Shown here piece after piece: positions 1-64,000 of a stretch of 64,000 nt of DNA. The notes under the pieces are model-generated. The model did no database searches and was not told where the DNA came from. It worked only from the letters and a program-made list of their open reading frames with translations. Numbering within the stretch: the first letter of the stretch is position 1; each line of letters begins with the position of its first letter. The stretch comes from Candidatus Altarchaeales archaeon (GTDB lineage: Archaea > Altiarchaeota > Altiarchaeia > IMC4 > SCGC-AAA252-I15). Where the stretch lies: positions 194,137-258,136 of the forward strand of contig WJMO01000006.1 in NCBI GenBank assembly GCA_014727915.1, in the 5' to 3' direction. The position numbers and the translations under genes were made by a program.

Positions 1-1497
1 ACCCTGGTTTTCAACTGTAAATGTAAGGTTAACTAACTCCCCATCATAGTATCTAAAACAGTCCTGTAGTTGTGTGGTTAGGGATTTGCCATCATATTCT
101 CCCATATTGAAATTCATAAGATCGGCGAGTGTGGGGGCCATATCCAGAACACTGTAGTTAACGTCTCCATAGCTACATCCGCCGAACCGTGGAGAAATGT
201 ACATCATCGGAACAAAGGTATCTGTGCGATAAAGTCCCCCGTGCATGCCCTCTTTTTCTTCGTTCATGATGTAATAGCCTGATTCGACATTGGATAGAAT
301 GATTATGTCCCCTGCCCGTTGAGGATAAAGCATATTGACCCTATCAGCAAAGGGGTAGTCTGAGGGATCAAGAGAATCCAGGCTTGCAGAATTATTATTT
401 CCTGTATAGACTTTATACTCTGATTCCCCCTCATATCTCACCAGTACCTTGTCTATTCCATCCATATCATACAAAGCCTGAGCAGCACGGTTAACTGTGG
501 CATTAGTCGGATAAGCATCCCAGGGTATTGAATAACTAGTTTGATTAAACTTCAGATATACATAAGCGGAATTACCAATGGTTGCGACAACCGCAGTAGT
601 ATTACTATAATCATTTAAAAGAAGATAATTAGTTTTTGGTTCAGTGGCAAAATCTTCACCCTCAAGAACACTCTCGATATCTTCACGAGATATGGCTAAT
701 GACGAATTCACATCACTTTGTCCATGATCACTTATTACAACAATTAAAGTGTCCTCACTCTTATTGAGACTCATCAATTTTCCATAAATACTATCGACTA
801 CATTTATCTCATTCAATATCATATCATTAGCATCATCAGTATCGGTCCCAGAATAACCACTGACATCATGATAGCCCTGAAGATAAACAACAGTAATATT
901 GTAAGGGCTAGAAAGATGTTCTCTTGTTAGAATACCCATTCCGTTTTCAGCTTTTATGACCCAGTTTTTTAATTGTAATTTTGCTGAAGCCAATGAAATA
1001 CCAACCAGACCATATGCTTCATAGTGTATATGTGTAGCATCTTTCTCTAGAAATTCTCCAAATAATTGACTTGTTAATTCTGAATTGTCTGCTTTTTTAT
1101 ATATTGTATCCGCTAGCAAATCATTGTTAACACCTAAAAAAGGAATAACTAAATCCGTTTCTAATCCAATATTATATGTCCTATATGTTGAACTTGTCCT
1201 GTCAAACCAATTTATACCATTTGAACTGTGATTTCTTGGATATCTCCCAGTAAATATGGATGGGTGCGCAGCTGGCGAGCTCCCTGGAAAGATGGTTGTT
1301 GTATTTACGAAGTATACTGAATTTGAAAAAATACGATTTTCACTATTTTCATAACCCCAATATAGTCGTTCTGAGGGGATTGCATCAATTAGGACGATTA
1401 CAACATTTTTGAATTGAACATTTTCTGCATTCACAACTGGCAGGAATAATAGGAATACCAAACCCAAGATTAATAATTGAGTTTTGTATTTTTTCAT
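1..1497 (-). CDS. Type I phosphodiesterase/nucleotide pyrophosphatase family protein (alkaline phosphatase superfamily), secreted, 3' end outside window
   Basis: Read on the minus strand from ATG at 1497: MKKYKTQLLILGLVFLLFLPVVNAENVQFKNVVIVLIDAIPSERLYWGY... with IFPGSSPAAHPSIFTGRYP and VVISDHGQSD; absent from the ORF track because it runs off the window. Confidence 0.8.
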   Translation of the reverse strand, partial: MKKYKTQLLILGLVFLLFLPVVNAENVQFKNVVIVLIDAIPSERLYWGYENSENRIFSNSVYFVNTTTIFPGSSPAAHPSIFTGRYPRNHSSNGINWFDRTSSTYRTYNIGLETDLVIPFLGVNNDLLADTIYKKADNSELTSQLFGEFLEKDATHIHYEAYGLVGISLASAKLQLKNWVIKAENGMGILTREHLSSPYNITVVYLQGYHDVSGYSGTDTDDANDMILNEINVVDSIYGKLMSLNKSEDTLIVVISDHGQSDVNSSLAISREDIESVLEGEDFATEPKTNYLLLNDYSNTTAVVATIGNSAYVYLKFNQTSYSIPWDAYPTNATVNRAAQALYDMDGIDKVLVRYEGESEYKVYTGNNNSASLDSLDPSDYPFADRVNMLYPQRAGDIIILSNVESGYYIMNEEKEGMHGGLYRTDTFVPMMYISPRFGGCSYGDVNYSVLDMAPTLADLMNFNMGEYDGKSLTTQLQDCFRYYDGELVNLTFTVENQG

Positions 1498-1499
1498 TA

Positions 1500-1955
1500 T
1501 CATATTAAACCCCACACCATAACAATTGGAATAAAAATCAAACATGAATAGAAAATCAACAAAATAGATAAGAGAATTATTTTATAGTTAGGTGAGTGAT
1601 TAAATCTTTTTTCAAACAAGTATAGCATTCCTAAGAAAATAGGAGTGTAAAAAATACCATTAATGCCTACAGTAAGCATTGACAAAATAATAAAAAGATA
1701 TACTCCAAGTAAAGAGAGTGTATTCAGTATTTCATTATTGGTATTAGAGATGGCATTTAACACTGGATCGAAAAAAGTCATTATATGACCAAATAGTTCA
1801 AAAAAAAGACTAATTACAAGCCCATATTGAAAAACTAAAATGAGAATGAAGATTGTTTGAGATACTAGTAAAATTATAAAAAAGAGGATAGATGTTAAAT
1901 GTCTCAACCAGTTTTCTTTTATATCCTTTTGTATAGTGGCTAGTGTCTTGTTCAT
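1500..1955 (-). CDS. Small multi-pass membrane protein, hypothetical
   Basis: 151 aa, several hydrophobic segments; ATG overlaps the stop of the upstream gene (ATGA). Confidence 0.6.
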   Translation of the reverse strand: MNKTLATIQKDIKENWLRHLTSILFFIILLVSQTIFILILVFQYGLVISLFFELFGHIMTFFDPVLNAISNTNNEILNTLSLLGVYLFIILSMLTVGINGIFYTPIFLGMLYLFEKRFNHSPNYKIILLSILLIFYSCLIFIPIVMVWGLI

Positions 1956-3661
1956 CTTATTCTAAAAAATATTATGTTTGCGTTTTTTGCGACTAGGTCT
2001 GGGTTTCCTTGTTGGCAGCCGCTTGGGTCATTGCATACGTATCCGGGGTCGCATTCTATGATGTTTCCGAATGTGCCTGATGTGCATTGTTTGTATGCTG
2101 TGGTGTTGTAGCAGTGTTTGTCTCCTTCGTTGTATATTGTGCTGTCGTGTACGCATTTGTCTTCTTCATCGCAGAAGTATCCTATCCCGTCGTATTCATC
2201 TAGCACGCATTCTTCGTAGTCGTGGGGGCAGGCTTCCTCGTCGTCGTTGTCTGCTGTTACGTTTTCACATGGGTCTCCGTAGTCTAGGTCTCCTTCGCAC
2301 ATGTATGTGATGTTGCAGAATTCGTCTGCGAAACAGTTTCCTGTCGAGGACGTGCAGTTTATGGCGTATTCTATGAACAATTGTGTCCCGCCTTTGTTGA
2401 TGCCATAATAGTAATCATGGTCGTTTTGGCCTGGTTGCTCGTCCTGAGGCAATTCAGGGGCTATGTCTGTCTTGAAGGCTAGGTATTCGTCTCCGTTTAA
2501 TGCGTCTTGAAATATGTCTGTTATGTCGAGTGTTTGGCTTCCCTGCTCTGAGCATGTGTCCTCGTACATGAGGGTGACGAGGCTTGAACTGGTATTGACA
2601 TCTGCGTTGTTTGAGCAGTCTGGCGTTTCTGTGAATGAGTTGACTCGGAATAGCTGGATATTGTATCCAGAGGGCATGTATTCTTCTCCTACGCATGAGC
2701 CATAGTAGTGTAGTGTGGCGTGGTGTGCTGTTTTCCAGTTAAGGTGTGAGACGTTGAATCTGAATAGTGGCTTTGAGACTCCTTCGTATGCGCTTCCCCA
2801 GCAGAAGGGTTGTGTTTTGAATTGTATGTAGTCTGGCTCTTCAAAGATGTCCTCGCATGCGTTCGTGTTCGTGCTGCAATTGTTCAGGTTCTGCCATTTG
2901 AAATAGTTTTCATCGCCGCCAATCTTGACTGTTGGATCTATCTCTATTGGATACTGGGCCTCGTTAAGCAGTTTATATGGTATTTCTAGGCTTAATTTTA
3001 TCTTTTCTTTTTCTTTTGTGAGCCGGTAAACTAGAGGTTCAATCTTTCCAGTGTTGTCTTCGATTGTAGGTGCCTCTATCAAAAATACTGTCGGGTCTTG
3101 GTAGATAATCCCCTGTTTTGTCTTTAGCTTGAATGGAATGTCTTTGTTGGTGGTTATTTCGTTGCCCATCCATTTTTTCCCTTCAACGTATATGTCAGTG
3201 TCTTCAGAGTATATCAAAGTGAAGTCGATGCTTACCGTGGAAGACGACAAGGAGGGTATGCTGTTTTTTTCATCGATGATTATCTTTTCCTTGACTTTAT
3301 TTGGCAGCATCTGGTATTCCATGTCGATTCCTTTTCCGAAGACATCATAGTATGTGACCTGTTCGGAGTCTGTAAAGTATGGGTTGAATGAAGGGGATGT
3401 TCTTTCGAGAGTATTCAATGAGTCTGGCTTGAATTGAAGATTGCTATTGCCAACAGATACTTGCATGCCCCTGTCTTCGGGGCTTGATTTGAAGATTATA
3501 TTGTAGGTGTTTGTATTCATGCCATAGTCTGTTTCAATCCTCATGCCCTCATAGCTAGGCGTGATATCGGGTTCAGGGGAGGGGGCACCAAAGACCGTAG
3601 AAACAGAGAGAATAAGAAAGGTGCAAAGAATCCACGATACACATTCTCGCTTAAATCGCAT
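1952..3661 (-). CDS. Secreted Cys-rich surface protein; C-terminus may be a truncated CARDB-like domain
   Basis: Signal peptide (WILCTFLILSVSTVFGAP), PIEIDPTV motif, Cys-rich C-terminal third, ends ...CQQGNPDLVAKNANIIFFRIR. Confidence 0.75.
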   Translation of the reverse strand: MRFKRECVSWILCTFLILSVSTVFGAPSPEPDITPSYEGMRIETDYGMNTNTYNIIFKSSPEDRGMQVSVGNSNLQFKPDSLNTLERTSPSFNPYFTDSEQVTYYDVFGKGIDMEYQMLPNKVKEKIIIDEKNSIPSLSSSTVSIDFTLIYSEDTDIYVEGKKWMGNEITTNKDIPFKLKTKQGIIYQDPTVFLIEAPTIEDNTGKIEPLVYRLTKEKEKIKLSLEIPYKLLNEAQYPIEIDPTVKIGGDENYFKWQNLNNCSTNTNACEDIFEEPDYIQFKTQPFCWGSAYEGVSKPLFRFNVSHLNWKTAHHATLHYYGSCVGEEYMPSGYNIQLFRVNSFTETPDCSNNADVNTSSSLVTLMYEDTCSEQGSQTLDITDIFQDALNGDEYLAFKTDIAPELPQDEQPGQNDHDYYYGINKGGTQLFIEYAINCTSSTGNCFADEFCNITYMCEGDLDYGDPCENVTADNDDEEACPHDYEECVLDEYDGIGYFCDEEDKCVHDSTIYNEGDKHCYNTTAYKQCTSGTFGNIIECDPGYVCNDPSGCQQGNPDLVAKNANIIFFRIR

Positions 3662-3743
3662 TCAAAACCACCACAATTAGCTATTTGATGAGGATAATAT
3701 AAAGCCCTTGAATATGTTTAAACATGGGATTACGGTTGTTTGA

Positions 3744-5816
3744 TTAGGTTATCATACTGATCACTTTTTTGATTATTTTTTCTGCCGCTGGAGGTATTAT
3801 TCTTTTGGGTGTTTTTTGGAGGCATTCTTTTGACATTGTGGTGTTTGTTATCTTATGACATAGTACTCTATCTTTTTTATGTAATGCATTGTCCCAGTAG
3901 CATACGTTCCTGTTCCATTCGCCGTTGATTTTTTCGCATAGGGTGTGGTTTCGGAGTTCACGGCTTGTTTCCAGGTAACACCAGTCATTGTCTATTTCTG
4001 TTTGCTTAATCTTGTCGCATAATGAGTAGTTATTGTTTTTTATGGCGACGTTTCGGTAGCATTGGTCTTTTTCGCTTTGTTTTGCCATCTCATCGCATAT
4101 TGTGATGTTGTTTGTTTTTTCGGCTATTTTTGTCTTGCACCCGAACCTCCAGTTTGGCGGTTCCATGTTTGCACATATTGTGATGTTGGTTGTTCTTTCA
4201 GCAATATCTGATAAGCAACCGACCTTTGAGAAGGCATTTTTACATATGTCTGGATTGTTTGTCTTTTTAGAAATTTCCAATAAGCAATCGTTTCGTATTG
4301 ATACGTTGAAAATATCAAAGCATATTGTGTGATTGTTATTCTCTATCGCTATCCTTTTAATGCACCGATCTGTCTTGTCTTTGGTGGTTGCTATCCTGCA
4401 TTGAGTTATGTTTTTTGTTCTTTCGGCCTGCCAGTCAAAGCATGATCTCACAATATCCACATTGTCTATTTCATGGCAGTCGAGTGTGCGGTTCAGCCAT
4501 TCTTGTATTTTGCTGTAACACCATGTCGCATCATTTTCTTCAGTTATGTACTCGCAGGTTTTGCTGTTGTTTAATGATATCACTATCCGTTCATAGCAGT
4601 ATTCCCTGTCCCATCGGTGGCTTATATTCTGGCACAAGGTTATGTTGTTTGAGTTCACGCTAACGTCCTCGTAGCATTGACTCCTGTCATACCTGTCCTT
4701 GACTTTGTCGCATAGGCTGCTTTCGTTTAGGTTTTTTGCAAGTCCAGAATAGCAGGAGTCTACTTCCTCTTGCTCCACTATTAGGGTGCATAAACTAGTG
4801 TTTAACAGGTTGTATGCTGCATAATTGAAGCACCAGTCCCTGGTTTCAGTGTATGTGGGTTTGTTGCAGAGGTCAAGGTCTTTGAATCCATCATGAAGAA
4901 TAAAGTAACCATAGCAACTGTTTCTTGTTCTATTGTCTAGGACTATCCTATCACATAATGACGAGTTTTTCGTAATTCTTGCGAGAGTGTCATAGCACCT
5001 AAACCCAGCCAATTCAATGTCTTGTATTTTGTTGCAGAGAATTGAGTTGTTTGTTAACCTGGCGTAGCATATGCTGCTGTAGTCGTTATCTCTGATTTTT
5101 TCGCAGAGTGAGAGATTATTGGCTTCGATGGCAGGGAGGAGATAACACATTCCTTGTATGCTGGAATTCTCGATCTTGTCGCAGATCGTGGTATTTTTTG
5201 GATAGTGGGAGTACAGGTAGCACCTGTCCCGTTTATTGTTGTCTAATATCTCGTCGCATATGACGTATGTTCTTTTTTGGCTGCAATATCTGATGTAGCA
5301 TTCATCCCGTTCAGCATGCTCGTTTATGTTGTTGCATATTCTGACATCATTTGTGTTCACTGCTATATGGGAAATGCAGTTATTTTTTGACGTATTAAGG
5401 TAGTCGTTTTCGATGATTGTCCAGTTGGGCAGTTGCTTGCATAGGCCGATGTTGTTTGTCTTGTGTGCAATACCTTCTATACAATAGTCCTTTATTTCCT
5501 GGTTTTCAATAAGTGTGCACATGGACGAATCATTAAGTTCCTGTGCAACATGCCGGATACAATATCCTCTCTTCCCGGAATCACTTACTTCCATGCATTT
5601 GCGCAAGCTTAAATCCTTTTTGCCCTCCTTGTAAAAGCATGCATCTCTCAGTTCTTCATGGGGTGTTACCCAACAGTATGATAAGCGGACTGTTAACTCC
5701 CTGGAAACGGTAGGTATCAGCCAGAGAATGCTGAATATCAGGACAGCCAATATTATCGATACTTGAATCCAGAGCTTCCAGCCCTTCATGCATTTGATTA
5801 TTCGGCTATTTTTCAT
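3744..5816 (-). CDS. Membrane-anchored Cys-pair repeat protein (~23 repeats of ~26 aa)
   Basis: N-terminal TM segment then repeats such as AEKTNNITICDEMAKQSEKDQCYRNV / AIKNNNYSLCDKIKQTEIDNDWCYLET. Confidence 0.9.
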   Translation of the reverse strand: MKNSRIIKCMKGWKLWIQVSIILAVLIFSILWLIPTVSRELTVRLSYCWVTPHEELRDACFYKEGKKDLSLRKCMEVSDSGKRGYCIRHVAQELNDSSMCTLIENQEIKDYCIEGIAHKTNNIGLCKQLPNWTIIENDYLNTSKNNCISHIAVNTNDVRICNNINEHAERDECYIRYCSQKRTYVICDEILDNNKRDRCYLYSHYPKNTTICDKIENSSIQGMCYLLPAIEANNLSLCEKIRDNDYSSICYARLTNNSILCNKIQDIELAGFRCYDTLARITKNSSLCDRIVLDNRTRNSCYGYFILHDGFKDLDLCNKPTYTETRDWCFNYAAYNLLNTSLCTLIVEQEEVDSCYSGLAKNLNESSLCDKVKDRYDRSQCYEDVSVNSNNITLCQNISHRWDREYCYERIVISLNNSKTCEYITEENDATWCYSKIQEWLNRTLDCHEIDNVDIVRSCFDWQAERTKNITQCRIATTKDKTDRCIKRIAIENNNHTICFDIFNVSIRNDCLLEISKKTNNPDICKNAFSKVGCLSDIAERTTNITICANMEPPNWRFGCKTKIAEKTNNITICDEMAKQSEKDQCYRNVAIKNNNYSLCDKIKQTEIDNDWCYLETSRELRNHTLCEKINGEWNRNVCYWDNALHKKDRVLCHKITNTTMSKECLQKTPKRIIPPAAEKIIKKVISMIT

Positions 5817-6017
5817 TAGTGTTTATCCTTGCCTCCACAAGATTATTCGTTTTCATGATTTAAACGGCTTGTCTTGTTTTTGGGCTTGTTGGCTGTACTT
5901 TTCGTTTTTGGAGGGGGTGAAATATACAGTTTTGTAAAGGCTTTTGTTGGCTTTTGTTTTTTGTTCTGGGTGTTTTCGCTGTACATGGCTGTACAGTCAA
6001 CAGCGGTTTGGCTTTGT

Positions 6018-7620
6018 TTATTGTTTTGGGCGTGATTCATCCTCTGTTTGTTGTCCTGGGCTTGATTCATCCCCTGTTGTGAAGTATGATTTTATCTTTT
6101 CTGTGACTCTTATGCGGGTGATTGTTTCTCCGTATGGTTCGTATTGTGGGCTGTTTTCGTAGTTTGTGAGTATGAAGAACCATCCGTCGTATTTTTGGAG
6201 TACGCTGTGTTTCAAGTCCAATTGTTTCTTGGTTTTGGCTGATTTGTCGGTTTCTATTTCTACAGCGATTTTTTCCCCTTCTTCTGTTGTGAAGACTATG
6301 TCCGGTTCTTTAGTCAGATTCTCGACGTATGTGGCGTTGTATTTTTGGAGTTCTTCGCAGATGAGGTATCGCAGTATGAAGTGTTCGTCGGATTCGACTG
6401 TCGTATTTTGCACGAGGTAGACAGATCCGCGGCCTCTGACGAATCCTGGGTCTCGGACTTCCTTGAAGCCTTCCCTGTGGAGGATGTCTATCTGGCCCGT
6501 GTCCAGGTCGGTTTTCAGGTGCACTTTGTTGTCTATGTCGAATCGCTTCTTGGGTGACGCAGGGATTTCTTCTTGGGGTTTCTCCTCTGGCTTGTTTTTC
6601 CTTTCCAGGCGCACGAGGTCTGCGGGCTTGGTTGTGACGAACTCGTATTCCCGAGGCGATGCTATGACTTTGAGGGGTATGTGGTTGTTGTAGGCCATTA
6701 GCAGGCCTTCGCCTGGCTGGGCGTTCATCAGTAGCATGGTTTCCCCGTAGTTGAGCTTGAAAGTCCGTGTTATGCTGTCTATTACTGACGGGTCTTGCCG
6801 TAGCAGCAGTTTCCATGCTGTGTTTGCGAGGACTGATTTCCCGGCACCGCTTGAGAGGAGGTCGTTGACTTCCTGGGTTATGATGATGAAGCTCAGGTTG
6901 TATTTCCTGCTGGTCTTGACTATCTCGAATATGCGTTCTGCTGCCTGAGGGTATTGGAGAAGCAGCCAGGCCTCGTCGATGACGAAGACTTTCCGTTTCA
7001 TGTTGTCTTTCATCTTGTGCAGTATATATTCTAATATAGTGTACATCATGGCCGGCTTGGCGAGCTTCGGGACTTGGCTTACATCGAATGTGACCATGCG
7101 GTTGTCGAAGTCAAGCACTGTCTGCTTGTTGAGGAATTTCAGCGAGCCTTCTGTGAACATCCTCAGCCGGTTGGTCAATGCCATTGCCGAGGTTCTTGTG
7201 AAGTGGTTTTCATCTGACTCTTTGGCTTTTATGGCTGAGTAGAGTTCACTGAATGTGGGTGGTGTGTTTTTCCATGTGCTTTTTTCCTCGGTGATTCCCG
7301 CATCATAGTAGATTTTTCTGAATGCATCGTCCAGGAGAGCCCGCTGTGACGGCGAGATGTCCTCGATTATCGTGAACATCAGAGAGTGCAGTGACGCTAT
7401 CTTGTCTGCATAGTCCATCCCCATCATGTCAAACGGGTTGATGACAGTGTCCGAGTCCTTGGATATCTTTATCGCCTGCCCCTTGTAGGCTTCCGTCAGC
7501 TTCGTGTATTCGCCCTGGGGATCGAGGTTGATTACGTTCGCATCCATCAGAAGCTGCCGTATCTCGAAGACTTTGACAAAGAAGCTCTTGCCAGCCCCCG
7601 AGGTCGATGAAGCCCTTGGA
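6018..7620 (-). CDS. VirB4/TraC-like conjugation-type ATPase, N-terminally truncated, with C-terminal nuclease-like region
   Basis: Walker A TSGAGKSFFVK, Walker B KVFVIDEAWLLL, FIIITQE; the annotated N-terminal ~65 aa reads through a tRNA antisense region and is unlikely to be protein. C-terminal EPDIVFTTEEGEKIAVEIETDKS. Confidence 0.75.
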
Positions 7621-7769
7621 GCGATAGAAAAGGAAGAGAAGGAAGCCAGTAAATTCTTCGTGCAGTTATTCAAGAACACGCAGTTCAGAAGTTGGCTAGA
7701 GAAGACGTTCACAGCCCCGAGGATTGAGGCGGGATTGAGTTTGCCCTTTTTTTCGGTTGTCGGTTTCGA

Positions 7770-7843
7770 AGCCCCAGGAGGGATTTGAACCCTCGACATG
7801 CAGATTACAAGTCTGCCGCTCTACCAGTCTGAGCCACTGAGGC
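7770..7843 (-). tRNA. tRNA-Thr(UGU), no intron
   Basis: Minus strand GCCTCAG TG GCTC..GAGC G GCAGA CTTGTAA TCTGC ATGTC GAGGG TTCAAAT CCCTC CTGGGGC T; cloverleaf closes, discriminator U. Confidence 0.93.
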
Positions 7844-7928
7844 GTGTGTTTTTTTATTGTTTTTCTCCTTAATGTGCGTGGCACCGTATGGTGGCACCCG
7901 CGGAGCGTGTGCACGGAGCTAGCCGTGT

Positions 7929-7957
7929 AGTCTGAGCCACTGAGGCGTGTGTTTTTT
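7929..7957 (-). repeat. 29-bp copy of the 5' end of tRNA-Thr plus flank (copy of 7826-7854)
   Basis: agtctgagccactgaggcgtgtgtttttt is identical at both sites, offset 103 bp. Confidence 0.95.
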
Positions 7958-8049
7958 GGATGTCTAATATTTAGGGTGATTTTGGAATATAAGTGCTATT
8001 TTGGTTTTTACGGTTTTTTGGTAGGGTTTTGGGTGTCCTTGCCCCAGTA

Positions 8050-9051
8050 TTATCGCTGGTGTAGCAGGTATTCCCGCAGGATTTGGTCGTGTGCGAATTT
8101 GGGCTTGAGCATGTGGTTCATCATTATGTTGGTTTCCAGGGGTATTGAGCTGTAGCAGGTTGAGCATTTGAAGTCGGGGATTGAGTGGAATGATTGGGCT
8201 CCGTTTTTACCTGCGTTGCAGTCCTCCCGTCCGGCACATGATGCTAGGGTGTCGCAGCAGGGTGCAACATGGCCGGAGGGGTCTATCGCGCAGGATATGC
8301 GGCCGGCCCAGCATTTCTCCGCTGGCATCTTGTCGGGCCAGCAGTCTCTCATATGCTCCAGGTATTTAGTTGATGATGCGACCGGCCGTACCTGCTTCTT
8401 AGCGTTTATCAATTGGGTGGTTGCTTCCCTCATCTGATCTGGTGTTGGGAAGTACATCTTTGATTTGCCTTCAGTATCTTCTTTTTGCACCCGTATTGGC
8501 TGGAAGAAGACGCGGGTGCCATATGCTTCGGCGAATCCTAGCACATCATCCAATACGTTGATGTTGTGTTTTCCTATCACAGTCATTATGTTGTTCTGTA
8601 TGTTGTTTGAGTCTAAAGCGTCCATTCCTTCAATTATCTTGTCGAAGCTTCCGGGTCTTGATTCCTCCTGGATCTTTCTGGGTCCGTCCAGGCTTATGGT
8701 GACCATGTCAATGTCTCGTAGGTCGTTTATGCGTTCTGCCACGAGGGTGCCGTTGGTGGCCAGTGACGTGATGAACCCCAGTTTACGGCCGTATGTTATG
8801 AGTTCTCCTAGGTCGTCCCTCATGAGCGCTTCTCCGCCGTTGAAGCTCCAAAAACGAGTGCCAGCTTCTCGGAAGGACTTCATCAAATCCATGACATCCT
8901 GTGTGCCGAGTTCGTTTGTGTCATAGTGTCTTGAGCAGTAGCTGCAGTCGAGGTTGCAATTGTAGGTTATCATATGGGTCACGCGCAACGGTATCTTGGA
9001 ACCTGCTTTTACTTTCAGGACAGAGGGTATCGAAAGTGCGGTTTTGATCAT
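8050..9051 (-). CDS. Radical SAM protein with C-terminal SPASM-like Cys cluster
   Basis: CNLDCSYCSR, FNGGEALMR, C-terminal C..C..C cluster ending CSTCY. Confidence 0.85.
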   Translation of the reverse strand: MIKTALSIPSVLKVKAGSKIPLRVTHMITYNCNLDCSYCSRHYDTNELGTQDVMDLMKSFREAGTRFWSFNGGEALMRDDLGELITYGRKLGFITSLATNGTLVAERINDLRDIDMVTISLDGPRKIQEESRPGSFDKIIEGMDALDSNNIQNNIMTVIGKHNINVLDDVLGFAEAYGTRVFFQPIRVQKEDTEGKSKMYFPTPDQMREATTQLINAKKQVRPVASSTKYLEHMRDCWPDKMPAEKCWAGRISCAIDPSGHVAPCCDTLASCAGREDCNAGKNGAQSFHSIPDFKCSTCYSSIPLETNIMMNHMLKPKFAHDQILREYLLHQR

Positions 9052-10493
9052 TCATATCCCCCGTCAGGGAGCTTCGACTTGACTTCGAGGAGGTCGGGGT
9101 CCTGGAGCCTGTCGTAGAGGATGCTGTGTTCCTGTCTGCCCTGGACTATCTCGGAGGCTTGGAAGCCCATGAGCATGGCGTCATCCATGAAGATGTAGTC
9201 GAAGAGGCCCTGGCGCCCGCATGATATGAGATTCCCGTACTTTTTGAGGTGTTCGAGGAGGCCGTCCCTGTTCTGCCGGTAGGTCATAGAGTAGACGGGG
9301 TAGGATTGGATGGCGTCTGTGGTGTAGTAGTCGACGACATTATCCTCCAGGTCCAAGCCCATGTCCTTCAAGTCCACCATGCAACGTTCGAACAGCTTCT
9401 TATCGTCCATGGTCCATGTTTCATCGCCGACCGTGCAGGGTATCTCCAGCATCACGGACGTCTTACCCTCGGGAGCGCTGTATCTGCTTCGCCTCTTCGG
9501 CTCCTGCAACCGGGTGGCCGCGTAGCCGCCGTCCTGGAGGTACCACCAGGTGTTGTCGCTGATGTCTTCGATACCGTCCAATGGTATGTTCATGAACCTT
9601 AGGGAGCGCAGCTTCAGGTCGTCGGCCATGGCCAGCACCTCCGCTGCCGGCTTGGGATGCATCATCTTCACAAGATCGGGTAGTAGCAGTGTTGATATCA
9701 GCTTCTCGCATTCTATTTTTTTCTTCACCCCGTCGAGTTCATACTCCACGGAGGTGACGGTGTCACCTTCCAGGTTCACCGCCGTTACCCTGGCGTTGTA
9801 GACTATCATGCCCCCCAGACGTTCGACTTCGGCGGCGAGCACGCGGAACATCTGCCCTATTCCCTCACGGGGGTAGAAGTATTTGAGCGCGTAGGTGCGG
9901 GGCTTGGACTTCCGCAACCCCAACACCCGCAGTATGACGTCGGATAGGTTCAAGAGCGATATCCTCTGGGACGCCCACTCGCTGGATATCTCCCTTGGGC
10001 TGACACCCCAGAGCTTCGTGGAATATGGTTCGAAGAATATCTGGTAGAGCCTCCGCCCGTACCTGTTGACCAGCCACTCCTCGAAGTTATCGTCGGGTTG
10101 GGGGTTCAACCGGTTCAACAGCCGGGACTTCACATAGCTGAGGAAGCAGGCGGAAGACAGGAGGGGGTTCATGTTCACTAGGAGGTCGCGGGCGTTCAAC
10201 GGGTACTTGTAGTTCTTGCCCTGGAAGCGGATAACGCTCTTCCGGGTTGAGACCAGCAATTCCGAGCCCATGAGCTTCTGCACGCGGTCGATGAGCCCCT
10301 GGTCCCTGCTTATGAAGCGGTGGCCGCCCAGGTCGAACCTGTAATCGCCACGCTCTGAAGTCCGGCACAAACCCCCGGGCTCGCCGAGCACCTCCAGCAC
10401 GGTCACCTTGTAGCCCTTCTCCAGCAGGTCCCACGCAGCGGACAAACCGCAGGAACCAGCCCCTAAGACCAGCACATCCCCTCTACCGTTCAT
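9048..10493 (-). CDS. FAD-dependent oxidoreductase (protoporphyrinogen oxidase / UDP-galactopyranose mutase-like)
   Basis: VLVLGAGSCGLSAAWDLLEKGYKVTVLE, GGLCRT..FDLGGHRF; 4-nt overlap with the radical SAM gene. Confidence 0.85.
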   Translation of the reverse strand: MNGRGDVLVLGAGSCGLSAAWDLLEKGYKVTVLEVLGEPGGLCRTSERGDYRFDLGGHRFISRDQGLIDRVQKLMGSELLVSTRKSVIRFQGKNYKYPLNARDLLVNMNPLLSSACFLSYVKSRLLNRLNPQPDDNFEEWLVNRYGRRLYQIFFEPYSTKLWGVSPREISSEWASQRISLLNLSDVILRVLGLRKSKPRTYALKYFYPREGIGQMFRVLAAEVERLGGMIVYNARVTAVNLEGDTVTSVEYELDGVKKKIECEKLISTLLLPDLVKMMHPKPAAEVLAMADDLKLRSLRFMNIPLDGIEDISDNTWWYLQDGGYAATRLQEPKRRSRYSAPEGKTSVMLEIPCTVGDETWTMDDKKLFERCMVDLKDMGLDLEDNVVDYYTTDAIQSYPVYSMTYRQNRDGLLEHLKKYGNLISCGRQGLFDYIFMDDAMLMGFQASEIVQGRQEHSILYDRLQDPDLLEVKSKLPDGGYE

Positions 10494-10521
10494 CTAAGGG
10501 ATTAAGAAAACAGCATATAAA

Positions 10522-13479
10522 TTATACTACGACTTCTTTGGTTATCCAGACTCTTAGGCTGTTGCTGTCTATGTCTATGACGCCGAATTTGACCTCCCAG
10601 TATTCGGCGTTCTCCCAGAAGCTGACTTTGAACCTCTGGCTCTTGTCGTAGGGGTCCCATATGCGCACCCATGCGCCGTTGTAGCACTGGCGGTCCCAGA
10701 CTATGCGGTCGAGTTTCAGCTTGAAAGACTGGTATTCTATTACATCCGTTGCGGTGAGGTTGAGTATGTCGTATTGTGGGGGCTTGGATGCGCAGGTCTT
10801 GCAGGGTCCGCCGCAGTCTATGCCGAGTTCTCCCTGGTTCTGGATGCAGTCGTAGCAGTTGCCCTGCCCTGGCAGGCCTCCCATGCAGTCGTCCTGTCCT
10901 TCGATGCACACCTCCCACTGGTCGCATACCTCGATAACCTCCACGGTATCCTTTACAGTGCAGTTGGCGGTGTACTCCCCCGGGTTCTCGCATATGTTCC
11001 GGGTGCAGTTCAGGGAGGGGTTGTTGGCGTGGTTGCAGTATGGTGCGCCGCACACGTCCACGCCGCAGTCCTCGTTCACCAGGCACATTGTGTCGTTTTC
11101 GTCGCATGGGGGGCAGGGTCCGCCGCAGTCCATCCACACCTCCCCCCTCTCATAGTCCCTAACGTCGTTTCGGCAGTGGTCTGGGTAGCATTCTCCAGCG
11201 TAGCAGTATTCGCTGTCCTCGCATGTTTTCACGAGGCGTGGGTTTACGGCCACTGACTTGCAGTATGAGTCGGGAGTGCCGGGGTGTATGCAGGTGAACT
11301 TGACGTCTGGTGTTTTGACGAACCGGTCGTCGCAGAATGGCCGGTATGGTATGGGCTCCTCGCACATGCTGGTGTTGTAGCATCTGACCTCCAATGTGGT
11401 GGTCGTGGTCGGGTTGGTGGGCAATGTCAGGGGCGGGAGGGTCGACTGGGTTGTCACTGTGGGTTTCAGCGTGGTTGTGGTCGGGCACATGCTCCTCTCC
11501 ATGACCCATTTGCCGTCGTAGCACTGGTATAGGACTGCGGGCTTTGTGAATGACGCGAGTGCAGAGCTGACGTGGCCTTCCACGTAGGGGTACGCGAATA
11601 GTATGACCACCCCCCCGACCGCGATGAGTATGATGAAAACTACGCCTGCCATTACGAGCTTCATAACAGGGGATTTTCCCCCGGGTTCTGTTTCTTCCGC
11701 AGGGGAGGGGAAGTCTTCCTTGTCTTTCTCGGTCTCCTCCAACGGTTCTAGGGTTGGCTTGGTTTTCTTCTTTTTCCCGAAGAACTGCTCCCTCAGGCCG
11801 CCCTCCTTCTTCGGTTTTGGCTGGGTGGGTGATTGCTCGCCCCCTGCAGGCGACCAGGTTATCTCCGATCCGCCAGCGGGTTCCCCCCCGGGAGGGCTTG
11901 TTCGGCCACCGGGCTTGGAGGGGGTTCCATCCGCTGTCCTGGGAGGGGATGGCTCTTCTTTGGATGTTCCGGCATCAGCAGCATCCGACTCCCCTGTGGG
12001 GGGTGCCTTTGCCTGGGTGGTGGGAGCATGAGCTGGGGGGATGGGAGTCGGTGGAGTGGGAGGAACTGCAGATTTTGCAGCCGGTGAAGGAGCCGGCGGT
12101 CTCTCCGGTGATTGGGCAACTGGGGGCTTACCAGCAGGCGAGGATTCAATAGGCTGCTTTTCAGGGGGGTATGGTGTGGCTGGCTTGAAGGTGGGGGGCT
12201 TTTGGATGTTGTCTGGCTTCACGCCTCGCATGTGAGGCGCTGTCATGTCTGTGGGGGAGGTTGATGACGGGCCTGCAGTAGTAGGGGTGGATGGGGTTTT
12301 TGTGGGCGTTGTGGCGGGCCTTGGAGGTGTAGCAGGCTGCTGTTCCTGAACGGGTACAGGAGTCCTAGCGGCAGGCGAAGGCGGTGGTTGCCTTTCAGAG
12401 GAGGGAGGAGTAACCGGTTGGGGTGTTTTCTGAACCTGGGGTTGCGGTGGTGTAACAGGTTTTTGAGTTTGAGCCTGGGTTGATGGCGGCACATCGGTTT
12501 TTTGGAGTGTAGGCTGGGGACGAGCAGATTCAGAGGGCTTTTGAACTGGAGGAGTTGGAGGCCTGGCAGGAGGTGACTGTGGCTTTTCAGGGGTGGAATC
12601 CGAAGTTCCGGGGGTTTTAGGTGTTTGAGGGGGTGTACTTTCTGGTGTTCTGAATCCGGGGGGTTGATATGTTTCGGGAACGGGGTTGGGCTTTGTTTTT
12701 TCAGCTGTCCCTGCCGGAGGCTGGGCGGTAGTTGAGGGTTTATCAGGGGCTGCTGGCGCAGTCTGCTTAGCAGCCGGTGAAGTGGGTGCGGGCGGCTTCT
12801 GAGCCTCTGGCGTTTGAGTAGCAGGCTGCCTGGCCGGCGTCTGCGGTGCCTTGGCTGTTGTTTTAGGCTCTTCACGGCGGGGAAACCCCGGCCTTGAAGG
12901 CTTAGATAGGGGCGTCTCAGCTTGTTTCTGAACCGGGGAGACAGGTTCTAACCCGGCAGTCTTCTGAGCCGGCGAGGCTGGAGGCCTGGCAGGGGGCGTA
13001 GTAGACCTGGCAGATGTGGGTTGATCTGGCTCTTCTTGAGTAGACGAGGGCGGAACCGGCTTCTCAGGCACTGTAGGAGTCTGAGGCTTAGCGGCTGGTG
13101 AGGTAGTAGCTGTTACTGGAGGCTTCTGAGCCTGAGGTTGTGTGGGCGCTGCCGGTTTTTGAGTTTGAGTTCCGGGCGGGGTGGGAGTAGGTGGTTGGAC
13201 CGGCTTCTGAGCTGGGGGAGTAGCAGGAGCCGAAGGCACAGTCGGCTTCTGAACTGGAGGAGCAGAGGGACTAGCGGGTGCAGAGGGCGAAGGTGGTTTC
13301 TGGGCTTGCGGAGCGGGGGTAGAGGGTGTTTTTTCCGGGGTTGTGGGTGTTGGGTGATCGGTCTTCTCCGCCTCGGCATCCTGTTGGATCTTATGGCGCT
13401 CCCGTTCTTTTCTCAGTTCCTCCTTAAGCTTGTCGAGTTCGGCCTGGTCTATGTCTTCAGAGCCATCGTCATCGGGCAT
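10522..13479 (-). CDS. Pro-rich (QKP-repeat) N-terminal region, single TM helix, Cys-rich C-terminal domain
   Basis: ~550 aa Pro/Gln/Lys/Thr low complexity, TM VMKLVMAGVVFIILIAVGGVVILFAYPYV, then two DCGGPC..C motifs. Start set at MPDDDGSED. Confidence 0.8.
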   Translation of the reverse strand: MPDDDGSEDIDQAELDKLKEELRKERERHKIQQDAEAEKTDHPTPTTPEKTPSTPAPQAQKPPSPSAPASPSAPPVQKPTVPSAPATPPAQKPVQPPTPTPPGTQTQKPAAPTQPQAQKPPVTATTSPAAKPQTPTVPEKPVPPSSTQEEPDQPTSARSTTPPARPPASPAQKTAGLEPVSPVQKQAETPLSKPSRPGFPRREEPKTTAKAPQTPARQPATQTPEAQKPPAPTSPAAKQTAPAAPDKPSTTAQPPAGTAEKTKPNPVPETYQPPGFRTPESTPPQTPKTPGTSDSTPEKPQSPPARPPTPPVQKPSESARPQPTLQKTDVPPSTQAQTQKPVTPPQPQVQKTPQPVTPPSSERQPPPSPAARTPVPVQEQQPATPPRPATTPTKTPSTPTTAGPSSTSPTDMTAPHMRGVKPDNIQKPPTFKPATPYPPEKQPIESSPAGKPPVAQSPERPPAPSPAAKSAVPPTPPTPIPPAHAPTTQAKAPPTGESDAADAGTSKEEPSPPRTADGTPSKPGGRTSPPGGEPAGGSEITWSPAGGEQSPTQPKPKKEGGLREQFFGKKKKTKPTLEPLEETEKDKEDFPSPAEETEPGGKSPVMKLVMAGVVFIILIAVGGVVILFAYPYVEGHVSSALASFTKPAVLYQCYDGKWVMERSMCPTTTTLKPTVTTQSTLPPLTLPTNPTTTTTLEVRCYNTSMCEEPIPYRPFCDDRFVKTPDVKFTCIHPGTPDSYCKSVAVNPRLVKTCEDSEYCYAGECYPDHCRNDVRDYERGEVWMDCGGPCPPCDENDTMCLVNEDCGVDVCGAPYCNHANNPSLNCTRNICENPGEYTANCTVKDTVEVIEVCDQWEVCIEGQDDCMGGLPGQGNCYDCIQNQGELGIDCGGPCKTCASKPPQYDILNLTATDVIEYQSFKLKLDRIVWDRQCYNGAWVRIWDPYDKSQRFKVSFWENAEYWEVKFGVIDIDSNSLRVWITKEVVV

Positions 13480-13539
13480 GGTAAACAATGAGAATAAAAA
13501 CTAAAAAGCCGTTTTAACAGCATGGTTTGAATACATACC

Positions 13540-13977
13540 ATGGACGAGCACATGACCACGGCGTGGGAGGAGGCTAAGAGGGGTTTGGAAGAGGGCGGGA
13601 TACCCATAGGGAGCGTTCTGGTAGTCGGCGGCCGGGTAGTCGGCAGAGGCCATAACAGGAGAGTCCAGGGGGATAGCAGCGTGCTGCACGCGGAGATGGA
13701 CTGCCTCGAAAACGCCGGACGGCTAACATCCAAGGACTACGGCAGGTCAGTCCTCTACTCAACCCTAAGCCCGTGTGACATGTGCGCCGGCGCAGTCCTA
13801 CTATACAAGATACCCAAAGTCGTGGTCGGCGAGAACGTGAACTTCAAAGGAGCCGAAGAACACATGCGAAAACGAGGGGTTGAAGTCGAAGTGTTGAACC
13901 ACCCGGCTATCATAGAATTCTTCAGGAACTGGGTAGATGAAAACCCGGAACTCTGGAACGAAGACATCGGCGAATAA
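13540..13977 (+). CDS. Cytosine deaminase, yeast Fcy1-like
   Basis: HAE...SPCDMCAGA zinc motifs, VVGENVNFKG, C-terminal ELWNEDIGE. Confidence 0.85.
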   Translation: MDEHMTTAWEEAKRGLEEGGIPIGSVLVVGGRVVGRGHNRRVQGDSSVLHAEMDCLENAGRLTSKDYGRSVLYSTLSPCDMCAGAVLLYKIPKVVVGENVNFKGAEEHMRKRGVEVEVLNHPAIIEFFRNWVDENPELWNEDIGE

Positions 13978-13979
13978 GG

Positions 13980-14207
13980 TTAGTAACGATTGGCTAGATA
14001 TGTGTAGATTACTACGAGCAATATTGGTCCAGCAAGTGAGAATAGTCCATAGTGGACAATTGATTCTAAGGGACAACTAGACTTGTCGGAAAGACTAGAA
14101 CAGTAAACAATAAATCCTCCTGCGACACCACCTATTATTGCCAGATACCAAGCAACTAAGATATGGAAAATATCTTTGGTAGATAATTTCTCTAATTTAA
14201 GGTCCAT
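13980..14207 (-). CDS. Small two-TM membrane protein, hypothetical
   Basis: MDLKLEKLSTKDIFHILVAWYLAIIGGVAGGFIVYC...; start moved to internal ATG at 14207. Confidence 0.5.
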   Translation of the reverse strand: MDLKLEKLSTKDIFHILVAWYLAIIGGVAGGFIVYCSSLSDKSSCPLESIVHYGLFSLAGPILLVVIYTYLANRY

Positions 14208-14333
14208 TTTGTAGTGGACTCTGGGGGATTGTAAATCCCCCTTCCGCTTCGCGTGTGAACCCGAAGCAAGCAAAGCTTGCTAGGGTTGCTTGAACAGCAT
14301 AACTGTTCATCGCAACGGAGCGAGCCGTTCGTT

Positions 14334-14456
14334 TGGGGCCGCCGAGATTCGAACTCAGGTCGCCAGCTCTCCGTTTCACAGCAGGGAAAATTAATGGGTT
14401 CCCCTTGCTTGACGAAGCCCCGAGCTGGAAGTATGGCCAAGCTAACCCACGGCCCC
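14334..14456 (-). tRNA. tRNA-Pro(GGG) with intron
   Basis: Acceptor GGGGCCG/CGGCCCC, T-arm TTCGAAT, anticodon stem CCAGC/GCTGG, loop TCGGGG^; intron helix CTTCGT/ACGGAG. Confidence 0.85.
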
Positions 14457-14509
14457 AAAATGGACTGGATACTTTAGGATTTACTCGTTTATATAGGTTC
14501 TGGGTGGGT

Positions 14510-15070
14510 TCATGCGTCAAGTTCCTTTATCTGGTAGCATCTGCCCTCCGGTTCATACAGGCAGAGGTCGCTGTCCGCCGCGACCAACGCAGCAGCGGCT
14601 AGTTTCAGGTTCTTGGATATCAACGCGGTTATGAGGTTGTCGGGTATGGCCTGGGTCACCCAGGCGTATCCCCTGGCTTTTTCCCCAGCATCCCAGTATT
14701 CACGGTATCCGCTCAAAAGCTTAACATCCTCTGAAAGGACGTAGACTATCCCGTTATCGCTGAAGTTCCCCGCGTATTTGACCGCTGCGTTCTTGCGTGA
14801 TAGGTTAGTGGACAGTGTCATGCTCGAGTCCCTGCAGCTGAGACCCATGCAGACCTGCCATTCATTGTCTATCTCGTTGCCGTCAGCCTGATGCGGTGCC
14901 AGGCCATATTTCAATATGGCAACGTGGTCGCCTTCGCTCCCGTGCATTATCATACCCGGCCGGTCGATGTCGATTTCCGGGTCGTCAACGGATTCGATGG
15001 CATAGAGGGTCTTGGACAGGCCGAAACGTCCCCGGTATTCTGAAAGGTCGATGACGTCAATAGACACCAT
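14510..15070 (-). CDS. Hypothetical protein
   Basis: MVSIDVIDLSEYRGRFGLSK...; start moved to internal ATG at 15070, since the upstream part of the ORF lies in tRNA-Ala. Confidence 0.6.
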   Translation of the reverse strand: MVSIDVIDLSEYRGRFGLSKTLYAIESVDDPEIDIDRPGMIMHGSEGDHVAILKYGLAPHQADGNEIDNEWQVCMGLSCRDSSMTLSTNLSRKNAAVKYAGNFSDNGIVYVLSEDVKLLSGYREYWDAGEKARGYAWVTQAIPDNLITALISKNLKLAAAALVAADSDLCLYEPEGRCYQIKELDA

Positions 15071-15111
15071 AGTGATAGTATTGGAGCAGAAGCAGAAATA
15101 AAAAAAAGATT

Positions 15112-15213
15112 TGGACTCGTCGGGATTTGAACCCGAGGCCTCCGCCACACTGGAAAACCCTGCTTTTTGGTTTTTTGCCAAGGCGACGATCTACCGGACT
15201 GATCTACGAGCCC
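15112..15213 (-). tRNA. tRNA-Ala(GGC) with ~30-nt intron
   Basis: Acceptor GGGCTCG/CGAGTCC with G3:U70, anticodon stem TCGCC/GGCGG, loop TTGGCA^; intron helix AAAACC/GGTTTT. Confidence 0.88.
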
Positions 15214-15299
15214 ATGTCTGGAATATGTGATTATAAGTATATTATTTCTTTGGGGGGTGAGGCACCTTTTCTTTCACCAAAAGAAGGGGGGGTCAAGGG

Positions 15300-15320
15300 C
15301 TGATCTACGAGCCCATGTCT
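15300..15320 (-). repeat. 21-bp copy of the 5' end of tRNA-Ala plus flank (copy of 15199-15219)
   Basis: ctgatctacgagcccatgtct is identical at both sites, offset 101 bp. Confidence 0.95.
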
Positions 15321-15419
15321 ACAAATTACTGCACCAACGGTTAAATAACAGCAAACACAAAATATTTGGGTTATTTTACGTATAATTTAAAGATTTTTTT
15401 GTATTATTTAAAAAGTGGT

Positions 15420-15503
15420 CGCAGAGGTCGGGATTTGAACCCGAGCTCCCGAAGGAACAGGATTAGCAGTCCTGCGCGTTAAACCATGCTCCGCCACCTC
15501 TGC
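15420..15503 (-). tRNA. tRNA-Ser(GCU), long variable arm
   Basis: GCAGAGG..CCTCTGC, anticodon arm CAGGA CTGCTAA TCCTG, variable arm hairpin TTCC TTCG GGAG. Confidence 0.93.
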
Positions 15504-15518
15504 AAGATGATAGTTTCC

Positions 15519-15695
15519 TTATTGTATCTGTTCTGCTTCGTCCACCAGCATTATCGGTATGTTGTCTTCTACCTTGTATTTGAGCTTGCATTTGTGGCAT
15601 GTGAGGCTCTCCTCTTTCTCCGAGTCCTTGTATTCGAGGTCACCCTTGCATTTGGGGCATGCCAGGATGTCCAAAAGCTTCTTGTCGAGTGTCAT
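15519..15695 (-). CDS. Trm112-like small zinc-ribbon protein
   Basis: 58 aa: MTLDKKLLDILACPKCKGDLEYKDSEKEESLTCHKCKLKYKVEDNIPIMLVDEAEQIQ; below the ORF track cutoff. Confidence 0.85.
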   Translation of the reverse strand: MTLDKKLLDILACPKCKGDLEYKDSEKEESLTCHKCKLKYKVEDNIPIMLVDEAEQIQ

Positions 15696-15777
15696 ATTCA
15701 GCTATAAGAGAGGAAATATTTGAATAAAAATGGTTTTTAAGGTTTGTTCTGGTAATATGGTAGGTGTCATGTGAGGG

Positions 15778-17013
15778 TTGGGCTATAGAGTGGATGTGAA
15801 GTCTTTTTTTGTGGAGTATGTGGGGTGCACCCGGAGGATGATGGATGCTGAGAGGATCAAACAGTATCTTCTGGCGAACGGTTTGGACTACACGGACAAC
15901 CCCGGAGAAGCGGATTACATTTTCCTAATAACCTGCGGTCTCAACAAGGTGAACGAGGACCGTTGCGTAGACTTCATAAAAGACTATAAGCAGATGAGTG
16001 GGGAGTTGGTTGTGTGCGGTTGCATGCCCTCCATGAACCCGCAGAAGGTCAAGGCAGTATATGGCGGGAGGGTCGTCCACACCTACGACCTGGACGGGAT
16101 AGACGGCCTGTTCCCGGAGTTCACGGTAAAGTTCGGGGATTTGCCGGACGTTAACAGGGGTTTTACGAGGGGTTTGGCTGTGAAGAGGAAGCTGAGGAAG
16201 ATGCGCGAATCCGGGTTGGGCCTTGCATTGAAGGATGTGTTGGGCCACCTGTCTTTCAGGTATCATGGTTTCATGAGCCGCCACAGCAACCCTGTGGTGT
16301 TCAACAACGATTACCTGAGCCTGCGGATATCCTATGGGTGCCTCGGGAGCTGCAGCTACTGCAACATAAAGAAGGCCATTGGGAGGTTGAGGAGCAAGCC
16401 CGTGGACGTGTTGTTGGAGGAGTTGAGGCGAGGGGTTTCAGAGGGAAGATTCATGGTGAATATCATCTCCAGCGACACCGGAGCCTATGGGCTGGACATA
16501 GGAGAGACCTTCCCCGGTTTGCTGAAGGCGATATTGGACGAGGACGAGCGGGTGACCGTCGAGTACGTAGAGGACTTGCACGCCAACTGGGTTGTAAAGT
16601 ATAGGAGCGAGCTCGTCGACCTGGTTGGGACAGGGAGGGTGAATTCCATTCTTACGGCTGTGCAGAGCGGAAGCGACCGTCTGCTGAAGCTGATGAGAAG
16701 GCACACCAGCTTGGAGGAATACAAGAAGGCGTTGGATATGATGAGGGAGGCCAACCCTGAGTTGAAGCTCAGGACGCAGGTGATAGTTGGTTTCCCGACC
16801 GAGTCCGAGGAGGACTTCCAGGAGACCATCGGATTTCTGAGGGCTGCAGGGTTCGACGAGGTTGACGTTTTCAGGTACTATGAGGTGGAGACCATGGACT
16901 CCGCGGTAATAGAGCCCAAGGTCCCGGAGGATGTTGTGGTCGATAGGATGGACAGGATAGAGGAGCTCTTCTCAGAGGGGGAGTTGAAATGCTCTTATAA
17001 CATCTACCGGTAG
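15778..17013 (+). CDS. MiaB/MTTase-like radical SAM protein (UPF0004 N-terminus, no visible TRAM domain)
   Basis: YVGC..ITCGL..GCMPS cysteines, radical SAM CLGSCSYCNI, QSGSDRLLKLMRRHTS. Confidence 0.85.
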   Translation: MGYRVDVKSFFVEYVGCTRRMMDAERIKQYLLANGLDYTDNPGEADYIFLITCGLNKVNEDRCVDFIKDYKQMSGELVVCGCMPSMNPQKVKAVYGGRVVHTYDLDGIDGLFPEFTVKFGDLPDVNRGFTRGLAVKRKLRKMRESGLGLALKDVLGHLSFRYHGFMSRHSNPVVFNNDYLSLRISYGCLGSCSYCNIKKAIGRLRSKPVDVLLEELRRGVSEGRFMVNIISSDTGAYGLDIGETFPGLLKAILDEDERVTVEYVEDLHANWVVKYRSELVDLVGTGRVNSILTAVQSGSDRLLKLMRRHTSLEEYKKALDMMREANPELKLRTQVIVGFPTESEEDFQETIGFLRAAGFDEVDVFRYYEVETMDSAVIEPKVPEDVVVDRMDRIEELFSEGELKCSYNIYR

Positions 17014-17015
17014 GG

Positions 17016-17978
17016 TTAGCTGTTTTTTGACGTCCAACTCTGGGGGTATGTGTCAGGGTGCATCACATTCCTTTCCGGGGATGCTACTTCCCCCTTCTTC
17101 AGGGACATGATCGACGCGCTGTCCTTCAATGCCTTGGCCAATCCTATTATCTCGTCGCGGAGTGTGAACAAGGCGGTGAGGTCGTCTTCTACAATGTTGT
17201 CGGTTAGTTTCGCGACTCCGGGGGCGTTCAAGGGGGCGCCGTGGCATAGTGCGCTTACCGCCGAGTCCTTCACCCATATCTTGGGGAGGTGGTCGACCAT
17301 GGTCTCCATCGGCTGTATGAGCTTCCTCAGCTGTTCCTCGTCCCTGGTCTCCCAAGCGTCCCGGAGGTCGTGGAGTGACACTAGCTTGTCTTCCGTGTAG
17401 GGTCCTGCCTGGATCCTCCTTAGTTCTTGCATGTGGGCTCCCACCCCCAATAGCAGCCCTATGTCGTGGCAGAGCTTCCTTATGTAGGTGCCTGCTTCGC
17501 AGTGGACGTTGAACAGGACATAGGGGCCGTCGCGTTCGATGTACTGTATCGAGTATATGGTCCTAGTCCTCAGCTCACGTTTAACCGCGCACTTCTGCGG
17601 AGGCCTCTGGTATATGGTGCCCTTGAAAAGGCTTAGTGTCTTCTTTATCTGGCTGTTGGTCGTGTCCCCATGGAGCTTCATCAACGTTACGTATGTCTTC
17701 CCTGAGAGCAGAAGGGCTTGGAGCGCCTTTGTCCCGTCCTCCAATGCGACGGGCAGCACCCCCGTTACCTTGGGGTCCAGTGTTCCGCTGTGGCCGGCCT
17801 TCTTCAACCCCATCATCTCCTTGACCCACGCTGTCACCTGGTGCGAGGTTGGACCGGAGGGCTTGTCGATGTTGACTATGCCCTTGCGGATGTATTCTTC
17901 GATGGGTCTCTCACATGGGGGGCTGCCATAGTCTGGGCTTCCCTCCTCCTCGGACTTCACTAGAATCCTTCCATCCAT
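17016..17978 (-). CDS. cbf5: tRNA/rRNA pseudouridine synthase Cbf5/TruB family
   Basis: GIVNIDKPSGPTSHQVTAWVK, GHSGTLDPKVTGVLP, AGTYIRKLCHDIG. Confidence 0.95.
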   Translation of the reverse strand: MDGRILVKSEEEGSPDYGSPPCERPIEEYIRKGIVNIDKPSGPTSHQVTAWVKEMMGLKKAGHSGTLDPKVTGVLPVALEDGTKALQALLLSGKTYVTLMKLHGDTTNSQIKKTLSLFKGTIYQRPPQKCAVKRELRTRTIYSIQYIERDGPYVLFNVHCEAGTYIRKLCHDIGLLLGVGAHMQELRRIQAGPYTEDKLVSLHDLRDAWETRDEEQLRKLIQPMETMVDHLPKIWVKDSAVSALCHGAPLNAPGVAKLTDNIVEDDLTALFTLRDEIIGLAKALKDSASIMSLKKGEVASPERNVMHPDTYPQSWTSKNS

Positions 17979-18010
17979 GCAGAACCACCTCCCACAGCTT
18001 ATTCGGAGGT

Positions 18011-18226
18011 TTAAGCCAGGCCAAGGCTTGAAAGCTCCTTAGCCGGGTCTTTGGCGTCCACAACCCATGGTGTGGGCTCCAACTGGCTGCCTGAAACCTT
18101 CTTTTTCCGGGCTCTCGCTCCCTCTACCGTGAATTTCCCGTCTGTTTTTCCGGTGATCACGCAGAATTCGCCTGCATCGCGGCCTCGAGTCTTCTTGCAC
18201 ACCCTGCCAACATCCAATAATGCCAT
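18011..18226 (-). CDS. rpl14e: Ribosomal protein L14e
   Basis: MALLDVGRVCKKTRGRDAGEFCVITGKTDGKFTVEG; start set at the second Met. Confidence 0.88.
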   Translation of the reverse strand: MALLDVGRVCKKTRGRDAGEFCVITGKTDGKFTVEGARARKKKVSGSQLEPTPWVVDAKDPAKELSSLGLA

Positions 18227-18470
18227 CTTCGTGCACAACATTTAGGGATTAATGGTATATAAAGCCGTTAAAGAGGTGTTTCGTGTTCATGTTGTAGAGC
18301 GTTTCCTGACGTTGTCTGCCATGGTAGCGGACATAGTAGGGAGGGCAGATGCTTAATCCCGGGGGGTATATTCCCTTCCCATTCCATTTGTTTTAGAATC
18401 TGCCACTGCATATTTCCAAGGCAGGCAGGGGCCGGGCAGTATTTACCTGGATTTATTTAATCCTTTAAGG

Positions 18471-19778
18471 ATGAGATATGTTGTTTTTGTCCTGGTGTTC
18501 CTGGTGGTCGGGGGATTGTATCTCCTTGCGGAGTATCCATCCATATCCGGCTATGGAGACGCTCCAATGTGCGAAGGGTGCAACCTGGTCCTTGTTACGA
18601 TGGACACCACACGAGCAGACCATCTCGGACTGTACGGTTACGACCGTGACACTTCACCCTTCCTCGACTACCTTGGAAACAGGTCCATAGTGTATGAGAG
18701 GTTCTACGCCCCAATACCCGAGACGAACCCCTCCCACGCTACCATGTTCACCTCCAAGCTGCCGTACATTCACAGGCTCCAGTTCAACGGGCAGAAGCTC
18801 AGGGACAGCGAGACCACCCTGGCGGAGATACTGAGGGGAGAAGGCTATGATACCGTGGCTTTCACAAGCGCCAAACACCTGAACCCGAGAACAGGCTTGG
18901 GTCAGGGGTTCAGGGAATTCGACTACCCCAAGCAGAAGGAGAGAAAGGCGACGATAACCACCGACATCGCCCTGGACTGGCTGAGAGAGAAAGAGCAGGG
19001 GAGGTTCTTCATGTGGGTGCACTACTTCGACCCACATTACGGCTACGAACCGCCAACGCCTTTCAGCTTCTACGAGGAGGGGATGGACGAGAACACGGGG
19101 AAGATCGCGAGATACGACGGTGAGATAAGGTATGTGGACTCTGAGGTCAGGAGGCTGTTCGAGTACTTGGAGGACGAGAACCTGCTGCAGAACACCGTTT
19201 TTGTGGTCACTGCAGACCATGGGGAGGGACTCGGAGAACACGGTTACTTCTGGGATCACGGGGACCTGCTCTATGAGGACCAGTTGTGGGTTCCACTGCT
19301 GATATACGTGGACGGGACGCGCTTCAACTCCGGAAGGGTTGGCCAGAACACCCAGCTTATGCCCACGTTGCTAGAAATCCTTGACATAAGGGATGAGCAC
19401 TCGGTCGCTCCATCCCTCTTCTCGGAGGAGGGTCGGGGGATGCTCTTCTTCGAGAGCGACAGGTGCGAAAAGCAGAAGGTAAGCGGGTGCTTTCCAGGAA
19501 AGAGCATCAAGGGAAAATCCGTCGCCGCCCTGAAGGACGACGTTAAGTTCATCGCCACACCCGTGAGAGACGGGATGAGGGAGGAGCTTTTCGACCTTCG
19601 TAAGGACCCTGGAGAGGGCATCAACAGGATATCAAACCCAGGATACGAGGACATCAGGGAGGAGCTTAGGACGAAGGCATTGTCTGTCATGAAGGAGGTG
19701 CACAACAGCGACAGGGACTACATCGAGGTCGACAATGAGACCCTGGAAGTGCTGAAGTCCCTAGGGTATGTGAACTGA
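18471..19778 (+). CDS. Sulfatase-family protein (alkaline phosphatase superfamily), Thr at the FGly position
   Basis: LVTMDTTRADHLGLYGY, PETNPSHATMFTS, VVTADHGEGLGEHG; ends LKSLGYVN. Confidence 0.9.
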   Translation: MRYVVFVLVFLVVGGLYLLAEYPSISGYGDAPMCEGCNLVLVTMDTTRADHLGLYGYDRDTSPFLDYLGNRSIVYERFYAPIPETNPSHATMFTSKLPYIHRLQFNGQKLRDSETTLAEILRGEGYDTVAFTSAKHLNPRTGLGQGFREFDYPKQKERKATITTDIALDWLREKEQGRFFMWVHYFDPHYGYEPPTPFSFYEEGMDENTGKIARYDGEIRYVDSEVRRLFEYLEDENLLQNTVFVVTADHGEGLGEHGYFWDHGDLLYEDQLWVPLLIYVDGTRFNSGRVGQNTQLMPTLLEILDIRDEHSVAPSLFSEEGRGMLFFESDRCEKQKVSGCFPGKSIKGKSVAALKDDVKFIATPVRDGMREELFDLRKDPGEGINRISNPGYEDIREELRTKALSVMKEVHNSDRDYIEVDNETLEVLKSLGYVN

Positions 19779-19805
19779 ACCAGCATAGTATTACTGCTGG
19801 TTTTT
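19779..19805 (+). terminator. Hairpin plus T-tract terminator-like structure
   Basis: ACCAGCA tagtattac TGCTGGT followed by TTTTT, immediately after the sulfatase stop. Confidence 0.6.
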
Positions 19806-19863
19806 CGGCGTGGGCCGAAGATAATGTCATTAGGTTATTAAAGCATCTGGAAAATATTAAGAT

Positions 19864-20868
19864 ATGGCGGACAGGAGCCTGTTGATACTGGCAGGGTTGA
19901 TAGCGGTGATGTCGCTTTTAGTGTTGCTAACCGGCTCGAAATCCCATGATGGGGGTATGGTGGGCGGTGACTGCGGGACTGTGAGCCCGGAGGGCAGGGA
20001 CGAATGCTGCGGCAGAAAGAACGCGGACACGCCTCATGACACGTGCGTGGGAAGCTGGAGGTACGACGGCAAGGAAGGCAAGTGCGAGTACGTCTGCCAT
20101 GGCAGCATTACCAACTTCCAAGAGTGCGCTGACGCAGGATATCCGGTCATGGAAAGCTATCCGAGAAGGTGCAGGGGCCCCGAAGGGAAATCCTACACTG
20201 AGGTGATAGACGAGCCATTGGACCCCCCCAAGCCGATAGGGGGGGACCGTGACGAACACGGCTGCCTTACGCCCGCAGGTTACTCATGGGATGGGGAAAT
20301 CGGAGCCTGCACCCGGAGCTGGGAGATAAAGGACGAGAACGTCAGGAGGGCTGCGACAACCGCCGTTGACCACGTGGGATGGGACGACGGTGTGACCGTG
20401 GTAGGGGTCGAGGCCGGAGGATGCCCTGGATGCTATTATGTCACCGTTGAGAAAGGCAGTGACAGGGTGGAGGTCGAGCTGAACAACTGGACTGTCAGGG
20501 ACCGATCGATCACCCCGGAAGAGTGCAGGCTAAAGGGAGGCGAGACCGTCAGCACAGTAGGCGAAAGCGGGGAGGACCCCTGCAACGGCAGGTACAACAT
20601 GGGAGAGGTGACGGGGTTGATATCACCCCACGTATGCTGTGACGCCGGTCCGAGGCCCATATCCTCAGAGGAGGCTGTGGACGTGGCATGGGAGAGCGAA
20701 TGCGTGGAGGTCGGGGCTTTGACTGACCGCATGTACAGGAACGAGGACACGAGAACATGGTGGATAGACCTGGACGCTGAAAAAGCAGGTTGCAGCCCCG
20801 CATGCGTGGTCTATGAGGACACGATGACCGCGGAAGTCAACTGGCGGTGCACGGGGCTAGTCGCCTGA
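19864..20868 (+). CDS. Secreted/membrane-anchored Cys-rich protein
   Basis: N-terminal hydrophobic segment; NFQECADAGYPVMESYPRRCRGPEGKSYTE motif. Confidence 0.75.
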   Translation: MADRSLLILAGLIAVMSLLVLLTGSKSHDGGMVGGDCGTVSPEGRDECCGRKNADTPHDTCVGSWRYDGKEGKCEYVCHGSITNFQECADAGYPVMESYPRRCRGPEGKSYTEVIDEPLDPPKPIGGDRDEHGCLTPAGYSWDGEIGACTRSWEIKDENVRRAATTAVDHVGWDDGVTVVGVEAGGCPGCYYVTVEKGSDRVEVELNNWTVRDRSITPEECRLKGGETVSTVGESGEDPCNGRYNMGEVTGLISPHVCCDAGPRPISSEEAVDVAWESECVEVGALTDRMYRNEDTRTWWIDLDAEKAGCSPACVVYEDTMTAEVNWRCTGLVA

Positions 20869-21465
20869 AGACTCCAGGACCAAATGGTTCAGCTCCTCCT
20901 TGAACTTCGGCACAACAGCCTTTGAAAGAAAGTAGAGGCCATTTTTGTCAGGGGTGAGGCCGCGGCCTCTGAAGCGGAGGTTCTCATAGAAGAGCCGGGA
21001 CATGGGAAGCTGTGGCTCCGCATGGACTCTCCCCTCCAAACCGGTCTTTTCGCTCACTATTACCGCGTGTTCCATCAGCCTGGAGCCGACGTGAGAGTAC
21101 TCTCTGCCTTCGGTCCCGTGCATGTTCCACGATGCAGAGTCTATGCGCTCTATCGAAAGCGACTTCGCCCCATGGTATCTACCAGGCTTCACGCACAAGG
21201 CTCCCTCAACACGTTCAACACCTCCGGTTTTGGTTGCGAGAACGTATATCCGATGTTCCCCGGGGATGTCAGTGTTGTATCCGGGGCTCAATTCCCTCAA
21301 TGCCTCCTTGTCAGCGGGGATGGCCTTCCTTATGATGGCGGGGGTCCGCTTCCTCGTTAACGCGTCGACTATGAAGGTCTCCCGCTCGACCAATTTCCCG
21401 ACTATGGGGCCCACGGGAGGCAAAGCCGCATCGGCCGGGGCTGATTGGCCAGCTACGACAGGCAT
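20857..21465 (-). CDS. Possible GNAT-fold acetyltransferase
   Basis: VGSRLMEHAVIVSEKTGLEGRVHAEPQLPMSRLFYENLRFRGRG resembles GNAT C-terminal motifs. Confidence 0.5.
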   Translation of the reverse strand: MPVVAGQSAPADAALPPVGPIVGKLVERETFIVDALTRKRTPAIIRKAIPADKEALRELSPGYNTDIPGEHRIYVLATKTGGVERVEGALCVKPGRYHGAKSLSIERIDSASWNMHGTEGREYSHVGSRLMEHAVIVSEKTGLEGRVHAEPQLPMSRLFYENLRFRGRGLTPDKNGLYFLSKAVVPKFKEELNHLVLESSGD

Positions 21466-21614
21466 GATATAACATAGGTAATCATCGGGGAAAAATGACG
21501 CGGACCGCAGGCTAACCTTATTTTAAAAAATGATAGGAATAGTGCGGGATCTGCCGGGTCATTTTTTTGACTGTTAAAGGAGGTCTGGCAGGAACCCGGC
21601 CGTTGAAAACCGGC

Positions 21615-21809
21615 TTATATTACCTGGACTTTCTCTGCCTTGGGCCCGCGCTCGCCTTCAACTACTTCGAAGGATACCCTGTCGCCGTCGCGGATCACGT
21701 TGTCGCCTTCTATCCCGCTTCGGTGGACAAAGTAGTCTTTCCCGTCGTCTCCGGTAATGAACCCGAAGTTCTTTTCTGTGTTAAAAAACTTAACTACGCC
21801 TTCAACCAT
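21615..21809 (-). CDS. Cold-shock domain protein (CspA-like)
   Basis: GVVKFFNTEKNFGFITGDDGKDYFVHRSGIEGD...GDRVSFEVVEGERGPKAEKVQ. Confidence 0.93.
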   Translation of the reverse strand: MVEGVVKFFNTEKNFGFITGDDGKDYFVHRSGIEGDNVIRDGDRVSFEVVEGERGPKAEKVQVI

Positions 21810-21849
21810 GGTTTCACCTCCTTTACTTTGTTTAGATTAGAAATATGGC

Positions 21850-22215
21850 TTACCTCCACTTGGAGTTCCTCAACATTAGCTTTTTGATCCTCTCCGCGAG
21901 CTCGTCCGGGAGGGTGCTCTCATTCCTGAGTCGCTCCACGTACTCTGATGCCCCGTCAAAGGATTGGTTCATGAGCTTCGTCTGTATGTTGGCTGATATT
22001 GTGCCCTTGTTCTCGGGTGTTCCGATCTCGTCTAGCATCTCGTCCAAGTCCATCCGGAAATATTTGCTCTTCCCAACGTCCAACAGCCGTCGCTTCTTGC
22101 CCCCCTTGTTCTTTTCGTTGTGCCTTGAGCGGAAGCTCCTCTTACCGCCCATCTTGGGTTTTTTGGGTCCTCTCGCCAAACCGATCCGTCTCCATCGCCT
22201 CCAATCCACTGGCAA
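21850..22215 (-). CDS. Hypothetical basic protein
   Basis: 121 aa, Lys/Arg-rich N-terminus; no recognised family. Confidence 0.5.
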   Translation of the reverse strand: MPVDWRRWRRIGLARGPKKPKMGGKRSFRSRHNEKNKGGKKRRLLDVGKSKYFRMDLDEMLDEIGTPENKGTISANIQTKLMNQSFDGASEYVERLRNESTLPDELAERIKKLMLRNSKWR

Positions 22216-22359
22216 GCCGAAAGCCTCTTCCGGGGGGGTAGCATGTAGAACAAGAAAAACCTTGGCGGCAAATCTTAGACTACAAACGACTTACTCTAGG
22301 ATAGAGATTGCTGAAAGAGTATAAGCAATACAAGCTTAAAAAGGAGGGTATGAGGGGTT

Positions 22360-22554
22360 TCAACCCTCTGAGAGCATCTTGTCCGCTTTTTCCATGAGCA
22401 TCCTCTTCTGATCCTCGGACATCGCCGCCATCACATCGGCATGCTCTTTCATGCCATGGTCCAGCAGGGCCTTCTTAACCTCCTCAGCCGTCTCCCCCGT
22501 GGCTTCGAATTCGCATTCCAAGCCGCTGAGTTCGCTGCACTTCAATGACTTCAT
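22360..22554 (-). CDS. DUF1059-like small protein
   Basis: MKSLKCSELSGLECEFEATGETAEEVKKALLDHGMKEH. Confidence 0.75.
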   Translation of the reverse strand: MKSLKCSELSGLECEFEATGETAEEVKKALLDHGMKEHADVMAAMSEDQKRMLMEKADKMLSEG

Positions 22555-22676
22555 CTCATATCACCCAGGTAAGGGATGAGTTTAAACGCATAAAAGACAG
22601 GCAGTAACTTGCAGGAAACCGGATGTCCTGGGCAGCAGAGGGCGGTTTTTGTTAATTTTAATAAAACATATATTAA

Positions 22677-23417
22677 ATGAGGTGTTTTAATATGGAGGAC
22701 AGGTGCCCAACGGGTATCATGGGATTCGACAATCTGGTAGGTGGTGGTCTGCCCAGGTCCAGGACGGTCCTCGTTAATGGGACCTGCGGGACTGGTAAGA
22801 CTGTGTTCTCGACGCAGTTCCTATACAGGGGTGCCGTAGACTACGGGGAGCCCGGGATACTGGTCATGCTGGAGCAGGACGCCGAGGAGTTCAAAGACGA
22901 CATGCGGTCGTTCAACATAGACCTGAAGAGGCTGGAGGACGAAGGTAAGCTGATAATAATAAACGCCAAGCTCACCCACAGGGAGGGTAACTTCCTGGAG
23001 TTGAAGTCGGAAACCCACGACATAAACCCGGACATGGCTACGGTAGACAATTTGACAGAGGTTATCAGGGGTGCGGTGGATCAGATAGGCGCGAAGAGGG
23101 TTGTGTTGGACAGCCTCAGCTCCATGACGTTGTCGTTCGAGGATTCCAGGAGCCTCCGACATCTCATACTGAACCTGAACTACACTTTGAAGAGCCTGGG
23201 TTTGACGACCTTGATAATCTCGGACGAGATAGCCGGGGACGTGACTGAAGCGGCTGAGAAGTACGTCGTAGACGGTGTGCTGACGTTGAGGTATGTGACT
23301 GTCGGACCGGACCCGGGGAGGACCCTGGTCATCGACAAGATGAGAAAGACACGCCACAGCGAGAACATCCACACACTGAGGTTCGGGGACGATGGGATAG
23401 AGATACTTGAAGAGTAA
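22677..23417 (+). CDS. KaiC/RecA-like ATPase, single domain
   Basis: CPTGIMGFDNLVGGGLPRSRTVLVNGTCGTGKTVFSTQFL, RVVLDSLSSM. Confidence 0.88.
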   Translation: MRCFNMEDRCPTGIMGFDNLVGGGLPRSRTVLVNGTCGTGKTVFSTQFLYRGAVDYGEPGILVMLEQDAEEFKDDMRSFNIDLKRLEDEGKLIIINAKLTHREGNFLELKSETHDINPDMATVDNLTEVIRGAVDQIGAKRVVLDSLSSMTLSFEDSRSLRHLILNLNYTLKSLGLTTLIISDEIAGDVTEAAEKYVVDGVLTLRYVTVGPDPGRTLVIDKMRKTRHSENIHTLRFGDDGIEILEE

Positions 23418-23418
23418 A

Positions 23419-24921
23419 ATGAGCCGGAGCGCAGCAACCGCAGCCCTTTTCCTGATCATTTTCTCCGCCGTTAATGCGAGCGGTTTTGGGGAAGGGGACG
23501 TATACCGGATACTCATGAAAGGAGTGTGTTTGAACTCAGAGGAGGGCATGCCCTGCAAGACCCCGGGGGATATGGAGGAAATGTTCTATGGGGTCTGCTG
23601 TTCGGGCGTGTGCAACGTCAACGCCGACGACTGCAGCGAACGTGGTGAGATGCGTTTGGAGATCGTCAGGACGATATCACGGAAGATGTGCGAGCAGAGA
23701 TATGATGGAACGGAATGCTACATGCCGGACCTGTTCCAGAAGGTTGAGGGCACGGAATTCTTCGGGGTATGCTGCCGGGGGGAATGCAACTGGGGTGAGA
23801 GGAAGTGCGTCAGCTACTGCGGGGACGGATACTGCACGAGCCAGGAGCAGAGGGAGGGGAACTGCGCTGAAGACTGCGGGAAAGCCATGAAGGACGATAA
23901 GGAAGAGGTCAGGATGAGCACGGAGGAGATGATGGAGGAGATGAGGGTGATAGGGTGCCTGGGCATCGAGGAAGGAGGGAATTGCGTCTTCCCCGGTGAC
24001 TTCACCCAATGGACCAACATATCAGGGGTGTGCTGCGGGGGTAAATGCCAGTTCAGAAAAGAGGCATGCATCGAAAAGGCAGTTGACGCGAACAAGCCCG
24101 ACCTCATCGTTAAGTCCATCGACATCTCGCCCGAAAAGCCAGAAGCGTACGATAAGGTGAACGTTACCGTTACCGTGGAGAACACGGGCCGGGAGAACGT
24201 GTTGGAGAGCTTCTGGATACTGTTGGAGATACGCGACAGCGGGGTTCTTTTGACGGAGGACAACCAGGAGGTCAACGAGACCGTATTAAGGGGTTCGACC
24301 ATAACGCACACGTTCACAGACAACCTCGGGCTTGGGAGGTCGGGTTCGTTCCGGGTCACGGTCGACGTCGACGCCAACTCGAACTTCCCCCACCAGAACA
24401 ACCTGATAGACGAGGTCGACGAGGACAACAACGGCGGTTCGAAGGTGTTATACGTCCTCGACGGCGTGAGGGGCGTCTGCGGCGACAGAATATGCAGCGA
24501 ATCAGAGTTGAAAAGGGGGGATTGCACCGTCGACTGCGGTGGGGACGAGTACTGCGGAGACGACATATGCAGTGACGCGGAAAGGAAATCCGGCTCCTGC
24601 AGTACGGACTGCGGCACATCCGTTGGAGGAGATGGCGGATATCCCCTGAAGATGATTATCGCAGGAGCGGCAGCTGTCATAGTCGCTGCCATAATCGTCT
24701 TGTACAATTTGACGGGAAGGCGTCAGGGACCAGAAGTCATTGAGACTGCAAAGTCCCGGGAGGACCTGGAGCGGGAGAGGGACGAGCTCGAGAAGATGAC
24801 CGCCCTAGCCAAGGCCAAATACCATCGGAGGGAGCTGGACGAGGAGAGCTTCCGGGAGATCGTCCGGGACAACCAGAGGAAGATAATCGAACTGGAGCTG
24901 AAGATGAAATCCATGAGATAG
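23419..24921 (+). CDS. Secreted Cys-rich protein with CARDB-like domain, C-terminal TM and cytoplasmic SHOCT-like helical tail
   Basis: Signal peptide, three CGDxxCxxxExxxGxCxxDCG motifs, PDLIVKSIDISPEKPEAYDKVNVTVTVENTG, TM, ...AKAKYHRRELDEESFREIV. Confidence 0.8.
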   Translation: MSRSAATAALFLIIFSAVNASGFGEGDVYRILMKGVCLNSEEGMPCKTPGDMEEMFYGVCCSGVCNVNADDCSERGEMRLEIVRTISRKMCEQRYDGTECYMPDLFQKVEGTEFFGVCCRGECNWGERKCVSYCGDGYCTSQEQREGNCAEDCGKAMKDDKEEVRMSTEEMMEEMRVIGCLGIEEGGNCVFPGDFTQWTNISGVCCGGKCQFRKEACIEKAVDANKPDLIVKSIDISPEKPEAYDKVNVTVTVENTGRENVLESFWILLEIRDSGVLLTEDNQEVNETVLRGSTITHTFTDNLGLGRSGSFRVTVDVDANSNFPHQNNLIDEVDEDNNGGSKVLYVLDGVRGVCGDRICSESELKRGDCTVDCGGDEYCGDDICSDAERKSGSCSTDCGTSVGGDGGYPLKMIIAGAAAVIVAAIIVLYNLTGRRQGPEVIETAKSREDLERERDELEKMTALAKAKYHRRELDEESFREIVRDNQRKIIELELKMKSMR

Positions 24922-24949
24922 GCCGGCCGGGTTTGAAAGGGGGGTTAAA

Positions 24950-26155
24950 TTGAAAAACGTCGTTTTTTGGAAGTTGACTTTGGCTCTTGCAATTGCCATC
25001 ACCGTTTCATATATCATCATTTTGGCGGGAATCCCAGCCTATGGGCACCCTGAGGACTCTGAAGAACGGGGGCCTGTTGATTCCAGCGATGCCACAGCCA
25101 AGCTCCTATCCCTAGGCTACTTGAGCCACGCGAGGGAAAGCCATGACCGGGGGGTGGGTGTTACCGTCTACGACCGGGTTTCCGCATACGATGGTTTGAA
25201 TCTGTTCACGAATCTTTGGACGAGTGAAGTGCTGTTGATGGACATGAACGGAAGTGTGAGGCACACGTGGACTTTGGACGGCAGATACTGGCATCATGCC
25301 GTAGAGGACAACATGAGCCTTGTTGGTTTGGCCTACCGGGTCGTCGACGGTGATGTAGAGGGCAGCATAGTAAGGATGGACAAGGGTTCTAACATAATAT
25401 GGAAGTCCCCGGGCACATACCATCATGGGGTATGGGTGACTGACGACGGTAGAGTGTATTCCATTGACGGTTCCAAGACGATGCCCGGGGAACGTAGGAA
25501 CATAACAGTAGGGGGCAGGGGTTACATGATAGTCGACAACCACATCGTCGAACTATCGCCTTCGGGCGAGGTCGTTGATTCTGTCTCTGTCTTTGACCTG
25601 GTGGAAGACCTGGTGAACAACGAGACCATGGCCGAATACGGGGATTATCTCCCGTTCGAAGCGGTTGAAGTGCTCCACACAAACTACGTCGAGGAGGTCC
25701 GTGAAGACCTGGGATACGCGAACGAGGGTGATGTCCTCTTCTGCGTGAGGAATCTGGACCTCATCGGCATAGCAGACATGGACGAGGAAAAGCTGGTCTG
25801 GCATTGGGGCCCCGGGGTTTTGGAGCACCCCCACAGCCCCAGCATATTGGACGGGGGTAACATTCTCGTCTTTGACAACGGCGTTCGCAGGGGATATTCC
25901 AGGGTGTTGGAGTTGGACCCTCGTACGGGAGAGGTGGTCTGGGAGTATGAAGGAAGCCCGCCGGAGTCGTTCTATTCGGAGAGTAGGGGTTGGGCTCAGA
26001 GGCTTCCCAACAACAACACGCTGATAACAGAATCGGACATGAGCCGCGTGTTCGAAGTCACAAGGGAGGGCAGGATTGTGTGGGAGTACTGGAACACACA
26101 CGCGGACGATGAGAACCGGACAGCAATAATCTGCTCTATGCAGAGGATAGGATGA
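24950..26155 (+). CDS. Arylsulfotransferase (ASST)-family beta-propeller protein
   Basis: AYDGLNLFTNLWTSEVLLMDMNGSVRHTW, EHPHSPSILDGGNILVFDNG, ITESDMSRVFEVTREGRIVWEY. Confidence 0.85.
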   Translation: MKNVVFWKLTLALAIAITVSYIIILAGIPAYGHPEDSEERGPVDSSDATAKLLSLGYLSHARESHDRGVGVTVYDRVSAYDGLNLFTNLWTSEVLLMDMNGSVRHTWTLDGRYWHHAVEDNMSLVGLAYRVVDGDVEGSIVRMDKGSNIIWKSPGTYHHGVWVTDDGRVYSIDGSKTMPGERRNITVGGRGYMIVDNHIVELSPSGEVVDSVSVFDLVEDLVNNETMAEYGDYLPFEAVEVLHTNYVEEVREDLGYANEGDVLFCVRNLDLIGIADMDEEKLVWHWGPGVLEHPHSPSILDGGNILVFDNGVRRGYSRVLELDPRTGEVVWEYEGSPPESFYSESRGWAQRLPNNNTLITESDMSRVFEVTREGRIVWEYWNTHADDENRTAIICSMQRIG

Positions 26156-26234
26156 GGACAGGACTGATGTATAAATGCTCCCAGCCAGGACACCATCAAA
26201 AGGCAAAAAGAATGCATTCCTGGGGATGATGGTT

Positions 26235-27794
26235 TTAATTCACGTAACCGAGTGACTTAAGCTGATCTTTGACTGTTTCAGGGGTCTCGATAATATTTTC
26301 TTCCTGGAGGTCCTTGAAGGAGTAGTCCAATAGCATCTGCTGGAGATGGGCGGCGCAATTGTCGCATCCAAGTTGAAGGTTCCTCTGTTCGAACGGGTCG
26401 GATGAAAGGTTGTAAACTTCCATCCTGTAGGGTAGTTCGAGCACCTGTTCCTGCCTTACCATCAGGAATTCCTCGTTATACGAGTTGACCCTGGACCTGA
26501 TGTACTTAATCTCCCCGTCTATGAGCATGTCCCGCCCATATCTGCCTCCAGCGTAGATGTAGGGTTTGTCATAGGATAGGTTGAAGAAGTTCATGCCCTT
26601 GAAGGTCGAAGGAGCCTCAACCCCCAATAGGTATAGTGTCGAGGGCGCAAGATCTATCATCTCGACCGGCTTTTTTACGACTAGGCCTTTATCAAGGCCT
26701 GGCTTGTAGAAGAGGAGGGGGACCTTAAGCTGCTCATTGTATATCGTGTATACGTGGAATCTGCCTCCATGCTCGAAAAACTCCTCTCCGTGGTCGGCGG
26801 TAAAAATAAAGAGGGTGTTCTCATCGTATTCTGAGATCTTCCCCATGAGATTGGATATCATATAGTCTGTGTATGCGATTTCTTGGTCGTACTTGCATAT
26901 CTGAAGTCGTTGGAACCGGCGCTTTGAAGGCAGCAAACCTCCCCCGGGATCGCAAAACATGCTATCATAGGGTTTTGGAGCTATGAAGGGATAGTGTACG
27001 TCCATGTAATGGAGATATAGGAAAAACTTCTCTGGTCTTTCCTCTTTCAGCCATTTAAGTGCCTTTTCCTCTATCTTGGATGCTGTTTCGAACTTCTCAA
27101 CCTCTTCATCGCCTATGAAACCCCGACTGTTGACATAGTATGTGTCAAATCCTTGACCAAGGTTTTTACGCTCGTGCATGAAGGGGTTCAGGACGAATGC
27201 TGCGGTCTTATAGCCTTCGAGGGAAAGCACCTCAGCGAGTGTGGTATGGTCGTCGCTTAAGCGGTTTTCAAAGGGCACTTCGATTATTCCGTGTGATTTG
27301 GGATATTCTGAGGTGAATATCGAGGCTACCGAGGGGGTTGTGTAGGCCTCCTGGCTGTATGCATTGGCAAAGTTGACAGAGGCTAGTGCAATATTGTCCA
27401 GGTTGGGTGTGGTGTTCCGGGGATAACCGTTGAAGCCCATATGGTCAGAGCGCAGGGCGTCTACGAGGAATATCACAACATTGCAGTCTTCACAGATTAA
27501 ATCGCCTATCAGACCATCATAGGACAAGTTGCTCGAGTGATCAAATTCTCTCCTGGACAGAGGATGTTCTACATTGTAGGATTGGAAGAAAGGTTGATAG
27601 TATTCGCCGGTTAGGACCATTTGAGTGCGTATGTCCAGGACCCTGTTGGCGGTGTCGCTCCTGAGGTGATCCGGGTTGAATAGTGGGTAAAACTCGAATC
27701 CGGTGGCAGCCTGATAGGATATGTAGGGGATAATGACGAGGAGTATGGGAATCAGATAGACTAGGATATACCTCCGAAAATCCCATTTTGACAT
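26235..27794 (-). CDS. Membrane-anchored sulfatase-family protein, Thr at the FGly position
   Basis: VVIFLVDALRSDHMGFNGYPRNTTPNLD, EAYTTPSVASIFTSEYP, FTADHGEEFFEHG; ends LKSLGYVN. Start moved to MSKWDFRR. Confidence 0.88.
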   Translation of the reverse strand: MSKWDFRRYILVYLIPILLVIIPYISYQAATGFEFYPLFNPDHLRSDTANRVLDIRTQMVLTGEYYQPFFQSYNVEHPLSRREFDHSSNLSYDGLIGDLICEDCNVVIFLVDALRSDHMGFNGYPRNTTPNLDNIALASVNFANAYSQEAYTTPSVASIFTSEYPKSHGIIEVPFENRLSDDHTTLAEVLSLEGYKTAAFVLNPFMHERKNLGQGFDTYYVNSRGFIGDEEVEKFETASKIEEKALKWLKEERPEKFFLYLHYMDVHYPFIAPKPYDSMFCDPGGGLLPSKRRFQRLQICKYDQEIAYTDYMISNLMGKISEYDENTLFIFTADHGEEFFEHGGRFHVYTIYNEQLKVPLLFYKPGLDKGLVVKKPVEMIDLAPSTLYLLGVEAPSTFKGMNFFNLSYDKPYIYAGGRYGRDMLIDGEIKYIRSRVNSYNEEFLMVRQEQVLELPYRMEVYNLSSDPFEQRNLQLGCDNCAAHLQQMLLDYSFKDLQEENIIETPETVKDQLKSLGYVN

Positions 27795-27951
27795 GGATAA
27801 GGGATAAGAGTGAGTGTATAATAACTGAGTGATTATGGGGGCGGTTTCGACCGATATGATGTTTAGCTGGCCGGGCATAGCAGCCTGGAGGGGATGGAGC
27901 GACCGAAGAAGACAGGCATATTGGAGGACGGGAAGGGAAGCCCGGGAGGGG

Positions 27952-28245
27952 TCATACTTCCATGCAGTCGTGGTAGCTTTTGTCCCGGGTGTCGTATTTG
28001 CAGCATTCCCTGACTCCGACTTCAGCGGAGTTCACGTTGCAGTATGGCCTCCTAGCGGGACAGACATACAAGACCTCCTTGGTGTCCCATTCGATTATCT
28101 TCTGGGGCCAGCTCCACTCGCAGTAGTATATCCGGTCGCCGGAGGTTTTCTCCTCCGACGGTGATAGGGTGACTTCCACGTTGGTTCCCATGCACACGCA
28201 CCCGGAAGCAAGCAGGACCAGGACAACCAGTATGAGAGAGCGCAT
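27952..28245 (-). CDS. Small Cys-rich lipoprotein
   Basis: Lipobox LVLLASGC; start moved to MRSLILV. Confidence 0.65.
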   Translation of the reverse strand: MRSLILVVLVLLASGCVCMGTNVEVTLSPSEEKTSGDRIYYCEWSWPQKIIEWDTKEVLYVCPARRPYCNVNSAEVGVRECCKYDTRDKSYHDCMEV

Positions 28246-28284
28246 GGTAACACATGAAATTACACCAATATAAGGGAGCAAGTG

Positions 28285-29280
28285 TTATTTTCTCCTTTGG
28301 AGAACGTGGTATCTGCTTCCCGAGATGAGCATCACCGCGTTGTTGAATTTCTCCAGTTGCACGCCAGGCAGGTTGTTTTCCATCTTCATGTCGGATAGGG
28401 GTATGTTATGTATCTCAGGAGGCCGGGCTGGATTCACAGTCGAACCTATGCTCTCGTATCCTATTTCATGGAGTGTTTTAAGGGTTGTCTCCTCGTGTTC
28501 GGCCACGACCGCAACGGCATCGGAGGCTAGGTGGTTATGGTCGAGTTTACTGACCCAACTGGTTATCTCCTCCTGGCCAAGGTCCTCCCTGAGGAACCGG
28601 TGGTATTCCATCCCCTTGAATATCGCATAGTCGAATTTCCCGCCGCCCAATATGTTTGAAAGTATGGTCTCGTCGCCCGACACCGAAGGTATGAAAGTAA
28701 AGTGCTCCCATGTGAGGTACCTGCCCATCTTACGCCAGTCTCTCTCGCCTATGCTATATCCTATACGTTCATGGGCGTATTTGATCCTCCGGATGCCCTC
28801 CCCGTGCTCGGATGTTATAGGATATTGGAGGGCTTCTTCTATGTCTCTGCGTATAGGCCCTGACTTTATGAAGTTCCCGAAAACCATTGAGGGGTCTAAT
28901 TTGAGCGCTTCCAACAGTCCGGCTCCTGCTATCATCTCCCCCTCGTGCATGCACATGCCCACGAGCCGGCCCTGGGTGCATGTGTTGACAAGCCAGAGGG
29001 TGTCGGCTCCCATCTCAGGGTAGAATCCCAAGCCCGTGAATATTGGCTTCCCGTCGGATCTGCGAATCCTAGAGAGTTCGCTCTGCTGTCTCAGCTGCTC
29101 GTGTAGGCATCCCAGGCCTGTCTTGCCCGTGTGTTTGGCAAGCCAGAAGACGGGATGTTCAAGTATTTCAGTTTCGGGAGGTTCAGACAGGGGGATCGGC
29201 TCGCCGGCCAGGAACTGGAGGGGGTCAGGCACCATAGGGCCGGGGATAGATTTATTCGTCAACTGGCCTGGAACCACCAT
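28285..29280 (-). CDS. Hypothetical protein
   Basis: 331 aa uninterrupted ORF; no family recognised. Confidence 0.5.
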   Translation of the reverse strand: MVVPGQLTNKSIPGPMVPDPLQFLAGEPIPLSEPPETEILEHPVFWLAKHTGKTGLGCLHEQLRQQSELSRIRRSDGKPIFTGLGFYPEMGADTLWLVNTCTQGRLVGMCMHEGEMIAGAGLLEALKLDPSMVFGNFIKSGPIRRDIEEALQYPITSEHGEGIRRIKYAHERIGYSIGERDWRKMGRYLTWEHFTFIPSVSGDETILSNILGGGKFDYAIFKGMEYHRFLREDLGQEEITSWVSKLDHNHLASDAVAVVAEHEETTLKTLHEIGYESIGSTVNPARPPEIHNIPLSDMKMENNLPGVQLEKFNNAVMLISGSRYHVLQRRK

Positions 29281-29328
29281 CCTATTAGTAGAACAGGGAA
29301 ATTATAGGTAATAAGTCTGTGGGTTTTT

Positions 29329-30351
29329 TTATGCTATTTTTTTGAGCCCATCCTCGATCAACTCCTGGAATTGGATGTAATCCTTGTCGCCTTCTAGGGG
29401 TTTTCCGTTTATGAAGAACTGGGGTGTGCCGCTTACTCCCACGTTTGAGCCGTCAGCGATGTCTGCCATCACTTCCTCAGTGTTTTCTCCGGAGTCGAGG
29501 CATTGGTTGAATTCTCCCATGTCCAATCCTATGTCGCGGGCGTATTTTCTCAGGGAGTTCACGCCGAGTTCCTGCTGGTTCTGGAAGAGGAGGTCGTGGT
29601 ATTCCCAGAACATGCCCTGGTCGTCGGCGCACTCGGCAGCCTCCGCAGCCTTCATTGCGTGATCGTGTTTGCTCAGCGGGAAGTCGCGGAACACCAGCCT
29701 GGCTTTCCCGGTGTCAATGTATTCTTCCTTCAACTTCGAGAGGGTGTCCTGGGCGAATCTCCCGCAGAAGGGGCATTCGAACTCGGAGAATGCGATTATG
29801 GTGACGGGAGCGCCGGGGTCTCCGAGGACGGGGTCGTCGTCCTCGCCCGGCGGCTCTATGAACCTGCCCACCTTGGACGCGGAGGGGTTTATGACATACC
29901 TGCCGCCCACCTTAACCAGGAGGCTGCGGGCGTTGCTGAACTCCCCCGCACCTTCTACGCTGGCGTTGAAGATGTACGCGGGCAGGGTGTTGAGACCCAA
30001 CTCTGACAGCAGCCGCTTACCCCTCTCGGATGAGATGTCAACCTCCTCGACTTCGACCGTGGGGAATATCTTGGTTTGGGTGGTCTGGACTATCTCCCTC
30101 GTATCGCACGCACTGCAGGTCCGGTCGTTCAACACGATCATGAGTATGGGCGGGTCACCCACTACTGGAAGTGGAGGCTGTGTGGTGGTGGCCGCCCCAG
30201 CCAATGTGGTTGAGGTCACAAAATTGTTGGGGCTTTCACTGGTTTGAAGTAGCAGATAGAGGACTATGAAGAACACCAGGACTCCGCCGAGCCACCGAAG
30301 CCTCCCAGGGTCAAAGGTGAACCTGACCTCAACATCTCTTTTAGAGGGCAT
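29329..30351 (-). CDS. Membrane-anchored DsbA-family protein with additional N-terminal thioredoxin-like domain
   Basis: TM, then CSAC domain (RTCSACDTREIVQ) and DsbA domain (SEFECPFCGRFAQ...VSGTPQFFINGK). Confidence 0.88.
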   Translation of the reverse strand: MPSKRDVEVRFTFDPGRLRWLGGVLVFFIVLYLLLQTSESPNNFVTSTTLAGAATTTQPPLPVVGDPPILMIVLNDRTCSACDTREIVQTTQTKIFPTVEVEEVDISSERGKRLLSELGLNTLPAYIFNASVEGAGEFSNARSLLVKVGGRYVINPSASKVGRFIEPPGEDDDPVLGDPGAPVTIIAFSEFECPFCGRFAQDTLSKLKEEYIDTGKARLVFRDFPLSKHDHAMKAAEAAECADDQGMFWEYHDLLFQNQQELGVNSLRKYARDIGLDMGEFNQCLDSGENTEEVMADIADGSNVGVSGTPQFFINGKPLEGDKDYIQFQELIEDGLKKIA

Positions 30352-30420
30352 TTTAACAGTCAGAAAACTGTTATGATTAGGAGGGTGAGGGTATATAATT
30401 GGGGGGCCGCAGTTATGACG

Positions 30421-31737
30421 CTAGCTGGCGTTTTCCTTTTTCATGAGTTTTTCCATTACGAGACATGCCGTCAGATCTCCCGTGACGTTCACGGACGTGC
30501 GGGCCATGTCCAGTATCCTGTCGACGCCGAGTATGAGGGCTACGCCGACCGCCGGTATGCCGACAGACGTAAGCACGATGGAGAGTATGACTATGCCCAT
30601 TCCAGGGGTGGCTGGCGAGCCTATCGAGGAGCCAACGACCGTCGCTATTATCAGGAGTATCTGGCTGATGCCGAGTTGGACGTCGAATACCTGCGCCAGG
30701 AACACTGCGGCGACGCCCTGGTATAATGCCGTCCCAGCCATGTTTACGGTCGCGCCCAGGGGTATTATGAACTGGCTAAGTGATTTCCTGACTCCCAGTT
30801 TCTCCTCGGCAGTCTTGATTGACAGCGGCATCACAGCCGCTGAGCTTGAGGTGGAGAACGCTAGTAGGAGTAGCTCCCTGGTGCGGGTCAGGAACGTTAA
30901 TGGCGATATACGTGCCGCGGCAAATGATATCAGCGTGTATGTTGTGAGTAGGAGGAGTAGGCCTGCGAGTACGGTGCCTACGTACACCGCCATGCCCAGG
31001 AGAGCGTCTAACCCGAGTTGGGTTGTTAGTTTCGCCATCAACCCGAACACCGCCACTGGCGCGAGCACCATAGCCCATTTCACTATCTGTATGCAAACCT
31101 GCTGTAGGGAGGCGATTAGTTCGAGTATGGGTTTGGCTTGTTCTACGGGGATGGATATCACCGCCAACCCTATGACCATGGCGAACAAAACGACCTGCAG
31201 CATCTCGGTTTCCACCATCGAGTTCAACGGGTTAGCAGGGACTAGGGAGCCTATGGCTTTAGGTAGGTTACCGAGGTCTAAGGCCTGTTGTGGGTTCTCC
31301 GAGGACTCCGGCTCTGACGCGGTTTCTGGGGCGGTGACGTATTCTCCGGGCTCCACGACGTATGCGAGCGCCACACCCACGGCTATCGCATAGGATGTGG
31401 TTACGACAACGAACACCAGCAGCATCAAACCGACTTTCCTCAGTTGCTCCAGGTTCTCGCTTGACGCTATACCCCCTATGATGGAGGCGAAAACCAGGGG
31501 GACAACGATCATCTTAAGGAGTCCGAGGAACACCTGCCCGGGCACAGCCAGCCAGTCTCCCACTATGGATGCTGTGGAAGGCTCGACTAACCCGGCGCTT
31601 GGGCCTAACACCAGCCCCGCCAAGAGGCCGGTCACCATGCCCAACAGTATCTTCAGCCATAGCCTACCCGCCACTAGATCCTGCAAATGGCTGTTGAGCC
31701 GCTTCAACGGCTTCGGATACAAAAGTTCAAGAGCCAC
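30421..31737 (-). CDS. Dicarboxylate/amino acid:cation symporter (DAACS, GltPh-like)
   Basis: MIVVPLVFASIIGG, LAFSTSSSAAVMPLS, IIPLGATVNMAGTALYQG, GVDRILDMARTSVNVTGD; GTG start inferred at 31737. Confidence 0.9.
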   Translation of the reverse strand: MALELLYPKPLKRLNSHLQDLVAGRLWLKILLGMVTGLLAGLVLGPSAGLVEPSTASIVGDWLAVPGQVFLGLLKMIVVPLVFASIIGGIASSENLEQLRKVGLMLLVFVVVTTSYAIAVGVALAYVVEPGEYVTAPETASEPESSENPQQALDLGNLPKAIGSLVPANPLNSMVETEMLQVVLFAMVIGLAVISIPVEQAKPILELIASLQQVCIQIVKWAMVLAPVAVFGLMAKLTTQLGLDALLGMAVYVGTVLAGLLLLLTTYTLISFAAARISPLTFLTRTRELLLLAFSTSSSAAVMPLSIKTAEEKLGVRKSLSQFIIPLGATVNMAGTALYQGVAAVFLAQVFDVQLGISQILLIIATVVGSSIGSPATPGMGIVILSIVLTSVGIPAVGVALILGVDRILDMARTSVNVTGDLTACLVMEKLMKKENAS

Positions 31738-31992
31738 AGTAGGAGAAAAAAGAAGACAGACATATAAATGCTGACTGTCACACAGTGAGAATGCGAAGGA
31801 TCGGGGGGGAAGCTTTCGCCGCTGGCATGCGAGAACCTGGCGCTGACACAGGATAACAGAACTGGAAACCTCGGGGAGAATGGACCCGGCCCCATTTGCC
31901 AGACCGGGGAACATCAAGGAGACGAGAGGGGCTGAAGTGATGGGTTCCCAGGGTGTCTTGTTATAAATTCACTCAGGATAATTGTTTTTTAC

Positions 31993-32445
31993 ATGGAGAT
32001 TTTCAGGAGATTCCGGCTTTACGCCCGGGAGGAAGGCCTGCACCAGGTCGGCCTCTGCCCGGACGCGGGCGAGTTCGCAGATAGGATCGCGTGCAGGTGG
32101 CATCGGGGGGAGCGCCCAAAGCTAGGCATGATTAACGTCGCATGCTTTGGGCTGTTTAAGCTGGAGAATGTGGACGTGCAGTTGCTAAAAGGGGGGAAAG
32201 CCGACGGTGAGAGGAAACCCGCTATACTTGCGCATGACCGGTCAAAGGGGAGGAAATTCCTGATCATGAGGGAGGACGATGACGCCCCGAGATTCGGATT
32301 ATATGCAAGGGAGAAGGATGAGAGGTTTGCTCCGGGCGAAAAGAGATATCCTATGGTACAGGTGGAAAAGGAGGGGGAGGTGATAGATTACCTTCCCAAA
32401 TCAGGGGAGATCGTTCCCATCGCCGAGTTAAAAAAACTGAGATGA
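31993..32445 (+). CDS. Hypothetical protein
   Basis: 150 aa; no recognised family; TATA-like element upstream. Confidence 0.5.
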   Translation: MEIFRRFRLYAREEGLHQVGLCPDAGEFADRIACRWHRGERPKLGMINVACFGLFKLENVDVQLLKGGKADGERKPAILAHDRSKGRKFLIMREDDDAPRFGLYAREKDERFAPGEKRYPMVQVEKEGEVIDYLPKSGEIVPIAELKKLR

Positions 32446-32535
32446 GCAGGAGAACCCCGCAGACTAACCAAGAAAAAAGCACCACACCAGAAGACCAGAG
32501 AAATCCTGCCACCATGATAGGAAAACGGAGGCACA

Positions 32536-32799
32536 ATGAGTGCAAAAGCTACAAAATACTACGTCTACCTCCTGGAATGCAGCGACGGCAGCTACTACTG
32601 CGGCCAAACCAACAACCTACAGAAGAGGCTACGACAGCACAACGAAGGGGAAGGCGGACGATACACGAGAACACGCACACCGGTCAGACTCGTATACACG
32701 GAACAGCACAAGACACGCAAGGAAGCCCTGAAGAGAGAGGCAAAGATAAAGAAGATGACAAGGGGGCAGAAAGAGGAATTAATAGGATGGGTGGTTTAG
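32536..32799 (+). CDS. GIY-YIG domain nuclease-like protein (UPF0213-type)
   Basis: YYVYLLECSDGSYYCGQTNNLQKRLRQHNEGEGGRYTRTRTPVRLVYTE. Confidence 0.92.
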   Translation: MSAKATKYYVYLLECSDGSYYCGQTNNLQKRLRQHNEGEGGRYTRTRTPVRLVYTEQHKTRKEALKREAKIKKMTRGQKEELIGWVV

Positions 32800-32848
32800 G
32801 CGGGCCTTATTTTAAGAAGGGCCACTTACTTTAGCATTTGTCCATTAG

Positions 32849-32995
32849 ATACGAGTAAATCAGGCAGAAGTAAGGTGATTTTGAAGAGACTGGGGATGAT
32901 GGGCCTGAGGAGACGAGTATCATGGAATGATACGAGTACATCAGGCAGAAGTTGGATGATGCTGGTATAGAATGTAGGTGATGGGCCTGAGGAGA
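32849..32995 (-). repeat. Imperfect ~66-bp direct repeat containing the 3' end of the CAU tRNA
   Basis: gatacgagtaaatcaggcagaagt...gatgggcctgaggaga and gatacgagtacatcaggcagaagt...gatgggcctgaggaga; the second copy runs into the tRNA. Confidence 0.8.
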
Positions 32996-33142
32996 TTCGA
33001 ACTCCCGACCACTCGATCTCCCAAACCCCTCCTCTTTCCATCCCTTTATTTTTCTTTTGGGGATGAAACACCTTTTCTTTTTTTCTAAAAAGAAAAGGGG
33101 TTCTATGAGTCGAGCGCTCTAACCGGACTGAGCTACAGGCCC
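32982..33142 (-). tRNA. tRNA with CAU anticodon (tRNA-Met elongator or tRNA-Ile2), long intron
   Basis: GGGCCTG..CAGGCCC acceptor, anticodon stem CTCGA/TCGAG, loop CTCATA^; intron helix AACCCC/GGGGTT. Confidence 0.87.
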
Positions 33143-33245
33143 GTGTATGTGTGTTTTTTTCCTAGCCTTTGGGCTAGTGCATTTTTTGTTCGGGGGGGGC
33201 CTTAGCGGAGCGGAGGTCGCACATTTGTCGTCGGCAAACTCCGAC

Positions 33246-33259
33246 AGCTACAGGCCCGT
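33246..33259 (-). repeat. 14-bp copy of the 5' end of the CAU tRNA (copy of 33131-33144)
   Basis: agctacaggcccgt at both sites, offset 115 bp. Confidence 0.75.
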
Positions 33260-33356
33260 TAAGTGTTTGTATTAGGGTGTTTGTTTTTTAATAAGGTTGG
33301 TTTTTTAATTATTTTGAGTTTTTTTTAAATAGTTTATGTTTTTGTTTGAATATTTT

Positions 33357-34103
33357 TTATTCTTCGGTTTTGAAGGCGCGGGTTCCGGCGAGGGTGGTCA
33401 GGGTCGCGGCTGTTATGAGGGCTGCTAGGTCTGTTAGGAGGTTGTTGTGTCCTGCGCCGGTTAGGATGATCCGGAGGGCGTCCACGCCGTATGTTAGTGG
33501 GTTCACTGTGGTCAAGGGTTTCATCCAGGAGGGTATCTGGCCCAGGGGGAATATTGCGCCGCTTAGGAAGAACATGGGCATGACGAGGAATGTCATGAGG
33601 GTTTGAAATCCTTCGAAGCTCCTCATGAACGATGATATGATGAGCCCTATGCTCACGAGGCTTATGGAGGTGAGGAACATTATCGCAAGTGAGAGGGTGA
33701 ATGATATGGTGTTGACGTGGGCTCCCAGGAGCAGTCCGAGGACGAGTATGATGGCTCCCTCAAGCACTGCTGACACTGCGGTGCCCGCTATCTTGCCTGC
33801 CGTTATGTTCAGGCGGGAAGAGGGTGATACGAGTATCTCCTTCATGAACCCGAATTCACGGTCCCATATGACGGATATTCCCGAGCGCATGGAGGTGAAC
33901 AGGAGCGACATGGCGACCACTCCGGGGAATAGGAACTCCCGGTAGTCCATGTTCAACCCGGCGAACCGGGCGGCTCCGAAGCCGCTGCCGAATATCAGGT
34001 ACCATATGATCGGCCGGGATATGCTGCTTACGAGGTTGGCCTTGTTCCGGAGGTTAACCTTCAACTCCCTCAACGCGATGGTTCTGAGGGCCCGGAATGT
34101 CAT
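33357..34103 (-). CDS. ABC-2 type transporter permease
   Basis: MTFRALRTIALRELKVNLRNKANLVSSISRPIIWYLIFGSGFG; start moved to the ATG overlapping the ATPase stop. Confidence 0.9.
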   Translation of the reverse strand: MTFRALRTIALRELKVNLRNKANLVSSISRPIIWYLIFGSGFGAARFAGLNMDYREFLFPGVVAMSLLFTSMRSGISVIWDREFGFMKEILVSPSSRLNITAGKIAGTAVSAVLEGAIILVLGLLLGAHVNTISFTLSLAIMFLTSISLVSIGLIISSFMRSFEGFQTLMTFLVMPMFFLSGAIFPLGQIPSWMKPLTTVNPLTYGVDALRIILTGAGHNNLLTDLAALITAATLTTLAGTRAFKTEE

Positions 34104-35083
34104 CGTCCCCCCCTCCTCCTCATCATAGACTTCATACGGTCTCTGCTGTTGGCGTTTTCCTCCCGGAGCTCCCTGCCCACATGGTATAGGAATACGTCGT
34201 TCAACGTGGGGGTGCGCAGTTCCAGAGACCTCAATTTTATATTGTTCTGGGTGGCGAATTCGCATATCCTGGGTGTGGCCTCGGCCCCGTCCTCCACCAC
34301 CAGGCGGACTGTCTCCCCGACCTTGACGTTCTTCACGAAGGATAGTTGTTTGAAGGCTTCGGCCCTTGACTTGTCCCCTAGCTTCAACGACACTATGTCC
34401 TCGCCTATGTCCTTTATCAGTTGCCTGGGCTGCCCTAACGCCACTATCCTCCCGTGGTCGATGATGCCCACCCTGTCGCACAGCATTTCGGCCTCTTCCA
34501 TGTAGTGTGTTGTCAGGACTATTGTTATGTTCTCCTCAGAGGGGAGTTTCCGTATGTACTCCCATATCTTGCCCCGGGTCTGCGGGTCCAACCCCAAGGT
34601 GGGTTCGTCGAGGAAGAGTATATTGGGCCTGTGGATCAGGCCCCTGGCGATCTCCAGCCGCCTTTTCATCCCGCCGCTGTAGTTTTTCACCGGTTCGTCC
34701 GCGCGGGAGGTTAGCTCAACCAGCTCCAACAATTCTTTTATCCTCTTCTTCTGCATGTGCCTGTCCACGTTGTAGAGTTCGGCATGCATCTCCATGTTCT
34801 CCCGGCCGGTGAGCCGGTTGTCCAGGCTCGGGTCCTGGAAGACTATCCCGATAGACTTCCTCACATCAGAGGGTTCATCGGTCACGCCGTGCCCGTTCAC
34901 GGAGGCGGAGCCGGATGTGGGCTTCAATATCGTGCATAATATGCTGAGGGTTGTTGTCTTGCCAGCGCCGTTGGGGCCCAGGAGGCCGAACACCTCCCCG
35001 GATTCCACTCTGAGGTTGAGGCTGTCCACTGCCGTTACGTCCCCGAACCTTTTGGTCAAATCGACGGTTTCTATGGAGCTCAT
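34100..35083 (-). CDS. ABC transporter ATP-binding protein (DrrA-type)
   Basis: LLGPNGAGKTTTLSIL, YSGGMKRRLEIARGL, LFLDEPTLGLDPQTR. Confidence 0.95.
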   Translation of the reverse strand: MSSIETVDLTKRFGDVTAVDSLNLRVESGEVFGLLGPNGAGKTTTLSILCTILKPTSGSASVNGHGVTDEPSDVRKSIGIVFQDPSLDNRLTGRENMEMHAELYNVDRHMQKKRIKELLELVELTSRADEPVKNYSGGMKRRLEIARGLIHRPNILFLDEPTLGLDPQTRGKIWEYIRKLPSEENITIVLTTHYMEEAEMLCDRVGIIDHGRIVALGQPRQLIKDIGEDIVSLKLGDKSRAEAFKQLSFVKNVKVGETVRLVVEDGAEATPRICEFATQNNIKLRSLELRTPTLNDVFLYHVGRELREENANSRDRMKSMMRRRGGR

Positions 35084-35172
35084 CCTACTACAACACCATA
35101 GATATGTCCTGTCAGGGGATAAAAAGCTTTTGGTCTGGTGGATTTAAGGTTTGGCGAGTATTTTTTTCTTAT

Positions 35173-35487
35173 ATGGACTCGGAAGGTTGGGTTGAGCTGC
35201 GCCCGGGCGTTATGCGCCGGCCTTTGGCTGTGAATGAGGGTTGGGGCCTGCAGGCCGACCTGATTAGGATCGGCGGGGGCGTGACGGACCGGCCGCACAC
35301 CCACGACGACATAGAATGGGTTTATGTGTTGGAGGGGTCCTTTGAAGATCAGGCTGGCATGCACGTGAAAGGAGATTTTGTTGTTAACAGCAGCGAGGGC
35401 GTTCACCAGGTGACCACCGGCCCCGGGGGATGCCTGCTTTTCATCGTGTGGAGTGGCAGTGTGAGCGAAGTCGACGATGGAAGATAA
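35173..35487 (+). CDS. Cupin-domain protein
   Basis: HTHDDIEWVYVLEGSFEDQAGMHVKGDFVVNSSEGVHQV; start at MDSEGW. Confidence 0.8.
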   Translation: MDSEGWVELRPGVMRRPLAVNEGWGLQADLIRIGGGVTDRPHTHDDIEWVYVLEGSFEDQAGMHVKGDFVVNSSEGVHQVTTGPGGCLLFIVWSGSVSEVDDGR

Positions 35488-35866
35488 TCAACCTATCACC
35501 TGGCGGCATTTCGCCTGGGATATCATAGTGTTCTTCGCGGTGCTGGCCAGCATAGTGTCCGTGTCACTGGAGTATGTCCTGGAATTGGATGAGAGCGAGA
35601 TTGCCGTGTTGTATGTGATAGACGTTGCGGCTCTGACAGTGTTCATCGCCGACCTCTGGATGCTATGGACACACTTCAACGGGCCTCTCCGGGAGTTCGT
35701 CTTCAGGAACTGGCTGGACGTGCTGTCAGCGATCCCGGTGTTCAGGATAATCAGGATCGCCAGGTACGGTCGGCTGCTGAAACTGGCCCGGATGAGAAGG
35801 CTCAGCAAGCTCAGGAGGGTGGTTGAGGTGGAGGAGAAACTGGACAGGGAGCTGGTGAGGGAATAG
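35477..35866 (+). CDS. Voltage-sensor-domain-like protein without a pore domain
   Basis: Four hydrophobic segments; NWLDVLSAIP followed by Arg-rich FRIIRIARYGRLLKLARMRRLSKLRR, then stop. Confidence 0.75.
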   Translation: MEDNQPITWRHFAWDIIVFFAVLASIVSVSLEYVLELDESEIAVLYVIDVAALTVFIADLWMLWTHFNGPLREFVFRNWLDVLSAIPVFRIIRIARYGRLLKLARMRRLSKLRRVVEVEEKLDRELVRE

Positions 35867-35898
35867 TCTTATTAACCGGCTGGGTTTAATGTGTTTCT

Positions 35899-37185
35899 AT
35901 GTCAGACGCCGAGGCGCTAGTCGAAGAGGGTTTGAAGGCTGCCAGGGAGAAAAGGTTCGACGACGCTGTTCTGAAGTTCAGGCAGGCGTTGGACTCCGAC
36001 CCGGACAACATAGGAGGGTTGTTGGGTTTGGCTTCCGCGCTGTCCAGCCTGGGCGAGTTCGACGAGGCGTTGGACACGCTTAGCAAGGTACTGCAGCTGG
36101 AACCAGGAAATGGGATAGCCCACCTGGACACTGGGAAGGTCTACTACAGCAGGGGGAATTTCCCAGCGGCCGTTGAGCACTTCAACAAGGCCATAGGATC
36201 CGATGATAGCATGGTAGACGCGTATGTGCGTGCTTCGATGGCCCATCAGAAGATGAGGGATTTCGACTCTGCGCTGAGGGTCCTGGACAAGGGCTTGAAG
36301 AAGGCGGGGGAGGAGAGTGACCTATACTATGAGCTCGGGGAAACTCACTTCCTGAGCCGTAACCTGGGGGAGGCCATCAGGTCCATGGAGAAGGCGGTGG
36401 AGATTAAGCCTGACAACCACAAGGCCTACTCCGAACTTGGGTACATGTACGAGGCAGAAGGCCGGCTGGAACGGGCCGCAGAATGCTGGGAGCGATCCTA
36501 TGAGATCATGCCATACGCACGGTACAAGAAGAAGGCCCTGCTGACCCGGAAGAGGCTGGAGAAGGGGGACACGTCCACGGTGGACGCATACGATCATTTC
36601 ATGCAGGCGGAGATATTCAGAAAGGGGGGTAAAACAGAGGAGGCATTGGACCAGCTCTCCAAGGCCTTGGAGAAAGACCATGGTTTCTCGGAGGCTTACA
36701 TGCTCGGGGGATTCATCAGGTTCACAGGGAAGAACTATGTGGAGGCGATCGAAGACTACCTCAAGGTTTTGGAGTTGGACAGCCGATGCCAGCAGGCCCA
36801 CTATTTCATCGGGGAATCCTACAGCAGGTTGAGGGATGACAGGACCGCGTTGAAGCATTTGGAGAGGGCGGCGGAACTGCTTCCGGACGATGCCAGAGTA
36901 TACAGCGCCAAGGCCAAGATCCACATAGGAAAGGACTACCACAGGGCATATGAGGAGATCAGCGCGGCCGTTAACCGCAATCCAACGTCAGCGACATACC
37001 ACACCCAGAAGGGCATGATACTCGAACGGCTTCACCGGCTGGACGAAGCCCGGACAGCCTACGAGCGCGCAATCAAACTCGACCCCAAGTCCAAGACCGC
37101 CACTTTGAAGCTGTCAAGGCTGGGCAAGGAAACCGCGACAGTCCACGAGGAGGACAAGGAAGAGCACCTCGAGGGATACAGGTGA
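35899..37185 (+). CDS. TPR-repeat protein
   Basis: Multiple TPR motifs, e.g. NHKAYSELGYMYEAEGRLERAAECWERSYEIMP. Confidence 0.92.
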   Translation: MSDAEALVEEGLKAAREKRFDDAVLKFRQALDSDPDNIGGLLGLASALSSLGEFDEALDTLSKVLQLEPGNGIAHLDTGKVYYSRGNFPAAVEHFNKAIGSDDSMVDAYVRASMAHQKMRDFDSALRVLDKGLKKAGEESDLYYELGETHFLSRNLGEAIRSMEKAVEIKPDNHKAYSELGYMYEAEGRLERAAECWERSYEIMPYARYKKKALLTRKRLEKGDTSTVDAYDHFMQAEIFRKGGKTEEALDQLSKALEKDHGFSEAYMLGGFIRFTGKNYVEAIEDYLKVLELDSRCQQAHYFIGESYSRLRDDRTALKHLERAAELLPDDARVYSAKAKIHIGKDYHRAYEEISAAVNRNPTSATYHTQKGMILERLHRLDEARTAYERAIKLDPKSKTATLKLSRLGKETATVHEEDKEEHLEGYR

Positions 37186-37189
37186 GGAG

Positions 37190-37651
37190 ATGAAAATAAC
37201 CGAGAGATTCCGATCATGCGCAAAGACTGCTGGAAGGGCCCATTACATATTTATCGGGTTGTTAACCGCACAGTTTTTGACTGGGTTGTCCATGATCCTG
37301 ACGGGAGCGTTCTCCAATGTGGGACTAGTCATCTTGCCATTTATTGGGATGGTGATTGGACTCCTTATGTTCGGTTCCGTAGCCTACATAGGCTTCAAGC
37401 TTGCTAGGAGCGGGCTGGAGTTTCAGGAGATAATCGTGGCAGGAGCAGCCTACGGCCTATTGATGGGGGTTTTACCCTCAATTTTCTTCGTTTTGGTGTT
37501 TTTATCTCCGGGGTCTCCGTTCTCCGACAGCCCTCCAACCCTAACCACGCTCATAACGGTTATGTTCATACCCCTAAACCTGTTCTTCGGAACATTCTGG
37601 GGTTTGGGCCTGGCCCTGGTTGGGGGGATAGCCGGGAGAAACCGACCATAG
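37190..37651 (+). CDS. Membrane protein, hypothetical
   Basis: 153 aa, four hydrophobic segments; follows the TPR gene. Confidence 0.6.
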   Translation: MKITERFRSCAKTAGRAHYIFIGLLTAQFLTGLSMILTGAFSNVGLVILPFIGMVIGLLMFGSVAYIGFKLARSGLEFQEIIVAGAAYGLLMGVLPSIFFVLVFLSPGSPFSDSPPTLTTLITVMFIPLNLFFGTFWGLGLALVGGIAGRNRP

Positions 37652-37657
37652 GCGGAG

Positions 37658-38860
37658 CTAGTACTGGTCCAGCTCCACCTTGGGTATTGTTATCTCGCAC
37701 CGGTTCTCGATGTCCCAGAGGCTGTAGATCTCCCGGGAGGTTATGAAGGATATCGCCTTCCCGGTCTTGCCGGCGCGGCCTGTGCGGCCTATCCGGTGGA
37801 CGTAGCTCTCCGGGTCCTGGGGTATGTCGTAGTTGAACACGTGGCTCACGTCGTCTATGTCCAAGCCCCTCGCGGCAACGTCGGTTGCGACCAGGAATTT
37901 GAACTTGTTCTTCCGGAAGCCTTCCATCACATGCTCCCTCTGCTTCTGGCTGAGGTCTCCGTGTATGGCCTTCGCGTCCAAACCCCTGCGCTTCATCAAT
38001 TTGATGAGCGTGTCAGCCCACCGTTTGGTGTTGCAGAAGACTATCGCGCTGGAGGGGTTCTCCTTCTCGACAACGTCGATGAACACGTCCAGTTTCTCGT
38101 CCTGGCCGATCTCATAGTAGCACTGGTCTATCTCGTCCACGACGAGGTCGTCCTCTCCAGTCGAGATGTTCAGGGGGTTCCGGGTTATCGACTTGGCGAG
38201 TTCCTTTATCTTCTCACCGATGGTCGCGCTGAACAGCATCGTCTGCCTGTCACGTGGCGTGTGGGATATTATCCTGCGTATGTCGTCGATGAATCCCATG
38301 TCCAGCATCCTGTCCGCCTCGTCCAATACGAGCATGCGCACGCCATCCAGGCGGAGCGCCCTCCTGTTAACCAGGTCGAGTATCCGCCCGGGAGTGCCGA
38401 CAACGACTTGCGGGCCCTTTCGGACCATGTCGGCGTGCGCGTTAACGCTCTTGCCACCGTAGACGCAGGCTACATTAACTCTTTTTTTGTAGCCGATCTT
38501 CTTGACCTCGCCGGCGACCTGTATCGCCAACTCCCTCGTGGGAGCCACTATCAAAGATTGAACCCTCCTCTGCTGGGGGTTTACGCCCTCTATGATGGGT
38601 ATGGCGAAGGCGAGGGTCTTGCCCGTGCCCGTCTTCGCCTGCGCTATCATGTCACGGCCCTCAAGCAACGACGGGATCGCCTCGCTCTGTATGGGCATGG
38701 GAGTCTCCATCCCATGATAGTTAAGGTCCTTCATTACATTGGTACTGAGGTCCAAACCGTCAAATCCACTGCTTCTGTCTGCTTTACCTATATTATCCGT
38801 ATTTTCCGCTACGTGTCCTATAGTTTCCATTCTAATCTCTACATTGTCCATAGTGTCCAT
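37658..38860 (-). CDS. DEAD-box ATP-dependent RNA helicase
   Basis: AQAKTGTGKTLAFAIP, LVLDEADRMLDMGF, SATIG, YVHRIGRTGRAGKTG. Confidence 0.95.
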   Translation of the reverse strand: MDTMDNVEIRMETIGHVAENTDNIGKADRSSGFDGLDLSTNVMKDLNYHGMETPMPIQSEAIPSLLEGRDMIAQAKTGTGKTLAFAIPIIEGVNPQQRRVQSLIVAPTRELAIQVAGEVKKIGYKKRVNVACVYGGKSVNAHADMVRKGPQVVVGTPGRILDLVNRRALRLDGVRMLVLDEADRMLDMGFIDDIRRIISHTPRDRQTMLFSATIGEKIKELAKSITRNPLNISTGEDDLVVDEIDQCYYEIGQDEKLDVFIDVVEKENPSSAIVFCNTKRWADTLIKLMKRRGLDAKAIHGDLSQKQREHVMEGFRKNKFKFLVATDVAARGLDIDDVSHVFNYDIPQDPESYVHRIGRTGRAGKTGKAISFITSREIYSLWDIENRCEITIPKVELDQY

Positions 38861-39068
38861 TCTATTCTATTTCTCAATTTTTTACACGTAGAATCAGGGT
38901 TCCTTCCTCACTTGCCTAGTTTTTCAGGTGAAAGTGATACGAATTATCAACAATCTGATAAGTCTGAATCCAAATTCTACTCAACTACAAACAAAAAGGA
39001 AAGACTAGCTTATAAATCAAACAAAAAAAAGGGAAAAATGAACGTTCATATGATAAGGTATGAAAGTT

Positions 39069-39212
39069 CGCCCCCGCAAGGACTTGAACCTTGGACCACT
39101 CGATAGCTGCAACCTGTTACCGGAATGCTGTTTTCCGTCAACGCTTTTGCCCCGCGTAGCGGGGTAAAAGGGTTGTAACAGTCGAGCGCTCTACCAACTG
39201 AGCTACAGAGGC
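39069..39212 (-). tRNA. tRNA-Asn(GUU) with intron
   Basis: GCCTCTG..CGGGGGC acceptor, anticodon stem CTCGA/TCGAG, loop CTGTTA^; intron helix CAACC/GGTTG. Confidence 0.88.
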
Positions 39213-39423
39213 GTGCGTGTAGCTGGATGTTTGTTCTTCCCAGTTTATTATGGCTGGTGCATTGGTCTAAAATATTGGGGTAGTCCCTCCTTAAAAAAAG
39301 TATATGGAGGGAACATTACCAAGGTCATCGAGGACCGTGGGTCCGAAGACCCAGGAAACGCGGACGTTTCTGGGCGCAGAGACCGAAGGTCTCTATCGTG
39401 ACCTAATCGTTGACGGATTTCCG

Positions 39424-40011
39424 TCATTTGGCGAGGTTTTTGTTGGCTCGGAGGCTTGGCCTTACTTTCTCGGCTCCTTTGCCCTTGTTCCGCTGTCCCC
39501 TGCCTTTTTTGCCGGCGGGTGTTTTCCCCCGGAATACCCTGCCCCGGTCTTGTTTGCTCATCCACCCTATTTTCCTGTCTTTCTGTATGGCCGGGTGGCT
39601 TGGGTCTACGAGTATTACCTCATACCATTTGTTTTTGCCGTCCTCCAGCACCCAATATGAGGCTAGGACTTGGAGGTTGGGGTAGTGTTTGGCTGCCCTC
39701 TCCTCCGCTATCCGCTGGATGCTCTTGGCGGCTGTGATCTTGCGGACTCCCATGCGCTTGGGCTTCCGGCCGCGTGTGGGCCTGCTCTTCCGGAGGCTTC
39801 CCCGGCGCACTTTCACCCGGGCGACTATGAATCCTTGTTTGGCCCGGTATCCGTAGTGGCGTGCGCGGTCTATCCTAGTCGGGTTCTCCACGCGCACTAT
39901 TGGCTTGTCCTTCCGCCAGGCCTTCTTCCTCTCCACCAGCACGTCCCCCATCTTGTCCTTCATAGTGTCCTTGGACGTGTATAGTTCCTTGACGTATTTG
40001 CTGTATCCCAT
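39424..40011 (-). CDS. rpl15e: Ribosomal protein L15e
   Basis: MGYSKYVKELY...PTRIDRARHYGYRAKQGFIVARVKVRRGSLRK. Confidence 0.96.
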   Translation of the reverse strand: MGYSKYVKELYTSKDTMKDKMGDVLVERKKAWRKDKPIVRVENPTRIDRARHYGYRAKQGFIVARVKVRRGSLRKSRPTRGRKPKRMGVRKITAAKSIQRIAEERAAKHYPNLQVLASYWVLEDGKNKWYEVILVDPSHPAIQKDRKIGWMSKQDRGRVFRGKTPAGKKGRGQRNKGKGAEKVRPSLRANKNLAK

Positions 40012-40153
40012 AGTATCTCACCATTTTCCCGCTCGGATTCACGGCCTTCTGTGCCGCACACCTCCGACCCCCCATGTTTAGGGAGGTTTTGGGTAGGGAA
40101 TATATACTGCACCCTCGTTTAAAAATGCTATTTAAGGGGTTTTTCCAAAGTAT

Positions 40154-40783
40154 ATGGTAATGCCTTGGAAGAAGTTCGTGAAGTGGTTCAAGGGGATGTT
40201 CGGCAAGCGCAAGATCATACGATTAGGCCTCTATGGGCCGCCTAATTCTGGCAAGACCACGTTAGCCAACAAGATATCCGTCGACTGGACGGGGGAGCCC
40301 CTAGGCCCAGCTAGTGAGGTGCCCCATGAGACCCGTGAGGTGCAGAGGAAGGAGCATGTTGTGGTGGAATCGGACGGGCGGAAGATCGAGATGAACCTGT
40401 TGGACATGCCTGGTATCGCCACCAAGATAGACTTCGAGGAGTTCCTAGAGTATGGGATGAGCAAATCCGACGCCCAGAAGAGGGCGAAGGAGGCGACCAA
40501 GGGGGTTATCGAGGCCATCAAGTGGCTGGAGAACGTGGACACCGCATTGGTGGTGATGGACAGCACCGAGGACCCGTACACGCAGGTGAACATCACCATA
40601 ATCGGGAACCTGGAGGCCCGGGACATACCGGTCATAATAGTCGCCAACAAGATAGACTTGGAGGACGCGGAGCCGGAGAAGATAAGGGAGGCGTTCCCCC
40701 AGCACCCGGTGGTCGAGATATCCGGTTTGAAGGGGGATCACGTGGACGACCTATACAAGGCGATAGCAAAGCATTCAAGGTAA
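40154..40783 (+). CDS. Era-like small GTP-binding protein
   Basis: GLYGPPNSGKTTLANKI, DMPG, VANKID. Confidence 0.9.
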   Translation: MVMPWKKFVKWFKGMFGKRKIIRLGLYGPPNSGKTTLANKISVDWTGEPLGPASEVPHETREVQRKEHVVVESDGRKIEMNLLDMPGIATKIDFEEFLEYGMSKSDAQKRAKEATKGVIEAIKWLENVDTALVVMDSTEDPYTQVNITIIGNLEARDIPVIIVANKIDLEDAEPEKIREAFPQHPVVEISGLKGDHVDDLYKAIAKHSR

Positions 40784-40784
40784 G

Positions 40785-41174
40785 ATGAGCGTTAAACTCG
40801 AGTTCGTTTCGGCGAACGTGCTGGCGGGCATGAGCAGGGGGGAGAAGATGAGTTACATACTCGACCATGTGAAGGAGGACAAGATACTCGTGATAGAGGA
40901 GGGCATGAGCGCCGTCGAAGAGGGCGAGCTGATAACCGCGACGATGGAGTTGGTCGACAAGAAGTTCTCGGGCATAGAAGTCAGCACGCTGAGGGAGAAG
41001 AGCGAGGAGGGCATAAGGGAGAAGCTGATAAGGATGCTCGGCGGTCGGACGGGAGGTTTGACAGTCATCGGTCCGTCAAAGCTGGTCAGACAGATCAAGA
41101 AGGACCCAAGGCACATATCATTGCTGGCAGGCGAAGACGAGGAGCGGGAGAAGAGCAGCAAACGGAAAAAGTAA
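40785..41174 (+). CDS. DUF2073-family protein
   Basis: VKLEFVSANVLAGMSRGEKMSYILDHVKEDKILVIEEGMSAVEEGELI, downstream of the Era-like GTPase. Confidence 0.8.
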   Translation: MSVKLEFVSANVLAGMSRGEKMSYILDHVKEDKILVIEEGMSAVEEGELITATMELVDKKFSGIEVSTLREKSEEGIREKLIRMLGGRTGGLTVIGPSKLVRQIKKDPRHISLLAGEDEEREKSSKRKK

Positions 41175-41214
41175 CTCAGAGGATACCAGCAGGCTTTTTA
41201 TGCAAAGCATTTAA

Positions 41215-41229
41215 TAGTACATTGTACTA
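41215..41229. promoter_or_regulatory. Perfect inverted repeat abutting the start codon of the Zn-ribbon gene (candidate operator)
   Basis: TAGTAC att GTACTA directly downstream of a TATA-like ATTTAATA. Confidence 0.4.
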
Positions 41230-41609
41230 TGCCACATAAGTGTGCGCGCTGCTCCAGGATATTCGAGGACGGGGCACCGGAGCTGAGCGAAGGCTGCGGA
41301 TGCGGCAGCAGGGTATTTCTCTATTTGAGGGCTGACTACGCAGGGACCAAGGAGGAGACCATCAAGGTCCTGGAGGAGAAGGAGATAAGCGAGAGCGACC
41401 TTGAATGGCTGGATGACGAGTTCAAGGACCGGCTGAGGGAGACTGGGAAGCCGGTAAGCCTGGACATAGAGAACGTGCTGAGGGTCGACGAGGGCAAGTT
41501 CCACCTGAACCTCCAGAGCCTCATGCGAGGAGAGCCGGTCGTCATAAAAGCAGCTGAGGGAGTCTACTACATCGACATACAGTATGGGATGAAGCCTAAG
41601 AGGAAGTGA
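41229..41609 (+). CDS. Zn-ribbon-containing archaeal protein
   Basis: HKCARCSRIFEDGAPELSEGCGCGSRVFLY. Confidence 0.8.
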   Translation: MPHKCARCSRIFEDGAPELSEGCGCGSRVFLYLRADYAGTKEETIKVLEEKEISESDLEWLDDEFKDRLRETGKPVSLDIENVLRVDEGKFHLNLQSLMRGEPVVIKAAEGVYYIDIQYGMKPKRK

Positions 41610-42413
41610 TCACCTAATGCGCTTCCGGGCTTCTTCCAGCATTATCTGCGCCACGAACCAAGCGAGCCTGCGGTCGTGTTTGTGGGAGTAGCCGTTGTCG
41701 TTTGGCATGTACTCTTCCTCATATTGTATCCTGTCCGCCGGCTTGTACCTGGGGTGGACTCCCCGGTCATCCCTGACCAGGTAGCCGATGCCCGTCGACC
41801 TGGCAGCAGAGTCCAGGAACACCGCAGCCCTGTGTATCATATCACGGCGCTCACGGTTTCCGCCCTCAACCCCTGGGAAAAGCTTGTTGTATCCGTCAAC
41901 TTCCGAGCTGGAATATAGAAGAAACTTCTCGGACCTGCCCGCGCCGACGAAGCTGGAGAGGAGGGAGGGTATCGACCCTTCCATGCCGCTGTCCAGGAAA
42001 ACGTAGCCGCGTGCATCTTCTGGCGTGACGTTCCTGCCGGCAAGGTAGTCGACGACCAGGTTCTCGCCGCCCTCCCTTTGCAATGCCTCCATCAGAACCT
42101 TCTCAGGCAGGTCCAAAAGGATTATGTCATCGCGTGGTATGCCATGGTTGGGAGCTAGCTTCCTGCCCACCAGGTAGGGCAGCCTGCACGCCCCTCCTAT
42201 GTGCACCATCTTCCTCCCTCTGAAACGTTCTAGGACGTGCTCTTCGAAGTCGCAGACCACCGGGGCGCTCTTCTTCGCCAAGGCTATGGTTCCTGCGAAA
42301 TCCACCTGATCCAGCCTGTCAGGCATTTGGAGGTGCACCTGGCCTATGTAATCCTCAAGGGATTGGTCGGGCGCTCTTCCGATGCCAGGCCAGTTCTGTA
42401 TAACCCTCGTCAT
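41610..42413 (-). CDS. Hypothetical protein
   Basis: 267 aa uninterrupted ORF; no family recognised. Confidence 0.5.
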   Translation of the reverse strand: MTRVIQNWPGIGRAPDQSLEDYIGQVHLQMPDRLDQVDFAGTIALAKKSAPVVCDFEEHVLERFRGRKMVHIGGACRLPYLVGRKLAPNHGIPRDDIILLDLPEKVLMEALQREGGENLVVDYLAGRNVTPEDARGYVFLDSGMEGSIPSLLSSFVGAGRSEKFLLYSSSEVDGYNKLFPGVEGGNRERRDMIHRAAVFLDSAARSTGIGYLVRDDRGVHPRYKPADRIQYEEEYMPNDNGYSHKHDRRLAWFVAQIMLEEARKRIR

Positions 42414-42481
42414 CCTAGGATATACTCTAGGAACCTGGATAATTTATTTGTCTTTTAATCGCTGACACATAGTATATTGAG

Positions 42482-43813
42482 ATGATCCACCCCATAGAAG
42501 GCCGCTACGGACGCGCTGAAGTGAAAGCTGTTTTTGAGGAGGAGAACAAGCTCCAGCGGATGCTCGACGTCGAAGCCGCGCTTTCCCGGGCGCATGCGGC
42601 GGTTGGGAACATCCCGAAGAAGGACGCCGACATAATATCCCGGAAGGCCAAGACAAGGCATGTCAAGGTGGCGAGGGTGAGGGCCATAGAGCGGGAGATA
42701 AACCATGATGTGATGGCCGTGGTGAAAGCGCTGTCAGAGCAGTGCGGGGAGTCCGGTAAGCACGTCCACCTTGGAGCCACATCCAACGACATAACGGACA
42801 CCGCGCTCGCATTGCAGCTGAAGGACTACATCGCATGCTTGGAGGACGCGCTTAAGGGCGTGAGGAAGGAGCTAGCAAGGCAGGCGAGGAAGAACATCGA
42901 CCTTGTCTGCGTCGGCCGCACACACGCACAGCATGCGGTCCCCACAACATACGGTCTGAAATTCGCCATATACGCCCTTGAAGTCCAACGACACGTCGAA
43001 AGGCTGCGGGAGGCCAAGAGGAGGATACTGGTTGGTCAGATGACCGGCGCAGTCGGCACCCAGGCAGCCTTCGGAAAGCACGCCGTCAGGATACAGAGGC
43101 ACGTGATGAAAGACCTGGGGCTCAGGACGGTGGAGGTCAGCAACCAGGTCATACAACGGGACAGGCACGCGGAGTTCATGCTTTTGCTCGCGCTGATAGC
43201 CGAGACATTGAACAAGGTCGCCACGGAGATACGTAACCTGCAGAGGACGGAGATAGACGAGGTCCGCGAGGGGTTCGGCAAGAAGCAGGTGGGCTCGTCG
43301 ACCATGCCGCATAAGATGAACCCCATACACGCGGAGAGGATAGGCGGCATCGCAAGGGTCATAAAAGCCGACGCCATGGCAGCATTGGAGAACATCCCAT
43401 TATGGCATGAGAGGGACCTCACCAACAGCAGCTGCGAGAGGATCATAATACCCGAGGCCTGCATACTCACAGACTACATGCTACAGCTCACCATAGACCT
43501 GGTGAAGAACCTGGCGTTCAACAAGGCCAACATAAAACGGAACCTGGAGATGACCCAGGGCCGGATAATGGCCGAGTCGGTGATGATAAAGCTCTCGGAG
43601 AAGGGGTATGGGAGGCAGCGGGCCCACGCGGTGGTCAGGGACTGCGCCCTGGAAAGCTACCGGAAGAACATCCACTTCAAGGGCACGCTCATGAAGAACC
43701 GGACCGTCACAAAATACCTGTCAGAGGACGAGATAGACAGGGCACTTGACCCTGAACGCTATGTTGGAACCTCGAAGCAGCAGGTAAAAGCTGCGCTGAA
43801 GAAGCTCAGATGA
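42482..43813 (+). CDS. purB: Adenylosuccinate lyase
   Basis: HVHLGATSNDITDTA, GRTHAQHAVPTTYGLK, GSSTMPHKMNPIHAERI. Confidence 0.95.
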   Translation: MIHPIEGRYGRAEVKAVFEEENKLQRMLDVEAALSRAHAAVGNIPKKDADIISRKAKTRHVKVARVRAIEREINHDVMAVVKALSEQCGESGKHVHLGATSNDITDTALALQLKDYIACLEDALKGVRKELARQARKNIDLVCVGRTHAQHAVPTTYGLKFAIYALEVQRHVERLREAKRRILVGQMTGAVGTQAAFGKHAVRIQRHVMKDLGLRTVEVSNQVIQRDRHAEFMLLLALIAETLNKVATEIRNLQRTEIDEVREGFGKKQVGSSTMPHKMNPIHAERIGGIARVIKADAMAALENIPLWHERDLTNSSCERIIIPEACILTDYMLQLTIDLVKNLAFNKANIKRNLEMTQGRIMAESVMIKLSEKGYGRQRAHAVVRDCALESYRKNIHFKGTLMKNRTVTKYLSEDEIDRALDPERYVGTSKQQVKAALKKLR

Positions 43814-44738
43814 GGAATATCTTCTTCTTCAACACCACATAGGAAACTTCACTACCCTGGGAGACCCCGTCCGTCGCCTTCACATCGTGGTTCTCATAGT
43901 CTTCCAAGTCCATAATCTGCACCCCGTCCGGCCGGACCTCGGTCACGATCGCCCTGCGGACGCCATCGGAGGTCGCGAGCACCTTCGAATCCAACAGCTT
44001 GTTCATTGTGGCCGACTTCACCTTCCCAGATGACAAGTCCAGGGTCTTAACCGTCTTGCCAAGCTCCAAGACCCTCACCAGGCGCGAGCCATACTCGAGG
44101 AAATCCCCCACGCCAAAATGGGGGCTCTTTATGCTGAAATAATGCCGGTAAACATCCTTACCGTCCCTTTTCCCATATAGTTTGGAGGATTCTTTCACAA
44201 GGTAGCCGTCTCGTATGAGGTCGTTCACTTTCTCCCGAGCATAGGCCAGTGAGGTCAGATAATGGTCTACGCCCCCCTTGACCTTCTCGGCCTTCATCAG
44301 CTTATTGTAGTCTAGGTCAAGGTCCAATCCGTCCGTCCGAACCTGCAAGACCGCCTCGAAGTATCCTGTGCCCAGCTTCCGGCAGGTGTCGCAGGTCACA
44401 TGCTCCGGCACCACAGACCACTCCAACACCTCCTTCGCCTTCGCACCCTTGTAGGATACCTTAACGTCCGCAACAAGTTTGGTCTTCCCCTTGGCGTGCT
44501 CGTGCTGGACCCTGGCAACCCTCACCTCAGCCCCGGGTGGAGCCTTCAGGCTCCGGACCACTAGATCCTTGAACATCTCCTCCTCGTTGTCGTACCACCT
44601 GCCCTTGAAGAACTTCAAACCGCACCCGCAGAGCCTGTAACCCTGTTTCCTAATGGAAAGAGGGTGTTCCCTGAGGTAGCAGGACGCGCAGACTCCAGTG
44701 GACGGTTCGCCGCATACGGGGCACTTCAAACCTGTCAT
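43806..44738 (-). CDS. nmd3: NMD3-family ribosome export/assembly protein
   Basis: CPVCGEPSTGVCASCYL..LCGCGLKFFKGRW; C..C Zn motif HVTCDTCRKL. Confidence 0.88.
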   Translation of the reverse strand: MTGLKCPVCGEPSTGVCASCYLREHPLSIRKQGYRLCGCGLKFFKGRWYDNEEEMFKDLVVRSLKAPPGAEVRVARVQHEHAKGKTKLVADVKVSYKGAKAKEVLEWSVVPEHVTCDTCRKLGTGYFEAVLQVRTDGLDLDLDYNKLMKAEKVKGGVDHYLTSLAYAREKVNDLIRDGYLVKESSKLYGKRDGKDVYRHYFSIKSPHFGVGDFLEYGSRLVRVLELGKTVKTLDLSSGKVKSATMNKLLDSKVLATSDGVRRAIVTEVRPDGVQIMDLEDYENHDVKATDGVSQGSEVSYVVLKKKIFLI

Positions 44739-44777
44739 GGCGTATTTATAAGGGCATTTACCCTATAAAGTAGGGCT

Positions 44778-44933
44778 ATGGCCAGGAACAAGGAACAAGG
44801 CAAGAAGGAGGAGCTCGTGAAGGCCAACAGGGTCAGGAAGAGGGCTCCGATCTGGGTTTTCGCCAAAACCAACAGGGGCACAAGGGACAGCCCCAAGAGC
44901 AGGCGAAACTGGCGCAGAAACAGCCTATTCTAA
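44778..44933 (+). CDS. rpl39e: Ribosomal protein L39e
   Basis: 51 aa: MARNKEQGKKEELVKANRVRKRAPIWVFAKTNRGTRDSPKSRRNWRRNSLF; below the ORF track cutoff. Confidence 0.95.
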   Translation: MARNKEQGKKEELVKANRVRKRAPIWVFAKTNRGTRDSPKSRRNWRRNSLF

Positions 44934-44938
44934 ACCTC

Positions 44939-45535
44939 TTAATCCAGTTTTCTGAGCATAAGCTTTCGTGTTATCAGCGAATAGGGGCTGTGATGTGTGT
45001 CACTCCCTGGATTTCCTATCGCCAGCGTGTTCAAAACCATGTTCTCAGCGCTCGACGCAAGATTCGAATCTCCAAGACCGTCAAATAGTGCGTTTCCAAG
45101 GTATCCCCCCCATGAGCCATATAATGCCTGAGCCACGCTCAACCCCATCCTTGTGCGGTCGTCTGCTGACCGCATCCTTGACGTTAAAGGCCTTAACTCA
45201 TCCACCGGCTTCCTGTCACCGGCGAAATCATCAGGTATGGCGCCTGCAACAGCGCTTAGAAGCGTGTGAGGGGGAAGACGCTCAAAGACGCCCCTGGCAT
45301 CGGTCAGGCTCCTCACAGGATAGTCACGGCCAGCATTGAGCTCGTCAGCGGCACGGTTCTGGCGGTCCTCTCCAAGCCCCTTAAGAAGGTCTGACACCTC
45401 AGCAGCACGCACGCCAACAACCAACGTCCCATCATCTTTCAACTCGACAGTAGGGTGCTTCACAGTAGGGGCGGGTTTAGGTTGAGCCACTGTATAAGCT
45501 ATAAGGAAGGGGTTGTTTTTAACCTTGCTTGACAT
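44939..45535 (-). CDS. Hypothetical protein
   Basis: 198 aa; no recognised family; overlaps the start of trxB. Confidence 0.5.
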   Translation of the reverse strand: MSSKVKNNPFLIAYTVAQPKPAPTVKHPTVELKDDGTLVVGVRAAEVSDLLKGLGEDRQNRAADELNAGRDYPVRSLTDARGVFERLPPHTLLSAVAGAIPDDFAGDRKPVDELRPLTSRMRSADDRTRMGLSVAQALYGSWGGYLGNALFDGLGDSNLASSAENMVLNTLAIGNPGSDTHHSPYSLITRKLMLRKLD

Positions 45536-46403
45536 GGACGTATGCTCTCAGCGCTGCAGTCGCACCCTCGCCGACCGCCGTAGCGATCTGAGGGACACCA
45601 CCCGTAACGTCACCAGCCGCATAGACCCCGGGTATGTTCGTCTCCATGTCACGGTTGACCCCGATGAAGCTGCGCTCATCCAATTCAACACCGGACTGTT
45701 TTGCCAACTCAGTTGAGGGGGTGCTGCCCTGGCAGATGAACACGCCGTTAACCTCCAGGTCCTTGCCCGACTTCAGCCTAACGCCCTCAACAAACTCTGA
45801 GCCGACTATCTCAGAGAGAGAATCCTCCAAGACCTCAACGCCTGACTTCTTAAGGCGTTCTTGCAGACTCTCCTCGGCTTTGATCTCATCCGCTACCAGG
45901 TAGGTCTTTGAAGACAGGTCGTCAATGTACACCGCATCCTCAACTGCCATGTTGCCCCCGCCCACGACCGCGACAGCCTTTCCCTTGAAGAGGGGACCAT
46001 CACAGGTTGCGCAGTAGCTCACGCCCCTGCCGCTGAACTCCTCCTCGCCCTTGACCGACGCCTTCACCGTCTGACCTCCGGTGGCTAGTATCACGGCCTT
46101 GCATGAGAGCTCACGGTCGCGTAAGGTGACGTTCTTCACATCCCCCGCTAGGCCGAGCATGATCGCCTCGTTGTAGACGAACTCCACACCCAATCCTTTT
46201 GCATGGTCGGACATCCTCTTGGACAGTTCCTCGCCTGTCACGTGCCTGTCGCCAGGCCAGTTCTCAATCTCCGAAGCCATTAACACCTTACCGCCGAGTG
46301 ACCCACGCTCCACGACCAAAGCCTTCAAACCCCGGCGTACACAGTATATCCCGGCTGTAAGGCCCGCTGGGCCGCCCCCGATGATGACAACGTCATAGTC
46401 CAT
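45519..46403 (-). CDS. trxB: Thioredoxin reductase
   Basis: VVIIGGGPAGLTAGIYCVRRGLKALVVE, SYCATCDGPLF, VYAAGDVTGG. Confidence 0.95.
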   Translation of the reverse strand: MDYDVVIIGGGPAGLTAGIYCVRRGLKALVVERGSLGGKVLMASEIENWPGDRHVTGEELSKRMSDHAKGLGVEFVYNEAIMLGLAGDVKNVTLRDRELSCKAVILATGGQTVKASVKGEEEFSGRGVSYCATCDGPLFKGKAVAVVGGGNMAVEDAVYIDDLSSKTYLVADEIKAEESLQERLKKSGVEVLEDSLSEIVGSEFVEGVRLKSGKDLEVNGVFICQGSTPSTELAKQSGVELDERSFIGVNRDMETNIPGVYAAGDVTGGVPQIATAVGEGATAALRAYVHVKQG

Positions 46404-46415
46404 TCTTCAAAGGCA

Positions 46416-46832
46416 CTATTTGACCTCCAATCTTATTAGTACCTCACCGCCTTTAACCAGCTCGGCTACCAGGTCCCTGCCTAGGTCGCATGCAGCCTTG
46501 TCCGCATGAACAGCCAATGTCCTAGAGCAGACATAAGGGCTCTTCCTTATGACGAAGTCTGTCGGATGGTCCAATGTAAGGCCCGGATGCCCTTGGGCTG
46601 TGACCTTTTCCGTCAACCCGCCGCACTCTATGGCAATCTCCAAAACCGCATCCTCTCCCCTCAGAGAATCCCTGAACTCGGGTGATAGGTCAGCCATTGC
46701 CTTGCCGGATGATACCGCGAATATGCAATCCCCCCGTTCAGTAAGATTGCCTTCGCAGGTGAACTCCAAAGTGGACCTATGGAGGCACAGGACGTTCGGG
46801 TGGCCCCTTGCACGGACCAGCTCACCTGGCAT
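46416..46832 (-). CDS. DUF371-family archaeal protein
   Basis: VRARGHPNVLCLHRSTLEFTCEGNLTERGDCIFAVSSGKAM. Confidence 0.85.
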   Translation of the reverse strand: MPGELVRARGHPNVLCLHRSTLEFTCEGNLTERGDCIFAVSSGKAMADLSPEFRDSLRGEDAVLEIAIECGGLTEKVTAQGHPGLTLDHPTDFVIRKSPYVCSRTLAVHADKAACDLGRDLVAELVKGGEVLIRLEVK

Positions 46833-47571
46833 CCAACACCCCCTTCAACGCCGTCCCATAGTCGGCTTCAACCCCGAGTTTGCTGAAGTAGTTGACTATG
46901 TTCCCGACGTCCCGCTGGAGGAACTCCATGGAACGAGGATGATCCAATAGAACTCCGGCGCTGAAGTCTATGACCACCGCCCCCCCATAGTCGAGTATGT
47001 TATACTCTGAAAGGTCCGCGTGGACGAGGCGGAGCTTGTACATCTCACCCACAAAACCCATCACCTCACGGTAGCATGCCCCAGGGTCGGATGGGCCCTC
47101 TTCCTTCAGCTTCGGGGCTGGAACGCCCCCATCACCGATGAACTCCATGACGAGAACGTTCTTATGCTGTTCTATGGGCTTGGGACACCTCACCTTCTCG
47201 CAGACCCTGCTCAGGTTCTTATACTCCTTCTGAGCCCACATCTGAACCAGCTGCCGCCGGTTCTTCCAAGACGCGAAACGAGGATCTCCACGGATGTACT
47301 TGCTCATATGCCTGAAATCTGAGGTCTCGTTCTTGTATATCTTCAAGGCGACATCCTCACCGTCCCTGAGGCCATGGTATACGCTGGCCTCCTTCCCGGT
47401 CGAAACCACGCCCGTTATCTCGGTGAAAGCCTCCTTCTTAGCGAGCTTGTACAATGCCATCAGAGTGTCCTTGTCGAAGACCGACTCGCTGATCTTACGG
47501 CTGGAAGACCTCTGCCTGGCGCTCTTAAGGCCTGTGACGTCGAACCTCTGGAACAGATCGGCTTCATCCAT
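46822..47571 (-). CDS. rio1: RIO1-type serine protein kinase
   Basis: GVVSTGKEASVYHGL, LVHADLSEYNILDYGGAVVIDFSAGV. Confidence 0.93.
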   Translation of the reverse strand: MDEADLFQRFDVTGLKSARQRSSSRKISESVFDKDTLMALYKLAKKEAFTEITGVVSTGKEASVYHGLRDGEDVALKIYKNETSDFRHMSKYIRGDPRFASWKNRRQLVQMWAQKEYKNLSRVCEKVRCPKPIEQHKNVLVMEFIGDGGVPAPKLKEEGPSDPGACYREVMGFVGEMYKLRLVHADLSEYNILDYGGAVVIDFSAGVLLDHPRSMEFLQRDVGNIVNYFSKLGVEADYGTALKGVLDAR

Positions 47572-47605
47572 TTAGAATAGGAATTACAGCTTCCGAATAA
47601 AAGAA

Positions 47606-47944
47606 TCAGAAATCCTCAATGCCCTCGAGATGCCCGTTCTTCCTCAGCCAGTCAGCCTGCTGGTTCGTGTAACGCCAGAGAATGTCCCCCCGCTCCTTGG
47701 CTTGAACCTCCCAAGGCTCGACAAGGACAATGTTCCCCTCCTTTATCCATATCCTCCTCCTTATCTTGCCGGGGATACGGCATAGGCGGGTGTTCCCGTC
47801 CGTGCACTTGACGCTCATCCTGCGGTCGCCGAGCAGCTGCTCGACCTCGCCCAGCAGCTGCCCCCTACGCGGCAGGCGAACCCTGACTATCGGCTGGCCG
47901 TCAGCGCCGACCTCCACTCCATTGCGATTATGCCCGTTAGACAT
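47606..47944 (-). CDS. eif1a: Translation initiation factor aIF1A
   Basis: VRLPRRGQLLGEVEQLLGDRRMSVKCTDGNTRLCRIPGKIRRRIWIKEGNIVLVEPWE. Confidence 0.95.
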   Translation of the reverse strand: MSNGHNRNGVEVGADGQPIVRVRLPRRGQLLGEVEQLLGDRRMSVKCTDGNTRLCRIPGKIRRRIWIKEGNIVLVEPWEVQAKERGDILWRYTNQQADWLRKNGHLEGIEDF

Positions 47945-47977
47945 CGTGCTTAATAATAACGACCTTTATTAATTAAT

Positions 47978-48373
47978 ATGACCATCTGGGACGAGCTGAA
48001 AACCAGGACTGTGGACGGGATAGAAGGCCTTATAACCGTTATAGTCCAGGATAAAGACAGCAGTGAAGTGCTGATGCTCGCATACGCAAACAGGGAAGCG
48101 CTCGAAAAAACGGCCGAAACCGGCCTGGCACACTATTACAGCACAAGCCGCAAGAAGCTCTGGCTGAAGGGCGAGAGCAGCGGGAACACCCAGAAGGTGA
48201 GCGAGATACTCGTGGACTGCGACGGAGACGCCGTCATATACAAGGCGGAGCAGAAGGGGGGCGCATGCCACAGAGGATACAGGACATGCTTCTACAGGAA
48301 GATAACAGAGGAGGGTTTGGAGACCGTCGGCGAGAAACTCTTCGAACCTGACGAGGTATATAAGAAAAAATAA
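47978..48373 (+). CDS. hisI: Phosphoribosyl-AMP cyclohydrolase
   Basis: [61 protein letters not shown]. Confidence 0.94.
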
Positions 48374-48403
48374 GCTTTTATAGTAAGGAGAAAATATTTT
48401 ACC

Positions 48404-48805
48404 ATGAACAAGTTGAGCCTATTAACAGCTGTCTTGGCTGTGTTTCTTTTCCTGGGATGCATCAGCGGACCAGAGCCGGTAGTGGTGACAACAACACAAC
48501 CCACAGGGGATACCATCAAGAAGCCGGTGACAACGACGTTGAACGAGGTCGTTAAAGACTACAGGAAAGCAGTATCCGAGTCTGACGTGAGTTCATGCGA
48601 CAGGATGGACAACCCCAGGCTTAAGGACATCTGCATAAGGGACATAGCAGTCAAAGAGGGTAAGGCCAGTCTATGCAGCAAGATTGAGACAGCCAACCTG
48701 AAAGACATATGCTACTACAAGATTGCGGTTAACAACAAGGACAACACCGTCTGCAACAGGATAAGCACGGAATTCATCAAGAAGTCCTGCATGGAAAAGA
48801 CATAA
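48404..48805 (+). CDS. Small lipoprotein with three Cys-pair repeats
   Basis: Lipobox FLFLGC; SSCDRMDNPRLKDICIRDIAVKEGKASLCSKIETANLKDICYYKIAVNNKDNTVCNRISTEFIKKSC. Confidence 0.85.
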   Translation: MNKLSLLTAVLAVFLFLGCISGPEPVVVTTTQPTGDTIKKPVTTTLNEVVKDYRKAVSESDVSSCDRMDNPRLKDICIRDIAVKEGKASLCSKIETANLKDICYYKIAVNNKDNTVCNRISTEFIKKSCMEKT

Positions 48806-48808
48806 GGT

Positions 48809-50314
48809 TCAGGCGATGTTGTTAAGGGAGCCGCCTTCCTTAAGTTCCGAAAGGATCAGCTTGGGGTCTTGATGGTAGAGGTGGAAGAACTTCAGGACGT
48901 CATTGTGCCCCCTGATGCCCTTCGCCATCATGTACTTCAGGACCTTCTCCCTTATCAGCAACTCAGTGTTTAGCCTCTTCTTGGTTATCCCGCACTCCTT
49001 GGCGATCCTCTCCGTCAAGAGTATCGGATAGTCTGTCCTCTTTATCACGTCGTTGTTCAGGTCATGGTAGAATATGTCCCCCAACTGGACGACATCACCT
49101 TCTATGCCGGAAACCTCGGATACCTGGGTGACACGCCGCAGCATCCCCTTCTTACGGTCGAATATCCTGTTGGTGACAACGATCAGGTTCAGCAGTGGCA
49201 TCATCCTCAAGGGCACGTTCATGGGCTCGTCCATCAGGCGTATGGTCGTCTCGCGGGCGTTGTTGGCGTGCAAAGTACCCATGCTGCCGTCCAATCCTAT
49301 GTCCATTGCCACGAACAGGGTCTCAGCCTCGCTGCCACGGACCTCTCCGACTATGACCCGGTCCGGGCGCATCCTCAGGCTGTTCTTCAACAGGCTGTGC
49401 ATGCTCAGCCGGTGCTCGGGGGTGATGACAGACGGGGAAGCCTCCATGGGAACCCAGTTGTCTATGAACTCGAAGTTCAGCTCCAGAGTGTCCTCCACGG
49501 TAACGACACGCTCGGTCTTGGGTATGAACATCGCCAGCGCATTCATCAGAGTCGTCTTGCCCGAACCAGCCCCTCCGGCTATTATGATATCAATCGGTGA
49601 CAGGCCGAAGCCTTCGACGCACACCCAGAGGAACGCGGCCAGTTCAGGGCTCAAGCTCCCGAACTCGATGAGGTCAAGCACTGTGAAGGGGACGCGCTTG
49701 AACTTCCTTATCGTAACGGCAGGACCATAAGGTGCTGCGGGGGCTATGGCAACGTTCGCCCTGCTGCCATCGGGCATGTGAGCGTCCAAAAGCGGGTTCG
49801 CCTCGTTCAACTCCCGCCCGGCATAGTTGGACAGCCAGTGTATGAAATCCTCAAGGGGGCCGTGGGAGTCGTAGGTGAGGTTGGTTATGCACATGCCATG
49901 CCGCCTGTGAACGACGAAAACGGGTGTGTTAACGCCGTTTACCATTATCTCCTCCAGCTGCTCGTCGCGCATCAACGGCCCAAGACGCCCGTAGCCGAGG
50001 AACAGCTCGTCCATTATGGAAGACGTCACATATTCAAGGTTTTCCGGGGTGACATTCCTCTCTATCAGCCTCTGCTGGAGGTATTCGCGCAGGTACTCCT
50101 CCTTGCCTATGCTCGTGTGTATCTTGTCAAGCTCGGCCTTTATCTGGTTGTAGTCGCCGACGAAATCGCGGGAATCAGATATCACCCTCCTCTCATCCTC
50201 GGTCAGCTCCGGGGTAAGGGAGATGTAGTATGGGATCTGCCCTGACTCACCCTCCATTATCTTCACGTTACCATAGGATTCAAGCAGTTCAGGCATCAGT
50301 AAAGTATTACACAC
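48809..50314 (-). CDS. Type II/IV secretion system (TadA/GspE-like) ATPase
   Basis: IIIAGGAGSGKTTLMNALAMFIP, MRPDRVIVGEVRGSEAETLFVAMDIGLDGSMGTLHANN. Confidence 0.93.
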   Translation of the reverse strand: MCNTLLMPELLESYGNVKIMEGESGQIPYYISLTPELTEDERRVISDSRDFVGDYNQIKAELDKIHTSIGKEEYLREYLQQRLIERNVTPENLEYVTSSIMDELFLGYGRLGPLMRDEQLEEIMVNGVNTPVFVVHRRHGMCITNLTYDSHGPLEDFIHWLSNYAGRELNEANPLLDAHMPDGSRANVAIAPAAPYGPAVTIRKFKRVPFTVLDLIEFGSLSPELAAFLWVCVEGFGLSPIDIIIAGGAGSGKTTLMNALAMFIPKTERVVTVEDTLELNFEFIDNWVPMEASPSVITPEHRLSMHSLLKNSLRMRPDRVIVGEVRGSEAETLFVAMDIGLDGSMGTLHANNARETTIRLMDEPMNVPLRMMPLLNLIVVTNRIFDRKKGMLRRVTQVSEVSGIEGDVVQLGDIFYHDLNNDVIKRTDYPILLTERIAKECGITKKRLNTELLIREKVLKYMMAKGIRGHNDVLKFFHLYHQDPKLILSELKEGGSLNNIA

Positions 50315-50326
50315 CGGGATTAAATA

Positions 50327-51172
50327 CTAGAGGCCTGACAGGTCCATCAGACGGCCTATTTGAGCATCATCCAAGCCGATCAGGGGCATGTAAACCGGCA
50401 GAGAAACGCCCGAGCAGGGTCTATCGGCCAGTGATCCGAGATTATCCGAGGATACGACGCCGTGGACGCCGGATGCCAGGGCATCATCCAGCGAACCAAT
50501 GCATTCCACGTCGGGGTTGCTGTAGTAGCTCAGCCTGCCCGCATATTCACGGTCGCCTGCCACCAACATCTTGCAGCCCCTGCGCATCATCATCCAAGCA
50601 GCCAGCGCATCACGAGGACTCCTGACCTCCGCAGCCAACAGCCCCTGCGAGCCATATGGCAGGCCTCCCACACCGTCAAACAACCGGGTGTACAGGTATG
50701 CGGCATCACCGTGGATCTCAACCCCGACGAGCGCGTCAGGGCTGGATAGGTCAACGCCGTTGCCGTGTTCTTCCTGTATGAGAGAGCCAAGCTGCCGCTC
50801 CAGATCCATCGTTGACATCGGATATCCGCCGCCGGGCTTCTTGACGCGAACGGCAAAGGAGCCTCCACCCTCGAGGAAAGGCTTCGCGAACTCGACAACA
50901 GAACCCGCTAGCACACCATAGTCGGAGCCCACCTCCGCTGCGGGGCTGGTGGAGTGCACGCCAAAGACCTTCGACGCCCGGACAGCAACGTCGGACGCGC
51001 GATCAGACGATAGGAATATCCTATGCCTTTTCAGATGGGTCTTGGCTTCCAAACCGGAGGACTTCAGCGCATGGCTTATGTTGGAGACTAGGCGCTCGGT
51101 GAAGCTGCGCCTGACGTAGTCGCTCTTCAGGAATATCTCCGCGTATCTCACGATCACAGAGTCGCATTCCAT
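50327..51172 (-). CDS. ThiI-like protein (THUMP + degenerate PP-loop region)
   Basis: VIVRYAEIFLKSDYVRRSFTERLV..., GLPYGSQGLLAAEVRSPRDALAAWMMMRRGCKMLV. Confidence 0.75.
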   Translation of the reverse strand: MECDSVIVRYAEIFLKSDYVRRSFTERLVSNISHALKSSGLEAKTHLKRHRIFLSSDRASDVAVRASKVFGVHSTSPAAEVGSDYGVLAGSVVEFAKPFLEGGGSFAVRVKKPGGGYPMSTMDLERQLGSLIQEEHGNGVDLSSPDALVGVEIHGDAAYLYTRLFDGVGGLPYGSQGLLAAEVRSPRDALAAWMMMRRGCKMLVAGDREYAGRLSYYSNPDVECIGSLDDALASGVHGVVSSDNLGSLADRPCSGVSLPVYMPLIGLDDAQIGRLMDLSGL

Positions 51173-51175
51173 GTC

Positions 51176-51529
51176 TCAACCGGAACCTGGAGGCTGTATC
51201 ATCTGCTGCAGCTCGCCGCGCATCTCGTTGAGCTTCTCTACCAATTTCTTCTCCTGCTTCTCCAGCACCTTTATCTTGGCGTCAGCGGACTCGGACTCGT
51301 CAGAGAGGTTCTTCAACCCGTCCTCCTTGCTGGTCTCAACCAATATGGGGCCGACCAGGCGGTAGACCTTGCCCTTCTCGAACGCCTCCAACTCCTTCCT
51401 CGCATTGCCGATGTCGGTGTTCTGGAGCATAAGCTGCTGCTTCTGCATGGAGATCAGCTGAACCTGGTTCTGAAGGTTCTGGAACTGCGCAAGCTTGTCC
51501 TGCACATTCTTAGGAACGTCCATAGCCAC
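51176..51529 (-). CDS. pfdB: Prefoldin beta subunit
   Basis: VPKNVQDKLAQFQNLQNQVQLISMQKQQLMLQ...VYRLVGPILVETSKEDGLKNLSD. Confidence 0.94.
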   Translation of the reverse strand: MAMDVPKNVQDKLAQFQNLQNQVQLISMQKQQLMLQNTDIGNARKELEAFEKGKVYRLVGPILVETSKEDGLKNLSDESESADAKIKVLEKQEKKLVEKLNEMRGELQQMIQPPGSG

Positions 51530-51556
51530 AATACATATGAAAGAAGACTATAAAAG

Positions 51557-53239
51557 TCAAGTCCATCTACGGGGGTCCTTGCTCATTTGTTCAGAGATCA
51601 GATCCAAAGCATAAGTGTACAGGTGGTAGTCGTAGGGGTCGAGGGAGTCGGCCATACGGGTCATGCTCCTCCCAAGCCCTCCGTTAACAGCATCTAATGA
51701 AACAGGTCCCTTGTGCTCCTCTCCCATTTCAGCCATGTCCTCCCTGAACATTGCTGACTCACGTGGAGTGAGCACCTCGCCGGCTATTAGTTTCCTTCGG
51801 AGCTGCCGCATCCTGAAAGCCCTGCTAAGCAAACCGATGCATTCGGCCTGTTTTTCCTCGTCCAAGCCGAGGCTCCTGACAGCGACGGACAACGCATTCG
51901 ACTCCATAAGCCGATCATATTTCTCAGGTCCGATTTTTCCACTGTCCCGGTCCTCTGCAAAACCGATCATGTCCTCCATCCCGGAACCAAGCAACCGGTA
52001 TACGTTATCATGGACCCTGGTCTTCCTCTCATCCCGGTCGATAGCCTCTGCGAACTGCCGCCACATCCTCTCCTCCTGGGTCGGCCCGGTCCGGAGCGTC
52101 GATTCGAATATCCTGAAGACTGTGGGCACATGGTCTTTGACCTCTTCAACGGATACTTCCCCCGGATATTGCGCTCCCACAACAATTGAAGAGGTCAACC
52201 GGGGTATTCCGTCGATTGTGACATCAGGCCTCTCAAGCCTGGCCCATATGCCGTCAGCCAGCTCCCTGTCATTTCCCTGCTGCTGAAGCTGTTCCGTGAA
52301 CTCGCCTTGAGTACTACGGAGTAGAGCAAGATACCATAGAGGACAGGACGGGCCGAAACCAACACTGTGAGCCAGGGCAGACTCCATACCACGCAGCACT
52401 GAACGAGCTTGAACCACCTTGCCACCACCCCTAAGTTCAATCAACATAGGCAGCTCATTTGAAGTGTCCACTGCCGCGCGGAAGCATGGCATCAGGTATT
52501 CTCCGGCTTTTACGCTGCTTTCAGGATCGCCTGTTGAAGATATGTCCGCGGCCCTGCCCCAACTATCCCCTCCAAGGCCCCGCACGTGAGCCCTTATGGA
52601 CGCGTCACAAGCTATAGCAGACAGCTCAGGGAGTATGTCATTATATGGCACCGGCTTCACATGTTGTTTGCCAGACCCTTCATTGTATGTTGAACGCTGT
52701 GAGAGCCTGTCTCCCAAGGCATTGATTATGCACTGGTTGAGGGATGGCCCAGCAGGATGACCGGTCTGGTGCAGCCAACGGGAAAGCTGAAGGGCCTGCG
52801 CGACCGTAACATCCTCGGTATTCACCCGTTCAACGGAAGCTTCACTATGGAGTATGCCACCGTATCTGCCTTCATAGAAGAGGCGCCGCATATCCTCGTC
52901 CATGGGGACTTTAGTCCTGTATAGAAGCCTGCCTATGACGGGGGTTATGTCGTCGACATCGGCTGTGAACTGCCCCTCCCTCTCAATTGTTTCCCTCACG
53001 CCCTTGACGAACTGGGGCATGGCATCACTTCCTATACGCACAAGGTGAGGTGATGTTATGGGCAGCCTCAGCTCCCGCAGCCCATGTTGGTCGAATTTAG
53101 GAGCAATAAAGGCTATGATGGACTCCCTCCTTATCTCATTCAAGTCAGTACCCATTTGACCCCTGAACTGAGCGCCAGATTCCCATGCAAGACGCCTGTC
53201 CGGACCGTCAGGAAGGCCGCCCTTCTCCTGCTCAACCAT
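51557..53239 (-). CDS. Hypothetical protein, 560 aa
   Basis: Long uninterrupted ORF, no recognised family. Confidence 0.6.
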   Translation of the reverse strand: MVEQEKGGLPDGPDRRLAWESGAQFRGQMGTDLNEIRRESIIAFIAPKFDQHGLRELRLPITSPHLVRIGSDAMPQFVKGVRETIEREGQFTADVDDITPVIGRLLYRTKVPMDEDMRRLFYEGRYGGILHSEASVERVNTEDVTVAQALQLSRWLHQTGHPAGPSLNQCIINALGDRLSQRSTYNEGSGKQHVKPVPYNDILPELSAIACDASIRAHVRGLGGDSWGRAADISSTGDPESSVKAGEYLMPCFRAAVDTSNELPMLIELRGGGKVVQARSVLRGMESALAHSVGFGPSCPLWYLALLRSTQGEFTEQLQQQGNDRELADGIWARLERPDVTIDGIPRLTSSIVVGAQYPGEVSVEEVKDHVPTVFRIFESTLRTGPTQEERMWRQFAEAIDRDERKTRVHDNVYRLLGSGMEDMIGFAEDRDSGKIGPEKYDRLMESNALSVAVRSLGLDEEKQAECIGLLSRAFRMRQLRRKLIAGEVLTPRESAMFREDMAEMGEEHKGPVSLDAVNGGLGRSMTRMADSLDPYDYHLYTYALDLISEQMSKDPRRWT

Positions 53240-53665
53240 GATATGAAAATATGGGCAGGAAACGGATAAAAGACATCAAAACTCAAAATATCATGAGAAA
53301 AGTATCAATAGTTTATAATATTCTTTAAATAGTTGTGGTTTTTTGGGTTCTTGGGGCGTGGGCCCCTGCGGCCTGTTCAGCCTCCTCCCCCCCTTTAGGA
53401 AGCCTCTGCAGGCGTTCTAACGCGCATCTATCGAATGCAGCGGGATCAGAACCCTGGGGATCCTCGCTATTGCGGACTTCATCGAAAGGACTTCCCGGAC
53501 CATCCGGTCAAATTCTTCCTCGTTCATCACATCACCTCAAAATATCACATCACTCCAAGGCCCACGCCTCGAACATACATTACTAAACCCAATAAAAGAA
53601 GATGATGACAAAATAGGGCCAAAAAAGGGACTAGATAGGGGAAACCAGCCCTGGGTTTATATCGG

Positions 53666-54808
53666 ATGGATGTGAAAGTATATGTGATGGCCAGCAGGGA
53701 GAAGAAGGCTGAAAGGGTTGATTTGAGGCCTCCTGACCACGCTACGATAGTGGGCACGTGGAGGTCCACCGAAACCGAGGAGGCAGTCAGAAGGAGGCAT
53801 GAGCTGATGATCCGCGGCCGGGACGTGGACCATGACATCAGAACGCCATTGCAGGGTGTGGTCATCGGGTCGATGCTGGTGCCCAGGCTGGCGCGGATGA
53901 GCGACGAAGAGCAGAGGAGGATAAAAGAGGGCGCAGACAGGCTGAACTCCACGGTGACAGAGGGGCTGGCAGAGTATATGGCTGCCATCCCAACGGAGAG
54001 GCTGGACGTCGAAGGATACAGGAGTCTAGGCCCAGATAGGAAGGCGGTGATATACGGCGCATGCCAGCGGCTGGCGGGAAGGCTCGGAAAGGCGACGCCA
54101 ATGCTCGAGGCAGTCCGAGAGGATGTGATGTCGGTCAAACCAGGGGAGACGGAGATGGAAGTCCAGGTGAGGTCAAGCCAAAGCCAGTTCGCCAACGCAT
54201 GCGAGCACATGAAGAGGATGATAGACGACTACGGAAGATTATACAGGGGTGAGAGCCTCGAACACCCCCACGTGCCGGTGAACGTGAACCAGATGCTGCG
54301 AGGATTCGAGACAGGGAACCTGATAGGAGAGGGGACTGCACTCTGGTCCCCAAGGCATCTTGGATATCCACAGCAGGCCATGATATCAAGCGAGTTCGCA
54401 TACGGGGACGTCAGGCCGCCCTCCGGCGACAGGATAGAGCTGGAGGAGGCACTGTCCAACCTGGCGAGGAACAGCCGGGACTCCCTGGGTGAGAGACTGC
54501 ACCATGAGCGGCGGGCTGGGTCCGATTGGCAGCCGAGGATAAGGGTCGAGACACGACAGGCGGAGGGCATGACCGAAATACGGTTCTCAGACAATGGAGT
54601 CGGCATAGACCCCGCAAGGGGAGACAGCATCTTCGAATCAGGGGAGACCACGAAAAAGGAGGGCAGCCACCAGGGCGCGGGGTTGGACATCACCAGGAGG
54701 ATAATAGAGGGGCATGGGGGGTCCATAACCTACGAGAGCAGCGGGAGGTTCACGGCAGGTGACGTGAACAGCGGAGGAGCGACCTTCATAATAAGACTGC
54801 CATCCTAG
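53666..54808 (+). CDS. Soluble orphan histidine kinase
   Basis: H-box VDHDIRTPLQGV, N-box NLARNSRDSL, G1 DNGVGID, G2 HQGAGLDITRRIIEGHGG. Confidence 0.9.
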   Translation: MDVKVYVMASREKKAERVDLRPPDHATIVGTWRSTETEEAVRRRHELMIRGRDVDHDIRTPLQGVVIGSMLVPRLARMSDEEQRRIKEGADRLNSTVTEGLAEYMAAIPTERLDVEGYRSLGPDRKAVIYGACQRLAGRLGKATPMLEAVREDVMSVKPGETEMEVQVRSSQSQFANACEHMKRMIDDYGRLYRGESLEHPHVPVNVNQMLRGFETGNLIGEGTALWSPRHLGYPQQAMISSEFAYGDVRPPSGDRIELEEALSNLARNSRDSLGERLHHERRAGSDWQPRIRVETRQAEGMTEIRFSDNGVGIDPARGDSIFESGETTKKEGSHQGAGLDITRRIIEGHGGSITYESSGRFTAGDVNSGGATFIIRLPS

Positions 54809-55032
54809 CCGGTGAGTCTCAAGCTCATGTCCAGCCAGCGTATGTACGTGTTGGCGGCGGCGCGCATGGCATGAAGGTCTTTGGCTGTTACGGTGAGAAT
54901 CAGCTCCTTATCATATTCAAGCTTCACAGACGACCGGTCGTGTAGTTCGGAGTCTATCTCAGGCTGTATGGAAGAAAGGCAGGCTTCGGCCTTGTCCGCT
55001 GGGACAGATAGCCGAACCTCTAACGTGTTCAT
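54805..55032 (-). CDS. pcc1: KEOPS subunit Pcc1
   Basis: EVRLSVPADKAEACLSSIQPEIDSELHDRSSVKLEYDKELILTVTAKDLHAMRAAANTYIRWLDM; start moved to ATG at 55032. Confidence 0.85.
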   Translation of the reverse strand: MNTLEVRLSVPADKAEACLSSIQPEIDSELHDRSSVKLEYDKELILTVTAKDLHAMRAAANTYIRWLDMSLRLTG

Positions 55033-55181
55033 CTTCCGATGACTACCTTGGTTATGTTCTCGGGGCGCTTCTTGATCCAGATGTTGCTGCGCTTCTCGCT
55101 GCAGCTGTTGCACTTCATCTTGCTCCTGAGCAGCTCCTCATACTGGAACTCGGCGCCGCATTCTATGCATACGTAGGTCAT
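55029..55181 (-). CDS. rpoP: DNA-directed RNA polymerase subunit P
   Basis: MTYVCIECGAEFQYEELLRSKMKCNSCSEKRSNIWIKKRP; 50 aa inside a longer track ORF. Confidence 0.92.
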   Translation of the reverse strand: MTYVCIECGAEFQYEELLRSKMKCNSCSEKRSNIWIKKRPENITKVVIGR

Positions 55182-55465
55182 TGCTCCTCCTCCATTGACA
55201 TGCGCCTGAAAACAGGTATGTGCGTTCCGCCAGTGAAGGTGTGCTTGCAGGTCCTGCACCTCCAGATGCCCGCCGACACCCTCTTGAGCTTTCCCCTGCT
55301 GCAGCTTGGGCAGCCGCTGGACTTCCGGGACTCCACCTCTATCTTGGCGGCTTCGTTCCGGATCTTACGGCCTACCCGGGTGCCGTACCTTCCAAGGCTC
55401 CCGACCTTCTTGGTGTGACTGTACATTTTGGCATATTCTTTAGGGAGGAAGGGCTTAAAAAACAC
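55178..55465 (-). CDS. rpl37ae: Ribosomal protein L37Ae
   Basis: GRYGTRVGRKIRNEAAKIEVESRKSSGCPSCSRGKLKRVSAGIWRCRTCKHTFTGG. Confidence 0.96.
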   Translation of the reverse strand: MFFKPFLPKEYAKMYSHTKKVGSLGRYGTRVGRKIRNEAAKIEVESRKSSGCPSCSRGKLKRVSAGIWRCRTCKHTFTGGTHIPVFRRMSMEEEQ

Positions 55466-56242
55466 CTACCCCTCCAGTATTTTGCGTATCTCAGGCGCCT
55501 TTTTGAAGGCTTTGGACACGCAATCCTTCGCCTCCTCCGGTTTGAAGGAGCCGTTACCTCCCTTCTGCATCGCGTTAACCGTGTCGGTGGTCGTGACGGT
55601 AAGCCTGGTGTCCAACGCATACTCCTCGTCCGAGCACGGGTCCAGCAGGATGTTGGAGCCTATCTTGCCGAATGTGAAGGATACTGGAGTGCATGTTACG
55701 GGAAGCTTCCCATCCCATTCGCCCCTGACTATCGTACCATCCTCGATCTTTGGCAGGCGGCTGTCGCGCAATGCTGCCGCGGCAGCGTAGCTACATGCGT
55801 CGAATAGGTTCCCGTCAAAGTTGAGAATGTGCAAGTCCATGAAGACTATCCACACCTTGCCCTCCTCTATGAGGAGCGAATCAACGTCTATGGCGCCCGA
55901 CTCGCGTATCCCGCGGTCCACGACACGCGCCACCTCGATGCTCTCCTCCCTTGGAGGGCCGCTCTCGAAGTAAGGCGAGGCTATGGGCCTCAGTTCCGTT
56001 GACGTGGTCATGACGCCAGAGGTCGGCGAGTCAGGATATGGCTCTCCCATGTCCATGCTTATTCCAGCCAACACTTCAGTCTTCCCCAGTCTGACATAAG
56101 CTGATCCGCTGGACTTCTCGCCAACGTATCCTTTCTCTATCTCAAGCTTCCTCATGTCGTCGAAGCCCCTGCCGTCTGTTCGGCTGCCCTCTGACACGAT
56201 GCTCTTGACATAGTCTCCCTTGATGAATGACTCTATGTTCAT
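55466..56242 (-). CDS. rrp42: Exosome complex protein Rrp42
   Basis: [41 protein letters not shown]. Confidence 0.95.
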
Positions 56243-56961
56243 TTCTGCACCTCCGACAACGCCTTCTTCTGGATCTCATATACCTTCATGCAGCCCTCGT
56301 AAGCCAGGTCGAATGCCTTGTTGAACTCTTCCTCTGACAGTTTGCCGTCCATCTGCAACAATACGACATCGCCTGTCCTCGGCACTATCGCCAAGGGAAC
56401 GTCAGCTTCGCCGTAGTTGTCCTCCTCCTTCATCAGGTCCACTACGACCTCTTCCCCTATCTTGCCTGCCGCACAGGAGGCTACCAGGTCCTTCATGGGT
56501 ATGCCAGCGTCGGCCAAGGCGATGGAAGCGGCCGTCAAGCCCGCGCACCTTGTTCCCGCGTCAGCCTGCAGTATCTCCACGAACACGTCTATGGCCGCGT
56601 TGGGATACATGTGGGTCTGGACAACGGAAGTCAGAGCCTCACTGCATATCTTGCTTATCTCGACGCTCCTCCGGTCCGGTCCGGGCCGTTTCCTGTCGTC
56701 AACGCTGAACGGCGCCATGTTATATGTTACCCTTACAGTCGCTTCGGTGGGGTTCTGCAGCCTCTTAGGGTGCATCTCCCTCGGGCCGTAAACGCCAGCC
56801 AAAACCTTGTTGTTACCCCATTCGAGGTAAGCTGACCCCTGGGCATTATCCAAGACGCCCACTTTCATCCTTATCTCTCTAAGTTCATCTGGTTTGCGGC
56901 CGTCCAATCTCACGCCGCCGTCGATCAACTTCATATCTGATTTTCCGCTCATTTGAATCAC
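56239..56961 (-). CDS. rrp41: Exosome complex exonuclease Rrp41
   Basis: [53 protein letters not shown]. Confidence 0.96.
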
Positions 56962-57677
56962 TTCGCTCTTTTCGATCTTGATTTTAGGAATTCGGTGACC
57001 CTGTCCGTCAGACCGGATGTCTGGGCCTCCGCCTCCACCTTCTTTATGGCCTCCACGGCCAGGTTAACGTCCCCGTCCTTTATCCATATGAGGCCGTTCT
57101 GCCCCACCGATATCTTGGAGCCCGTGTAGTCTCGTATCAGGTTGATCATTGACTTCTTCTTCCCTATGACACGCGGCACTCGCATGGGCTTAACCCTGAT
57201 AACCTTACCCACTCCGAGCTTCCGGGGGCCGACCACCTTGGCTTCCTTGACCTCGTCCACATGGGATATCTTGGCGCTTACCAGGTCGCCGACCTCGAAC
57301 GTCTCGGGCTTTTCCATCCTCGGGCCGCCCCTGTTTCCTCTTCCACCGCCTCTGTCCCTGTTTCCTCTGCCGCCAGCCCTGCCCCTGAAGCCGCCATTCC
57401 GGTCAGGCTTCAAAACGCAGATGTACGGGCCGTCAACGTCCATGAAGTAGACTCCCCCAAAGTCATTGGTGATAACACCGATTACCATGTCCCCTGGCTT
57501 GGGGGTATAGGCTCCGTTGGAGGGTATGATGGATACCCTGTCTCCATTCACGCGGGCAAGGCCCCTCACCAGCGAGTATCCGCTCTCGCCCTCACTGACG
57601 CACAGCCCTTCGCATCGGACTCCCTGCCCTAGCAGCTCTCCCGGGACCACGATGTCCCTGTCTTTCACGTTAATCAT
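56958..57677 (-). CDS. rrp4: Exosome complex RNA-binding protein Rrp4
   Basis: S1/KH layout; [42 protein letters not shown]-like KH region; RGG-rich insertion. Confidence 0.94.
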
Positions 57678-58368
57678 GTTTAACGACCTTCGTCTTCACT
57701 TCGCCGTGAGTCATGCTGTTGAGCCTGCTGTAGAACTCGTCCTGCATTCCGGCCGGTATCTCGACTAGGCAGAACTGCTCTCCCCCGACCCAGTCCTCCT
57801 TCTTGACCTCCCCGAACTCTCTGAGCACATTGTACATCTTCCCAGAGTACTCTGGGGGTATCTTAACAGCGACCTCCAATTTCTCGAACTTGATGGGTAT
57901 GAGGGGCTTCAAGGCCTTGAGCACCTTTTCGACCTGCTCGTTCGCGGACTTTGAGATTGTTATCTCAGCCCTTGCTTCCTCCATAGCGGACATTATCCGC
58001 TGGAGGGGGTGGGGCTTCCCCGTCTGGGGGTTAACCGCATTCATGGATATGATGGACGCGACCTGCTTCCTCCGGTCCTCCATCATATGCTTCTTCTGCT
58101 CGGTCGTCAGGTGCAGGTCTCCCTTGGAGATTATCTCCTTGAAGACCGACTCCATGTCATCGACCTTGAAGAGTTCCATCAGATGCTCTTCACTGGCCTT
58201 GTCTCCTGCCTTAGCATCCTTGAAAACGTGGTCCGCAGCCAGGACTTCCGATAGTTCGACGTCGTCGCCGCTCTTGAACTCCAATACCTTGTCGGGGTCC
58301 ACGTATACTTCGTAGTTTTCCCCGTGGGTCTTGAGGCGTATGATTATAGCATCATCCAAGCTGACCAT
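57670..58368 (-). CDS. sbds: SBDS ribosome maturation protein
   Basis: MVSLDDAIIIRLKTHGENYEVYVDPDKVLEFKSG..., MSAMEEARAEITISKSANEQVEKVLKALKPLIPIKFE. Confidence 0.95.
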   Translation of the reverse strand: MVSLDDAIIIRLKTHGENYEVYVDPDKVLEFKSGDDVELSEVLAADHVFKDAKAGDKASEEHLMELFKVDDMESVFKEIISKGDLHLTTEQKKHMMEDRRKQVASIISMNAVNPQTGKPHPLQRIMSAMEEARAEITISKSANEQVEKVLKALKPLIPIKFEKLEVAVKIPPEYSGKMYNVLREFGEVKKEDWVGGEQFCLVEIPAGMQDEFYSRLNSMTHGEVKTKVVKHD

Positions 58369-58406
58369 CTAAATGTCACCCCACCGGTGGAATCGCACAA
58401 AATTGG

Positions 58407-59153
58407 CTACTCTCCCTTGCCATCCTGTGAGTCAAGTTCCTTTCCCAGGTGCTTAATTGATTCTGAAATCTCATCTACTGTGACAGCGGAGTATTTTCCT
58501 CCGACCTCGATAGTTATCATGTCCACGTTCTCCGCCTTTATCTTGCCCTCTGAAACGCTGTTCAACGATATGATAGCGAGGTTAACGGCGTCCTTCCGAG
58601 GCATCTTCTCCTTGAACTTCTCCTCCAGCAGCTTCTCCACCTCCCTCTTGCCCATGCCTATGGCACCTGCCGTGAACTCGGTGAAGGCGCCGCTGGGGTC
58701 TGTCTCGAAGAGGTGTGGCTTGTCGTTCACGCCCGCGATCAACAGCGCGGTCCCGAAGGGCCTGGCGCCCCCGTACTGTGTGTAAGCCTGCTTTATGTCG
58801 CAGAGGTCCCTCGTGAGTGCTGACACGCTTATGGACTCGCTGTATACGAGCCGGTTCCGCTGGGCCCGCACCCTCGCATCCTCGACTAGCCTCCTGGCGT
58901 CCGCGACCAACCCGGAGGTTGCCACGCCTATGTGCTCGTCTATCTGGAATATCTTCTCGATGCTCTTGGGGACTATCAGCTTGCTGGAGACGTTCTTGTC
59001 CACAGCCAATAGAACGCCCTTGTCATATATCAAGCCCACGGCTGTCGTGCCCCTCTTCACAGCCTCCCGGGCGTATTCCACCTGGAAAAGCCGTCCGTCA
59101 GGGCTGAAAACCGTAATCGCGCGGTCATATGCCGCAGGACCTTGAGGATACAT
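58407..59153 (-). CDS. psmA: Proteasome subunit alpha
   Basis: AAYDRAITVFSPDGRLFQVEYAREAVKRGTTAVGL. Confidence 0.97.
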   Translation of the reverse strand: MYPQGPAAYDRAITVFSPDGRLFQVEYAREAVKRGTTAVGLIYDKGVLLAVDKNVSSKLIVPKSIEKIFQIDEHIGVATSGLVADARRLVEDARVRAQRNRLVYSESISVSALTRDLCDIKQAYTQYGGARPFGTALLIAGVNDKPHLFETDPSGAFTEFTAGAIGMGKREVEKLLEEKFKEKMPRKDAVNLAIISLNSVSEGKIKAENVDMITIEVGGKYSAVTVDEISESIKHLGKELDSQDGKGE

Positions 59154-59221
59154 TATTATCAGGCCTCTGTTACCTCTTCTCTAAGTACCAAAACAATATG
59201 GAGTTAGCCTTTAAAAACAAC

Positions 59222-59719
59222 CTATCCGAAGATGTCCCGTGCAATGTTCAGCCGGTCGGGAACTGTCTTGCCCTCGGCATGCTCGTAGCCCTTGGTTTCG
59301 CCCACATACTCGAGTATGTCGCTCACATGGGCTCCTGTCAGGCTGGCGGACTGGGTTAGGGATATCCCCCTGCTGTGCATCCGGCTGGCCATCTTGATCC
59401 GCGCCTTCCAGACAAGACCCCCCTCGAAGAGGCCGTGGTCGCTGTCGAAGTCGTCCACGTCGGAGAGTATGCCTTCCAGGTCTCCTGCGGACAGCTTCTT
59501 CAACGCCGACTCGACCAGGGCTTCGGTCTTCTCCCGGAAGTGCATCTTTATGAATATCTTGTGGAAGCAGTAGGTTATCATGGAGAGCTTCACAATCTCC
59601 TCCTCTTGCGTAACAGCGGCCTTGTCGCTGTAATGCCCTGCAAGCTCCCTCAGCTTCACCGAGTCCTCTTTGGATATGGCATCCAATACCTCATTCAACC
59701 TGTTCATCCTAGGCTCCAA
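59222..59719 (-). CDS. Conserved hypothetical protein (helical)
   Basis: 165 aa, overlaps the start of the eIF2B-like gene. Confidence 0.6.
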   Translation of the reverse strand: MEPRMNRLNEVLDAISKEDSVKLRELAGHYSDKAAVTQEEEIVKLSMITYCFHKIFIKMHFREKTEALVESALKKLSAGDLEGILSDVDDFDSDHGLFEGGLVWKARIKMASRMHSRGISLTQSASLTGAHVSDILEYVGETKGYEHAEGKTVPDRLNIARDIFG

Positions 59720-60600
59720 CCGAACCGGTCCTTCAGCACCTGGTAGGCTGCTTCAGGCGGTATGACACCGTCTTCGGTCACGATCATGTTAACGTGCTCT
59801 TTGGGGGTTATGTCGAATGCTGGGTTGAAGACTTTCACCCCGGGGAGTTCAGCGACCTCCGAGGCGTCCCTCTCCTCTATCTCGACTACTTCCCCGTGAA
59901 CGCTGAAGGGGGAGAACTTTATGCTGCTCGTGCAGACTATGAACTCGGCTCCCGAGTGCTTGGCTGTCAATGCGACCTGGCTGGTTCCGATCTTGTTAAT
60001 GACATCGCCGTTCGAATACACTGTGTCGGCTCCGACAAACACCTTCTTCACGTCCTTGTGTATCATAGTATGGTATGCCGCGCTGTCCACGATCAGAGTC
60101 ACGTCTACGCCCGTGGCCTGCAGGTCTTTGACGGTTATGTGGCCCTGGAGTCTGGGCCGGGTCTCGCAGGCGTACACCTTGAATCTCTTGCCATCAGCCC
60201 ATGCCCGCTTCATTATCTCAGTTACCGTGTGGCTGTTGCATATCGTGAGGAGCACGTCACCTTCTTCGATTAGGTTCGCCCCGTACTCTGCAATCTTGTC
60301 GAGGGAGCCTTCCAACTTGGATATGAAGTCGGATATGTCCGCCAACAGCATGGGCTTGGCGACCACCGGGTCGTTGTCTTTGTGGGATTCCGCGAGGTGC
60401 AGTACGTAGTTGATGGAATTAGGCAGTGAAACCGCAGTTGGCCTGGCGTCCCTCAGGACGTCACCTGCCCTGACCAGCTCATCATAGGATGCGCCGTTGA
60501 CTAACTCCTCCTCCAATGCCCTGGCTGCCTCTACCGCGATTCGCAATGCACCGCGGACTTCCATGGAGTTTATCTTTTCCGCAGTCTCAGAGACGGACAT
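59704..60600 (-). CDS. eIF2B alpha/beta/delta-like; ribose-1,5-bisphosphate isomerase-type
   Basis: LLTICNSHTVTEIMKRAWADGKRFKVYACETRPRLQGHITVKDL, FVGADTVYSNGDVINKIGTSQVALTAK. Confidence 0.9.
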   Translation of the reverse strand: MSVSETAEKINSMEVRGALRIAVEAARALEEELVNGASYDELVRAGDVLRDARPTAVSLPNSINYVLHLAESHKDNDPVVAKPMLLADISDFISKLEGSLDKIAEYGANLIEEGDVLLTICNSHTVTEIMKRAWADGKRFKVYACETRPRLQGHITVKDLQATGVDVTLIVDSAAYHTMIHKDVKKVFVGADTVYSNGDVINKIGTSQVALTAKHSGAEFIVCTSSIKFSPFSVHGEVVEIEERDASEVAELPGVKVFNPAFDITPKEHVNMIVTEDGVIPPEAAYQVLKDRFGWSLG

Positions 60601-60626
60601 GGTAAAATATATGTTTAATACTAATA

Positions 60627-62534
60627 ATGACTATGGGTGGTGGAAAAAGGGGGAACCGCGATAGCTCGCGGGCGGATTATGCCCTGCCGCTGGTATCGGT
60701 CGCTTTGGCCTATCTCCTGCTCACCTTCTTCCAGAGCCCGGGATACCAGTACCGGAACATAAGGTGCATAGACTACCTCCTAGGGGGGACATTGTATGAT
60801 GGGCAGCCGGAGTGCGTGCAGCCCCCGACCGTATACTTGGCAGGGGCGGTCTTCTCCAAGATGGGTATGCTGCAGCCACTGTCGAACGCCTTCATACTGT
60901 TGTTGAACGCGGTCTGCCTGCACACCATGCTCAAGCTCATAGGAAGGGCGGATTTCAAGGTCAGGGCAGTCGTGTCGGCTGTTTACTGCCTTCTAGTGGT
61001 GCCTTTGATGCTGGGCGAGCTGGAGACCGCCTTCGCCTGCGCTTTCATGATGGGCGGCGTCTACTACTTCTTCAAGGGTGATGATGCAAAGGGCAGGCTC
61101 GTATCGTCCACGCTGCTCGCGTTGGCGCTCATGTCCAAGGTCACGGTCCTGTCCGCTGTGGCGGCGCTGTTCTCCCTGATGGTCATAGAGCACATTAGAC
61201 GAGGGTGGGAGAGCGACGACTGGGAGTATGAGACACGGCTTGCAGTTAGGGATTCGCTCCTGTTCATCGGCCCGTTAATGACGGCTTTCATCATCATGAA
61301 GCTGTTGTTCCCACAGTTCCTCGTATACACTCTGCTTAGCCACGCGCACAGCGAACAACTTGGCTACTTGGAGGCCATCACAGGGATAGTGGGTACGGAC
61401 CCGTTCTCGGACTGTGACCTTTTCGTCTTCTATGTCTTCACTGCCGGCGTGGGAGCCTACTTCCTAAGGTCACGGGATGATTACGCTATGCTCTATCTGG
61501 TATCGTCTGTCGTTACGTTCGTAGCGAGGTACAAGCCCATGGGAACCACCCCCGACATATTCGGGTCAAAATACGTCGTATATCCACTGTTCTTCCTTAT
61601 ACTGGTGGTTGGAAGGCACCTTACAAGTTTGAGGGGTGCTATGAGGTCGCGGGCGGCTGCTCTACTGGTGGTTGGCGCGATGCTGATGGGCTCCTTCCAC
61701 GTGCACGGACATCCGACCGTCAGGGAGGGCGTGTCCAGGCTGGCTGGCGGATACGACGGCCTCCAGGTTGAAGTGGCGGGTTTGAAGGAGACCTTCGACA
61801 GGTTCTACACGTTCCTGCCCCGGAACAGGGGCATAGTCCTGGTCAACGATGAGATATACCAGCTGCTAGTAGAGCAGGACACGCCCATAAAATTGGAGTA
61901 TGTGGAGAACAGGAACAACCCCCCGGACTTGAGCAGGAACGTGGACTTGGGATTCGCGCCCGGCCTGGAACACTATGGGGCCGTTGAGGACAAGTTCTTC
62001 GACTTGACCGAGGAAGAATACCAGCTGGCGCGGAGGATCGAGTCGGGGGAGTTTGAGATGATATTCTTCGGCCCGAAGTCCTGGGATTCCCAGATAAACT
62101 ATGCGTTCAAGAACGCCAGCAGGGAGAGCACCGAGGGGTACTGTATCATATTCCTGCCCGCATTCAACGACGTGAAGACCATCAGGCACTGGTCCACGAT
62201 GATATTCAACGAGACCAGCTACTGTGACGACCTCAGGGACAGGAGCTTCAAGTACGCTTACGAGATATTCGACGGCGTCTGCGAGAAGGACCAGTGGGCT
62301 GCTGATTACTTGCTGGGGAGTGTGATGTCCATGAACTTCGTGGAAATGGACGGCAGAAGGGCGAATATAAAGCTGAGCAAGAAGTGCGTCGGAGGGGGGG
62401 ACCTGATAGACCGGATGCACAGCGTGGGTTCGGGGGAGATGATAAGGACTCCTGCCTTGATCTTCCTGGTGCTGGCCTGGACCGCCGTGCACATGCAGGG
62501 GAAAGGCGGTAAGCGAAGGAAGAAGAGGTCTTGA
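60627..62534 (+). CDS. Polytopic membrane protein, GT39/PMT-like glycosyltransferase architecture
   Basis: ~10 TM segments, RCIDYLLGGTLYDGQPECVQPPTVYLAGAVFSKMG loop after TM1, large C-terminal extracytoplasmic region. Confidence 0.65.
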   Translation: MTMGGGKRGNRDSSRADYALPLVSVALAYLLLTFFQSPGYQYRNIRCIDYLLGGTLYDGQPECVQPPTVYLAGAVFSKMGMLQPLSNAFILLLNAVCLHTMLKLIGRADFKVRAVVSAVYCLLVVPLMLGELETAFACAFMMGGVYYFFKGDDAKGRLVSSTLLALALMSKVTVLSAVAALFSLMVIEHIRRGWESDDWEYETRLAVRDSLLFIGPLMTAFIIMKLLFPQFLVYTLLSHAHSEQLGYLEAITGIVGTDPFSDCDLFVFYVFTAGVGAYFLRSRDDYAMLYLVSSVVTFVARYKPMGTTPDIFGSKYVVYPLFFLILVVGRHLTSLRGAMRSRAAALLVVGAMLMGSFHVHGHPTVREGVSRLAGGYDGLQVEVAGLKETFDRFYTFLPRNRGIVLVNDEIYQLLVEQDTPIKLEYVENRNNPPDLSRNVDLGFAPGLEHYGAVEDKFFDLTEEEYQLARRIESGEFEMIFFGPKSWDSQINYAFKNASRESTEGYCIIFLPAFNDVKTIRHWSTMIFNETSYCDDLRDRSFKYAYEIFDGVCEKDQWAADYLLGSVMSMNFVEMDGRRANIKLSKKCVGGGDLIDRMHSVGSGEMIRTPALIFLVLAWTAVHMQGKGGKRRKKRS

Positions 62535-62564
62535 TTTTTATCGCTGCCTTAGCATATTGATTAC

Positions 62565-63635
62565 GTGAAGTCAGAGCTTTCTAGCGTCGACCTGAAATTC
62601 CTGGTCAGGGAGTTGAGGGAACTTCTGGTGGGAGCGAGGGTTGACAGGGTCTATCAGGTGGGTGAGCGGGAGCTTGCCTTCAGAATGTACGGGAAGGGCG
62701 GTTTGGATTTCATTTCGGCTTCTAACTTCATGTGCGTTACAAAGTACAGGAGGCCTGCTCCCAGGCAGCCCAGCTCGTTCGCGATGCAGCTGAGGAAGAA
62801 CCTGAAGGGAAAGTCGGTAAGGGATGTGAGACAGCACGGGTTCGACCGTATAGTGGAGGTGAAATTCGACGAGCACATCCTGGTGTTCGAGCTCTTCAGC
62901 AAGGGCAATGTCATACTATGCGACAGTGGGATGAAGATCATGGGTTTGCTGGACTGGCAGAAGTGGAGGGACCGGACCCTCGGCGTCGGTAGGGTATACG
63001 AGTACCCCCCGCCCGTGAAAGACCCCCAACTCGTGGACGAGGACGGTTTCAGGGAGGTGATGTCATCATCCGAGAAGGGTGTTGCGTCTACGCTGGCCAC
63101 CAGGTTCAGTCTTGGAGGGTACTATGCGGAGAAAGTCTGCGGCGATGCTGGGATAGACCCGGGAGCAGCATATGATGAGGTGGACCATGGAATGCTGTGG
63201 AGGGCCTTCCAGGATTTCATAGACTCGCTGGAGGCGGATGCCAACCCTGTCTTGGAGGAGGATAACGTCCTGCCGTTTGGAGGGGGTGAGAACAGGTTCC
63301 ATAGCTTTAACGAGGCGGTAGACGAGTACTTCAGCAGGATGGAAAGGGAGGATAAGGAGTTCAAGGTCGAAGCTGGGATAGAATCAAAACGTGAGAGGCT
63401 GGAGAAGCAGCTGGAGAACCAGTTGAGAGCCTATGAGGAGGCTTCCTCCGGTGTAGACGAGGAGAGGGCGAAGGGCGACCGCTTATACCAGAGGATGTCA
63501 GAGCTTAACCTCGCATTGGACAGGATCAGGGAGCTGAAGAGGAAAGGCTTGGACGATGAGGACATAATGGAGGAGCTCAAAGACATGGGGTTCATAAAGG
63601 GTTTGGAAGGCCACAGGCTCAAGTTGGATTTATAG
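62565..63635 (+). CDS. NFACT/Rqc2-family protein, N-terminal portion only
   Basis: MKSELSSVDLKFLVRELRELLVGARVDRVYQVGERELAFRM...PRQPSSFAMQLRKNLKGKSV; stops after the coiled-coil at LEGHRLKLDL. Confidence 0.88.
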   Translation: MKSELSSVDLKFLVRELRELLVGARVDRVYQVGERELAFRMYGKGGLDFISASNFMCVTKYRRPAPRQPSSFAMQLRKNLKGKSVRDVRQHGFDRIVEVKFDEHILVFELFSKGNVILCDSGMKIMGLLDWQKWRDRTLGVGRVYEYPPPVKDPQLVDEDGFREVMSSSEKGVASTLATRFSLGGYYAEKVCGDAGIDPGAAYDEVDHGMLWRAFQDFIDSLEADANPVLEEDNVLPFGGGENRFHSFNEAVDEYFSRMEREDKEFKVEAGIESKRERLEKQLENQLRAYEEASSGVDEERAKGDRLYQRMSELNLALDRIRELKRKGLDDEDIMEELKDMGFIKGLEGHRLKLDL

Positions 63636-63962
63636 CTAGTAGGTCGCTGAGCTGATGCACTTGCTGAACATCCACTCGTCGTTTTTTATCCTCTGGCATA
63701 GGTTCGGGTCGCCGGCGCAGTCGGCAACCTTGTAGATGCACTGATTGTATAGGCCCTCTTCCAGTATTTCCTCGCAGAGCCTGAAGTCACACTTCGATAG
63801 GGCTATCCTGGAGTAGCAGTTCTCCCTTGGCATGCTGGGCTCGATCTCGTTGCAGGCCTGGAGTTCCGGCCTTTTTGACAATGTTTCATGCCTGCCCTCG
63901 GCGGTTGATTCCATGCAACCGCACGCGAGAATCAGACTCAGCAGTATAAATGCTGATTTCAA
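63636..63962 (-). CDS. Small lipoprotein with three Cys-pair repeats
   Basis: Lipobox-like LSLILACGC; QACNEIEPSMPRENCYSRIALSKCDFRLCEEILEEGLYNQCIYKVADCAGDPNLCQRIKNDEWMFSKC. Confidence 0.85.
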   Translation of the reverse strand: MKSAFILLSLILACGCMESTAEGRHETLSKRPELQACNEIEPSMPRENCYSRIALSKCDFRLCEEILEEGLYNQCIYKVADCAGDPNLCQRIKNDEWMFSKCISSATY

Positions 63963-64000
63963 TTAGACCACCACAGTCGATATATATTGAAATGAGGCGA

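Follow-up and report, generated by a model that had tools for sequence, protein, structure and literature searches.

The open reading frame described here lies in a stretch of 64,000 nucleotides from a Candidatus Altarchaeales genome (hereafter the window) and encodes a protein in which pairs of cysteines recur over almost the whole length, which raises the question of what kind of repeat this is, how the cysteines are paired and what the frequent N-x-S/T sequons among them signify. The frame was recovered exactly as it had been placed by the initial annotation (Table 1), and the transmembrane anchor assumed ahead of the repeats corresponds to a single N-terminal hydrophobic segment. The hydropathy of the 690-aa protein reaches its maximum of 2.6 at residue 19 and nowhere exceeds 1.4 past residue 60, while a helix comprising residues 5–49 spans the anchor region in the full-length AlphaFold2 (AF2) model. 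Since the hydropathy maximum falls within residues 15–38 and Lys/Arg residues stand ahead of it, the segment is likely to act as a signal anchor that leaves the repeats outside the cell.

Table 1. Coordinates of the repeat gene, its parts and two further genes in the window.
Feature	Position	Strand	Details
ORF of the Cys-pair repeat protein	3744..5816	-	690 aa
N-terminal signal anchor	5706..5774	-	residues 15-37; preceded by basic residues; N-in/C-out expected
Array of 24 Cys-pair units with 23 sequons	3807..5687	-	residues ~44-670; C1 48...653; C2 60...665
Basic C-terminal helix	3750..3791	-	residues 676-689, within PPAAEKIIKKVISMIT; from sequence and AF2 helix 676-689
Short family member, lipoprotein	48404..48805	+	133 aa; LGC lipobox; 3 Cys-pair units
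DsbA-like thiol oxidoreductase, membrane-anchored	29329..30351	-	CPFC; Thioredoxin_4, E 6.2e-41

Cysteine makes up 7.2% of the residues, and 48 of the 50 cysteines are accounted for by 24 pairs, here termed C1 and C2; those left over are C9, on the cytoplasmic side, and C178. C1 and C2 are 12 residues apart in 19 units and 13 in three, with single units at 9 and at 21, so that the spacing of about 11–13 proposed earlier is found as 12 or 13 in 22 of the 24 units. From each C2 the following C1 is usually 14 residues away, which sets the period at 26; the array itself was thus correctly recognized in the initial annotation, whereas its count of about 23 has to be corrected to 24. That the paired cysteines are the unit of the array is also evident from 57 family members, in which C1 and C2 alternate almost strictly (442 steps from C1 to C2 and 423 from C2 to C1, against 13 from C1 to C1 and 7 from C2 to C2).

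The overall fold is predicted to be an alpha-solenoid, as had been suggested. A six-unit AF2 model, based on units of the 690-aa protein and 26 further rows, has a mean pLDDT of 87.1 and a pTM of 0.74, and the same alternation of short and long helices reappears in the all-helical full-length model (pLDDT 81, pTM 0.46), whose pTM is too low to fix the overall shape, the rod proposed initially being one possibility. In each unit, a helix of 6 residues with C1 as the fourth is followed by a short turn and a helix of 15 residues with C2 as the seventh. A Foldseek comparison of the six-unit model with solved structures in the PDB returned nothing at E 0.001 (TM below 0.4), and the full model retrieved mostly TPR-type and designed solenoids; as the TM-score of these matches stays below 0.2 despite a best E-value of 2e-5, the likeness to TPR proteins appears to be generic. 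A library of viral folds likewise gave no match at E 0.001.

Far from being confined to this protein, the repeat represents a widespread, multi-copy family. Its members share units of C1-x11-C2 with a period of 26 and the pattern [DN]-x-[ST]-[LI]-C-[DE]-K-I followed by [RK]-[DE]-x-C-Y-x-x-[VI]-A; a profile of 30 segments, each three units long (A1), matches the 690-aa protein with an E-value of 1.9e-20, one of its rows having been taken from that protein. The genome itself, at 1.81 Mb and a completeness of 91%, yields 18 tblastn matches to the repeat protein and 49 matches to the A1 profile in at least 14 ORFs; one short member lies in the window and the other genes are scattered through the genome. 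Most family members start with a lipobox or a transmembrane helix, the 690-aa protein being exported and membrane-anchored by the latter, and in two members from the same genome an arylsulfotransferase domain precedes the array. A further member from this genome (L016:650-2350) has a C-terminal domain with a weak match to archaeal flagellin (1.6e-5, below the cut-off).

Within the phylum Altiarchaeota, 25 of 29 genomes carry the repeat, often in many copies. Among 247 archaeal genomes 62 are positive at E 1e-6, and the 37 of these outside the phylum are mostly small, of DPANN size; in bacteria, the repeat is present in 11 of 142 genomes from the class of a Liptonbacteria genome. When 84,980 species were scanned for a motif, 21 loci emerged, which belong to Altiarchaeota, Diapherotrites, Nanohaloarchaeota, Woesearchaeota, Patescibacteria and Omnitrophota; absence from the remaining species is weak evidence owing to the narrowness of the motif. 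Several of these lineages have in common the near-identical unit AxAKQDPSICDKIQDQxxKDxCYxxV, and the consensus, nearly the same in the two domains, can be written as AKQDPSICDKIQDQ..KD.CY..V. A protein of Liptonbacteria (Patescibacteria; L057:2716-3942) consists of 14 near-identical units with zero sequons. Mollicutes were considered as a further host lineage and rejected: the two repeat proteins on the contig in question (L066) are those of a Paceibacterota contig (L065), and L066 is probably misbinned. In a member from Altiarchaeales A3 (L054:2038-3546), the reading frame is shifted over roughly two units of the array and yet remains open (VIKQQLHHKRTFVLRESQQQ...), while the array is intact in the homologue from Altarchaeum HURL (L055:1957-3483); the shift is a double frameshift or an assembly error. 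Overall, the 690-aa protein is a long, sequon-rich member of a real, well-conserved family.

Profile and sequence searches of Pfam, NCBIfam and the PDB gave no match of the repeat to a characterized family. The 690-aa protein has no Pfam match at E 1, S-layer and VirB10 domains included. Single-protein scans of genome contigs and viral contigs likewise gave no match to the repeat protein; 52 pattern matches to the conserved motif in viral contigs yielded no confirmed case, and neither plasmids nor a literature search by repeat motif strings returned the repeat. The family is therefore undescribed as far as Pfam, NCBIfam and the PDB go, although it possibly exists elsewhere as an automatic cluster or under an unpublished name. 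An exported module so common in a phylum is thus one that none of these resources covers.

Immediately downstream of the array gene (1952-3661, minus strand), a 569-aa secreted protein is encoded whose match to the DNRLRE domain is weak and whose tail is rich in Cys. At 10522-13488 (minus strand), a 988-aa protein without a Pfam match has an N-terminal half that is very long and rich in Pro/Thr/Lys, together with a transmembrane helix and a Cys-rich C-terminal half. A conjugation ATPase of the VirB4/TraC type (CD1110 family, 3e-58), truncated by its N-terminal half, is encoded at 6018-7960 and runs into a tRNA-Thr gene (7770-7843), and a second copy of the 5′ end of this tRNA with its upstream flank (ctgagccactgaggcgtgtgtttttt) is found at about 7932-7958; the truncated gene and the partial tRNA repeat look like a trace left by the integration of an element. 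A connection between the repeat protein and this ATPase, considered because CagY is a type IV secretion system protein, was rejected, as the family members are scattered and the ATPase gene is a fragment.

How the cysteines are connected can be judged from the ends of the arrays and from their loops. Of 20 isolated arrays 16 open with C1 and four with C2, one of the four being a lipobox Cys, and 36 of 37 close with C2, the sole exception ending in a masked stretch. Because arrays open with C1 and close with C2, a disulfide within the unit would leave no orphan Cys, and C1–C2 pairing, as the only simple scheme of which this is true, is likely the staple of each unit. Bonding of C2 to the C1 of the next unit, 14 residues on, would tie neighbours together as in the Helicobacter Hcp proteins, where successive repeats are joined (PMC3851747), and is compatible with both spacings being nearly constant; as it would create two orphans per array, we consider it improbable. 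Still less credible is that the pairs serve as metal ligands (zinc, Fe-S, metal uptake) or redox-active dithiols instead of structural disulfides. Two cysteines at fixed spacing in every unit could hold a metal between the helices, and neither DsbB nor VKOR was detected in the genome at its 91% completeness. However, each unit has only these two conserved Cys, neither His nor any other ligand is conserved, and the C1–C2 loop, unlike the C2–C1 step that is mostly constant at 14 in the 57 members, takes insertions and ranges from 5 to 45 residues. The array is, moreover, exported, and the genome encodes an exported DsbA-like protein. The latter, a CPFC protein whose gene is not linked to the repeat gene, is a candidate oxidant for the Cys pairs; a second Thioredoxin_4 match is located elsewhere in the genome.

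The sequons of the 690-aa protein are clearly in excess, with 23 observed against 8.6 ± 2.7 in 2000 composition-preserving shuffles, the maximum of which is 19. They were initially described as standing directly ahead of the first Cys in most units, and this holds for 16 of the 24 units (two thirds), where they lie 4–5 residues before C1; the other seven are located between C1 and C2, and none of the 23 lies between C2 and the cap that follows. The sequon Asn, as judged from AF2 and sequence, is the N-cap, which immediately precedes the short helix. In 356 units of other members this site is occupied by Asp in 44% and Asn in 26%, with Ser in 39% two residues on. As the cap is mostly Asp, the sequon appears to be an elaboration of a structural site and not a family-defining feature; the N-x-S/T motif is partly structural, and a sequon is one step away from the structural consensus.

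A purely structural origin, in which the short helix is capped by N or D, S/T is an ordinary early-helix residue and sequons arise by chance and carry no glycan, would agree with the preference for Asp and with the Ser already favoured two residues later, with the AF2 short helix starting right behind the Asn, and with bacterial arrays that keep the cap site and have hardly any sequons. The distribution of residues in archaea, however, makes this explanation rather unlikely. Within-protein permutation gives 70 archaeal N-cap sequons against 53.7 expected (p 0.0004) and 10 against 7.4 in the 690-aa protein (p 0.03), related units being treated as exchangeable; the permutation test on D is the complement of that on N and not an independent control. 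In bacterial members the relation is the reverse of that in archaea, [^P][ST] following the cap in 3 of 11 cases with N and 34 of 45 with D (p 0.004). The 690-aa protein is itself shifted towards N at the cap (13 N to 4 D, compared to 111 to 234; p 0.0003) and towards N-x-T among its cap sequons (6 of 10 compared to 11 of 70; p 0.005), and the seven sequons of the C1–C2 loop, set against none between C2 and the following cap, also speak against chance. Owing to the common descent of the units, all of these p values are optimistic. The co-occurrence of N and S/T above expectation therefore suggests that in archaea the cap sequon is more than structure. In line with an AglB N-glycoprotein, the sequons are on the predicted exported side and the genome encodes one AglB-type STT3 above the cut-off (79.6 bits) with a WWDYG motif. 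Where such an array would act is a separate matter. It could be an envelope spacer or a docking platform for proteins between the membrane and an outer layer instead of an outward-facing adhesin; members are anchored lipoproteins or transmembrane proteins, some fused to enzyme-like domains, and TPR-like solenoids mostly dock proteins, but no recurrent partner or envelope gene lies beside the members examined, and we hold this placement to be a real, if lesser, possibility. Gene context and partners of the family members contain nothing that points to adhesion.

The reading that we favour, and regard as probable, is that of an exported, disulfide-stapled and glycosylatable solenoid serving as a surface scaffold or adhesin, where the disulfides, the glycan occupancy and the role are inferred. 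The gene product would be an extracytoplasmic, membrane-anchored alpha-solenoid with units of a short C1 helix and a long C2 helix, in which exported thiol-oxidation machinery may form the C1–C2 bond; since the disulfide would lock each helix pair, the array is proposed to be stiff and protease-resistant. The cap Asn/Asp would hold an equivalent position in each unit and, in archaeal members and most strongly in the 690-aa protein, lie within a sequon that AglB could glycosylate, so that glycans would be lined up at regular intervals on a scaffold whose long face may bind partner cells or envelope components. Location and architecture make a surface scaffold or adhesin, stiff and glycosylated, the most likely identity of the 690-aa protein. 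For the family as a whole, the chances appear about even that it is a cross-domain modular surface scaffold of DPANN-type archaea and CPR bacteria, with disulfide-stapled helices of 6 and 15 residues, whose cap site some archaea have turned into an N-glycan ladder. The repeat-bearing lineages of the two domains are known for their tiny genomes and symbiotic life, which makes the repeat a candidate for cell–cell contact and inter-lineage gene exchange. The unit is simple, with a single Cys pair and a single cap in every 26 residues, and should lend itself to expression and testing; the swap of D for a sequon would allow a clean study of how a site with a structural role turns into one for glycosylation.

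Among known systems, generic helix-turn-helix superhelices are also formed by TPR proteins and other alpha-solenoids, of which many TPR proteins appear among the Foldseek matches of the full model; the repeat protein differs in being Cys-paired and exported, and the units do not follow the 34-residue TPR consensus, the 30 A1 segments matching neither a TPR nor a Sel1 profile in Pfam. The hami of Altiarchaea are surface structures from the same phylum, and their proteins resemble S-layer proteins (PMC4460559), whereas the repeat protein is built of all-helical Cys-pair units and matches no S-layer domain in Pfam. In repeat region 2 of Helicobacter CagY, a surface-associated protein, helical modules follow one another in long tandem arrays and their Cys are spaced regularly, but its repeats are 38–39 residues long, with a second motif, and belong to a VirB10-like protein (PMC2581425); with a period of 26 and no Pfam domain, the array resembles it by description as tandem helical modules with regular Cys, and no homology is claimed. 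A parallel in architecture is offered by the Sel1-like HcpB and HcpC of Helicobacter, exported alpha/alpha solenoids with a single disulfide at each repeat step; for the repeat protein such a helical fold is predicted by AF2 and a disulfide in each unit is proposed. Sel1 repeats are 36–38 residues long and the Hcp disulfides bridge successive repeats, running from the end of the first to the start of the second (PMC3851747), in contrast to the period of 26, the helices of 6 and 15 residues and the probable C1–C2 pairing of the present family. Disulfide-stapled exported solenoids are thus already known as a kind from Hcp, to which CagY may be compared.
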